Positions 1 through 39,438 of a DNA stretch of 39,438 nt are shown here, in pieces (the first letter of the stretch is position 1; each line of letters opens with the position of its first letter). Where the stretch lies: contig CALDUF010000090.1 of NCBI GenBank assembly GCA_937923515.1, positions 1 to 39,438 on the forward strand, read 5' to 3'. This stretch comes from an uncultured Flavobacteriaceae bacterium (GTDB lineage: Bacteria > Bacteroidota > Bacteroidia > Flavobacteriales > Flavobacteriaceae). A model generated the notes under the pieces. The model ran no database searches, was not told where the DNA came from, and saw only the letters and a program-made list of their open reading frames with translations. Made by a program: the position numbers and the translations under genes.

Positions 1-61
1 CTCCAGCTCTTGCGGACACGTTTTTTGTTTGGTTTTACAACGCCTTTGGCAGGTATAACCC

Positions 62-140
62 GCGTTAGGGATTGAGGCATTTGTTGAAGCTCCTCGCAGA
101 GAGCGACTGCCGAAAGCCCGACCCCTTGTGGGTAACGCCC
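62..140 (+). repeat. Structured intergenic element, copy A
   Basis: This is one of three copies in the window (others at 14834-14960 and 22649-22743). It opens with GCGTTAGGGATTG and closes with GGTAACGCCC, so the ends GCGTTA and TAACGC can pair. The shared core GAAAGCCCGAC lies near 112-122. Two inner stems are visible: GCTC/GAGC around 88-103, inside an outer GGCA/TGCC pair, and ACCCC/GGGT just before the closing arm. It ends 5 bp beyond the trpE stop codon, on the strand opposite to trpE. No ORF is evident in it. Bases 1-61 show nothing I can name. It could be a mobile repeat or an RNA element; the function is unknown. Confidence 0.7.
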
Positions 141-145
141 TTATT

Positions 146-1552
146 TTAAATATCTTCTGCTAATGTAATAGCTTTAGTTAACGCGCCTAGTTTATTGTAC
201 ACTTCTTGCAACTCGTTTTCTTGGTTTGATTTTGATACCAATCCTGCGCCTGCTTGCCAAAATAATTTATAGTCTTTACTTAAAAATGTACGAATCATAA
301 TCGCGTGGTTAAAATTACCATGAAAGTCCATAAACCCAATGGCGCCGCCGTAAAATGCGCGACTTGTTTTTTCGTAATCTTCTATAAGTTGCATGGCGCG
401 ATGTTTTGGTGCGCCGCTTAATGTTCCTGCGGGAAACGTATCTGCCACAACTTGCATGGTTGAGGTGGTATCGTGCTTTTGCCCTGTTACTTTGCTAACC
501 AAATGTATAACATGAGAAAAGAACTGAACTTCGCGATACGTATCAACGTTTACTTGGCTACCGTGGCGACTTAAATCGTTTCTGGCCAAATCTACCAGCA
601 TAACGTGTTCTGCATTTTCTTTATCGTCGTTTTTTAAATTTTCGGCTAAAATTTCATCTTTTTCATAATCTCCAGTTCTTTTATAGGTTCCTGCAATAGG
701 GTGAATTTCGGCTAAACCATCTTCTACAATTAATTGTGCTTCGGGCGAGCTTCCAAAGATTTTAAAATCGCCATAATCAAAATAAAATAGGTACGGCGAT
801 GGGTTTATACTTCTAAGAGCGCGGTAAATATTAAATTCGTCGCCAGTAAATTCTTGAGAAAAACGTCTTGATAATACCAGTTGAAATACATCTCCACGTT
901 GGCAATGTTTTCTGGCTACTTCTACATGGGATCTAAATTCATCATCAGTTAAATTAGAGGTTATATCACCTTTAGCGTTAAACTTATAGGAAGCAAAATT
1001 TTGAACATTGATGAGTGTATCAATCTCATCAATATTATTTTCTACACCTTCATAACAATGCGCAAAAATATAGGCTTCGTTTTTAAAGTGATTAATGGCG
1101 ATGATGTTTTGATACACCGCATAATACATATCTGGAATAACTACAGAATTGTCTTTTTTACTTATTTGTATATCTTCAAAATACCGTACCGCATCATAAG
1201 CCGTATAACCAAAAATACCGTTGTTGATGAATTTGAAATTTTCTTCGGATTTGGTATCGAACTTTTTTGTGAAGTTATAAATCTCATCAACTACGTTTAC
1301 GTCTTCTGTTATTTCAATAGATGTAGCACTGCCATCAGGAAACGTTTCTGAAATCACTTCGTTTTCAACCTTTATTGTAGCAATTGGATTGAAACAGATG
1401 TACGAGAAGTTTTTTTGACTTTTATGATAATCACCACTTTCTAAAAGTATACTATTGGGGTATTTGTCTCGTATTTTGTAATATACGGTAACAGGTGTAA
1501 TAGTATCTGTTAAGATGCGCTTGTGGTGCGTGTAAAGACTAAATTTTTTCAT
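146..1552 (-). CDS. trpE: Anthranilate synthase component I
   Basis: This is the large subunit of anthranilate synthase, a cytoplasmic enzyme that makes anthranilate from chorismate in the first committed step of tryptophan synthesis; the glutamine amidotransferase partner TrpG would lie beyond the left edge. The 468-residue length is normal. Visible motifs are the N-terminal LLES tryptophan-binding motif (feedback site, near residue 37), the chorismate-binding segments PIAGTYKRTG and EHVMLVDLARND, and FPAGTLSGAPK with GGAIGF towards the C-terminus. The gene is controlled from the leader and attenuator at 1949-2121, but a GIY-YIG gene lies between that attenuator and this start codon. The alternative reading, para-aminobenzoate synthase PabB, is less likely because of the Trp leader and the LLES motif. 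Confidence 0.96.
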   Translation of the reverse strand: MKKFSLYTHHKRILTDTITPVTVYYKIRDKYPNSILLESGDYHKSQKNFSYICFNPIATIKVENEVISETFPDGSATSIEITEDVNVVDEIYNFTKKFDTKSEENFKFINNGIFGYTAYDAVRYFEDIQISKKDNSVVIPDMYYAVYQNIIAINHFKNEAYIFAHCYEGVENNIDEIDTLINVQNFASYKFNAKGDITSNLTDDEFRSHVEVARKHCQRGDVFQLVLSRRFSQEFTGDEFNIYRALRSINPSPYLFYFDYGDFKIFGSSPEAQLIVEDGLAEIHPIAGTYKRTGDYEKDEILAENLKNDDKENAEHVMLVDLARNDLSRHGSQVNVDTYREVQFFSHVIHLVSKVTGQKHDTTSTMQVVADTFPAGTLSGAPKHRAMQLIEDYEKTSRAFYGGAIGFMDFHGNFNHAIMIRTFLSKDYKLFWQAGAGLVSKSNQENELQEVYNKLGALTKAITLAEDI

Positions 1553-1569
1553 AAATTAGTTACTGTCTT

Positions 1570-1585
1570 TTCCGCGAAAGCGGAA
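1570..1585. repeat. Short palindrome (GCGGAA family), 3' of GIY-YIG gene
   Basis: This is a perfect hairpin, TTCCGC-GAAA-GCGGAA, between the GIY-YIG stop codon and the trpE start. On the plus strand it is followed by a T run, so it looks like a terminator only in the direction opposite to trp transcription. It matches the palindromes at 1912-1929 and 19336-19353 in stem size and in its purine GAA(A/G) loop, and it is inverted relative to the 1912 copy. Confidence 0.75.
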
Positions 1586-1598
1586 TTTTTTTATTTAA

Positions 1599-1895
1599 TT
1601 ATATAAAGAAATGTGATAAATCGTTCCAATCTGGATTTAAATACTTAATAAGGTTTATTTTCCATTGCCTATTCCATTTCTTTAGTTGCTTTTCTCTTTT
1701 TATTGCTTCTCCCGCAGTTTCAAAATTTTCATAATAAACTAATATATCTAGTCTATGTTTATTTGCAAACCCTCTGGTGTGTTTCTTTTTATATTGAGTT
1801 ATTCTCTGTTTTATATTTCCTGTCATTCCTATATACAAAATTCCATCTTTTTTATTTGTTATAATGTATATGTAATATGTTTTGTCATTAAACAT
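1599..1895 (-). CDS. Small GIY-YIG nuclease-domain protein
   Basis: This 98-residue protein is essentially a single GIY-YIG nuclease domain of the UvrC-N/YhbQ-like kind. The first strand carries YIYII (residues 8-12) and the YIG element is LYIG (20-23). The family arginine is in NIKQR (R31), and the metal-binding glutamate is E68 in REKQLKKW. The C-terminal NPDWNDL is typical of these stand-alone proteins. The family cuts DNA; the target here is unknown. The gene sits inside the trp leader region, downstream of the attenuator and 46 bp before trpE, with palindromes on both sides. That arrangement suggests an inserted cassette rather than a trp gene. Confidence 0.9.
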   Translation of the reverse strand: MFNDKTYYIYIITNKKDGILYIGMTGNIKQRITQYKKKHTRGFANKHRLDILVYYENFETAGEAIKREKQLKKWNRQWKINLIKYLNPDWNDLSHFFI

Positions 1896-1911
1896 TAATC
1901 AAACGATATGG

Positions 1912-1929
1912 TTTCCGCCTTCGCGGAAA
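1912..1929. repeat. Short palindrome (GCGGAA family), 5' of GIY-YIG gene
   Basis: This hairpin reads TTTCCGC-GAAG-GCGGAAA on the minus strand and lies 16 bp upstream of the GIY-YIG start codon and 19 bp past the trp terminator stem. With the copy at 1570-1585 it brackets the nuclease gene in inverted orientation. It is also preceded on the minus strand by GTCA, and the third copy at 19.3 kb is preceded by ATCA on the plus strand. Confidence 0.75.
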
Positions 1930-1948
1930 TGACACTATTTTTACACAA

Positions 1949-1978
1949 AAAAGGCTTGTCGTGAACGACAAGCCTTTT
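1949..1978 (-). terminator. trp attenuator terminator hairpin
   Basis: On the minus strand, AAAAGGCTTGTCG, loop TTCA and CGACAAGCCTTTT form a perfect 13-bp stem, followed by further Ts. It lies 45 bp after the leader-peptide stop codon. The competing pairing is visible: TCGTGAA, just after the leader stop, can pair with TTCACGA formed by the loop and the 3' arm, which would open the terminator. CTTTCGAA, in the Trp-codon region, can in turn pair with TTCG(T)GAAG with one bulge. This is the layout expected for ribosome-dependent attenuation. Confidence 0.85.
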
Positions 1979-2023
1979 GGATATTTTAAGTTTTAAATAT
2001 ACTAGGATTTTACTTCACGAATG

Positions 2024-2071
2024 TTAGTTTCGAAAGCACCACCACCAAGTATTATTTAAAAATGTGTTCAT
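2024..2071 (-). CDS. trpL: Trp operon leader peptide
   Basis: This is a 15-codon ORF that reads MNTFLNNTWWWCFRN and then stops, with three consecutive Trp codons (TGG TGG TGG) at positions 9-11. It lies 20 bp after a well-formed promoter and is followed by alternative RNA hairpins ending in a terminator. Stalling of the ribosome at the Trp codons when charged tRNA-Trp is scarce would favour the antiterminator and allow transcription into the genes that end with trpE. The role is inferred from layout; the codon run itself is seen directly. Its symbol follows the usual name for such leaders. Confidence 0.88.
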   Translation of the reverse strand: MNTFLNNTWWWCFRN

Positions 2072-2090
2072 TGTATTATTTTTGATGCCT

Positions 2091-2121
2091 CAAAGATAAA
2101 AACGAAAATATAAATACGCAA
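2091..2121 (-). promoter_or_regulatory. trp operon promoter
   Basis: On the minus strand TTG (2121-2119), a 20-bp spacer and TATCTTTG (2098-2091) match the Bacteroidota primary promoter pattern TTG-N17-23-TANNTTTG. Transcription would begin near 2085, placing the leader-peptide ATG at about +15. Confidence 0.7.
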
Positions 2122-2144
2122 TTGTTTATTGATTTTTTTAAACA

Positions 2145-2176
2145 AAAAAAACTACCATAATATTATGGTAGTTTTT
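2145..2176. terminator. Terminator after MarR-family gene
   Basis: This is a long perfect palindrome: ACTACCATAAT and its complement centred at 2160/2161, flanked by A and T runs. It lies about 25 bp beyond the stop codon of the minus-strand MarR gene and works in principle on both strands. Confidence 0.75.
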
Positions 2177-2200
2177 TAGAATCATTAGGTGTAGAGAGAG

Positions 2201-2662
2201 TTAGTCTGCTATTAACCATAATTTACCCAATAATCTCATCAGTTCGGTAGCTTCTTTATCATCTAAAGCACTTACCATGTCAACTTCTTTTTTATCTATC
2301 AATGTATCAATAGTATTTAAGAAGCTCAATCCCCCAGTTGTTATGCAGATATCAATTTTTCTTTTATTAGTTTTATTTATTTGTTTTTCTACTAATCCTT
2401 TTTTTATGAGCTTATCAACCAATCTGGTTGTGTTACTCATTTTTGTAATCATTCTATCCTGTAAAGTACTTAAAGATGCTGGCGCTCCTTTTTGGCCCCT
2501 TAATATTCTTAATACATTAAATTGTTGTAAAGAAATATCGTGAGGTTTTAGTACTTTATTTAATTCAGCATGAACAAGTCCGTTTGTATATAGTAAATTA
2601 ACAATAACACGTTTAGATAATGGAATATCGGTGCCTATTTTTAAGAGATCTTCTATTCGCAT
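2201..2662 (-). CDS. MarR-family transcriptional regulator
   Basis: This 153-residue protein has a winged-helix DNA-binding core of the MarR type: the LQQFNVLRILRG helix, then the STLQDRM and SNTTRLVDKLIKKGLVEK recognition region (about residues 65-95), and a wing with NKRKIDICIT. MarR proteins are dimeric repressors that usually respond to small ligands or thiol oxidation. It diverges from a run of thioredoxin-fold and rhodanese genes. A perfect 12-bp palindrome, TTGTATATACAA, lies 11 bp before its start and overlaps a -7 box, so autorepression is likely. No conserved sensing cysteine is seen, so the signal is unknown. Confidence 0.9.
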   Translation of the reverse strand: MRIEDLLKIGTDIPLSKRVIVNLLYTNGLVHAELNKVLKPHDISLQQFNVLRILRGQKGAPASLSTLQDRMITKMSNTTRLVDKLIKKGLVEKQINKTNKRKIDICITTGGLSFLNTIDTLIDKKEVDMVSALDDKEATELMRLLGKLWLIAD

Positions 2663-2672
2663 CGCCTAACTG

Positions 2673-2689
2673 TTGTATATACAAATGTA
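2673..2689 (-). promoter_or_regulatory. Probable MarR operator overlapping a -7 box
   Basis: TTGTATATACAA (2673-2684) is a perfect 12-bp palindrome. The minus-strand -7 box TACATTTG (2689-2682) overlaps its edge, so a bound dimer would cover the transcription start of the regulator gene. A second short palindrome, TACAGCTGTA, lies nearer the divergent gene, around 2746-2755. Confidence 0.5.
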
Positions 2690-2787
2690 TGTAAAATATA
2701 TGAAATGTTCTTATTGTGTTAAAATATTTGTTAAACAGTATTATGCTACAGCTGTAATGTTTAATTTAGAGTATAATTTTTTATAAG

Positions 2788-3321
2788 ATGAAATTTCAGT
2801 TTATAGTAATTGCGCTCTTGTTTTTAAACGCTTGTAAAGAAAAAACAAAAACAGCAACAGTAGATAATACGTCGGTTATTGAAGTTAAGTATGCAGAAGC
2901 GTCTATAGATTTAGAAATATATGACTTTGAAGGCTTTAAAACATTTCTAAACAAAAGCGACGATAAAACGTATGTGATAAATTTTTGGGCAACTTGGTGT
3001 GGCCCTTGCGTAAAAGAGTTGCCTTACTTTGAGCAGTTACATGCAAATTATAAAAATAAAGATGTTGAAGTGATTTTGGTAAGCTTAGATTTTCCGCATG
3101 TGTACGAAACTAAATTAAAACCATTTATTTTAAAACACGAGTTGAAGAGTAGGGTTATTGTTTTGAATGATGGTAACGAAAATAAATGGATAAATGCTGT
3201 TGATGCATCTTGGTCTGGGGCAATTCCAGCCACAATAATTTATAATAAAAACGAACGTAAATTTTTTGAAAGATCTTTCACTTTTGAAGAACTTGAGGCA
3301 GAAGTAAAACAATTAAAATAA
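2788..3321 (+). CDS. TlpA-like thioredoxin-fold lipoprotein
   Basis: This 177-residue protein has a signal peptide ending in the lipobox LNAC (Cys16), so it is probably a lipoprotein facing the periplasm. A thioredoxin domain follows, with the active site WATWCGPC (Cys71 and Cys74) and the family's later cis-proline segment GAIPATIIYN. The charged residue after the lipidated cysteine does not settle which membrane holds it. TlpA/ResA-like proteins reduce disulfides on exported proteins or apocytochromes; the actual partner is not evident. The next gene starts 7 bp later and is probably co-transcribed. The start is the only ATG that gives a full signal peptide. Confidence 0.88.
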   Translation: MKFQFIVIALLFLNACKEKTKTATVDNTSVIEVKYAEASIDLEIYDFEGFKTFLNKSDDKTYVINFWATWCGPCVKELPYFEQLHANYKNKDVEVILVSLDFPHVYETKLKPFILKHELKSRVIVLNDGNENKWINAVDASWSGAIPATIIYNKNERKFFERSFTFEELEAEVKQLK

Positions 3322-3328
3322 AGAAGTA

Positions 3329-3946
3329 ATGAAAAATGTATTTAAACTAATTCCGCTAGTAGCACTGGTTATTTTTGTTAGTGCTTTTTCTAATAATGTT
3401 ACACACGATCATGGTTACGACGTTGGAGATGTTATAGAAGATTTTAAACTTAAAAATATAGATGGTAAGATGGTCTCGTTATCTGATTACAAAGATGCAA
3501 AGGGGTTTATTATTACATTTACATGTAACACGTGCCCGTTTTCAATAGCTTATGAAGATAGAATTATTGCATTACATAAAAAATATGCAGCAAAAGGGTA
3601 TCCAGTAATAGCTATTAATCCGAATAATCCAAATACAAAACAAGGTGATAGTTTTGAATCGATGCAGCAAAGAGCAAATGAAAAAGGCTTTACATTTCCT
3701 TATTTGGTGGATGAAGGTCAAAAAACATATCCAAAATTTGGAGCCACTAAAACACCGCATAATTATGTAGTGAAAAAAACAGAAAAGGGAATGGTAGTTG
3801 CGTACATTGGCGCAATAGATGATAGTTCGCGCAACCCTGATGCAGTAACTGAAACCTATCTTGAAGATGCTGTTGATGCTTTGTTAGAAGGTAAAGAGGT
3901 GAAAATAAAAAAAACCAAAGCTATAGGCTGCTCAATAAAAGTCTAA
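3329..3946 (+). CDS. Exported redoxin/thioredoxin-fold protein
   Basis: This 205-residue protein has an N-terminal hydrophobic signal (about residues 5-20) and an AhpC/TSA-type redoxin fold. The CxxC-like active site is FTCNTCPF (Cys66 and Cys69), and the later segment TPHNYVV carries the expected proline. The CNTCP version of the motif marks a subfamily distinct from classical thioredoxin (CGPC) and from peroxiredoxins. A third cysteine is near the C-terminus (IGCSIKV). It probably acts with the preceding lipoprotein in periplasmic thiol chemistry; the substrate is unknown. A strong hairpin terminator follows, closing a two-gene unit. Confidence 0.85.
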   Translation: MKNVFKLIPLVALVIFVSAFSNNVTHDHGYDVGDVIEDFKLKNIDGKMVSLSDYKDAKGFIITFTCNTCPFSIAYEDRIIALHKKYAAKGYPVIAINPNNPNTKQGDSFESMQQRANEKGFTFPYLVDEGQKTYPKFGATKTPHNYVVKKTEKGMVVAYIGAIDDSSRNPDAVTETYLEDAVDALLEGKEVKIKKTKAIGCSIKV

Positions 3947-3968
3947 ACCTTGTAAACAAATACTTTAC

Positions 3969-3998
3969 ATCCGAAGTGTAATACTTCGGATTTTTTTT
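3969..3998 (+). terminator. Terminator after redoxin gene
   Basis: ATCCGAAGT, loop GTAAT and ACTTCGGAT form a 9-bp stem followed by eight Ts, 22 bp beyond the stop codon. Confidence 0.85.
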
Positions 3999-4147
3999 CG
4001 TCTATACGTTTATAAGCATGAATTAAAAACTATTTTTATTTTGAAATTGTAGCGTTATTAAGGTTAACAGAGTAGCGTAAATAACAATATTTAAAGGATA
4101 GTACTTTCAATAAATTCTTTATATTTTTGTAAAAATTAAATTAAACG

Positions 4148-4468
4148 ATGGAAGATTTATCACAAGAAGAGTGGGTTGAGCAATTAGAAAAAGATACTAA
4201 TGCTTTGATACTAGATGTAAGAACAGATGCCGAAGTAGCAGATGGTATCATCCCTAATGCCATACATCTTGATATATATAAAGGCCAAGAGTTTATAAAT
4301 GCTTTAGAAGATTTAGATACATCTAAAAGTTATTATGTATACTGTCGTTCTGGAAATAGAAGCGGACAAGCTTGCCAAATTATGGAAGAAATGGGTTTTG
4401 AAAAAGCGTATAATCTTGAAGGTGGCATGCTAGACTGGACAGGCGATGTTGTTGATTTAGAATCTTAA
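4148..4468 (+). CDS. Single-domain rhodanese-like protein (cytoplasmic)
   Basis: This 106-residue protein is one rhodanese domain with no signal peptide. The active-site loop is YCRSGNRSG with the catalytic cysteine at residue 66, and the N-terminal LILDVRTDAEVADG and C-terminal NLEGGMLDW match the family. Rhodaneses carry sulfane sulfur as a cysteine persulfide; the acceptor here is unknown. The next gene, 7 bp downstream, encodes a second rhodanese that is exported, so the pair may handle sulfur on both sides of the inner membrane (inference). Confidence 0.92.
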   Translation: MEDLSQEEWVEQLEKDTNALILDVRTDAEVADGIIPNAIHLDIYKGQEFINALEDLDTSKSYYVYCRSGNRSGQACQIMEEMGFEKAYNLEGGMLDWTGDVVDLES

Positions 4469-4475
4469 TTTCTTA

Positions 4476-4862
4476 ATGAAACATAGTTTATTATTGCTTA
4501 TAATTAGCTTAGTTTTTGCAAGTTGTATGTCTTCTGTAGATACTTCAACTAATCTACAACCTGAAACGTTTAAATCCAGAATTGAAGGTAACGCGGTACA
4601 ATTAGTAGATGTGCGAACGCCTAAAGAATTTAATTCAGGGCATATAAAAAATGCGATAAACATTAACTACCTATCAAAGCATTTTAAGGATAGTATTCGC
4701 TTACTTCAAACTAAAATTCCAACCTATATTTATTGTCGCTCTGGCAAGCGCAGTTCAAAAAGTATGTCGAAATTTAAAACTGCAGGTTTTGATTCTATTT
4801 ACCAACTAAAAGGTGGTTTTCTAGCATGGAAATCGTTAGGCTTCACTATTGAAAAAGAATAA
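4476..4862 (+). CDS. Rhodanese-like lipoprotein
   Basis: This 128-residue protein has a lipoprotein signal ending FASC (Cys17), then one rhodanese domain: VQLVDVRTPKEFNSGHI near residue 42, and the active-site loop YCRSGKRSS with the catalytic cysteine at residue 87. GGFLAWKSLG closes the domain. It is likely anchored in the envelope facing the periplasm. It is 7 bp after the cytoplasmic rhodanese gene and probably co-transcribed. No clear terminator follows in the 262-bp gap to the next gene, where I see only AT-rich sequence. Confidence 0.9.
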   Translation: MKHSLLLLIISLVFASCMSSVDTSTNLQPETFKSRIEGNAVQLVDVRTPKEFNSGHIKNAININYLSKHFKDSIRLLQTKIPTYIYCRSGKRSSKSMSKFKTAGFDSIYQLKGGFLAWKSLGFTIEKE

Positions 4863-5124
4863 TAAAAGTTATTTTAAATTCTTTAGTGCTAAATAGAAAT
4901 TTTGATACAAACATAACAAGCAAATAAAATCGTTTAACAACATAAGGATTTTAACTCAATTACATTGTTTTTGTGCTTTATTCACTTTTGTCTTTTTTTT
5001 AAGTACTTCACCTTTTTTATTTTTAGTTAAACACTTATTTTGTCTAATTTTAATTAAAATTCTAAGTGTTATCTAATTAACATTTTGAAGTTTTAACAAA
5101 ATTACACCCTCAAAATTAAGAATT

Positions 5125-5451
5125 ATGGAAAATGGCGTTTATGTTTTAGGATTGATAGGATTGCTTTTTTTATGTATTTATGGTTATGCATATGGCTCTG
5201 TTGCCATAGAAAAAATGAAATCGAAAAAGTACTATCAAGAATTAGATCGTATTGCTGCTATCAAAAAAGAAGAGCGTTTAGTTAAGCAAAAAGCTAGAGA
5301 AGAAAAATTAGAAAAGCTTAGAAAACGAAGTAACGAAATTAGATTGGAATTAAATAGGCTTGAAAAAGTGAATCTTCAAAGAGCAACAACTGATCAAATT
5401 AAAGTTGAAAAAATGCGTCAGCTATTAGAGCACAGTCAACAAGCTAGCTAA
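5125..5451 (+). CDS. Small membrane-anchored coiled-coil protein
   Basis: I do not recognise this 108-residue protein. It has one hydrophobic N-terminal segment (about residues 5-25, rich in Gly and Leu), followed by a very charged Lys/Glu/Arg helix from about residue 30 to the end, with heptad-like spacing that suggests a coiled coil. The topology is probably a single anchor with a cytoplasmic tail. It stands alone between the rhodanese genes and the convergent LacI gene, with only a weak ACAC/GTGT hairpin in the 108-bp gap to the latter. Confidence 0.65.
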   Translation: MENGVYVLGLIGLLFLCIYGYAYGSVAIEKMKSKKYYQELDRIAAIKKEERLVKQKAREEKLEKLRKRSNEIRLELNRLEKVNLQRATTDQIKVEKMRQLLEHSQQAS

Positions 5452-5559
5452 TAGTCGCAGTAACTACATTATTTTTTTTAATTTTAATACACGCTATTTA
5501 TTGTGTTTAAAGTATAAGTAGTATTGTCTTCGTATTGGCCTAATACTTTGCTTAAACTA

Positions 5560-6585
5560 TCACTTCCTTTTAGATGATGCTCTAATAATAAGTTCGGGTT
5601 CTAATATCATTTTATTTAAAGTAACTGGTTCATTGGGGTTGTCTATTCTATTTAAAAAAGTTTCTGCTGCAAGTCGTCCTATTTCTTCAGAGTGTTGTTC
5701 AATAGATGAGATGCCTGGAGTTACAATTTCTGAAAATGGCTCGTTACTAAAACCAACAATAGCTATGTCTTCAGGAACTTTTATATTATGCGCTTTTAAA
5801 GCTTCTAAAGCACCTAAGGCTGCATAATCACCAGAGATATAAACACCATCTGGTTTTACAGGAAGGCTAAGTAACTTTTTCATAATATCTCTACCGTCAG
5901 ATTTTCTTAAATTACATTCATACATCAAATCTTCATTAAAAGGCAATTTGTGTTTTTTTAAGGCATCAATATAACCTCTAATTCGGTTTTTGTAGATTCT
6001 AGTATGGCTAAAGCCTCCAATATGGGCAATTCGTTTACAACCTTGTTCTACTAAATGTTCAATTACAATATGGCTGCTCATATAATCGTCAATACCAACG
6101 TAATCCACATTTAAGTCATTTTCCCCACGATCAAATAAAATTAAAGGAATACCTTTTTGTTTTATCTTATTGTAATAATCAAGTTTTACGGTTTCGTTTG
6201 CCATAGAAGCAATAATGCCGTCCACTTGAGTAAATAGAAGGGCTTCAATACTTTGGCATTCTTTCTTATACGATTCGTTTGATTGTGTTATAATAACATT
6301 ATAGCCTTTTTCATTAAGTATGTCTTCAATTTTTTCAATTATAGAAGAGAAAAAATTACTATTTGCTCTTGGTATAATTACGCCAACTAAATTACTTTTT
6401 CCTTTTCTAAGTGCGGTAGCTATATGGTTAGGTTGGTAGTTTAAATTTTCGGCCACTTGCAAAACAGCAGCTTTAGTTTGTTTGCTTATTCTAGGGTGAT
6501 CGTTTAGTGCTTTTGAAACTGCCGAAGGTGTAATACCTAAAACATTAGCAATATCTTTTATGGTGGTTTTTTTTTTGTTAACCAA
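5560..6585 (-). CDS. LacI-family transcriptional regulator
   Basis: This 341-residue protein has the full LacI architecture. A helix-turn-helix at residues 5-30 (TTIKDIANVLGITPSAVSKA) is followed by the hinge helix (NYQPNHIATALR) and a periplasmic-binding-protein-like sensor domain beginning LVGVIIPRANSNFF and ending in ELIIRAS. It diverges from kdgK-eda, and the two intervening palindromes share one consensus, so it most likely represses that operon and itself. The ligand is plausibly 2-keto-3-deoxygluconate or a related uronate intermediate, which is inference from the neighbours. Confidence 0.93.
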   Translation of the reverse strand: MVNKKKTTIKDIANVLGITPSAVSKALNDHPRISKQTKAAVLQVAENLNYQPNHIATALRKGKSNLVGVIIPRANSNFFSSIIEKIEDILNEKGYNVIITQSNESYKKECQSIEALLFTQVDGIIASMANETVKLDYYNKIKQKGIPLILFDRGENDLNVDYVGIDDYMSSHIVIEHLVEQGCKRIAHIGGFSHTRIYKNRIRGYIDALKKHKLPFNEDLMYECNLRKSDGRDIMKKLLSLPVKPDGVYISGDYAALGALEALKAHNIKVPEDIAIVGFSNEPFSEIVTPGISSIEQHSEEIGRLAAETFLNRIDNPNEPVTLNKMILEPELIIRASSKRK

Positions 6586-6599
6586 TTTTTATATACTTT

Positions 6600-6623
6600 T
6601 GTTCCAACGTTTGAACAAATATA
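6600..6623 (-). promoter_or_regulatory. LacI operator 1 and regulator -7 box
   Basis: TGTTCCAACGTTTGAACA (6600-6617) is a perfect 18-bp palindrome 14 bp upstream of the regulator's start codon. The minus-strand -7 box TATATTTG (6623-6616) abuts it, so binding would block initiation of the regulator gene. It matches operator 2 in the form TGTTCNAWCGWTNGAACA. Confidence 0.72.
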
Positions 6624-6758
6624 ACGTTTTTATTGATTTTAAAATTAAAACCAACTAAAGTAAATCTCAATAAATTCCATTATTTATTAGATTAAGTTAA
6701 ATAATTACATGTTGTTCTAGAAGGCATATTTCATGTGATTAAGGGGTGTTAATTTATT

Positions 6759-6776
6759 TGTTCAATCGATGGAACA
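6759..6776 (+). promoter_or_regulatory. LacI operator 2 (upstream of kdgK)
   Basis: TGTTCAATCGATGGAACA has the same 5-bp arms and the same central CG as operator 1, 70 bp before the kdgK start codon. The pair, spaced 159 bp apart centre to centre, could support looping. I could not find a convincing -7 box for kdgK. Confidence 0.68.
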
Positions 6777-6846
6777 GTTAGTTTCAAATTATAGGATATA
6801 GAACTATAAATAAGAATTATAAAGTAATTTTAATTAATTAAGTAAA

Positions 6847-7893
6847 ATGGCACAAGTAGTAACATTTGGAGAAATCATGTTAAGATTAGCTCCACAAGGA
6901 TTTTTAAGATTTTCACAAGCAAATAATTTTGATGTTGTTTATGGTGGTGGAGAATCTAATGTAGCAGTTTCATTAGCAAATTATGGGGTTTCTGTTGATT
7001 TTGTAACACGTTTACCAAAAAATGATATTGGTGAGTGTGCAATGATGGAAATGCGTAAAAGAGGTGTTGGTGTAGATAAAATCGTTTACGGTGGCGATCG
7101 TTTGGGTATTTATTTCTTAGAAACTGGTGCAGTTTCAAGAGGATCTAAAGTGGTGTACGACCGTGCGCATTCTGCAATGTCTGAGATAAAATCTGGAATG
7201 ATTAATTGGGAAAAAGTTTTTGAAGGCGTAGAGTGGTTTCATTGGACGGGTATTACACCAGCGATTTCTCAAGGATCTGCCGATGTGTGTTTAGAAGCTG
7301 TTAAGGCAGCAAGTAAGTTAGGATTAACAATTTCTACAGATTTAAATTACCGTGCAAAACTTTGGACATACTGTGATGATGCGCACAGGGAAACTGTAAT
7401 GACAGAGTTAACGTCGTATTGTGATATAGTTTTAGGTAATGAAGAAGATGCTGAAATGCAGTTTGGTATTAAGCCAGAAGGTATAAGTGTACAAACTGAA
7501 GGTCATAATGTAAAAGCTGAAGCCTTTTTATCAGTTTGTGAACAAATGATGAAAAAATTCCCTAGAGCGAAAAAAGTAATTACTACATTAAGAGGATCTA
7601 TTTCTGCATCCCACAACACATGGGCAGGCGTATTATACGACGGAAAAAAATTATTCCAAACACGTCAATATCAAATTACTGATATAGTAGATCGTGTTGG
7701 CGGCGGCGATTCTTTTATGGGTGGCTTAATCTACGGATTGTTAAAGTACCCAGAAGATGATCAAAATGCATTAGATTTTGCAGTAGCTGCATCTTGTTTA
7801 AAGCATACTATTAAAGGTGATGCGAATTTAGTAACAGTAGCCGAGGTAGAAAAATTAATGGGTGGTGACGCTTCAGGGCGTGTAGCTAGATAA
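6847..7893 (+). CDS. kdgK: 2-keto-3-deoxygluconate kinase (PfkB family)
   Basis: This 348-residue cytoplasmic PfkB-type sugar kinase would phosphorylate 2-keto-3-deoxygluconate at C6 with ATP to give KDPG. The N-terminal GEIMLRLAP and YGGGESNVAVSLA are the substrate-binding region. The C-terminal DRVGGGDSFMGG holds the catalytic base (Asp288) and anion hole; the usual GAGD reads GGGD here. The KDPG aldolase gene follows 82 bp downstream and the LacI gene diverges, giving a complete kinase-aldolase module such as is used for alginate or pectin uronates. The start codon is the first ATG and gives the usual family N-terminus. Confidence 0.93.
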   Translation: MAQVVTFGEIMLRLAPQGFLRFSQANNFDVVYGGGESNVAVSLANYGVSVDFVTRLPKNDIGECAMMEMRKRGVGVDKIVYGGDRLGIYFLETGAVSRGSKVVYDRAHSAMSEIKSGMINWEKVFEGVEWFHWTGITPAISQGSADVCLEAVKAASKLGLTISTDLNYRAKLWTYCDDAHRETVMTELTSYCDIVLGNEEDAEMQFGIKPEGISVQTEGHNVKAEAFLSVCEQMMKKFPRAKKVITTLRGSISASHNTWAGVLYDGKKLFQTRQYQITDIVDRVGGGDSFMGGLIYGLLKYPEDDQNALDFAVAASCLKHTIKGDANLVTVAEVEKLMGGDASGRVAR

Positions 7894-7975
7894 ACAAAAA
7901 TTTATACGTTTAATTGTTCTATCGTTTATTCGGTGTAATGGTTAAACAATAAACTCTTAAACATTTAAAATAAAA

Positions 7976-8644
7976 ATGGCACAATTTTCAAGATTAGAAG
8001 TTGCAGCAGCAATGAAAGAAACGGGGATGATTCCTTTGTTTTTCAGTCAAGATATAGAATTAAGTAAAAAGGTGTTAAAAGCCTGTTATGACGGTGGTGC
8101 AAGATTAATGGAGTTTACTGCACGTGGTGATTTTGCTCACGAAGTTTTTGGTGAATTAACTAAATATGCCGTAGCAGAGTTGCCTGGTATGATAATGGGC
8201 GTAGGATCTGTAACCGATGCAGGACAAGCTTCTTTATTCATGTCAATAGGTGCAAATTTTGTGGTTACTCCTGTGCTTAGAGAGGATATCGCTATAGCCT
8301 GTAACCGTAAAAAAATACTATGGTCTCCAGGTTGTGGTACCTTAACTGAAATTACAAGAGCTGAAGAATTAGGATGCGAAATTGTTAAATTGTTTCCTGG
8401 TGATATTTACGGTCCTCAATTTGTAAAAGGCGTTAAAGGTCCTCAACCATGGACTTCAATTATGCCAACTGGTGGTGTTTCTCCAACCGAGGAAAATTTA
8501 AAAGGGTGGTTTGATGCTGGAGTTACCTGCGTAGGAATGGGATCTAAGTTAATTTCAAAAGAAATCATTGCAAATAAAGATTACGCTAAGTTAGAGCAAG
8601 ATGTAAAAAATGCGCTAGCCATCATAAAGTCTATAAGAAAATAG
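7976..8644 (+). CDS. eda: KDPG/KHG aldolase
   Basis: This 222-residue class I aldolase would split 2-keto-3-deoxy-6-phosphogluconate into pyruvate and glyceraldehyde-3-phosphate. The Schiff-base lysine is in IVKLFPGD (Lys138) and the catalytic glutamate in LMEFTARG (Glu46). GVGSVTD, WSPGCGTLTE and MPTGGVS are the phosphate- and carboxylate-binding loops. It completes the pathway begun by kdgK and is very probably in the same operon, although the 82-bp gap is longer than usual. A terminator follows. Confidence 0.93.
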   Translation: MAQFSRLEVAAAMKETGMIPLFFSQDIELSKKVLKACYDGGARLMEFTARGDFAHEVFGELTKYAVAELPGMIMGVGSVTDAGQASLFMSIGANFVVTPVLREDIAIACNRKKILWSPGCGTLTEITRAEELGCEIVKLFPGDIYGPQFVKGVKGPQPWTSIMPTGGVSPTEENLKGWFDAGVTCVGMGSKLISKEIIANKDYAKLEQDVKNALAIIKSIRK

Positions 8645-8680
8645 TTTTAGAACAAGACTAATTTTCCTATTTTTTGATAG

Positions 8681-8727
8681 AAAAAAGCTATTTGTCACCT
8701 TAAAAAAGTGGTTTATAGCTTTTTTTT
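8681..8727 (+). terminator. Terminator after eda
   Basis: AAAAAAGCTAT (8681-8691) pairs with ATAGCTTTTTT (8715-8725), with an inner CAC/GTG extension and a trailing T run, about 40 bp beyond the stop codon. Confidence 0.75.
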
Positions 8728-8768
8728 GGTATTATAATTGAAACCTTTTTATTTTAACTTTTGTAATT

Positions 8769-8776
8769 TACATTTG
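8769..8776 (+). promoter_or_regulatory. Possible -7 box for the repeat-protein gene
   Basis: TACATTTG fits TANNTTTG and lies 42 bp before the GTG start. No good -33 TTTG at standard spacing is present, so support is partial. Confidence 0.35.
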
Positions 8777-8818
8777 TTAATAATGTTTTTTATAATAATT
8801 AAACCCCAAATTTAAAAA

Positions 8819-10744
8819 GTGAAACATTTTATATTACTATTCTTAGTATCCGTAGTTTCTACGCATTCCTTTTCTCAAGAGGAAATCGTGAAAACAAAGT
8901 TCGTACAAAACGGAAGCATACGTAAAAGTATATCTGTTAATTCTCAAACGCTATTACAATTTAAACAAAATCAAAAATGTATAGTCTTGGAGTATTCTGG
9001 ACAAAACACTTATAAGATTAAATATGAAGAAACATTAGGTTATGTAGGTGACGAATACTTGGAGATAACTGAGGATATGATGGATTTGTTTTATGATTTT
9101 GAAGAGCGTGAATTTGATAAATTAACCGAAGAAGAAGAGAATAGAAAGCAGAAAATTAAAAATATAGTTAAAGGAAAAGAAAACGATAAACAGGATTCTG
9201 CTACAGGAACCGAAAATTCTAAACCGCAGAAAACTATAGAGATACAAAAGGTAAAGGAACTAAAAGATAAACAAATTCAAGATGCTATAGTTGAAGCAAA
9301 AGCTGCTGGAGCAAAAGAACTAGCACGCCAACGTGTACTGGAGAAAAAACGTTTAGATGCTTTAGCTGCAAAACGTAAGCAAGATGCTATAGTTGAAGCA
9401 AAAGCTGCTGGAGCAAAAGAACTAGCCCGCCAACGTGTATTAGAGAAAAAACGCTTAGATGCCTTAGCTGCAAAACGTAAACAAGACTCGATAGCTGACG
9501 CAAAAGCTGCTGGGGTAAAAGAATTAGCACGCCAACGCGTATTAGAGAAAAAACGCTTAGATGCTTTAGCTGCTAAACGTAAGCAAGACTCGATAGCTGA
9601 AGCAAAGGCTGCTGGAGCAAAAGAACTAGCCCGCCAACGTGTATTAGAGAAAAAACGTTTAGACGCATTAGCTGCAAAACGTAAACAAGATGCTATAGCT
9701 GAAGCAAAAGCTGCTGGTGTAAAAGAATTAGCCCGCCAACGCGTATTAGAGAAAAAACGTTTGGATGCTTTAGCCGCAAAACGTAAACAAGATTCGATAG
9801 CTGAAGCAAAAGCTGCTGGAGCAAAAGAATTAGCACGCCAACGTGTGTTAGAGAAAAAACGTTTAGACGCCTTAGCTGCAAAACGTATACAAGACTCGAT
9901 AGCTGAAGCAAAGGCTGCTGGAGCAAAAGAATTAGCACGCCAACGTGTGTTAGAGAAAAAACGTTTAGACGCCTTAGCTGCAAAACGTAAACAAGATTCT
10001 ATAGCTGAAGCAAAGGCTGCTGGAGCAAAAGAATTAGCGCGCCAACGTGTACTGGAGAAAAAGCGTTTAGATGCTTTAGCCGCAAAACAAAAACAAGAGG
10101 CTACTATTGCAAAAAGAATACTAGATTCTATAGCAAATGTACAAGCAAAACAACAGCTAGCACTTGAGCGAGAATTAGCATTAGCTAGACAAGAACTTGA
10201 AGCTCTTAAAGCTAAAAAGGAAAAAAATACCAACGCTAGAGTGGAAGCAGTTGGTTCAAACACAGAAGCAAGTAAAAATCAAGTATTAGAACAAAAAGCT
10301 ATAAAACTAAAAGAAAGACTTAAATATAGAGATAGTTGTCAATACCAAATCAACGAATATGATAGGTTCTATAACATTACGACGATACGAACTGATGAAT
10401 ATGAAATAGGTAATAACCTAACCGTTGAGCTTTATAAACAAGGTATGAAGAAAAACGTATTTTTTAATTTATCTAAAGATTTAGGTTGTGCGAGCTACTT
10501 ACCAAACCAACGCTCTAGTGTTAAAGTAACTTTAGAAAATGGTAAAGTAGTTTCGTTTTATCATTCTTGGGATATTGAATGTGGTGATTTTCTATTCAAA
10601 GCTGTACTTAACGCTTCTAAAATATCAAGTTTAAAAAGCGCACCTATAAAATCTATTATACTTAGAGGTACAAAAGGTACTTGGGAAATTTTGAATGTGA
10701 CGTATAAGGAGTTTTTTATGGATAAATTAAAGTGTGTAGAATAA
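8819..10744 (+). CDS. Secreted protein with eight 34-residue helical repeats
   Basis: I do not recognise the family of this 641-residue protein. It begins at a GTG codon, which gives a clean signal peptide ending near SFSQE (residue 21). Residues about 22-90 look like a small SH3-like beta domain (YKIKYEETLGYVGDEYLEI). An acidic linker follows, then eight tandem 34-residue repeats (154-425) with the pattern ELARQRVLEKKRLDALAAKR, predicted to form one long charged helix or coiled coil. A further helical stretch leads to a C-terminal globular domain (about 480-641) with four cysteines. The repeat domain could act as a rigid spacer in the periplasm or on the surface (inference). It resembles TolA-like spacers only in composition. 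Confidence 0.85.
   Translation: MKHFILLFLVSVVSTHSFSQEEIVKTKFVQNGSIRKSISVNSQTLLQFKQNQKCIVLEYSGQNTYKIKYEETLGYVGDEYLEITEDMMDLFYDFEEREFDKLTEEEENRKQKIKNIVKGKENDKQDSATGTENSKPQKTIEIQKVKELKDKQIQDAIVEAKAAGAKELARQRVLEKKRLDALAAKRKQDAIVEAKAAGAKELARQRVLEKKRLDALAAKRKQDSIADAKAAGVKELARQRVLEKKRLDALAAKRKQDSIAEAKAAGAKELARQRVLEKKRLDALAAKRKQDAIAEAKAAGVKELARQRVLEKKRLDALAAKRKQDSIAEAKAAGAKELARQRVLEKKRLDALAAKRIQDSIAEAKAAGAKELARQRVLEKKRLDALAAKRKQDSIAEAKAAGAKELARQRVLEKKRLDALAAKQKQEATIAKRILDSIANVQAKQQLALERELALARQELEALKAKKEKNTNARVEAVGSNTEASKNQVLEQKAIKLKERLKYRDSCQYQINEYDRFYNITTIRTDEYEIGNNLTVELYKQGMKKNVFFNLSKDLGCASYLPNQRSSVKVTLENGKVVSFYHSWDIECGDFLFKAVLNASKISSLKSAPIKSIILRGTKGTWEILNVTYKEFFMDKLKCVE
9278..10093 (+). repeat. 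Eight in-frame 102-bp tandem repeats
   Basis: There are eight complete 102-bp units coding for 34 residues each. Units differ mainly by silent changes and by alternation at a few positions (DAI/DSI, VEA/AEA/ADA, AAGA/AAGV, KRK/KRI/KQK). The 102-bp period keeps the reading frame, so copy-number change would lengthen or shorten the helix without frameshift. Units 6 and 7 are nearly identical in DNA, a sign of recent duplication or conversion. Confidence 0.95.
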
Positions 10745-10764
10745 GCTACTGCTTAAAAACAAAT

Positions 10765-10800
10765 AAAAAATCTCAACTCTGCGAGGAGTTGAGATTTTTT
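10765..10800. terminator. Bidirectional terminator between convergent genes
   Basis: AAAAAATCTCAACTC, loop TGCGAG and GAGTTGAGATTTTTT form a perfect 15-bp stem bounded by A and T runs, lying between the convergent repeat-protein gene and VPS10-type gene. Confidence 0.88.
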
Positions 10801-10815
10801 TGAATCAGATGGATT

Positions 10816-13800
10816 TTAATCTAAAATAACAGGAACTCCCGCTTTTAAAAGTGTTTTCTCAAGGTTTGGAATATCCACATCTGTAAATTTGATAAGCTTA
10901 GGCTTAACTCTATTAAAAAGCGTTTGTGCCATTTCTAAACTCTTTATTTGTGTTTTGGTAGGGCCATAAGTGGTATTAAAACCACGACCAGAAATAGATA
11001 ATCGAGACGCTATAGATTTTACATCTTTTTCTATAATTTCTTTCTTAGCCGCATTTCCATAAAGTTGTTGTTTAAGTGCTTGTGCGTCCTCTTTTAAACT
11101 GCTAATTGTTGCTTCTATAATTCCAGGGTTAGTTTTAGCATAAACTAATGCAGTATTGTAAGCTTCTAGCTTTTTTACAGCAGTGTTAAATTCGTTTATT
11201 TTCAAATCAAATTCAGCTTTAAAAACTTTAAAATCTTCTGTAAATGTTTCAATATTACTTGCCATAGGGTTGTCAAGAACATTGGTTCTAATTCTTTCTA
11301 CTTTAAAAGTTTGTGACTCATGCAAGGGTTTAACTTTACCATTTATGTTTGAAAACATAGTTACATTATAAATACCCTCGTTGGCAAACGTGTTGTAATA
11401 ATTATCAGAAGGGTTAGTATTTATAGTATTTACATTAAGTGTTGCCCAGTTAGGTTTTTTCAAATTCCAAGACACACGGTTGAATCCTTTTTTATAAGGT
11501 GCATTGAGTTTTGTTACAAAGTTATCGTTGCTATCTCTTACCACAAGAATAATAGTAGCACCTTCTTCACTTAATTCATCATCTAAAGCATCCCATCCTG
11601 GAAACGGAATATTTTCATTATTCTTTTTTAAGCTTTTTTCTGATTTTTGACGTTTCGTTTTTAGGCTTTCAAAATTTTCAGGTAAATAATAGGTAAAAAT
11701 AGCACCATAATCTGGGTTTTTTGCTGTAAAAAACGAACCTCCTTGGCTAGACGTACCACCTCTTATAGGCTTGTATTGTAAAGCTTTTTTTGGTTTAAAT
11801 AATACTGGTTTGGATAGATTGTTAGGGCTTATGTTTCTTAACGGACTATAATCATCTAAAACATAAAAACCGCGTCCAAATGAAGCTGCTACCAAATCGT
11901 TTTCTCTTTTTTGAATCGCCAAATCTCTAAATGAAATGGTAGGCAAACCTTCAGAAAACTTAGTCCATTTTTCACCTTGATTCAAACTTACATAAATACC
12001 ATATTCCGTAGCTAGAAACAATAAATTTGGATCAATATGATCTTGTACAATGCGCCAAACCATAGTGTTTTTTGGAATACCGTTTGTAATAGATTTCCAA
12101 GATTTGCCACCATTAGTACTTTTTAGTAAGTATGGTTTGTAATCTCCAAACTTATGATTGTCTAAAACCACATAGGCTGTATTTACATCATGTAAATCGG
12201 CTTTAATATCATTTACAAATGCAGAAGCAGGAACATTAGGCAAACTACTAACCATTAATTTTGTCCATGAACCTCCACCGTTTTTCGTGTATTGTATAAT
12301 ACCATCATCAGTACCAGCATACAATATGTTTTCATCAAGAGGCGATTCTGCTAAAGATGTAATCGTGTTATAGGTAGACATTGCATACACATCCCAAGCG
12401 GCATCCCAACTTTGTTGTTTGCCCATTATGGGTAGTGTTAGGCGTTCTTCGTTTTTAGTCAAATCTTTCGAAATAGGCGTCCAACTATCCCCTCTGTCTT
12501 CAGATTTCCAAACACGTTGTGTGCCAAAGTAAAGGCGCTTCGGGTTATGGTTGCTCACTAAAATAGGCGAGTCCCAATTGTTACGTTCATAGGGTTCATC
12601 TATACCTTCTTGCGGTTTAATAAATACTGCTTCACCAGTAGTTCTATCTATTCTATTTAAATACCCTTGCTGCGATTGCGCATATACAATATTGGGGTTA
12701 CCAGGCTCAGTAGCAGGTTGATGGCCATCGCCACCTAAAAGTACAAACCAATCAGCGTTTGTAATTCCTTTAGTTCTAAAGGTTCTAGACGGGCCGCCTT
12801 GGGAGTTATTGTCCTGCGTTCCGCCATAAATATTATAAAACGGTGCTGCATCATCTACAGCTAATTTATAGAACTGTGTTAATGGTAGGTTATTTACAAA
12901 CTTCCATGTTTTAGTATTATCGAAAGATTCGTAAATCCCGCCATCTGTTCCAATTAGTAAATAATTTGGGTCGTTGGGTTTGAATGTTAAAGAATGATTG
13001 TCAGAATGTTTATCTGTTTCATTCATTGTGTAAAATGTTTTACCACCGTCTTCAGAAATTTTGGCACGAACATCCATCAAGTATATTTTATCAAATACAA
13101 AAGGCGACGCTATAAGTTCTTGGTAATAGTGTGGTCCTGTACCACTAGAAACCATATCAGACATTTTTGTCCAGCTTCCTCCTTGATTGTCTGATCTATA
13201 TATGCCACCAGTACGTCTCTCCAATTCTATTGCAGCATAAATTACATCTGGGTTAATAGGCGAAATAGCTAAACCTATTTTACCCATATCACCTTTAGGT
13301 AATCCTGTTTTTAATTTATCCCACGTTTCACCACTGTCAGTACTTTTGTAAATAGCAGTACCAGGGCCGCCACCCATATAAGCAGCTACATTTCTATGGC
13401 GTTGCCATGTTGCAGCATAAAGTACAGTTTCATCTCTTGGATCCATTACTATATCTGTAACACCAGTCCATTCGTTATCACTTAGCACCAGTTTCCAAGT
13501 AGCACCACCATCTGTAGTTTTGTATAAACCGCGTTCACCACCAGAGCTCCATAATGGGCCTTGAGCAGCCACCCAAATTTCATTAGAGTTTTTAGGATTA
13601 ACTATAATTTTAGAAATATGTTCAGACTTTTTTAAGCCTTTATTTTCCCAAGTTTTGCCACCATCGTAACTTGCGTAAATGCCGTGGCCAATACCAATAT
13701 GTCTGCCGCCAACGTTTTCTCCAGTACCAACCCATATTACACTAGGGTTGTTAGGATCTAAGGTTATACATCCTGTAGCGTAAAACGCTTCTTTATCGGT

Positions 13801-14058
13801 TAGTGGTATCCATGTAGTTCCAGAATTTTCGGTTTTCCAAACACCGCCAGAACCCACAGCCACATACCAAATATTGTGGTTGTTGGGGTCAATCGCTATA
13901 TCAGCAATACGCCCCGACATAAAAGCAGGACCAATACTTCTAAATTTTAGGCCAGTTAGGGTTGAATCTTTTTTGGTTTCTGAAGTTTTTTGGGCACTTA
14001 CACTAAACGTAAGGCAAAATAACATCAATAAAGTGATGAGGGTTTTTGAATTAGTCAT
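10816..14058 (-). CDS. Secreted VPS10/BNR-repeat beta-propeller protein
   Basis: This 1080-residue protein has a signal peptide ending SVSAQ (about residue 23). From about residue 30 to 750 it carries many BNR/Asp-box repeats of the form S-x-D-x-G-x-T-W (for example SYDGGKTWE, STDSGETW, SEDRGDSWTP, STNGGKSW), which fold as sialidase- or sortilin-like propellers. The rest is a beta-rich and helical C-terminal region. Proteins of this type in Bacteroidota are often labelled glycosyl hydrolase or VPS10 domain protein; no catalytic residues of a sialidase can be assigned, so enzyme function is unproven. It is probably exported to the periplasm or surface. It has its own promoter and no operon partner. 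Confidence 0.88.
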   Translation of the reverse strand: MTNSKTLITLLMLFCLTFSVSAQKTSETKKDSTLTGLKFRSIGPAFMSGRIADIAIDPNNHNIWYVAVGSGGVWKTENSGTTWIPLTDKEAFYATGCITLDPNNPSVIWVGTGENVGGRHIGIGHGIYASYDGGKTWENKGLKKSEHISKIIVNPKNSNEIWVAAQGPLWSSGGERGLYKTTDGGATWKLVLSDNEWTGVTDIVMDPRDETVLYAATWQRHRNVAAYMGGGPGTAIYKSTDSGETWDKLKTGLPKGDMGKIGLAISPINPDVIYAAIELERRTGGIYRSDNQGGSWTKMSDMVSSGTGPHYYQELIASPFVFDKIYLMDVRAKISEDGGKTFYTMNETDKHSDNHSLTFKPNDPNYLLIGTDGGIYESFDNTKTWKFVNNLPLTQFYKLAVDDAAPFYNIYGGTQDNNSQGGPSRTFRTKGITNADWFVLLGGDGHQPATEPGNPNIVYAQSQQGYLNRIDRTTGEAVFIKPQEGIDEPYERNNWDSPILVSNHNPKRLYFGTQRVWKSEDRGDSWTPISKDLTKNEERLTLPIMGKQQSWDAAWDVYAMSTYNTITSLAESPLDENILYAGTDDGIIQYTKNGGGSWTKLMVSSLPNVPASAFVNDIKADLHDVNTAYVVLDNHKFGDYKPYLLKSTNGGKSWKSITNGIPKNTMVWRIVQDHIDPNLLFLATEYGIYVSLNQGEKWTKFSEGLPTISFRDLAIQKRENDLVAASFGRGFYVLDDYSPLRNISPNNLSKPVLFKPKKALQYKPIRGGTSSQGGSFFTAKNPDYGAIFTYYLPENFESLKTKRQKSEKSLKKNNENIPFPGWDALDDELSEEGATIILVVRDSNDNFVTKLNAPYKKGFNRVSWNLKKPNWATLNVNTINTNPSDNYYNTFANEGIYNVTMFSNINGKVKPLHESQTFKVERIRTNVLDNPMASNIETFTEDFKVFKAEFDLKINEFNTAVKKLEAYNTALVYAKTNPGIIEATISSLKEDAQALKQQLYGNAAKKEIIEKDVKSIASRLSISGRGFNTTYGPTKTQIKSLEMAQTLFNRVKPKLIKFTDVDIPNLEKTLLKAGVPVILD

Positions 14059-14071
14059 GATAGTTTTTTAT

Positions 14072-14079
14072 CAAATTTA
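14072..14079 (-). promoter_or_regulatory. Possible -7 box for the VPS10-type gene
   Basis: TAAATTTG on the minus strand fits TANNTTTG and lies 13 bp before the ATG. The -33 box is unclear. From here to the tmRNA terminator (14080-14289) I see only AT-rich sequence. Confidence 0.4.
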
Positions 14080-14289
14080 ACTATTGGATTAACAGTTAAG
14101 TTAATTTTTAATAAAAAAATAACATTTTGAAACAAGAAACTTATTCGCACCATAAATATGTTATTTAAAACAACATCGCTAACTTTAGCAATCTAATTGC
14201 GGCTTCAAAATTTAAATTTATACCAACCCATTATTCCTAAATGCAGTACCAGAATATTTAATAATTTTAAAAAGACAACCTTAAAAACA

Positions 14290-14322
14290 CAAAAACCCAT
14301 ACAAGAAAGCTTGTTGGGTTTT
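14290..14322 (-). terminator. Terminator of tmRNA
   Basis: On the minus strand AAACCCA-a-CAAG, loop CTTT, CTTG-ta-TGGGTTT and a T run form an interrupted 11-bp stem starting 35 bp past the tmRNA 3' end. Confidence 0.75.
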
Positions 14323-14356
14323 CATATTCTAAGTCACAACGCAGTTGTGAGTGTTG

Positions 14357-14748
14357 TGGAGTCGGAGAGAATCGAACTCTCGTCCAAACAAGTAACCAAA
14401 GAGCTTTCTACACGTTTATTTTGTTCTTGGTTTTTCGATTATAAGCTGGTTACAAACAACCCACTTACAACTTAGCTTCTTAAGTTTCAAAAAGGCGACA
14501 AAGCACCACCTTTTCTATATCGACATTTACGATGCCTCAAAATAGAACGCCGTCAATCAAGGCTTTCTGGAGACATAAAGCTTGCTCACCTTGTGAGCCT
14601 AGGCTAATTCTACTATAATTCGAATTATGCAGCTAAAGCGTAGTTATTCTCGCCGTTTAAAATTTGGTCTAGCCTTTAACGTGTTTCAATGCCATTACAC
14701 GACGTGCTTACCGTTCAATTAATCTCGCTGTCAAAACCAGTCGACCCC
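14357..14748 (-). ncRNA. ssrA: Transfer-messenger RNA (tmRNA)
   Basis: This RNA rescues stalled ribosomes and tags the unfinished protein for proteolysis. The tRNA-like ends are clear. The 5' GGGGTCG pairs with 3' CGACTCC (one G-T wobble), the 5' domain continues CTGGTTTTGACAG, and the 3' T arm is GAGAGTTCGATTCTC. The tag frame is at 14654-14625 and reads GENNYALAA followed by TAA, which fits tags of this phylum. The 392-nt length is normal. The CCA tail is not encoded (discriminator A is followed by CAA), so it would be added after transcription. The exact 5' end is set by the acceptor stem. Confidence 0.96.
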
Positions 14749-14760
14749 TTCAATGAGATA

Positions 14761-14812
14761 GGTACGCTATTTGGCGTACCGTAATCGAATTAATCCCGAA
14801 CTTGTTTCGGGA
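14761..14812. repeat. Two hairpins upstream of tmRNA
   Basis: The first is GGTACGC (14761-14767) with GCGTACC (14774-14780). The second is TCCCGAA (14794-14800) with TTCGGGA (14806-14812). Neither has a T run on the tmRNA side. They lie 12-64 bp upstream of the tmRNA 5' end, within its promoter region, and directly next to element copy B. They resemble dispersed palindromic repeats more than regulatory sites. Confidence 0.5.
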
Positions 14813-14833
14813 GCTCAACGATAATTTTAAGTT

Positions 14834-14960
14834 GGGCGTTACCCACTTTTGCTTTTAATGGCAAAAGTGCGTCGGGCTTTCCGCTATATCTTTTGTTTAA
14901 AGTATTGCTGCTAAGGCAGTAATACTTTAAACAAAAGGATGCCGCTGCAATCCCTAACGC
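14834..14960 (-). repeat. Structured intergenic element, copy B
   Basis: This is the longest copy of the element. On the minus strand it opens with GCGTTAGGGATTGCAG and closes with GGTAACGCCC. The first inner stem is greatly extended: about 22 bp, CTTTTGTTTAAAGTATTACTG against its complement, with loop CCTTAG. The core GGAAAGCCCGAC follows, and the second stem is CACTTTTGC/GCAAAAGTG. The remainder of the 353-bp gap (14961-15101) is AT-rich sequence without recognised features, apart from presumed promoter sequence for the next gene. Confidence 0.75.
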
Positions 14961-15101
14961 AAAATCCTAAACCCATCCAAAAACAGGCAAAGGATTGCAA
15001 AATTACTGAAAATAATAACTCAAAAGCTATACCACATGCAATTTTAGCCAAAAAAAAGACAAATTTGCATTAATTAAGTAATGTTCTCAAAACAAAAACA
15101 C

Positions 15102-15314
15102 ATGATTAAGAAAGGAACAAAAGTAAAATGGACTTGGGGAAACGGTACTGCAACAGGAAAAGTAGAAGAAACCTACACAAAAAAAGTAACCAAAACCATA
15201 AAAGGTAGCGTTGTGGTTAGAAACGGTGAGTCTGGAAACAAAGCACTATACATAAAACAAGAAGATGGCGACTATGTTTTAAAGTCAGAAAGTGAAGTAG
15301 AGCGCGTAGACTAA
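15102..15314 (+). CDS. DUF2945 (TUDOR-like) small protein
   Basis: This 70-residue protein matches the DUF2945/hypervirulence-associated TUDOR-like family: KGTKVKWTWGNGTATGKVEE, then KKVTKTIKGS, and ALYIKQEDGDYVLKSESEVE at the end. It is a small basic beta-barrel-like domain; its molecular function is not established. I chose the ATG at 15102 because homologues begin just before KGTKVKW; an in-frame ATG at 15081 would add seven residues. It is monocistronic, with a convergent neighbour. Confidence 0.85.
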   Translation: MIKKGTKVKWTWGNGTATGKVEETYTKKVTKTIKGSVVVRNGESGNKALYIKQEDGDYVLKSESEVERVD

Positions 15315-15347
15315 ACTGGTTTGGCTATAAATCATTATAAATCAGTA

Positions 15348-15373
15348 AAAAACTAAACTTCGCTTTAGTTTTT
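15348..15373. terminator. Bidirectional terminator
   Basis: AAAAACTAAA, loop CTTCGC and TTTAGTTTTT form a 10-bp stem between the convergent DUF2945 and DUF1361 genes. Confidence 0.75.
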
Positions 15374-15379
15374 GTGAAA

Positions 15380-16045
15380 TTAAGTTGGTTGTTGCGCATA
15401 CAAATTACGAAACACCCAAAACCCTATACCTAAAAAAGCTCCAAAAATTAACGTAAACAACCAAGCCTCTTGGTTATAAAATGGTTGCGTTACAATATCA
15501 CAAATACCTTCGAATACATATTTTGGATTACTTAATACTTCCCAAGAATTGTAACGTAAAAACCGCCCAAGGTACACGCCAAAACCATTTAAAAAAAACA
15601 AGCTAAAAATTAAATATTTAATTTTAAAGGTACTTAAGTACTGCTTTAGGATGTGTTTCATATCCAAAACCGATAAGAAGAATAGTAATAAACCACTACT
15701 AGCAAAAGATAGTACTACTAAAACATCTAGCCATAAAAGTGAGGTGTTACCCATTTTTAAATGCAACAAATCTGTAATAATGTAAGGTGCATTGGGTAAA
15801 AAAAGCAGCCAAATCCCAAAACAAAGTACTAACCACCACACATTTGGTTTGGAGAAACTTAGCAAATAGGTGGTTATGGCAAAGGGAATGGCTGCTAGAA
15901 ATAAATTCCATACTAAAAACAAGTAGAAAAACGAGTGTGTTAAATGCATTCTAATCATTAATAAAATAATGCTAAATAGCATAGAAACGCTTACTAATAC
16001 AAACGTTTTGAATTGGGACAAAAAGAGGTGTTTTATGGTGTCCAT
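15380..16045 (-). CDS. DUF1361 integral membrane protein
   Basis: This 221-residue protein has about six or seven hydrophobic segments. The family signature is visible in the middle: WLLFLPNAPYIITDLLHL (near residue 80), followed by the WLDVLVV and LGRFLRYNSWE segments. DUF1361 proteins are inner-membrane proteins of unknown function. It is the last gene of a five-gene minus-strand run headed by the ferritin-like gene, starting 9 bp after the DUF2809 stop codon. Confidence 0.9.
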   Translation of the reverse strand: MDTIKHLFLSQFKTFVLVSVSMLFSIILLMIRMHLTHSFFYLFLVWNLFLAAIPFAITTYLLSFSKPNVWWLVLCFGIWLLFLPNAPYIITDLLHLKMGNTSLLWLDVLVVLSFASSGLLLFFLSVLDMKHILKQYLSTFKIKYLIFSLFFLNGFGVYLGRFLRYNSWEVLSNPKYVFEGICDIVTQPFYNQEAWLFTLIFGAFLGIGFWVFRNLYAQQPT

Positions 16046-16054
16046 AGTTTTATT

Positions 16055-16450
16055 TTAGTAAGACCTGTCAGGTTTTAAAAACCTAACAGGTCTGGTTTCT
16101 ATAATTAAAGTAGTTATAATACCAAGGGTGTAGGCCACCAAATCTGAACCATGAAATGTGCAACCTAAAATTAATTTTGCGATATAATTGTCTTGTAAAT
16201 TAAATAGCGTTAAGTAGTTGGTAAGCTGCAAGAATTCTAAACTAAAAGCGAATGCTAAAACCAATACAGCAATTTTAAAATGATAGCCTTCAATAAAAAT
16301 TTTGAAAAAGCTGTAGATTAAAATTACTACCAGAAAATCACCAACGGTGTGCCTTATAAAACCGGTTTTTAAAAATAAAGCTATAAGTGTTTCTATGGTA
16401 ACTAAAAACAGTGTTAGTATGGCGTATGTTGAGTTGAGTTTAAGTTTCAT
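16055..16450 (-). CDS. DUF2809 integral membrane protein
   Basis: This 131-residue protein has four hydrophobic segments, with the DUF2809 hallmarks GFIRHTVGDFLVVILIY (about residues 30-47) and a later LAYTLG-like segment (DLVAYTLGI). Its function is unknown. Its start overlaps the stop of the preceding gene by 4 bp (ATGA), implying translational coupling. The last dozen codons (ETRPVRFLKPDRSY) are encoded by a dispersed palindrome, so the native C-terminus may have been replaced. Confidence 0.85.
   Translation of the reverse strand: MKLKLNSTYAILTLFLVTIETLIALFLKTGFIRHTVGDFLVVILIYSFFKIFIEGYHFKIAVLVLAFAFSLEFLQLTNYLTLFNLQDNYIAKLILGCTFHGSDLVAYTLGIITTLIIETRPVRFLKPDRSY
16061..16093. repeat. 33-bp palindrome overlapping a gene end
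   Basis: AGACCTGTCAGGTTTT and AAAACCTAACAGGTCT form an inverted repeat of about 16 bp per arm with a single mismatch (C against A). It lies inside the last codons of the DUF2809 gene and contains no T run of terminator type outside the stem. The form AGACCTGT(C/T)AGGTTTT looks like a dispersed repeat. Confidence 0.7.
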
Positions 16451-16737
16451 ATAAATTCAATTAGTATATAGAAGTACATTATTGTAATTGGAATATTTAG
16501 TAACACGATACCAATGGTTTTTACAATTTCGGTTTTATTAGTGTTACCCATAAACATTGTAAAAACAAGTGCTATACATGTTATGGTGTTTACTATAAAC
16601 GCTATAGTTATAAATAGTATTCCTGGATATACTAGTACACGTGATGTAGCATTGTATAGTTGTAAGGCAAATAGTATTGTGCCAATTGTAAAGCTTATAA
16701 TGGCAATGGCTTTACTTGTTATTATTAAATTTTTCAT
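16447..16737 (-). CDS. Small integral membrane protein
   Basis: I do not recognise this 96-residue protein. It has three or four hydrophobic helices covering nearly the whole length, with short charged loops (GNTNKTEIVK). I chose the ATG at 16737 because a GGAGG sits six bases upstream, unusually clear for this genome; a TTG seven codons earlier is the alternative. It lies between creD and the DUF2809 gene, overlapping the latter by 4 bp, so it is part of the same operon and probably works at the inner membrane with them. Confidence 0.75.
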   Translation of the reverse strand: MKNLIITSKAIAIISFTIGTILFALQLYNATSRVLVYPGILFITIAFIVNTITCIALVFTMFMGNTNKTEIVKTIGIVLLNIPITIMYFYILIEFI

Positions 16738-16770
16738 AGGTGTCCTCCAACAAAACAATCAATAATGCAA

Positions 16771-18141
16771 TTAACCGTTGTGCCAATCTATTTTTCGAGA
16801 TACAAACATAACGGTAGCGAGTATGAGGAATAAACCAATACTGCCCACAAGTAGCGCATAATTTTCTAGTTGAATAATTACATAGATAAAGGCGTATAAG
16901 GCGCTTAATGATGCCCCGATAAACAAAGGAAACTTAAATGTTTTTAATATTGATTTTGAGTATAATGTAATGAGAATAATTACTGATATTCCTGCTGTGA
17001 TGTAGGCTCTTAAAAAGTTGCTATGCTCTGATATAGATACTAATAAGGTGTAAAACATAGTAAGTGCTAGCCCAATCATTAAATATTGAAAAGGATGTAT
17101 ATTTATTTTACTTAAGGTTTGAATAAGGAAGAATATCAAAAAGGTTAAGCCGATAACGAGGAAACCATATTTTGCTGAACGTTCACTTTTTTGATACTCG
17201 TCTACCATAACCATAAAAGTTGTGCCAAATGCAAATTGATTTAAATTAGGAATACTTTTAAGATGTTGTTGAGAAAATGCACGATTAATGTGCAATACCT
17301 TCCAATCGGCTTTAAAACCATCTTTAGAAATATGTTTGGTTTCATCATTGGGTAAATAATTACCCATAAAACTTGGGTCTGCCCAATTAGAAGTCATGTG
17401 CATTGTGGTTGTTTTACCAATAGGAATAAGTTCTACTTTACGGCTACCGTTAAAGGTTATTGAAAAGTTGAAATTTGTATTTTTTGATTTGAATGTCTCG
17501 GTGTTTTGAATGAAATTAGATTCTAAAATATCGAGATTGTTAGTGCTGTTTTTGTTAAAATTAGTTTCAAAATTATAGGCTTTGTCCTGTAGCTTTATTT
17601 GAATTTCGCTTTTAATCCCTTTTAAATTAGAGGTTTTAATTATCACGGTAGCTTTATCCCAAACGATATCTTCGTGTTTAACACCTTTAGCAGTTAAATT
17701 AATAGGGATGTAGTGTCCAGCAAAATCCATTTGCGTTGTAAAAACAGCCGATTCAAAATTACCACGTTTAAGAGTTTTTGAGTTTACATCTACTTGAGCC
17801 TTTAGTTGCTCAGGGAAAATGTAAGCATATTTAATGTGGGTTTGGGTTTCTTTAAAGTAGGTTTTTGTTTTTTCGTTATAGGTTTTTGTTTCCGTATAGG
17901 TTTTATAGGGCAGTTTTAATATAGGCCCATAAACCAAAACATTTTTGCCCCATTTCTGGTTAATTTCGTTAACCACATCTTGTTGCCTAAAAGCACGCTC
18001 GTTTATTAAGCTACTTATAAACGATAGTGGAATTAATAATATAATAACTAAAAAACCAACCATAAGCATTCGTGCTGTAATTGATGTCTTAAGCCAATGT
18101 GCAAATTTGTTGAACTGTGGTGTGTGTTGCTGTGTATCCAT
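16771..18141 (-). CDS. creD: CreD-family inner membrane protein
   Basis: This 456-residue protein has the CreD layout: a cytoplasmic N-terminus, one transmembrane helix (about residues 25-48) running into the conserved INERAFRQQDVVNEI segment, a large periplasmic domain of about 270 residues, and a bundle of five or six helices at the C-terminus from about residue 325. CreD is linked to envelope integrity and to beta-lactam or colicin responses in Proteobacteria; its biochemical role is not known. It follows the ferritin-like gene by 21 bp and shares the ACTTTG-type operator. Confidence 0.93.
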   Translation of the reverse strand: MDTQQHTPQFNKFAHWLKTSITARMLMVGFLVIILLIPLSFISSLINERAFRQQDVVNEINQKWGKNVLVYGPILKLPYKTYTETKTYNEKTKTYFKETQTHIKYAYIFPEQLKAQVDVNSKTLKRGNFESAVFTTQMDFAGHYIPINLTAKGVKHEDIVWDKATVIIKTSNLKGIKSEIQIKLQDKAYNFETNFNKNSTNNLDILESNFIQNTETFKSKNTNFNFSITFNGSRKVELIPIGKTTTMHMTSNWADPSFMGNYLPNDETKHISKDGFKADWKVLHINRAFSQQHLKSIPNLNQFAFGTTFMVMVDEYQKSERSAKYGFLVIGLTFLIFFLIQTLSKINIHPFQYLMIGLALTMFYTLLVSISEHSNFLRAYITAGISVIILITLYSKSILKTFKFPLFIGASLSALYAFIYVIIQLENYALLVGSIGLFLILATVMFVSRKIDWHNG

Positions 18142-18162
18142 GTGTGTAGTTTATAGGTAAAT

Positions 18163-18930
18163 TTATAGTTGTATTAAATGAGTTGTAGTGTCTAGGTTTA
18201 AGTTCTTTTCTTTTTTTATAATGTTTTCAGACCTTAAATATTCGTTATATACAGCATGGTAAAATTGATAAAATGAAAAGCCGCCGCTACGAAGTACAGA
18301 TTTATGATATACCCAAACTACCACGGTTGTTCCTGTCATTAAAATTCTATGAAACAATCTGATGTATATTTTACCAAGCCACGATTTGTTGTTGTAGAAC
18401 TGCTGTAGCGTAAACGATTGAAAATTAATATGCATAAACTCATCTAGCAGAATTTGATTGCATATACGCTTTAAAGTGTTTGAAGTAGTACATTCTCTTA
18501 AAGCGATGTAGTATACTGCGGCTATTATTTCGGCAGTTATAAGTACAATAATAGAGTTTTCAAGTGATGTTAGTTTTCTTAAACCCCTAAAAACATTATC
18601 TATCCAATGGGCTTTAATTTTTTCTATCCCTTGTGTTTTCATAAACTTACCAAGAACTAGAGCATGTTTTTGTTCTTCTTTGATAAATAATTTTATTGTT
18701 TCTAGGTATGTTGCATCGCCATATTTTTTAGCAAATTGAATGAGGTGTTTGCCTTCTGAATTTTCCCCTTTTTGAAATTGTTGTATGGAGCTTTTAATAA
18801 TACTGGTTTCCTTTAAGGTTAATTTTTCTTGTAGTTTCCAGTTGATGTGATCAAATTGATTTTTATTACCCTCAAAGTGATTTCGCCAGTAGTGGAATTT
18901 ACTTTTCATTTTGTGAGATGCTTGTTTCAT
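18163..18930 (-). CDS. Ferritin-like diiron protein
   Basis: This 255-residue helical protein has the spacing of a ferritin-like diiron four-helix bundle. Candidate ligands are Glu59, Glu86 and His89 (EEQKH), Glu134 (TAEIIAA), Glu164 and His167 (DEFMH): two ExxH motifs and two single glutamates. These families act as oxidases, hydroxylases or iron-handling proteins; the substrate is unknown. Hydrophobic stretches around residues 125-143 may make it membrane-associated. It heads the creD operon and has a palindromic operator 16 bp upstream of its start. A second ATG at codon 8 is possible. Confidence 0.8.
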   Translation of the reverse strand: MKQASHKMKSKFHYWRNHFEGNKNQFDHINWKLQEKLTLKETSIIKSSIQQFQKGENSEGKHLIQFAKKYGDATYLETIKLFIKEEQKHALVLGKFMKTQGIEKIKAHWIDNVFRGLRKLTSLENSIIVLITAEIIAAVYYIALRECTTSNTLKRICNQILLDEFMHINFQSFTLQQFYNNKSWLGKIYIRLFHRILMTGTTVVVWVYHKSVLRSGGFSFYQFYHAVYNEYLRSENIIKKEKNLNLDTTTHLIQL

Positions 18931-18946
18931 AATTATAGTTTTAAAG

Positions 18947-18965
18947 TACTTTGTAATTCAAAGTA
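18947..18965 (-). promoter_or_regulatory. ACTTTG-N5-CAAAGT operator, ferritin-like/creD operon
   Basis: TACTTTGTAATTCAAAGTA is an almost perfect inverted repeat directly upstream of the ferritin-like gene. It matches the site at 20016-20034 in 15 of 19 or more positions, including both arms. Its ACTTTG arm resembles the end of a -7 box, so repression by occlusion is likely. The probable binding protein is the regulator at 19037-19330. Confidence 0.7.
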
Positions 18966-19036
18966 AAAAGATAAAAAAATTTTGTTTCTATTTTACACCC
19001 CAACTAGCGTTTAGCTTGTTACAGTGAGGTGAGAGT

Positions 19037-19330
19037 TTATTGTTTGCTAATTAATTTTTCTAAAGCGTTAATATGTTTTTTAAATTCAGCGCGACCAAGT
19101 TTTGTGGTAGCGTAGCGGGTGTTTGGTTTTCGGCCTATAAATTGTTTTTCTACAGTTATATATTCAGCTTTTTCTAAGGCTTTGGTGTGGCTTGCCAAAT
19201 TACCGTCGGTGGCACCCAAAAGCTCTTTTAGCATATTAAAATCTGCGTACTCGTTTACCATTAGAATAGACATGATGCCCAGTCTAATACGATGATCGAA
19301 TGCTTTATTTATATTGTTTATGATACTCAT
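19037..19330 (-). CDS. Winged-helix transcriptional regulator (HTH_34-like)
   Basis: This 97-residue protein is nearly all DNA-binding domain: DHRIRLGIMSILMVNEYADFNMLKELLGATDGNLASHTKALEKAEYITVEK is a MarR/PadR-like winged helix, and the wing continues GRKPNTRYATT. No ligand domain is present, so it may sense through its membrane partner or through protein level. It lies 66 bp after a gene for a six-helix membrane protein and is probably co-transcribed with it. The repeated ACTTTG-N5-CAAAGT sites before that gene and before the ferritin-like/creD operon are the likely targets (inference). Confidence 0.88.
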   Translation of the reverse strand: MSIINNINKAFDHRIRLGIMSILMVNEYADFNMLKELLGATDGNLASHTKALEKAEYITVEKQFIGRKPNTRYATTKLGRAEFKKHINALEKLISKQ

Positions 19331-19335
19331 ATCAT

Positions 19336-19353
19336 TTCCTGCGAAGGCAGGAA
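19336..19353. repeat. Short palindrome (GCGGAA family), third copy
   Basis: TTCCTGC-GAAG-GCAGGAA is the same hairpin type as at 1570 and 1912, with the same GAAG loop. Its stem is TTCCTGC/GCAGGAA where the copy at 1912 has TTTCCGC/GCGGAAA, so both arms changed together. It lies in the 66-bp gap between the membrane-protein and regulator genes. No GIY-YIG gene is next to it. Confidence 0.65.
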
Positions 19354-19396
19354 TCTTTTTTATACAAAGTTACTGATTACTGCGACAGATCACTGC

Positions 19397-20008
19397 TTAC
19401 TTTTTAACATCATACTTAAAATGCATCCATGCGCCGTATACAATATGCATAAATCCGAAACCTAATACCCAAAGCCAAAAGCCGAAACCTGGTTTCCAAG
19501 CACCAAGTAAACCTAATACAATTTGTATATAGCCTAAATATTGAATATCGCCAATACTATATTTTGAGGCATTTACTAAAGCCAATCCGTAAAAAATTAA
19601 CATTAGTCCTCCAGATTGCCCATATTTACCTTGACTTAAAATGATTAGTATGTAAAGACCGCCAACTACTAGCGGAATTAAAAAATTTAAAACCAAACGT
19701 CTAGATGTAGCATCCCATATTTTTGCTTTGTGTCTTTTTGCTTTTTTTGTGGTTAATAAAATGCCAGTAATAATGCTTAAGGTTGCTACTATTGCTAAAA
19801 TAAGTAGGCACGTTTGGTACACCCAACCATCTAACATTAAAACGCCGTTACTATAAGTCATTACCAACCAATACACTAAAGCTGCACCAATTAAAGCATA
19901 AATCCCCGCTAAAATTCCAGACAACCCGCTTAATGATATAAAGCGAGAGGATTTATGCATCATATTTTTAATCTCGCTAATGTCTTTTAGATAATCTTTT
20001 GATTCCAT
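19397..20008 (-). CDS. Six-helix membrane protein, partner of HTH_34 regulator
   Basis: I do not recognise a named family for this 203-residue protein. It has a short charged N-terminus (KDISEIKNMMHKSSRF) and about six transmembrane segments, with small conserved-looking loops (GKYGQSGGLM, KYSIGDIQYLG). I chose the ATG at 20008, because the 27 upstream in-frame codons run through the operator. It is the first gene of a two-gene unit with the regulator. Genes of this kind paired with an HTH_34 regulator suggest a role as sensor or anti-regulator, but that is speculation. Confidence 0.78.
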   Translation of the reverse strand: MESKDYLKDISEIKNMMHKSSRFISLSGLSGILAGIYALIGAALVYWLVMTYSNGVLMLDGWVYQTCLLILAIVATLSIITGILLTTKKAKRHKAKIWDATSRRLVLNFLIPLVVGGLYILIILSQGKYGQSGGLMLIFYGLALVNASKYSIGDIQYLGYIQIVLGLLGAWKPGFGFWLWVLGFGFMHIVYGAWMHFKYDVKK

Positions 20009-20015
20009 ATAAAAG

Positions 20016-20034
20016 TACTTTGAAATACAAAGTA
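20016..20034 (-). promoter_or_regulatory. ACTTTG-N5-CAAAGT operator, membrane-protein/regulator unit
   Basis: TACTTTGAAATACAAAGTA lies 7 bp before the chosen start codon of the membrane-protein gene. Its arms are identical to the site at 18947-18965, and only central bases differ. This would place the regulator under its own control. Confidence 0.7.
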
Positions 20035-20098
20035 AATAAAAATTTTTCAATTGAGCTGAATAAAATTTTATTAATTTTATAAAAATCAAAATAAGTCA

Positions 20099-20467
20099 AT
20101 GCATCCAGCAGAAGCATATATCTTAAATCAACCAGAACCTTATCGTTCTATTTTAATGCATATTCAAGTACTAATTGCGCATACGGTTCCTGATGCAGTA
20201 TTAAAATATAAATGGCGAATACCGTGTTACTACATTGGAGAAACACCAATGTGTTATTTAAACGCTAACCATAAAAAACAGTTTGTAGATGTTGGGTTTT
20301 GGCATTCTGCTTACCTCGATAAATTTGAAAAATATCTTGTTAGCGAAAATCGTAAAGTGGTAAAGTCGTTACGTTACACCTCAGTAGAAGATATTGATGA
20401 CGATGTATGTATTGCTATTTTAGAAGAAGCTAAAAAGCAAAAAGGTAAATCGTTTTATAACAAGTAG
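20099..20467 (+). CDS. DUF1801 (YdhG-like) protein
   Basis: This 122-residue cytoplasmic protein matches the DUF1801/YdhG-like fold: PEPYRSILMHIQVLIAHTVPDAVLKYKWRIPCYY at the N-terminus, then MCYLNANHKKQFVDVGFWHSAYL. The family has no firmly established reaction. It is transcribed alone and away from the membrane-protein/regulator unit, so the region at 20009-20098 is a divergent promoter region that includes one operator. Its stop codon is 8 bp from the convergent CDGSH gene. Confidence 0.85.
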   Translation: MHPAEAYILNQPEPYRSILMHIQVLIAHTVPDAVLKYKWRIPCYYIGETPMCYLNANHKKQFVDVGFWHSAYLDKFEKYLVSENRKVVKSLRYTSVEDIDDDVCIAILEEAKKQKGKSFYNK

Positions 20468-20475
20468 CTAAAATT

Positions 20476-20712
20476 TTAATTGTGCGAGCCATCGCAATAA
20501 GGCGGGTTTTTGGTTTGTTTACAGGTACACAACCAAGCAGCTTTGTCTTCATCAACATTAAATACCATAGAAGGTGTTGCTTTTGCGGCTCTGTGCGATC
20601 CATTACAAAATGGTTGATCGTCGCTATGCCCGCAAGTGCACCATGCGTAATTTTTGTTAGCCTCTAATTCGCATTGTATTGGCGCGTCTCCGCCTCTTTT
20701 ATTGTTTTCCAT
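20476..20712 (-). CDS. Double CDGSH iron-sulfur protein
   Basis: This 78-residue protein carries two CDGSH-type motifs, CTCGHSDDQPFCNGSH (with Asn replacing Asp) and CTCKQTKNPPYCDGSH. Each motif supplies three Cys and one His to bind a labile [2Fe-2S] cluster. Such small proteins are thought to take part in redox sensing or cluster transfer. There is no export signal. It is a single gene, convergent with the DUF1801 gene. Confidence 0.93.
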   Translation of the reverse strand: MENNKRGGDAPIQCELEANKNYAWCTCGHSDDQPFCNGSHRAAKATPSMVFNVDEDKAAWLCTCKQTKNPPYCDGSHN

Positions 20713-20820
20713 TGTAACCTGTTGCTTAAATACATTTCTAAAATACCAATAATTGCATAGTATTTATACATTTATAGCACAAACTAGTGTATTTAATAAC
20801 CATTCTAAATTATTTTGGAA

Positions 20821-21720
20821 TTATATAGCCGATTGAAATGTATGCAACATGTCTTTTAAAATGGCTTTGGTATCGCCCTCTGCAAGACTCTCAAAAGATA
20901 CATAGCCTCTGTAGTTTTGGTTTTTAATAATTGTTGCTATACGGGTAATGTCGGCAGGTACTTTGGTGCTGTCTTTTGTTTTTACATGCTCTTTTACAAA
21001 ATAATAGTTGGCGTAAGGTGCAAGTTGTTCAATTTCGGCATAAGGATTATCTGAGGGTAAACTACCACAGTCTAATATTAACCCAAACCAATCAGAATTT
21101 ACACGTTTTAATATATCAATAACCTCGTTGCTGGTAAATAAAAATTCATCATGGTTTTGCAAACCAACAATAACGCCATTTTCGGCACCGTACTGTGCGC
21201 AAGTTTTATACTCATTAACAAGCCACTCTTTTATGGTGTCTTTAGAGATGTCTTTATTTTTATATTTACCTGTAAACACACGCATAATAGGAGCGCCAAG
21301 TTTAGAGGACACTTCTAGCCAATCTTTAATAAGCGCTTTGTCTGTATTTCTTTGGGCTACATTTTGGGTTACAAAATTATTTCTAACACCTGTCCATGCA
21401 ATGTCTAGCCCCAGTTCTAAGGCTTTTCGTTTTAGTGCGAAAAGCGTTTTATTATCTGGTTTTTGTGGATAAGAGGCGAAGTAATACCCTGTTAGGTCTA
21501 CAGCATCTAAACCAATATCTGCAGCAAATTCCATCATGTCAAAAAATGTCATTTCGCCACTTCTAAGCATGGTGTTAAATGAGTATGCATTTACACTATA
21601 TTGCACCCTACTTTTTGTAATAGGCTGTTGTGGATTGGTGAAAGCCATGAGTTTGCCAGTACCTAAAACAAGAGGTGCTAACGCTATGTTTTGTAGAAAG
21701 CTTCGCCTTGATTTTTTCAT
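20821..21720 (-). CDS. Tat-exported sugar isomerase/epimerase-like TIM-barrel protein
   Basis: This 299-residue protein begins with a twin-arginine signal (SRRSFLQNIALAPLVLG), so it is probably exported folded. The remainder is a xylose-isomerase-like TIM barrel: FAADIGLDAVDLTGYYF, GVIVGLQNHDEFL, WFGLILDCGSLP and GYVSFESLAEGD, with acidic and His residues at the positions that usually bind a metal. Its sugar substrate is not evident. It lies 22 bp after kdsA on the same strand and may be co-transcribed with it, though a functional link is not obvious. Confidence 0.87.
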   Translation of the reverse strand: MKKSRRSFLQNIALAPLVLGTGKLMAFTNPQQPITKSRVQYSVNAYSFNTMLRSGEMTFFDMMEFAADIGLDAVDLTGYYFASYPQKPDNKTLFALKRKALELGLDIAWTGVRNNFVTQNVAQRNTDKALIKDWLEVSSKLGAPIMRVFTGKYKNKDISKDTIKEWLVNEYKTCAQYGAENGVIVGLQNHDEFLFTSNEVIDILKRVNSDWFGLILDCGSLPSDNPYAEIEQLAPYANYYFVKEHVKTKDSTKVPADITRIATIIKNQNYRGYVSFESLAEGDTKAILKDMLHTFQSAI

Positions 21721-21742
21721 AATTGGAACACTTTAAAGTTGG

Positions 21743-22561
21743 TTACAAACTAGTAATTGTTTTTCTAATAGCAACCAAACGTGTTAATAACCCTTCTAGA
21801 TTATCTAAATGCAACATGTTTGCGCCGTCGCTTTTGGCGTTTGCAGGATTAAAATGTGTTTCTATAAATAAGCCATCAACATGGTTTACAATGCCTGCTC
21901 TTGCAATGGTTTCTATCATATCTGGGCGCCCACCAGTAACACCAGCAGATTGGTTAGGTTGTTGTAAGGAGTGTGTAACGTCTAAAACGGTTGGTGCAAA
22001 CTGGCGCATGGTTGGAATGCCACGAAAATCTACAACCATATCTTGGTAGCCAAACATGGTGCCTCTATCGGTTATCCACGCTTTATCGCTTCCTGCATCT
22101 TTTACTTTTTGTACGGCGTGTTTCATGGCTTCGGGACTCATAAATTGCCCTTTTTTTAAATTTACCACTTTGCCTGTTTTGGCAGCGGCAACTACCAAAT
22201 CGGTTTGGCGTACTAAAAATGCTGGTATTTGTAATACATCAACGTATGCTGCGGCCTTTTTAGCATCGGCTACTTCATGAATGTCGGTTACTGTTGGTAC
22301 ATCAAACGTTTGTGAAACTTTTTGTAGAATTTTTAAAGCTTTTTCGTCGCCAATACCAGTAAAACTGTCTATTCTGCTACGGTTGGCTTTTTTAAAACTG
22401 CCTTTAAATATATAGGGTATTTGTAATTTGTTGGTTATTGTAATTACTTTTTCGGCTATGCGTAGTGCCATATCTTCGCCTTCAATAGCGCATGGGCCGC
22501 ATAGTAAAAAGAAATTATTTGAGTTGGTGTGTTTTAACTTAGGAATATCGCTTAGTTGCAT
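21743..22561 (-). CDS. kdsA: 3-deoxy-8-phosphooctulonate synthase
   Basis: This 272-residue cytoplasmic enzyme condenses phosphoenolpyruvate with arabinose-5-phosphate to give Kdo-8-phosphate for lipopolysaccharide core synthesis. Motifs include CGPCAIEGEDMALRIAE, FKGSFKKANRSRIDSF, VLQIPAFLVRQTDLV and DVTHSLQQPN. The cysteine in GPCAIE (Cys24), with the later His (DVTHS), Glu (FIETH) and Asp (KSDGA), corresponds to the ligand set of the metal-dependent class rather than the metal-free Escherichia coli type. It is followed by the Tat-signal TIM-barrel gene. Confidence 0.96.
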   Translation of the reverse strand: MQLSDIPKLKHTNSNNFFLLCGPCAIEGEDMALRIAEKVITITNKLQIPYIFKGSFKKANRSRIDSFTGIGDEKALKILQKVSQTFDVPTVTDIHEVADAKKAAAYVDVLQIPAFLVRQTDLVVAAAKTGKVVNLKKGQFMSPEAMKHAVQKVKDAGSDKAWITDRGTMFGYQDMVVDFRGIPTMRQFAPTVLDVTHSLQQPNQSAGVTGGRPDMIETIARAGIVNHVDGLFIETHFNPANAKSDGANMLHLDNLEGLLTRLVAIRKTITSL

Positions 22562-22648
22562 GTGTTTACATTTAAAGCGTAAAGTTAAGGAAATGATGTG
22601 ATTTGATGGTGCTTAATTTTGGAATTGCACCGTTGCTAGCAGGCACGT

Positions 22649-22743
22649 GCGTTAAGGATTGCAGTGTAAAGCCCACAGCCCGACGCAGGAGGTGCGAGGA
22701 CTTGCAACGGAAAGCCTGACCACGCCTTAGCGTGGTAACGCCC
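22649..22743 (+). repeat. Structured intergenic element, copy C
   Basis: It opens with GCGTTAAGGATTGCAG and closes with GGTAACGCCC. The core is GGAAAGCCTGAC. The first inner stem contains CGCA/TGCG and an outer TTGCA/TGCAA. The second stem is CCACGC-CTTA-GCGTGG. Stems differ in sequence from copies A and B but remain paired. As with copy A, it ends a few bases (7 bp) beyond the stop codon of the adjacent minus-strand gene and lies on the opposite strand. Confidence 0.72.
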
Positions 22744-22750
22744 AAAAATT

Positions 22751-23110
22751 TTAAAGACTTTTGTGTAATGAGTTTCTAATAATCCACAGTGCCATGACTA
22801 AGCTTATGAATATGAAGATGCCACCGTACATAGTAAGTTGTTTTATGGGGTGAGATAGTGGTATGATGTGTAAAACATCTGACAAAAAGGCTAAAATAAG
22901 GTAGGATGATAGGCAAACAAATGTGATGCCTAATGTGAAATTTAGTTTTTTGTTAGGTTTTATAATTTGCCATAAAAACGGGATGCCAAATAACAATATT
23001 GGGTAGGCCACAACACCTTGCGATTGGTTATAGCTTGTAAATAGGCAGGCAGTTACTGCAATAAAATAGAGGTAAGGTGTGTATTTTGAATAATTTGATA
23101 TGGTATTCAT
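22751..23110 (-). CDS. Small four-helix membrane protein
   Basis: I do not recognise this 119-residue protein. It has four hydrophobic segments with short loops (PNKKLN, SHPIKQ), consistent with a small inner-membrane protein of four helices. It is monocistronic, divergent from typA and about 190 bp before kdsA on the same strand, with a structured repeat in that gap. Confidence 0.7.
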   Translation of the reverse strand: MNTISNYSKYTPYLYFIAVTACLFTSYNQSQGVVAYPILLFGIPFLWQIIKPNKKLNFTLGITFVCLSSYLILAFLSDVLHIIPLSHPIKQLTMYGGIFIFISLVMALWIIRNSLHKSL

Positions 23111-23200
23111 GGTTTTAAAACATTTGGGTTTACTAGTAATACGAAAAGAATTGCGAAATAGTTTTTTGATACTGTACTTATAACATTTAATTAACTAATT

Positions 23201-23234
23201 TTTGCATTAAATGTTAAAATATCTAGTACCTTTG
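23201..23234 (+). promoter_or_regulatory. typA promoter
   Basis: TTTG (23201-23204), a 22-bp spacer and TACCTTTG (23227-23234) match the Bacteroidota consensus. Transcription would start near 23240, leaving a leader of under 20 nt. Confidence 0.7.
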
Positions 23235-23257
23235 CACGCTTAAATAAAGGATTCAGT

Positions 23258-25057
23258 ATGAACAACATAAAGAACATTGCGATAATTGCTCACGTAGATC
23301 ATGGTAAAACTACATTGGTTGATAAAATTATGTACCATTGCCAACTATTTCGTGAAAATGAAAATACGGGTGATTTAATTCTAGATAACAACGATTTAGA
23401 GCGCGAAAGAGGTATTACAATTACGTCTAAAAATGTTTCTGTAATTTATAAAGATACCAAAATTAATATTATAGATACGCCTGGTCACGCCGATTTTGGT
23501 GGAGAGGTAGAGCGTGTTTTAAATATGGCTGATGGTGTGTTGTTGTTGGTGGATGCTTTTGAAGGGCCAATGCCGCAAACGCGTTTTGTATTGCAAAAAG
23601 CTATTGATTTAGGTTTGAAACCGTGTGTGGTTGTAAATAAAGTTGACAAGGAAAATTGTACACCAGATGAGGTACATGAAAAGGTATTTGATTTAATGTT
23701 TGAATTAGGTGCTGAGGAGTGGCAATTAGATTTTCCAACAGTATATGGCTCTGCTAAGAACAACTGGATGAGCGACGACTGGCAAAATGAAACAGAGAAT
23801 ATTGAGCCACTGCTTGATATGGTTATAGAACATATACCTGCGCCAAAGATTGAAGCGGGCACTACGCAAATGTTAATTACATCTTTAGATTTTTCTTCTT
23901 TTACTGGAAGAATTGCTATTGGGCGATTAACGCGTGGGGAATTGAAAGTTGGTCAAAACATTTCTTTAGTGAAAAGAGATGCAAGTATTGTGAAATCTAA
24001 AATTAAAGAATTACATACATTTGAAGGTTTAGGGAGAAAGAAAGTTGAAAGTGTACAAACTGGAGATATTTGTGCTATTGTTGGTTTAGAAGGTTTTGAA
24101 ATTGGTGATACTGTTGCCGATTGGGAAACTCCTGAAGGTTTAAAAACCATTGCAATTGATGAGCCAACGATGAGTATGTTATTTACTATTAACGATTCGC
24201 CTTTCTTTGGTAAAGATGGTAAGTATGTAACCTCTAGACACATTAAAGATAGATTAACCAAAGAATTAGAAAAGAATTTAGCGCTTAAAGTTGAAGAAAC
24301 CGATAGTGCAGATAAGTTTATGGTTTTTGGTCGTGGTGTATTACACTTATCGGTTTTAATTGAAACGATGCGTCGCGAAGGTTATGAGTTACAAATAGGG
24401 CAGCCCCAAGTAATTATAAAAACTATTGATGGTGTAAAATGTGAGCCTGTTGAAGAAATGACCATTGATTTACCAGAAACCGTTTCTGGAAAAGCTATTG
24501 AAATGGTAACGATGCGTAAAGGTGAAATGCTAAGTATGGAAGCCAAAGGCGAGCGTATGGTTTGTGAATTTATTATTCCTTCAAGAGGAATTATTGGTTT
24601 GCGTAATCAATTATTAACTGCTACTGCTGGAGAAGCTATTATGGCGCACCGTTTTAAAGAATACCAACCGTTAAAAGGTGGTATTCCTGAGCGCCAAAAC
24701 GGATCTTTAGTGTCAATGGAAAAAGGGCAAGCCATTCCTTATTCAATTGATAAATTACAAGATAGAGGTAAGTTTTTTGTTGACCCAGGTGAAGATATTT
24801 ATGAAGGACAGGTTATTGGAGAAAATTCGCGTGGTGATGATATGACGGTAAATGTTACTAAAACTAAAAAGTTAAGTAATGTACGGTCATCTGGTGCAGA
24901 CGATAAAGCTAAAATTGTACCCGCTATTAAATTTTCTTTAGAAGAAGCACTAGAATATATTCAAAAAGATGAATATGTTGAGGTAACACCCAACCACTTA
25001 CGCATAAGAAAAATATACTTGACAGAAGTTGAGCGTAAACGTAATAAGTCTATTTAA
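23258..25057 (+). CDS. typA: Ribosome-associated GTPase TypA/BipA
   Basis: This 599-residue translational GTPase binds the ribosome and supports growth under stress or cold and subunit assembly. The G domain shows AHVDHGKTTL (residues 11-20), RGITITSKN (switch I), DTPGHADF and NKVDKEN. Domain II follows (TGRIAIGRLTRGELK), then the EF-G-like domain III and V and the C-terminal BipA-specific domain ending near LRIRKIYLTEVERKR. The length is standard. Its stop codon overlaps the next start by one base (TAATG), implying coupling. Confidence 0.97.
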   Translation: MNNIKNIAIIAHVDHGKTTLVDKIMYHCQLFRENENTGDLILDNNDLERERGITITSKNVSVIYKDTKINIIDTPGHADFGGEVERVLNMADGVLLLVDAFEGPMPQTRFVLQKAIDLGLKPCVVVNKVDKENCTPDEVHEKVFDLMFELGAEEWQLDFPTVYGSAKNNWMSDDWQNETENIEPLLDMVIEHIPAPKIEAGTTQMLITSLDFSSFTGRIAIGRLTRGELKVGQNISLVKRDASIVKSKIKELHTFEGLGRKKVESVQTGDICAIVGLEGFEIGDTVADWETPEGLKTIAIDEPTMSMLFTINDSPFFGKDGKYVTSRHIKDRLTKELEKNLALKVEETDSADKFMVFGRGVLHLSVLIETMRREGYELQIGQPQVIIKTIDGVKCEPVEEMTIDLPETVSGKAIEMVTMRKGEMLSMEAKGERMVCEFIIPSRGIIGLRNQLLTATAGEAIMAHRFKEYQPLKGGIPERQNGSLVSMEKGQAIPYSIDKLQDRGKFFVDPGEDIYEGQVIGENSRGDDMTVNVTKTKKLSNVRSSGADDKAKIVPAIKFSLEEALEYIQKDEYVEVTPNHLRIRKIYLTEVERKRNKSI

Positions 25058-25284
25058 TGACTTTTCTAGGAATTGAAACAGTAGAATGGTTAGGCTATGC
25101 AGCTATGGCTACTGTTTTAATTTCTTTTTTAATGAAATCTATATTTAAATTAAGGCTTGTAAATACTCTAGGTTGTTTACTGTTTGTAATTTATGGATTT
25201 TCTTTAACCCCCATTTCTAAGCCAATTATAATTACAAACGTTGCTATTTTGGTAATTAATCTATACAATATTTTAAAAAAGTAA
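25057..25284 (+). CDS. YgjV-like small membrane protein
   Basis: This 75-residue protein has two or three transmembrane helices (YAAMATVLISFLMKS, TLGCLLFVIYGFSL, IIITNVAILVINLYNIL), with the pattern of the YgjV/inner-membrane-protein family; the function is unknown. It overlaps typA by one base. The database label uroporphyrinogen decarboxylase sometimes given to such short proteins has no support in the sequence. Confidence 0.75.
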   Translation: MTFLGIETVEWLGYAAMATVLISFLMKSIFKLRLVNTLGCLLFVIYGFSLTPISKPIIITNVAILVINLYNILKK

Positions 25285-25405
25285 TTTACTTTTTCGTGTA
25301 GATAGCGAACAATAATTACCTTTAGATACGTTTTGTATATTTGACTACCAATAAACTATGAGGGGTTATTAGTTTTTTGGTTGCTTTAGAAACCAATCTT
25401 ATCTT

Positions 25406-26710
25406 TTGAAAAACTTAATAAGCTATATAAATAGTAAAGTACTTGTAAAAATAACATCTTTAAAAACAGCTGCTGTTTTTACAAGAATAATTGCCGGTAT
25501 TCTTACATCAAAAGCTATTGCGGTATTTATAGGCGCTGAAGGGTTAGCACTAGTTGGAAACCTTAGAAATTTTGTAGCTTCAACCCAAACTATAGCTACT
25601 TTAGGGTTTTACAAGGGTGTTGTTAAGTATGTTAACGATTTTAAGAATGATTTAGTAAAGCTAAGTAAAACGCTATCTACAGCATACTACATAGGGTTTA
25701 TAACCACAATTGTAATGTCTTTTTACTGCTACTTTAATGCAGAAACAATTAACGAATTAATTTTTCCTACCTATAATAACTACATATACATCATAAAGAT
25801 TTTTGCAATTGTATTACCTTTTTATGCTTTAAATATGTTTTCGTTTTCTATAATGAATGGATTTTCTAAGTATAAAATCCTTATCATTATTAACATTATA
25901 GGTCAAGTTTTAGGGTTGAGTATTGCATTACTTTTAATTTATCAAAAGAATTTAGATGGTGCTTTAATATCAGTTGCAATTTCAGAATCGCTTATTTTCT
26001 TGATAACCTTAGTAGGTATTACTAATAGAAAGAGCTTAGTGCCTTTAATTAGTGTAAATAACGTGAGTTTATCATATATAAAGAAATTGAGCTCGTACAC
26101 AGGTATGGCATTGTTTCCTGCAATTATTCTGCCTTTGGTAATTTTGGCAATACGCTCGCATATTATAGATACAATTGGCTATAAGGACGCAGGTTTTTGG
26201 GAAGCCATGTTACGTATTTCTAAATACTATTTAATGCTAGTAAGCTCTTTGTTAGGGTTATATATTATTCCAAGATTTTCTGAAATAAAAGATATTGCTA
26301 CATTTAAAAAAGAGGTGTTTTCTTTATACAAATCAGTAATACCATATTTTGCACTTGGGTTGTTATTAATATATTTATTAAAACCATTTATAGTTTGGGT
26401 TGTTTTTACAAAAGAATTTGAACCTGTAGAGGATTTATTTTTATGGCAACTATTAGGTGATTTTGTTAAGGTGCTTTCAATGATTATTGCATACCAATTT
26501 TTAGCAAAAAAAATGTTTTGGCATTATATTATTACAGAAGCTTTTTTGGTAGTAATATTATATACTACAAGTATTTACTTTATTAAAATTTACGGAGTTA
26601 AAGGCGCAGTAATAGGACATTTTGTTAGCTATTTAATGTACTATGGTGTCATCTTACTTATTTTTGGAAGCTCACTTTTTGGTGTAGAGTCTGATAAAAC
26701 TATTAAATAA
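25406..26710 (+). CDS. Wzx-type O-antigen/lipid-linked glycan flippase 1
   Basis: This 434-residue polytopic protein, with about 12 helices, belongs to the MATE/MVF-like polysaccharide flippases (O-antigen translocase, WzxE-like): FIGAEGLALVGNLRNF near residue 45, GFWEAMLRIS near residue 270, and LWQLLGDFVKVLSMIIAYQFLA (from about 350). It would move an undecaprenyl-linked oligosaccharide across the inner membrane. It starts at TTG, as no in-frame ATG gives a normal family N-terminus. The next gene is a paralogue, directly adjacent with no gap. Confidence 0.88.
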   Translation: MKNLISYINSKVLVKITSLKTAAVFTRIIAGILTSKAIAVFIGAEGLALVGNLRNFVASTQTIATLGFYKGVVKYVNDFKNDLVKLSKTLSTAYYIGFITTIVMSFYCYFNAETINELIFPTYNNYIYIIKIFAIVLPFYALNMFSFSIMNGFSKYKILIIINIIGQVLGLSIALLLIYQKNLDGALISVAISESLIFLITLVGITNRKSLVPLISVNNVSLSYIKKLSSYTGMALFPAIILPLVILAIRSHIIDTIGYKDAGFWEAMLRISKYYLMLVSSLLGLYIIPRFSEIKDIATFKKEVFSLYKSVIPYFALGLLLIYLLKPFIVWVVFTKEFEPVEDLFLWQLLGDFVKVLSMIIAYQFLAKKMFWHYIITEAFLVVILYTTSIYFIKIYGVKGAVIGHFVSYLMYYGVILLIFGSSLFGVESDKTIK

Positions 26711-28000
26711 GTGCTAAAAAAACTTTTAGAAAACGCATTTGTAAAAGTTGTTTCTTACAACGGCATCGTTGTTTTTAGTAAAATTGTGGCATCATTTGTT
26801 ATTTCAAAGGTTAGTGCCATCTATTTAGGCCCAAGTGGATATGCCGTTATAGGTAATTTGCGAAATTTATTGCAAGGTGTATTTGGTATTACTGGCACAG
26901 GTTTTGGCAGTGGAGTAGTTAAATATGTAGCTGAAAGCAAAACAGACAAAAAACAACTGCGTTTGGTAGTATCGTCTGCTATTACTTTAAGTTTTTGCTT
27001 ATCACTTTTTATAGGAATATTGTTATTTGTTTTTTCTAATTATATAAGCGAAACTGTATTATTAGATAAAAAATGGTCTTTCGTTATCAAGTACCTGGCA
27101 GTTTTACTTCCTATAGCTTCTTTAAGTTTTCTTGTAGTTTTTATTGTTAACGGTCTACAAAATTTTAAACTGTACACGAAACTTGTTGTGCTAACTAATA
27201 TTCTAAATGCTTTACTAAGCTTTTTGTTTATCTTTTTCTTTAATCTTAAAGGCGCGTTATTAGCTGCTTTTGTAGTGCCAACTTTAAGCTTTTTTACGAG
27301 TTTAGTTTTTAAAGATGTTAGGGTTTTATTAGGCAATATTTACGATTATATAAAGCATACATCAATAGGCGTTATTAAATCTGTTGGAACATATATAGCT
27401 ATGGCTACCTATTCAGCCATTTTAATTAGTGTGTCTTATTTTTTAATTAGGAACAAAATAATTTTCAATTTAGATATAGAAACAGCTGGTCTATGGGAAG
27501 CAATGCATAAAATTTCATCGTTTTACATGATGTTTTTTTCATCTTTGTTTACTTTATATCTATTACCCAAGTTAGCAGAGAACAAAACTATTTTTGGGTA
27601 TAATACGATTATGAAGTCTTATTTTGGGTATTTAATTCCCTTTACGCTCGCCACTTTTATAGTGTTGCTTTTCTTAAAAACGGTGATCATACAATTATTT
27701 TTAACCAAAGAATTTGAGAGTATTGGGCAGTTTTTTTACTTGCAGTTAATAGGTGATTTTTTAAAGGTTATTGCCTTTTCTTTAGCATATCAATTTCATG
27801 CAAAAAAAATGGTAAAGCTTTATATAATTTCTGATACCATTTTATATGTTACGTTTTATGTATTGAGTTTGTATTTAATAGATGTTTACGCAATATATGG
27901 TGTTTTTTATGCTTATATTTTTAGCGTATTTTTATACTTAATAGTAGTAATAGTTTCGTTGTATTTTAACAACTCTAAATACTTGCAGGTTAATGTTTAA
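26711..28000 (+). CDS. Wzx-type O-antigen/lipid-linked glycan flippase 2
   Basis: This 429-residue protein is a paralogue of the preceding gene, with the same landmarks: YLGPSGYAVIGNLRNL, GLWEAMHKIS and LQLIGDFLKVIAFSLAYQFHAKKM. Its GTG start directly follows the TAA of flippase 1, and its end overlaps the next gene by 8 bp. The two could handle different glycans or work together; the sequence alone does not decide. Confidence 0.88.
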   Translation: MLKKLLENAFVKVVSYNGIVVFSKIVASFVISKVSAIYLGPSGYAVIGNLRNLLQGVFGITGTGFGSGVVKYVAESKTDKKQLRLVVSSAITLSFCLSLFIGILLFVFSNYISETVLLDKKWSFVIKYLAVLLPIASLSFLVVFIVNGLQNFKLYTKLVVLTNILNALLSFLFIFFFNLKGALLAAFVVPTLSFFTSLVFKDVRVLLGNIYDYIKHTSIGVIKSVGTYIAMATYSAILISVSYFLIRNKIIFNLDIETAGLWEAMHKISSFYMMFFSSLFTLYLLPKLAENKTIFGYNTIMKSYFGYLIPFTLATFIVLLFLKTVIIQLFLTKEFESIGQFFYLQLIGDFLKVIAFSLAYQFHAKKMVKLYIISDTILYVTFYVLSLYLIDVYAIYGVFYAYIFSVFLYLIVVIVSLYFNNSKYLQVNV

Positions 28001-29546
28001 AAATATCAATACCATAGCACTTTTAGTTTTTCCGTTAGTGCTTAAATATGTGTTTTTGCTTTGTTTTATAGATTGGGCATTGTTTGATATTCAAGATGTA
28101 CTAGAAGATGTTTGTTTTGTAATACTTATGGGATTACTTATTTATAGCGACCTAAGAACAAAGCAATTTTTTAAAGACACACTTCTAATGCTATACCTCT
28201 TATATTTAGTAATAGAAACTACCTCTTACATGGCAGTGTCATCAAATTTTTCTTCATCGTTCATGTACTTACTGTTGGAATCAAATCCTGATGAAATAAA
28301 AGAGTTTTCTTCGGCGTACGTAAGTTTACCAATTGTATTATTTATACTCATACTTGTTATTTTTTTCTTTAAAATTAGAAAAATACACTTCAAAAATCAC
28401 TTTAAACACCGTAATGTTATAAGTGTTGTTGGTGTAGTATTAACCATTTTTATTCTAAAATTTTCTGGACTTATAGAAAGTAATGCATACCATAACATGG
28501 TAAGAGGTACATACGGTTACATAGATTTACAGAATAGTATTAAATTTAGTAATAACCTTAAGAAAGAAGATATTAATATAACCTTAAAAAATGAGGTTTT
28601 AGTTGTGGTTCTTGGAGAATCTACAGCTAGAAGACACATGCAAATTTATGGATACAAAAGAGAGACAACTCCAAAGCTAAATGCTATAAAGAACGCGCTT
28701 TATGTATATGACAATGTAATTTCTACAGACGTTTTTACTTTAAAATCGGTTCCAAAAATAATTACATCAATAGACATAGAAACTAATAATGAGTTTAATA
28801 TACATATTGTAGAATTATTTAACGCTGCTGGATATGATACATACTGGCTGTCTAATCAACGCCCTATTAGTTATCATGATAATGCAATTAGTAAAATAGC
28901 GTCATCATCAAAATGGTTTAAGTTTTACAATCATTTAAAGGATAAACATGCATTGGTATTAGATGAGGTGTTATTACCAGATTATCAAAAAATTCTAAAA
29001 AAAGCAGGTAAAAAAGTCATATTTATTCGGCTAATAGGTACACATTTTGATTATAATAAACGATATCCTAAAGCGTATAATAGATTTGCATTACATGATG
29101 AGGGTGTTTCTAAAGAGGATGTAATGAATGATGAATATGATAATGCAGTGTTATATAATGATTATATCGTATCAGAGTTAATACGATTGTTAGAAGTGCA
29201 AAATCAAAAAAGTGCATTGTTATACGTGTCTGATCATGGAGAGAATATTTATGATGATACAGATTTTTTTGGACGCTCAGAAGAAGTTTTAACAAAAAGC
29301 ATGTTCGAAATTCCTTTTATATTATGGACCTCAAAGTATTTTGAGTATCCAGATGATTTTATTTATAAACCAAATAGAAAATTTATGGCAGACCATACAT
29401 TTGAAAGTATTGGTCATGTTTTTGGAGTAGCGCACAAAACGATGAATTCTCAAAGAAGTATTTTTAGTAGCTCTTTTGAAAATAGAACAAGAAAAGTTAT
29501 TGATAAAATAGATTTTGATACCTATTTCAACACGCAAGATGAGTAA
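27993..29546 (+). CDS. Phosphoethanolamine transferase-like (EptA/CptA superfamily)
   Basis: This 517-residue protein has a membrane-spanning N-terminal half (about five helices to residue 160) and a periplasmic sulfatase-fold domain. The nucleophile region GESTARRHMQIYGYKRETTP (about residues 208-227) holds the metal-binding Glu and Thr, and YVSDHGENIYDD carries the second metal site. The form GEST-R-x-x-M-x-x-Y-G-Y is closest to the CptA/EptC branch. The likely role is adding phosphoethanolamine to a lipid A, core or surface glycan acceptor. The N-terminal part diverges from well-studied members, so the exact acceptor is unknown. Confidence 0.86.
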   Translation: MFKNINTIALLVFPLVLKYVFLLCFIDWALFDIQDVLEDVCFVILMGLLIYSDLRTKQFFKDTLLMLYLLYLVIETTSYMAVSSNFSSSFMYLLLESNPDEIKEFSSAYVSLPIVLFILILVIFFFKIRKIHFKNHFKHRNVISVVGVVLTIFILKFSGLIESNAYHNMVRGTYGYIDLQNSIKFSNNLKKEDINITLKNEVLVVVLGESTARRHMQIYGYKRETTPKLNAIKNALYVYDNVISTDVFTLKSVPKIITSIDIETNNEFNIHIVELFNAAGYDTYWLSNQRPISYHDNAISKIASSSKWFKFYNHLKDKHALVLDEVLLPDYQKILKKAGKKVIFIRLIGTHFDYNKRYPKAYNRFALHDEGVSKEDVMNDEYDNAVLYNDYIVSELIRLLEVQNQKSALLYVSDHGENIYDDTDFFGRSEEVLTKSMFEIPFILWTSKYFEYPDDFIYKPNRKFMADHTFESIGHVFGVAHKTMNSQRSIFSSSFENRTRKVIDKIDFDTYFNTQDE

Positions 29547-30612
29547 AAAAATATGTTTATTGGTAACAAGTTTAAGTTCTGGTGGTGCAGAAAAGGTTGC
29601 TGCAAACATGTCGGTGTCTTTAAGTAATAGAGGTTATGCTGTTACCATTGTGTCTATGCAAAACAACATAACGTACAACTATAGTGGCGACTTGTACAAT
29701 TTTGGATTGGTTAAAGAAAAATATGGGAAACTTAAAGCCTTTTTTAAATTTAAAACCTTTTTCAAACAGCACGAATTTGATGTTATAATCGATCATCGTT
29801 TACGCAATAAATACATAAAAGAATTAGTGTTTTCTAAGCTTGTTTTTAACAGACTTAAGGTTGTTTACTGTGTACATAATTATCATTTACATTATTATTT
29901 TTCTTTTTTAAATACGCCTTGGTTAGCAAGAATTCCGCATGCAAAGCAACACAGTTTTGTTGCAGTATGTAATGCCATACAGCATCATCTAAAGCAAGAA
30001 CTTAGTATTACTAGTAAAGCTATTTATAACTATGTTAACACGTCTCAGTTATCAATACCAACTCAAATAAGCACTATACCAGAAAATTATATTATAGGTG
30101 TTGGAAGATTAACCAAAATAAAGCAATTTGATGTGCTCATTGAGAGTTATTTGCAGTCTGATTTGCCTCATCATAATATCAAACTTCTAATTTTGGGCGA
30201 TGGTCCAGAAAAGAAGAATTTAGAAGATTTAATTAACACATCTAGTTGTAAAGAACTTATAGAATTAAAGCCCTTTATAGAACAGCCTTACCCTTTAATA
30301 AAAAAAGCTAAAGCACTGGTGTTATCTAGTAAGTTTGAAGGTTTCCCTATGGTTTTATTAGAAGGTCTTGCGTTGCATACACCACTAATTGCTTTTGATT
30401 GTAAAAGTGGTCCTAACGAAATAATTACACATAATGTAGATGGTATATTAGTTGAAAATCAAAATAAACAAGAATTGATTTTAGCACTTAGCGCGCTATT
30501 AAATGAGGAATTCTACAAAAAAATAAAAGCAAATATGGCTCTCAATTCAGAGCGTTTTTCAGAAGATACGATTATTCAGGAATGGGAGAATGTTTTTGAT
30601 AACACTAAATAA
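29539..30612 (+). CDS. GT4-family glycosyltransferase
   Basis: This 357-residue GT-B enzyme begins with KICLLVTSLSSGGAEKVAANM (family N-terminal loop). Its C-terminal donor domain has GVGRLTKIKQFDVLI, LLILGDGPEKKNLE and the EGFPMVLLEGLALHTPLIA segment with the E-x7-E motif. It would add a sugar to a lipid-linked glycan on the cytoplasmic face. I chose the ATG at 29539, which overlaps the preceding stop by 8 bp; an upstream in-frame ATG at 29515 would add eight residues. Its end overlaps the convergent glycosyltransferase gene by 37 bp. Confidence 0.9.
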   Translation: MSKKICLLVTSLSSGGAEKVAANMSVSLSNRGYAVTIVSMQNNITYNYSGDLYNFGLVKEKYGKLKAFFKFKTFFKQHEFDVIIDHRLRNKYIKELVFSKLVFNRLKVVYCVHNYHLHYYFSFLNTPWLARIPHAKQHSFVAVCNAIQHHLKQELSITSKAIYNYVNTSQLSIPTQISTIPENYIIGVGRLTKIKQFDVLIESYLQSDLPHHNIKLLILGDGPEKKNLEDLINTSSCKELIELKPFIEQPYPLIKKAKALVLSSKFEGFPMVLLEGLALHTPLIAFDCKSGPNEIITHNVDGILVENQNKQELILALSALLNEEFYKKIKANMALNSERFSEDTIIQEWENVFDNTK

Positions 30613-31499
30613 ACCATCTTAAAGTAATAAAAAATAGGCGTTGGTAGGCTGTATTTAATTTTTTGAACAAAGGTTAAATTTGAAAATTCAATCTTAGATT
30701 TATACTCTTTTACTAATGTTGTATTGCGTTCCATTTTACTCAATACAAGAAGTTTAAAATAAATAAAATCAATATAAGGCTTAAGTGTTGCGGTGTTTTC
30801 TTTAGTTATATATTTTGAGTAATCGGGAATAATTCGCGCTCTTTTGGTGTTTGGAGCTGTCAATTGGTTTTCTATACCTTTTAAATAATACACCTTATCT
30901 TCTTTATAATGTACAAGTTTATATTTACTAAAACATCTTATAAAAAAATCTTCTTCTTCACCGTAATTTACAGTGTTGTTATAATAGCCTATAGATTCAA
31001 AAACGCTTTTTTCAATAACAATACTACTGTTTGAGAATATGTTTTTTTTGAATTTGAAATAATTAGAAATTGGTAGAACGCTTTTATTATCAAAAGGCGT
31101 TGCAGATAGATTAGCGTTTTGTTTTGGTCTTAAAATAGCAGACTGCGTTGTGAAAACTTTAGTAGCGGCATCAAGAGCGATAAGCTTGGTAATAGTATGT
31201 AAATAATCTTCATGCCATAAATCATCAGCATCTAAAAAGGCAATGTAATTGTAATTAGCATGTTTTATACCAGTATTTCTTGCAGATGATAATCCTTTAT
31301 TTTTTTGATGAATAATTGTAATGTAATCGCTCTTCATCTCCTCCACAACAGCAACACAGTTATCAGTACAGCCATCATTTACAATTATAATCTCAAAATT
31401 AGGGTAAGATTGTTGGAGTACACTGCGTATAGTATTTTTAATAAATTCCTCTTTGTTATAAAGAGGTATAACTACTGAGAAAAATGGATTTGACTGCAT
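30576..31499 (-). CDS. GT2-family glycosyltransferase
   Basis: This 307-residue GT-A enzyme has the GT2 layout: FSVVIPLYNKEEFI, IIIVNDGCTDN, NKGLSSARNTGI and the DxD-type AFLDADDLW (near residue 90). A final hydrophobic helix-like region suggests membrane contact. The donor and acceptor sugars are unknown. It lies 9 bp after another GT2 gene that follows ftsE by 2 bp, so the three form an operon on the minus strand. Its last codons overlap the convergent GT4 gene. Confidence 0.92.
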   Translation of the reverse strand: MQSNPFFSVVIPLYNKEEFIKNTIRSVLQQSYPNFEIIIVNDGCTDNCVAVVEEMKSDYITIIHQKNKGLSSARNTGIKHANYNYIAFLDADDLWHEDYLHTITKLIALDAATKVFTTQSAILRPKQNANLSATPFDNKSVLPISNYFKFKKNIFSNSSIVIEKSVFESIGYYNNTVNYGEEEDFFIRCFSKYKLVHYKEDKVYYLKGIENQLTAPNTKRARIIPDYSKYITKENTATLKPYIDFIYFKLLVLSKMERNTTLVKEYKSKIEFSNLTFVQKIKYSLPTPIFYYFKMVYLVLSKTFSHS

Positions 31500-31508
31500 A
31501 TTTTTAAA

Positions 31509-32396
31509 CTACGCTAAATCTTTATAACACATGTAAGATACCTTATAGAGTTGTAATAATAACATTTTTGGTGTGGTACCTGTTAAGTTTTTTTTAATAC
31601 TTGAATTAAAGGCTTTGTAAAACATACTAAAGAGTATGTTTAACTTATATTTTTTTAAAGTGCTGAATGTTTTAAGTAAGCTATTATCATGATAAAAATC
31701 AGGTTTATTATAATATAACCACAAAAGCTCAGCAACAGCATCCTCAATTTTTTTAAGGTATGTTATGTTGGTGTCTAAACCATGGTGTATTACTTCATTA
31801 TTTATATGGCTTACTGTTATATTTTCAGTTTTTAGTAGGGCTCCAAAATAATTGTCTAATCCGTAGCCTTTTCTTATAATTCTAGAATTTATGGTATTAA
31901 AAACCTGTTTTCGTATCAAAAAATTTGCAGAAATTACAATTCTGTAAGGCTTTAGATTTCGGGTTTGCGCATCAACTTCTTCATAAGTGCTACCATATTT
32001 CCATCTTAACATGTATTCTAGCTTTGGTGCAGTGTTTTCATAAGCAAAACCACCGTAAATAGCCTCTGCGCCCAAATGCATTGCAGCTACATAATCTTTT
32101 ATAAATGTATCTTTTTTGGGAAAAACATCTGCATCTAAAAATAAGAGCCAATTGTATGTTGCTTCATGCGCAAGCATATCACGGGCTGCGGTTCTCCCTA
32201 TATTGTTTTTAAAAATAATGCTTCTGCAGTGGTTGAGATTTTCAAGTTTAGAGTTGTTGTCTTTAACATAAGCAGTAGATCCGTCTTCTAGATATAAGAT
32301 TTCAAAAGTAATATGCTCAAGTACAGCTTGTCTATGAATCTCAAAAACCAATTTAGAGATCCTGTAATTGTATACTGGAATTAGTATTGAAAGCAT
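31509..32396 (-). CDS. GT2-family glycosyltransferase
   Basis: This 295-residue GT-A enzyme has LSILIPVYNYR, the EILYLEDGS segment, NNIGRTAARDML and the DxD motif LFLDADVFP (near residue 90). Its middle contains the conserved GGFAYENTAP and LIRKQVF segments, as in Bacteroidota glycan glycosyltransferases. It follows ftsE with a 2-bp gap and precedes a second GT2 gene. Confidence 0.9.
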   Translation of the reverse strand: MLSILIPVYNYRISKLVFEIHRQAVLEHITFEILYLEDGSTAYVKDNNSKLENLNHCRSIIFKNNIGRTAARDMLAHEATYNWLLFLDADVFPKKDTFIKDYVAAMHLGAEAIYGGFAYENTAPKLEYMLRWKYGSTYEEVDAQTRNLKPYRIVISANFLIRKQVFNTINSRIIRKGYGLDNYFGALLKTENITVSHINNEVIHHGLDTNITYLKKIEDAVAELLWLYYNKPDFYHDNSLLKTFSTLKKYKLNILFSMFYKAFNSSIKKNLTGTTPKMLLLQLYKVSYMCYKDLA

Positions 32397-32398
32397 AA

Positions 32399-33082
32399 TT
32401 ACCCTTTACGTTGCACCACTTCATACACCTGGTTTTCATCACATTTTAAAGTCTTACTAGGATACTTTAAAAGCAGAGCGTAATCGTGAGTAGCCATTAA
32501 TATGGTATTTCCATTTTTATTAATATCTTGAAGTACTTCCATGACTTCTACACTAGTTTGTGGATCTAGATTCCCCGTAGGTTCATCTGCTAAAATAAGT
32601 TCTGGGTTGTTTAATAAAGCACGTGCAATAGCCACGCGTTGCTGCTCTCCGCCAGAAAGCTCGTGTGGAAATTTAAAACCTTTAGTTTTCATGCCTACTT
32701 TGGTCAATACCTCTTCAACACGTTGGTTAATTTTATCTTTCTCTTTCCATCCAGTAGCTTTTAAAACAAAAATAAGATTGTCGTTAATAGTGCGATCTAT
32801 CAGTAATTTAAAATCTTGAAACACCACACCTAGTTTTCGTCTTAAAAACGGTATGTCTTTTTCTTTCAGTGTTTTTAAATCGTAATCCACAATAGCACCT
32901 TCGCCATCTTTTAAAGGTAAATCGCCGTAAAGCGTTTTCATAAAACTACTTTTTCCTGTGCCTGTTTTACCAATTAAGTACACAAATTCACCTTTATTTA
33001 TTTCAACATTAACGTTGGATAGCACTAGGCTTTCACCTTGATAAATAGAGGCATCTTTAAGATGTAAAATAATTTCAGACAT
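32399..33082 (-). CDS. ftsE: Cell-division ABC ATPase FtsE
   Basis: This 227-residue ATPase has Walker [10 protein letters not shown] (residues 38-46), Q-loop FQDFKLL, signature [15 protein letters not shown] and Walker [14 protein letters not shown], with the H-loop MATHDY. It would work with the membrane partner FtsX, which activates cell-wall amidases at division. FtsX is not adjacent; two glycosyltransferases follow instead. The identification as FtsE rather than a LolD/MacB-type ATPase rests on length and the FQDFKLL/TINDNL segment. It sits at the start of a three-gene operon. Confidence 0.9.
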
Positions 33083-33326
33083 GTAAAACGTGTTTCAAAA
33101 TACAAGTTTAAAGCTTATAGTTTAAAGTACAAAGAACTATATTCTATTTCAATAACTAAACAATTTTAATTTTCTTGTAATATCATTACTTTTTTACACT
33201 TTTATGGCCCATTTTATAATTCTTGCACGATTGTTGCGTTATGGATAAAGACGATAAATAAAATGGTTTCTTTGGAAGCAATTAAATTTGTGTTTCTCGA
33301 AAATACAGGAATCAAAAACCTTTGTT

Positions 33327-33334
33327 TATCTTTG
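33327..33334 (+). promoter_or_regulatory. -7 box for the TPR-protein gene
   Basis: TATCTTTG fits TANNTTTG and lies 28 bp before the ATG. The upstream TTTG at 33287 is too far for the standard spacing, so only the -7 box is supported. The rest of the 280-bp gap is AT-rich with nothing else seen. Confidence 0.45.
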
Positions 33335-33362
33335 AATTTCATCAAACAAAACCAAATACTAA

Positions 33363-36300
33363 ATGAATTTTAAGTGTAGTATTTCATTACTTGTATTGTG
33401 TTTTACAATGCATGTTTTTTCACAGCAATCTGCCGTATATACTAATAGTTTGGCAGAGTATCAAAAGGCTCTGAGTTTGTATAATAATCAACAATATCAA
33501 GCGGCTAAATCTCTGTTTTCTCAAATTAAAAAATCTACTGTAAAAGAAGCTTTAAAAGGTGAATGCGCATATTATATTGCCAATTGTGCAGTGCGTTTAA
33601 ATCAGCAAAATGCAGATCAATTAATTACTGATTTTGTTGAAGAATATCCTACGAGTACAAAGCGAAATACAGCATTTGTAGATGTAGCAGATTATTATTT
33701 TACAAATGGAAAATACGCTTATGCCAGAAAATGGTATACCAAAGTTGATAAAAACGCGCTATCTCAAAAAGAGCGTCAAAAATTTTACTTTAATAACGGG
33801 TACACGGCATTTGTAACCAAACAATATAAAGACGCTAAAACCTATTTGGGTAAGGTGGAAAATTCTCAAGAATATGGTGCACAAGCCAAATACTACATTG
33901 GTTTTATGGCTTATGAAGGTGATGATTACGACAGAGCAAACGAATATTTTGAGCAAGTAGAAAACCAAGAACGCTACAAAGAAAAACTATCCTATTACCA
34001 AGCAGATTTAAACTTTAAATTAGGAAAATTTGAAAAAGCCATAGCACTGGCAAAATCAAAACTAGATACCAGTGATGCTGATGAAGTATCAGAATTATCA
34101 AAAATTATTGGTGAAAGCTATTTTAATTTAGAACAATATGCTGAGGCTATTCCTTTTTTGCAAGCTTACAAAGGTAAAAAGGGAAAGCGTGATAGAACAG
34201 GCAAATGGAATAACACCGATTTTTACCAATTAGGCTATGCGTATTATAAGCAAGGTGATTACGAGCGTGCCATTTCAGAATTCAATAAAATTATTGGTGG
34301 TAATAATAGCATTGCGCAAAATGCCTATTATCATTTAGGAGAGAGTTATATTAATTTATATAAAAAGCAGGAGGCTTTAAATGCATTTAGAAACGCATCA
34401 CAAATGAATTTTGATTTAAAAATTCAGGAAGATGCCTGGTTAAATTATGCAAAAATTAGTTACGAAATTGGTAACCCATACCAATCTGTACCGCAAGTAC
34501 TGGCTAGCTATTTGGATAAGTATCCAAAAACGGCGTATAAAGAAGACATTGAAACCTTATTAATTGATTCTTATATCACATCAAAAAATTACGAAGAAGC
34601 CTTAACACTTTTAGAAAAAAAGAACAGTTTTGAAAATAAAGCAGCATATCAAAAAGTAGCGTTTTATAGAGGTTTAGAATTGTATAATGACACGAAATAC
34701 ATAGAAGCAGAAGCACTTTTTGATAAATCTTTAGCTGAATCTATAGATGAGAATTTTACTGCTAGAGCCACGTTTTGGAAAGCAGAAGCCGATTATAATT
34801 TAACGAATTATGATGATGCATTAGTGGGTTTTAAACAGTTTTTACAGCAAGCTATTGGTATAAATGTACCAGAGCAGCAAAATATTGATTACCATTTAGG
34901 ATACACGTATTTTAAGTTGAAAAATTACGGTGAAGCATCAAACTACTTCAACCAGTTTATAGCAAAACAAAGCGATGATAAGCTGCGATTAAATGATGCG
35001 TATTTGCGTTTGGGTGATGGTTACTTTGTATCAAGTAATTACAGTCAAGCCATTAGAGCTTACGATAATGCTATAAGATTAAGCGAGGTAGAAACAGACT
35101 ATCCATCGTTTCAAAAAGCAATTAGTATTGGTTATGCGGGTAACACTTCAAAAAAAATAACTGCTCTTGAAACGTTTGTCAAAACATATCCAAAATCTAA
35201 ATTACGTGATGATGCGCTTTATGAATTGGGTAATTCTTACGTAAAAGCAAATAATACAGATAAGGCATTGTTAAAATATGATCAGCTGAATTCAGAATAT
35301 AAAACGAGTTCGTTTGTACCAAAATCATTATTGCGTCAAGGACTCATACATTATAACGCCAGTAAAAACGAAGCGGCTTTAACTAAATTTAAAACTGTAG
35401 CTAGAGATTATCCTGGAACACCCGAAGCGGTGCAAGCAGTCTCTACTGCACGATTAATTTACATTGATTTGGGACGTGTTAATGAATATGCGGCTTGGGT
35501 AAAACAGCTAGATTATGTGGAGGTAACGGATGCAGATTTGGATAATACATCATACGAAGCCGCTGAAAAGCAATATTTAGAAGGTAATACAGATGCTGCC
35601 ATCACACAGTTTAATAGCTATTTAAATAATTTTCCAAACGGTATCCATAATTTACAATCGCACTTTTATTTAGCGCAGTTGTATTACAAAAAAGAATTAT
35701 TGGATAATGCCGCACCACATTACAAATTTGTGGTTGAAGCATCTCAAAGTGAATTTACAGAAGAAGCACTTTCTAGGTTATCACAATATCATCTTGAACG
35801 CAAAAACTGGAATGTTGCAATGCCTTTATTAAAACGTTTAGAGCGTGAAGCTAATTTTCCACAAAATGTTGTTTTTGCACAATCAAATTTAATGAAAGCT
35901 AATTATCAATTAGAGCATTATAACGATGCGGTTGCTTATGCAGAAAAGGTGCTAAATAGTGCTAGAATAGATAACAAAATTAAAAGTGATGCATATATTA
36001 TCATAGCACGTTCAGCAATAAAAACAGGAGATGACGCTAAAGCAGAATTGGCCTATAGAAATGTGCAAAATGTAGCCACGGGCGAAACAGCTGCAGAAGC
36101 CTTGTATTATGATGCTTACTTTAAAAACAAAGCAGGTAATTATCAAGCATCAAATACATCGGCACAAAAATTAGCTAAGGATTATTCGGGATATAAATAT
36201 TATGGCGCAAAAGGATTAGTGGTTATGGCTAAAAACTTTTACGCTTTAAAAGATGCATACCAAGCCACTTATATTTTGGAGAGTGTTATAGAAAACTTTA

Positions 36301-36398
36301 GTCAGTTTAATGATGTTATAAACGAGGCACAAACTGAATTAAACCGAATTAAACGCGAAGAATCTAAGACTAATGCATCAATAGTGCCACAGGAATAG
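33363..36398 (+). CDS. Large exported TPR-repeat protein
   Basis: This 1011-residue protein has a signal peptide ending VFSQQ (about residue 21). The rest is a nearly continuous array of tetratricopeptide-type helical pairs (for example YQAAKSLFSQIKK, YERAISEFNKIIGG, YSQAIRAYDNAIRL, YNDAVAYAEKVLNS), probably 20 or more repeats. TPR superhelices bind other proteins; part of the array resembles YbgF/BamD-like periplasmic repeats. The next gene encodes an outer-membrane barrel with a 122-bp gap, so a complex at the outer membrane is plausible (inference). Confidence 0.88.
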   Translation: MNFKCSISLLVLCFTMHVFSQQSAVYTNSLAEYQKALSLYNNQQYQAAKSLFSQIKKSTVKEALKGECAYYIANCAVRLNQQNADQLITDFVEEYPTSTKRNTAFVDVADYYFTNGKYAYARKWYTKVDKNALSQKERQKFYFNNGYTAFVTKQYKDAKTYLGKVENSQEYGAQAKYYIGFMAYEGDDYDRANEYFEQVENQERYKEKLSYYQADLNFKLGKFEKAIALAKSKLDTSDADEVSELSKIIGESYFNLEQYAEAIPFLQAYKGKKGKRDRTGKWNNTDFYQLGYAYYKQGDYERAISEFNKIIGGNNSIAQNAYYHLGESYINLYKKQEALNAFRNASQMNFDLKIQEDAWLNYAKISYEIGNPYQSVPQVLASYLDKYPKTAYKEDIETLLIDSYITSKNYEEALTLLEKKNSFENKAAYQKVAFYRGLELYNDTKYIEAEALFDKSLAESIDENFTARATFWKAEADYNLTNYDDALVGFKQFLQQAIGINVPEQQNIDYHLGYTYFKLKNYGEASNYFNQFIAKQSDDKLRLNDAYLRLGDGYFVSSNYSQAIRAYDNAIRLSEVETDYPSFQKAISIGYAGNTSKKITALETFVKTYPKSKLRDDALYELGNSYVKANNTDKALLKYDQLNSEYKTSSFVPKSLLRQGLIHYNASKNEAALTKFKTVARDYPGTPEAVQAVSTARLIYIDLGRVNEYAAWVKQLDYVEVTDADLDNTSYEAAEKQYLEGNTDAAITQFNSYLNNFPNGIHNLQSHFYLAQLYYKKELLDNAAPHYKFVVEASQSEFTEEALSRLSQYHLERKNWNVAMPLLKRLEREANFPQNVVFAQSNLMKANYQLEHYNDAVAYAEKVLNSARIDNKIKSDAYIIIARSAIKTGDDAKAELAYRNVQNVATGETAAEALYYDAYFKNKAGNYQASNTSAQKLAKDYSGYKYYGAKGLVVMAKNFYALKDAYQATYILESVIENFSQFNDVINEAQTELNRIKREESKTNASIVPQE

Positions 36399-36520
36399 AA
36401 CACGTATACAGTCTCAGTTGCATTATTAGAAAACAGCGTATTATCATGTTGAGAAGTTGAAACCATTAGTAATAACATTTGAAATCATCAATCATCACTA
36501 AAAAATTAAAATTTAAGTCC

Positions 36521-38251
36521 ATGCGAAAGCACATCAAATATATTTTAATATTACTTATTTCATTAAATGCAACATTTGTATTTGCTCAAAAGCGCAAAAA
36601 TGATACTATAAACACAGGTGTTATAGATGTTGTAAAACCCTATACGCCATCCATATCAGATGCCTTTAAAGTAAAAGAAGTACCATCTACTGATACCGAT
36701 GCGGCTATCCAAAAAAAAGCGGTGAAGTACAATATTTTTTCATTTCCTGTAGCCTCTACATTTACACCTGCAAAAGGAAAAGCAGCAACCGTAGAAAAAG
36801 CAAAACCTGTAAAATTATTTGATAATTATGCCACACTAGGCGTGGGTTCCTTTACTACGTTTTTAGGAGAAGTTTATTTAAATCATGCTATAAGTAGAAC
36901 CGAAAGTGCAGGCGGTTATTTTAGTCACCATTCTTCAGGAGGTGGTATAGAAGGCGTGCAGTTAGATGATAATTTTTCAAACACAAAATTAAATGCCAAT
37001 TATACGTCGCAATTGCGCGATTTAGCGTGGACGGTAGAAGCTGGTTTTCAGCACCAACGCTTTAATTGGTATGGTGTTCCAAATCCTCAAATCGATGCAG
37101 CTCTAGGCGATGGCGTGCGTCCAGAACACACTTTTTCAAACGCACATTTTGGAGGTGATATTTCTTTTGAAGACACGTATATCAACTCAGGCAGTTTCTT
37201 TTTTAGACGCTTTTTTGATGATCAAGGTTCGGGCGAAAATAGATTTGTAGCCAAAGCAAAGATTGATATACCTGTAAATGGCGAAGAGGTAGCTACGCAA
37301 ATTAAAATAGATTATTTGGGCGGTGGTTTTGATAGAAATTACACAACAACTAACGCGCTTAATTACGGTAATTTTATAGTTGGTATAACACCATCATACC
37401 AATTACGACAAGACGATTTAACAGTAAATCTTGGCGCATCTATTAATTATTTAAACGATAGGGAAGCGGGCGAAAATAAGGTGTTTATTTACCCAAATAT
37501 TACAGCTACGTACAGGTTGGTTAACGATGTTTTAATAGCCTTTGGAGGGATTGAGGGTGGCTTAATTCAAAATTCGTATTATGATTTTGCTTCAGAAAAT
37601 CCTTTTGTATCGCCAACACTTTTTGTAACGCCTACAGATCAGCAATACAACGCCTACGTTGGCTTAAAAGGAAAACTTTCTAGCAACATGAGTTATAGCA
37701 TAAATGGAGCCTATAAAGCCGATAGAAATAGGGCGCTATTTAAAAATAATGAAATTACCCTAATGCCAAATCAACCTTACTCTTACGGTAATTCTTTTGG
37801 TGTAGTGTATGATGATGTTAATACCTTTGGCGTAGCAGGAGCACTAAGTGTAGATATAAACCGAAATTTTACTTTAGGTATTAAAGCAGAGTATTTTACC
37901 TATAATACAGATGATGAAGCTGAAGCTTGGAATTTACCCGACATCCAAGGATCTCTATTTTTAGATTATCAAATAAATACACACTGGTTTGCAGGTGCCA
38001 ATTTAATTTATACAGGCGAACGTAAAGATCAGTTTTTCCTAAACGATGGTGTAACTGCAACCACACCATTTACCGTAACGTTAGATAGCTTTTTTGATGC
38101 CAACGCGCACGCAGGCTATCATATTAACGACCAAATTTCGGTATTTGCAAAAGCCAATAATATCGCGAATAACGAATACCAACGTTGGCAAAACTTCCCA
38201 GTACAAGGTATTCAGTTTCTAGCAGGAGCCACATTTAAGTTTGATTTCTAG
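36521..38251 (+). CDS. Outer-membrane beta-barrel (TonB-receptor-like) protein
   Basis: This 576-residue protein has a signal peptide ending FVFAQ (residues 1-23 from the ATG at 36521). I chose this start because an upstream in-frame TTG at 36479 would add 14 non-signal residues. After a short linker (IDVVKPYTPSISDAFKVKEVPS) the sequence alternates beta strands and ends with LAGATFKFDF, a terminal aromatic of the kind used for outer-membrane insertion. No full N-terminal plug domain is evident, so it is TonB-receptor-like rather than a proven transporter. It is probably co-transcribed with the TPR gene. Confidence 0.8.
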   Translation: MRKHIKYILILLISLNATFVFAQKRKNDTINTGVIDVVKPYTPSISDAFKVKEVPSTDTDAAIQKKAVKYNIFSFPVASTFTPAKGKAATVEKAKPVKLFDNYATLGVGSFTTFLGEVYLNHAISRTESAGGYFSHHSSGGGIEGVQLDDNFSNTKLNANYTSQLRDLAWTVEAGFQHQRFNWYGVPNPQIDAALGDGVRPEHTFSNAHFGGDISFEDTYINSGSFFFRRFFDDQGSGENRFVAKAKIDIPVNGEEVATQIKIDYLGGGFDRNYTTTNALNYGNFIVGITPSYQLRQDDLTVNLGASINYLNDREAGENKVFIYPNITATYRLVNDVLIAFGGIEGGLIQNSYYDFASENPFVSPTLFVTPTDQQYNAYVGLKGKLSSNMSYSINGAYKADRNRALFKNNEITLMPNQPYSYGNSFGVVYDDVNTFGVAGALSVDINRNFTLGIKAEYFTYNTDDEAEAWNLPDIQGSLFLDYQINTHWFAGANLIYTGERKDQFFLNDGVTATTPFTVTLDSFFDANAHAGYHINDQISVFAKANNIANNEYQRWQNFPVQGIQFLAGATFKFDF

Positions 38252-38335
38252 AGGGCCAGCTTTTGTCATGTCTGCAAAGTGATAATCTAATGTTTTTCTA
38301 AACTTGTTTCAGGAAAGTTCATGGTTTTTATGTTG

Positions 38336-38526
38336 CACAACGGTGAGAGAAAGAAACGTAGGGCAGCGGGTTGTCACTAACTCTGCGTTTATAACTAAGC
38401 CAAATATAATGTTATGTGTTTATCTTCAATATAGAAACACCAAATTTTATATTTGGTGGCATAGCGGATAAGTCTAAACCTTTCGAATAATCATAAATCG
38501 CCCTGTGTTTTTTATATAGCGTTGTG
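38336..38526. repeat. Candidate element with CACAACG/CGTTGTG ends
   Basis: CACAACG (38336-38342) and CGTTGTG (38520-38526) are complementary and enclose 177 bp without an ORF. Inside lies a hairpin, CACCAAAT (38438-38445) with ATTTGGTG (38451-38458). It ends 8 bp from the methyltransferase stop codon. It is a single copy in this window, so its status as a repeat is a guess. The remainder of the gap (38252-38335) shows nothing recognisable. Confidence 0.35.
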
Positions 38527-38534
38527 TGTAGGTT

Positions 38535-39242
38535 TTATTTGATTCCACCAAATGCTCCGAAGCACATATTCTTATGTAAAATCTCTATTTTTTTAAAACC
38601 TATCTTTTTCATTAATTCTAACTGATAAGTCATTGACCTAGGAGAATCTTCTTTTTCTATATATTCAAACACTTTTTTTCTGTATTCTTTTCCATCCACA
38701 CTTTCTAAATAATCGCCATAACGTTCCCAAGTGTATTCATTTACAGCACTTGTTTCTTGAGTTATTAAATCTGAAATCATTAAACATCCCCCTGGTTTAA
38801 GTAAATTATATAGTTTATTAAAAGTAGTCTCCCAGTCGGTGTCATCACGTAGATGGTGCAATACTGCTCCAGCTAATATAATGTCAAAACTTTTTTCTTT
38901 TAACTCTACTTCACGAATGTCTCCTTGGATAGTTTTTACTTTGTTGTTTGTTTTGGCAGAGACTCTTTCCTTTGCTTTATCTAACATAGGTTTACTCAAA
39001 TCAACTAAAGTACAGTTTAAGTTAGCGATTTTAGTTAACATTTTCAAACTATAATTTCCTGCTCCACAGCCGATATCTAATAAATGTTGTGCTTTAGGAT
39101 TTATTCTCTTTGAAGCTTCGGTTAAAAGTTCAAGAGAAATTTTAGCGTCAATTGTAGCTATTTGACCTGTATCTAGATTTGAAAATCGTTCGACGTCATT
39201 ATCAAATCGTTCTTTAATTTCTTTTACTGTTGATTTTATCAT
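38535..39242 (-). CDS. Class I SAM-dependent methyltransferase
   Basis: This 235-residue cytoplasmic protein has the Rossmann-type methyltransferase motif I LLDIGCGAGNYSLKML (residues 54-69), an acidic motif II (CTLVDLSKPML), IQGDIRE and IILAGAVLHHL (motif IV), then LLKPGGCLMISDL. The substrate is unknown; small-molecule methyltransferases have this form. It starts 11 bp after the stop codon of an upstream dehydrogenase gene and is likely co-transcribed with it. Its 3' side borders a candidate CACAACG/CGTTGTG element. Confidence 0.92.
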   Translation of the reverse strand: MIKSTVKEIKERFDNDVERFSNLDTGQIATIDAKISLELLTEASKRINPKAQHLLDIGCGAGNYSLKMLTKIANLNCTLVDLSKPMLDKAKERVSAKTNNKVKTIQGDIREVELKEKSFDIILAGAVLHHLRDDTDWETTFNKLYNLLKPGGCLMISDLITQETSAVNEYTWERYGDYLESVDGKEYRKKVFEYIEKEDSPRSMTYQLELMKKIGFKKIEILHKNMCFGAFGGIK

Positions 39243-39253
39243 CGTTTATTTTT

Positions 39254-39438
39254 TTATTCAAAACCTCCTGAAACACCTATTTTTTGTCCTGTAATCCAAG
39301 AAGAATCATCGGAAGCTAAAAAAACAGCTAATTCTGAGATGTCCTTAGGTTGTCCAATTCTTCCCAATGCTGTGTTTGCAACTACAAAATTTTCTATCTC
39401 TGTTCCTGCAATTTGATTTCCTTCTGTTTGAGTTGGAC
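39254..39438 (-). CDS. Short-chain dehydrogenase/reductase, 3' end only
   Basis: This is the last 60 or so codons of a gene cut by the right edge. The sequence PTQTEGNQ, LGRIGQPKDISELAVFLASD and ITGQKIGVSGGFE is the usual C-terminal end of a classical SDR (FabG-like) enzyme: the substrate-loop PT, the GRIGQPxDI helix and the final SGG. The N-terminal NAD(P)-binding and catalytic YxxxK parts lie outside the window. It is the upstream partner of the methyltransferase gene. Confidence 0.88.
   Translation of the reverse strand, partial: PTQTEGNQIAGTEIENFVVANTALGRIGQPKDISELAVFLASDDSSWITGQKIGVSGGFE

Follow-up and report, generated by a model that had tools for sequence, protein, structure and literature searches.

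Short structured interspersed repeats of Bacteroidota in which a conserved frame carries differing hairpin arms

The window analysed here, a stretch of 39,438 nucleotides from an uncultured Flavobacteriaceae bacterium (assembly GCA_937923515.1, contig CALDUF010000090.1), raises the question of what the three dispersed elements are that have common ends and a common core around inner parts of different sequence. Copy A lies at 62..140 (+), copy B at 14834..14960 (-, the minus strand) and copy C at 22649..22743 (+), at the positions and with the common blocks that the initial annotation had reported. Read on its own strand, each consists of the blocks GCGTTA[G/A]GGATTG, AAAGCC[C/T]GAC and GGTAACGCCC, with an inner part between each block and the next. 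The common design is an outer stem P1 (GCGTT/AACGC), an arm P2, an arm P3 (formerly called stem 2), and CCC, usually followed by AAA. The parse of the three copies gives GGG, an A.G mismatch and TT/AA as the base of P2 and CC/GG as the base of P3. In copy A, as parsed from the sequence, P1 is formed by 62-66 and 134-138, P2 occupies 68-119 (+; body type T5) and P3 122-132 (+), and TTA follows directly instead of AAA. Copy B has its P3 at 14842-14871 (-) and its P2, of body type T1, at 14874..14954 (-). In copy C, P2 spans 22655-22717 (+; type T3) and P3 22720-22735 (+). Copy A is preceded by TTTGGCAGGTATAACCC at 45..61 (+), a kind of motif common in the genus, and copy C by TTGCTAGCAGGCACGT at 22633..22648 (+); reading such a 5' motif and the right end as a direct repeat was rejected as too weak. 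Integron attC sites read AAC to the left and GTT to the right. The element ends, GCGTTA…TAACGC, show by eye the reverse order, and the attC reading was dropped.

Predicted folds agree with this design to different degrees. Folded as DNA, copies A and B give the three-way junction; copy C forms P1 and P3, and its P2 keeps the GGG base around a different interior. Folded as RNA, A and C contain P1, P2 and P3, and B has a different P2. Single-sequence folding is strong for copy B (z -6.5 as RNA, -8.0 as DNA) and weak for A and C (z -1.3 and -1.15 as RNA, -2.0 and -2.5 as DNA, respectively); for copy C as DNA, the opposite strand folds better than the element strand (z -3.55). Folding probably involves the strand that bears the purine-rich internal loops, since the loops are conserved there; folding energies alone do not settle the matter. 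These 3x3 loops, which surround a GC/GC pair in P2, were seen in the T1 bodies (37 of 71 copies in the source genome).

Covariation was measured in a MAFFT alignment of 26 of the 56 parsed copies, mostly short ones because those are the copies that MAFFT can align. Pairing is kept in 98.7% of the 312 tested cells (92.5 after shuffling). Two-sided changes occur at 7 of 12 pairs and in 15 cells, each cell being a sequence rather than an independent event, against a shuffled mean of 1.7, and no shuffle out of 500 reached these values; when the partner was shifted by one to three columns, 0-4 two-sided cells remained. The count of further pair types gives a weaker signal (10 of 500 shuffles as high). 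Across the source genome, departures from the consensus in P1 and P2 comprise 35 two-sided Watson-Crick changes, 2 G-U and 1 A-C; many of the two-sided changes are co-inherited, so the 35 are not 35 events. In P3, 2 two-sided Watson-Crick departures stand against 6 non-pairing ones, and body-base pairs include four G-U and one A-C. G-U thus exceeds A-C only slightly, which bears on whether selection acts at the RNA or the DNA level. The sixth P1 pair (A-T) is unconstrained, pairing in 121 of 202 cases. RNAalifold on an alignment of mixed types recovered P1 alone, because different body types fail to align. The initial annotation had concluded from covariation in three copies that this is a structured RNA or single-stranded-DNA element. 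The structure and the covariation of the frame hold; the differences between copies largely reflect arm replacement.

It had also counted three copies within 23 kb. Those copies are real, and the number is far too low: searches of the genome and the phylum gave many more. A finder that used no pairing information recognised 73 distinct elements in the source-genome loci (377,937 bases, overlapping stretches counted) and none in the same loci read backwards; the genome has at least 71 complete copies, the number recognised in the fetched stretches. The left-end pattern with up to 2 mismatches occurs at 99 sites of this genome (5 in the reversed control). By regular expressions of our own, partly by eye, the P2 bodies of the 71 copies were typed as T1 (37), T3 (15), T2 (10), T4 (6) and T5 (2), with one unclassed. 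The Rfam model Flavo-1 (RF01705) gave 60 matches in this genome at E<=0.001, 32 of them above the cut-off, from 150 of 576 candidates scored. With 65 candidates scored per genome, which makes the counts lower bounds, Flavo-1 matches were present in at least 37 of 60 genomes, the source genome included. The exact left-end pattern was found in 56 of 395 genomes of a class sample, with no hit in any row of the reversed control. A scan of named genomes yielded at least 118 stretches; the 80 matches listed come from Flavobacteria, Bacteroidales, Lentimicrobiaceae, a Cytophagaceae bin and what we take to be Sphingobacteria, and one metagenome bin titled Bifidobacterium breve (L141) is taken for a mis-binned contig. 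Element ends are conserved across the phylum, and AAA follows 59 of the 71 source-genome copies and 73 of 114 named-genome copies among the matches listed. Copy number ranges from 0 to dozens between genera, and the occurrence across the genome samples is patchy; the family is therefore phylum-wide, patchy and dispensable. Copy B as a query had no match in plasmid and phage record collections. The left pattern is present in 24 stretches of viral contigs, 16 of which gave a complete element; these are too few for phages to be named as the vehicle.

Part of this element is already on record. The initial annotation had named Flavo-1 among the families to compare, and copy B fits it with 58.2 bits over 14866-14965 (gathering score 42 bits). 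Copy C reaches 29.6 bits, below the cut-off, and copy A has no match. The likeness lies in the type-T1 P2 arm (GATTG-NA-GC-GG…GC-GGA-AAGC), which in copy B is the portion covered by the model; T2 and T5 bodies have a base different from the purine-loop P2 of Flavo-1. The Rfam model stops at P2, whereas the family adds P1, P3 and four further P2 bodies. Strong Flavo-1 matches in the relatives G005, G028, G040 and G048 are bounded instead by TAGCCC…GGGAAATAGCTCC and lack P3. One T1 body can occur both in this second frame and in the GCGTT frame, as does the one with the loop GAGGCACGA; the Rfam model therefore describes a shared arm and not a whole element. Weinberg 2010, in the excerpts available, rates Flavo-1 'y n n', where y stands for probably RNA in the legend. 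Within the CC-licensed part of PMC, that is the only paper retrieved on this repeat in Bacteroidota; the search for 'Flavo-1 RNA' returned none, and neither the full element nor an exchange of arms was the subject of any paper found. Element strings gave matches in that same collection that are off topic by title, and among the matches listed only GGGCGTTACC and GGTCGGGCTTTC occur. What was already known is the Flavo-1 arm; what is new is the full element with P1 and P3, and the modularity of its arms. An orphan Rfam 'RNA' thereby turns into an arm within a modular repeat that spans the phylum.

Within one genome, an arm can be common to copies whose other arm is unrelated. At an identity of 0.95, the 2485 pairs of source-genome copies include 20 with a common P2, 43 with a common P3 and none with both. 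Many of the 43 have short loops, and 11 have the same P3 loop of at least 12 nt together with differing P2. At a looser cut-off, 4 pairs share both arms (1.8 expected), and at the loosest 8 do (3.5 expected, 13 of 300 shuffles as high, the pair L025/L030 included); arm linkage is therefore weak rather than nil. Copy A and L032 have the same P2 body and different P3 arms; copy B and L008 have the same P3, with T1 bodies of different tips. Among the T2 copies, five match one another at 92-100% (nine pairs among the matches listed), and the matching stretches of 67-89 nt end before P3. The L025/L030 pair is a segmental duplication, 96% alike over 534 nt, which terminates exactly at the right end of the element. 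Other palindromes recur in the P2 and P3 tips of many source-genome copies (TTGCCACGTCGCT…CCTCGCAATGACGT, CCCGAAACGAGTTCGGGA and CCTGCAAGG…CCTTGTAGG), and these nested palindromes may be of the CGTC kind.

Comparison of orthologous loci shows the same at fixed positions: frames persist while P2 arms or their tips, and P3 arms, change type. The sites were taken non-randomly, from stretches around source-genome elements (the window, C2 and C113) and around elements of the relative G007, with the copy A locus left out, and 14 of them are filled in at least two genomes of the genus, decayed copies included. Eight of them have P2 arms of more than one type (B, C, D, F, H, I, J and L261/L262; visual reading gave the types for C in G008, F in G001 and G002, H in G003 and G007, I in G010 and the decayed L262). 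A ninth, L285a, varies in the tip alone, and five have a common body: K (source genome and G007), L267/L268, L279/L280 (decayed in G002), L281/L282 and L285b. Site B, in the tmRNA leader, carries T1, T2 or T5 across nine genomes (G005 is T1-like by eye), and site J carries T1, T2 or T3 across seven. At site B, G010 and G001 are identical over 20 nt upstream and 60 nt downstream, and their bodies are 0.32 alike. Likewise, G007 and G002 have identical 60 nt downstream of site J, with an upstream similarity of 0.85 and a body similarity of 0.14; at L285a, their flanks are 0.95 and 0.97 alike and their bodies 0.36. An unusual P1, GTG/CAC, is found at site J in G002, G005, G008 and the source genome with T2, T1, T2 and T1 bodies, respectively, and the P3 letters of G002 and G005 are identical there. 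Flanks and outer stem can thus be conserved around differing bodies, so it is largely the frame that descends with the locus, and replacement affects the arm within it. The P1 of G009 at site J is broken, with GTG on one side and CGC on the other; the frame is therefore not always kept intact.

Copies also decay or disappear between sister genomes. Among 12 elements of G007 in the compared stretches, five are matched in G002 by an element that is still recognisable, whether its body is the same or not (L267, L281, L285a, L285b and L291); those at L261 and L279 are decayed in G002, L277 is an internal-deletion remnant, L265 and L283 are gone, L287 has no recognisable G002 counterpart, and the L263 stretch did not align. 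L283/L284 was considered as a clean insertion and is read as a loss because three other genomes have the element there. L265/L266 was likewise considered as a precise empty site and is read as a loss because the source genome (L042) and G007 share the element. By parsimony, then, G002 has lost the elements at both L265 and L283. At sites E and G only the source genome has an element, with both flanks present in four and eight relatives, respectively, and new copies therefore do seem to arise. A second small palindrome, approximately CCTGCCTGCCGGCAGGCAGG, was seen inside elements of one sister genome and is absent in the other (L286, L281, L257 and L268); it lies within the 3' strand of P1 or at the base of P2.

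The position of the elements relative to genes is uneven. Copies A and C had been reported to end just past a stop codon on the opposite strand, and this generalises. Copy A is separated by the spacer 141..145 (5 nt) from the stop of a convergent ORF (146-1552, -), and copy C by AAAAATT at 22744..22750 (7 nt) from that of the ORF 22751-23110 (-). With genes taken as longest-ORF calls and copies inside a longer ORF excluded, the right end lies 5-22 nt from the stop in 19 of 29 copies that have a convergent right neighbour; a gene 3' end on the left is that close in only 3 of 23 (right-left contrast, Mann-Whitney p 5e-5). A gene start is the next feature to the right in 22 counted cases, at a distance of 13-435 nt. 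Copy B lies upstream of the tmRNA (14354..14748, -) on the same strand, and an element is present at this site by the tmRNA in 8 of 11 genus relatives. A conserved promoter-like block, GGTAAATTTGCC, precedes the tmRNA in the relatives, with the element between them (window 14749-15060 and orthologous loci); the tmRNA precursor may therefore carry a variable hairpin insert.

On balance, these elements are best regarded as short non-coding structured interspersed repeats of Bacteroidota, comparable to BOX and ERIC, with recombination or template switching between copies as the probable means of arm exchange. Each copy would be a three-way junction in which a frame (P1, the P2 base, the core GAC and the end CCC) bears two exchangeable hairpin arms, and copies would reside for long periods in intergenic DNA, often just past stop codons. 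Arm replacement could proceed by ectopic recombination or template switching between copies while one strand, most simply the lagging one, is single-stranded and folded, and the short conserved frame (10-20 nt) would supply the homology. Selection would act on the ability of the purine-loop strand to fold. No donor arm was identified for any swap at the compared loci, and the genome searches found no helper enzyme, since Y1_Tnp and RVT_1 are each absent from some copy-rich genomes; judged by these searches, both are unnecessary. A dedicated exchange system, in which an enzyme would cut folded single strands, or copy them, at the bases of P2 and P3 and swap whole hairpin arms, seems rather unlikely; if it existed, it would be a cassette-swap at fixed chromosomal addresses that acts on hairpins rather than genes.

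The most serious of the other readings, a possible though doubtful one, is that of a multicopy small RNA family, as Rfam files Flavo-1, in which the folded transcript binds a protein or target and only the frame is functional. The purine internal loops conserved on one strand would suit it, as would the excess of two-sided Watson-Crick changes in P1 and P2 given above (35 vs 2 G-U and 1 A-C). TAnnTTTG is the -7 box of Bacteroidetes. It occurs within 60 nt upstream of 9 of the 69 source-genome copies other than copy B, compared with 6 downstream and 2.4 in shuffles, but at no fixed position. The full promoter pair, TTTG-N16-23-TAnnTTTG, precedes none of these 69; it precedes 7 of a set of 88, but that set includes the orthologues of site B. 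Just 16 of the 69 have four consecutive T no more than 15 nt from the 3' end, and a conserved promoter with a terminator was accordingly rejected as a general feature. A copy number of 0 to dozens between genera, with decay and loss between sisters, also speaks against such RNAs. The 14-member sRNA family FopS of Bacteroides (PMC11697453, as excerpted) and the 'y n n' entry in the excerpts of Weinberg 2010 speak for the reading. A quite unlikely alternative is a 3'-end device of the neighbouring gene, a terminator or mRNA stabiliser read from the opposite strand; the 19 of 29 right ends near a convergent stop would fit, but the 22 neighbouring gene starts and the position of the conserved purine loops on the other strand do not, and nearness to stops is also expected of tolerated insertions, as excerpts of PMC3049150 report for BOX.

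Mobility as single-stranded DNA by an HUH (Y1) transposase, in the manner of the non-autonomous REP/RAYT elements, appears unlikely. Folded ends, intergenic location and many copies agree with it, and in 60 genomes, compared without regard to descent, Y1_Tnp was found in 24 of 37 genomes with Flavo-1 and in 3 of 23 without (p 1e-4). Both quantities, however, track genome size, with a partial rank correlation of 0.20 left between them, and the association is p 0.10 within the family and rho -0.50, p 0.10, within the genus. Five genomes (G003, G014, G016, G028 and G037) have 13-23 Flavo-1 matches and no Y1_Tnp match, and no precise insertion was found at the compared sites. As the raw association is lost after genome size and is non-significant within the family, the transposase was rejected as a necessary driver. 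The single Y1_Tnp domain of the source genome is in frame with the sequence that follows it (493 aa, L031:1483-2964), which we take to be HemF (coproporphyrinogen oxidase); frames of 517-530 aa at the Y1_Tnp matches in G002, G009 and G010 hint at a wider fusion in the genus. Copying of arms or elements from RNA by a reverse transcriptase is very improbable. It would account for folded arms that move independently and for the A-rich 3' tail, and RVT_1 is weakly associated with any Flavo-1 match in a test that likewise ignores descent (14 of 37 genomes vs 3 of 23, p 0.045), but not with 5 or 10 or more copies. Moreover, RVT_1 was not found in the source genome (assembly 87.6% complete), G002, G003, G005 and G007-G010, which have 14-38 Flavo-1 matches.

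Among described repeats, BOX of streptococci is, by analogy, the best functional parallel of the interspersed repeats proposed here. In excerpts of PMC3049150 it is intergenic, structured and present in many copies, over-represented between convergent genes, with fixed ends and variable inner modules; here, too, fixed outer modules enclose variable inner ones at orthologous loci. Likened by these descriptions, BOX varies the copy number of one inner module, whereas the present repeats swap two separate arms for unrelated ones. ERIC, YPAL and other stem-loop repeats, as excerpted from PMC2267715, are likewise folded, intergenic and numerous, but ERIC forms a single long stem-loop and no three-way junction; a word search of the available text of that paper found no mention of Bacteroid or Flavobact. 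The extragenic folded repeats of REP/RAYT (PMC2817692) and the GTAG/CGTC palindromes (PMC3733652) are similar in the excerpted descriptions, the latter reporting CGTC repeats from Bacteroidetes too; by eye, the frame differs from a GTAG- or CGTC-tagged hairpin, and Y1_Tnp is unneeded, the raw association notwithstanding. FopS resembles the present family as a multicopy family of the phylum; according to the excerpts of PMC11697453 it has 12-15 copies with a single-stranded 5' stretch and a terminator hairpin, against at least 71 copies with a three-way junction and no promoter pair found upstream of the source-genome copies other than B.

Recombination between dispersed and very short homologies is naturally recorded in these repeats, and they carry a warning that covariation in multicopy bacterial elements can be inherited along with exchanged arms. 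Swapped arms are already seen between genomes with 86-93% similarity in one common stretch, so strains could serve to measure the process. The window also contains a Bacteroid-trp peptide leader (RF01692) at 1967-2091 (-), with 64.6 bits.
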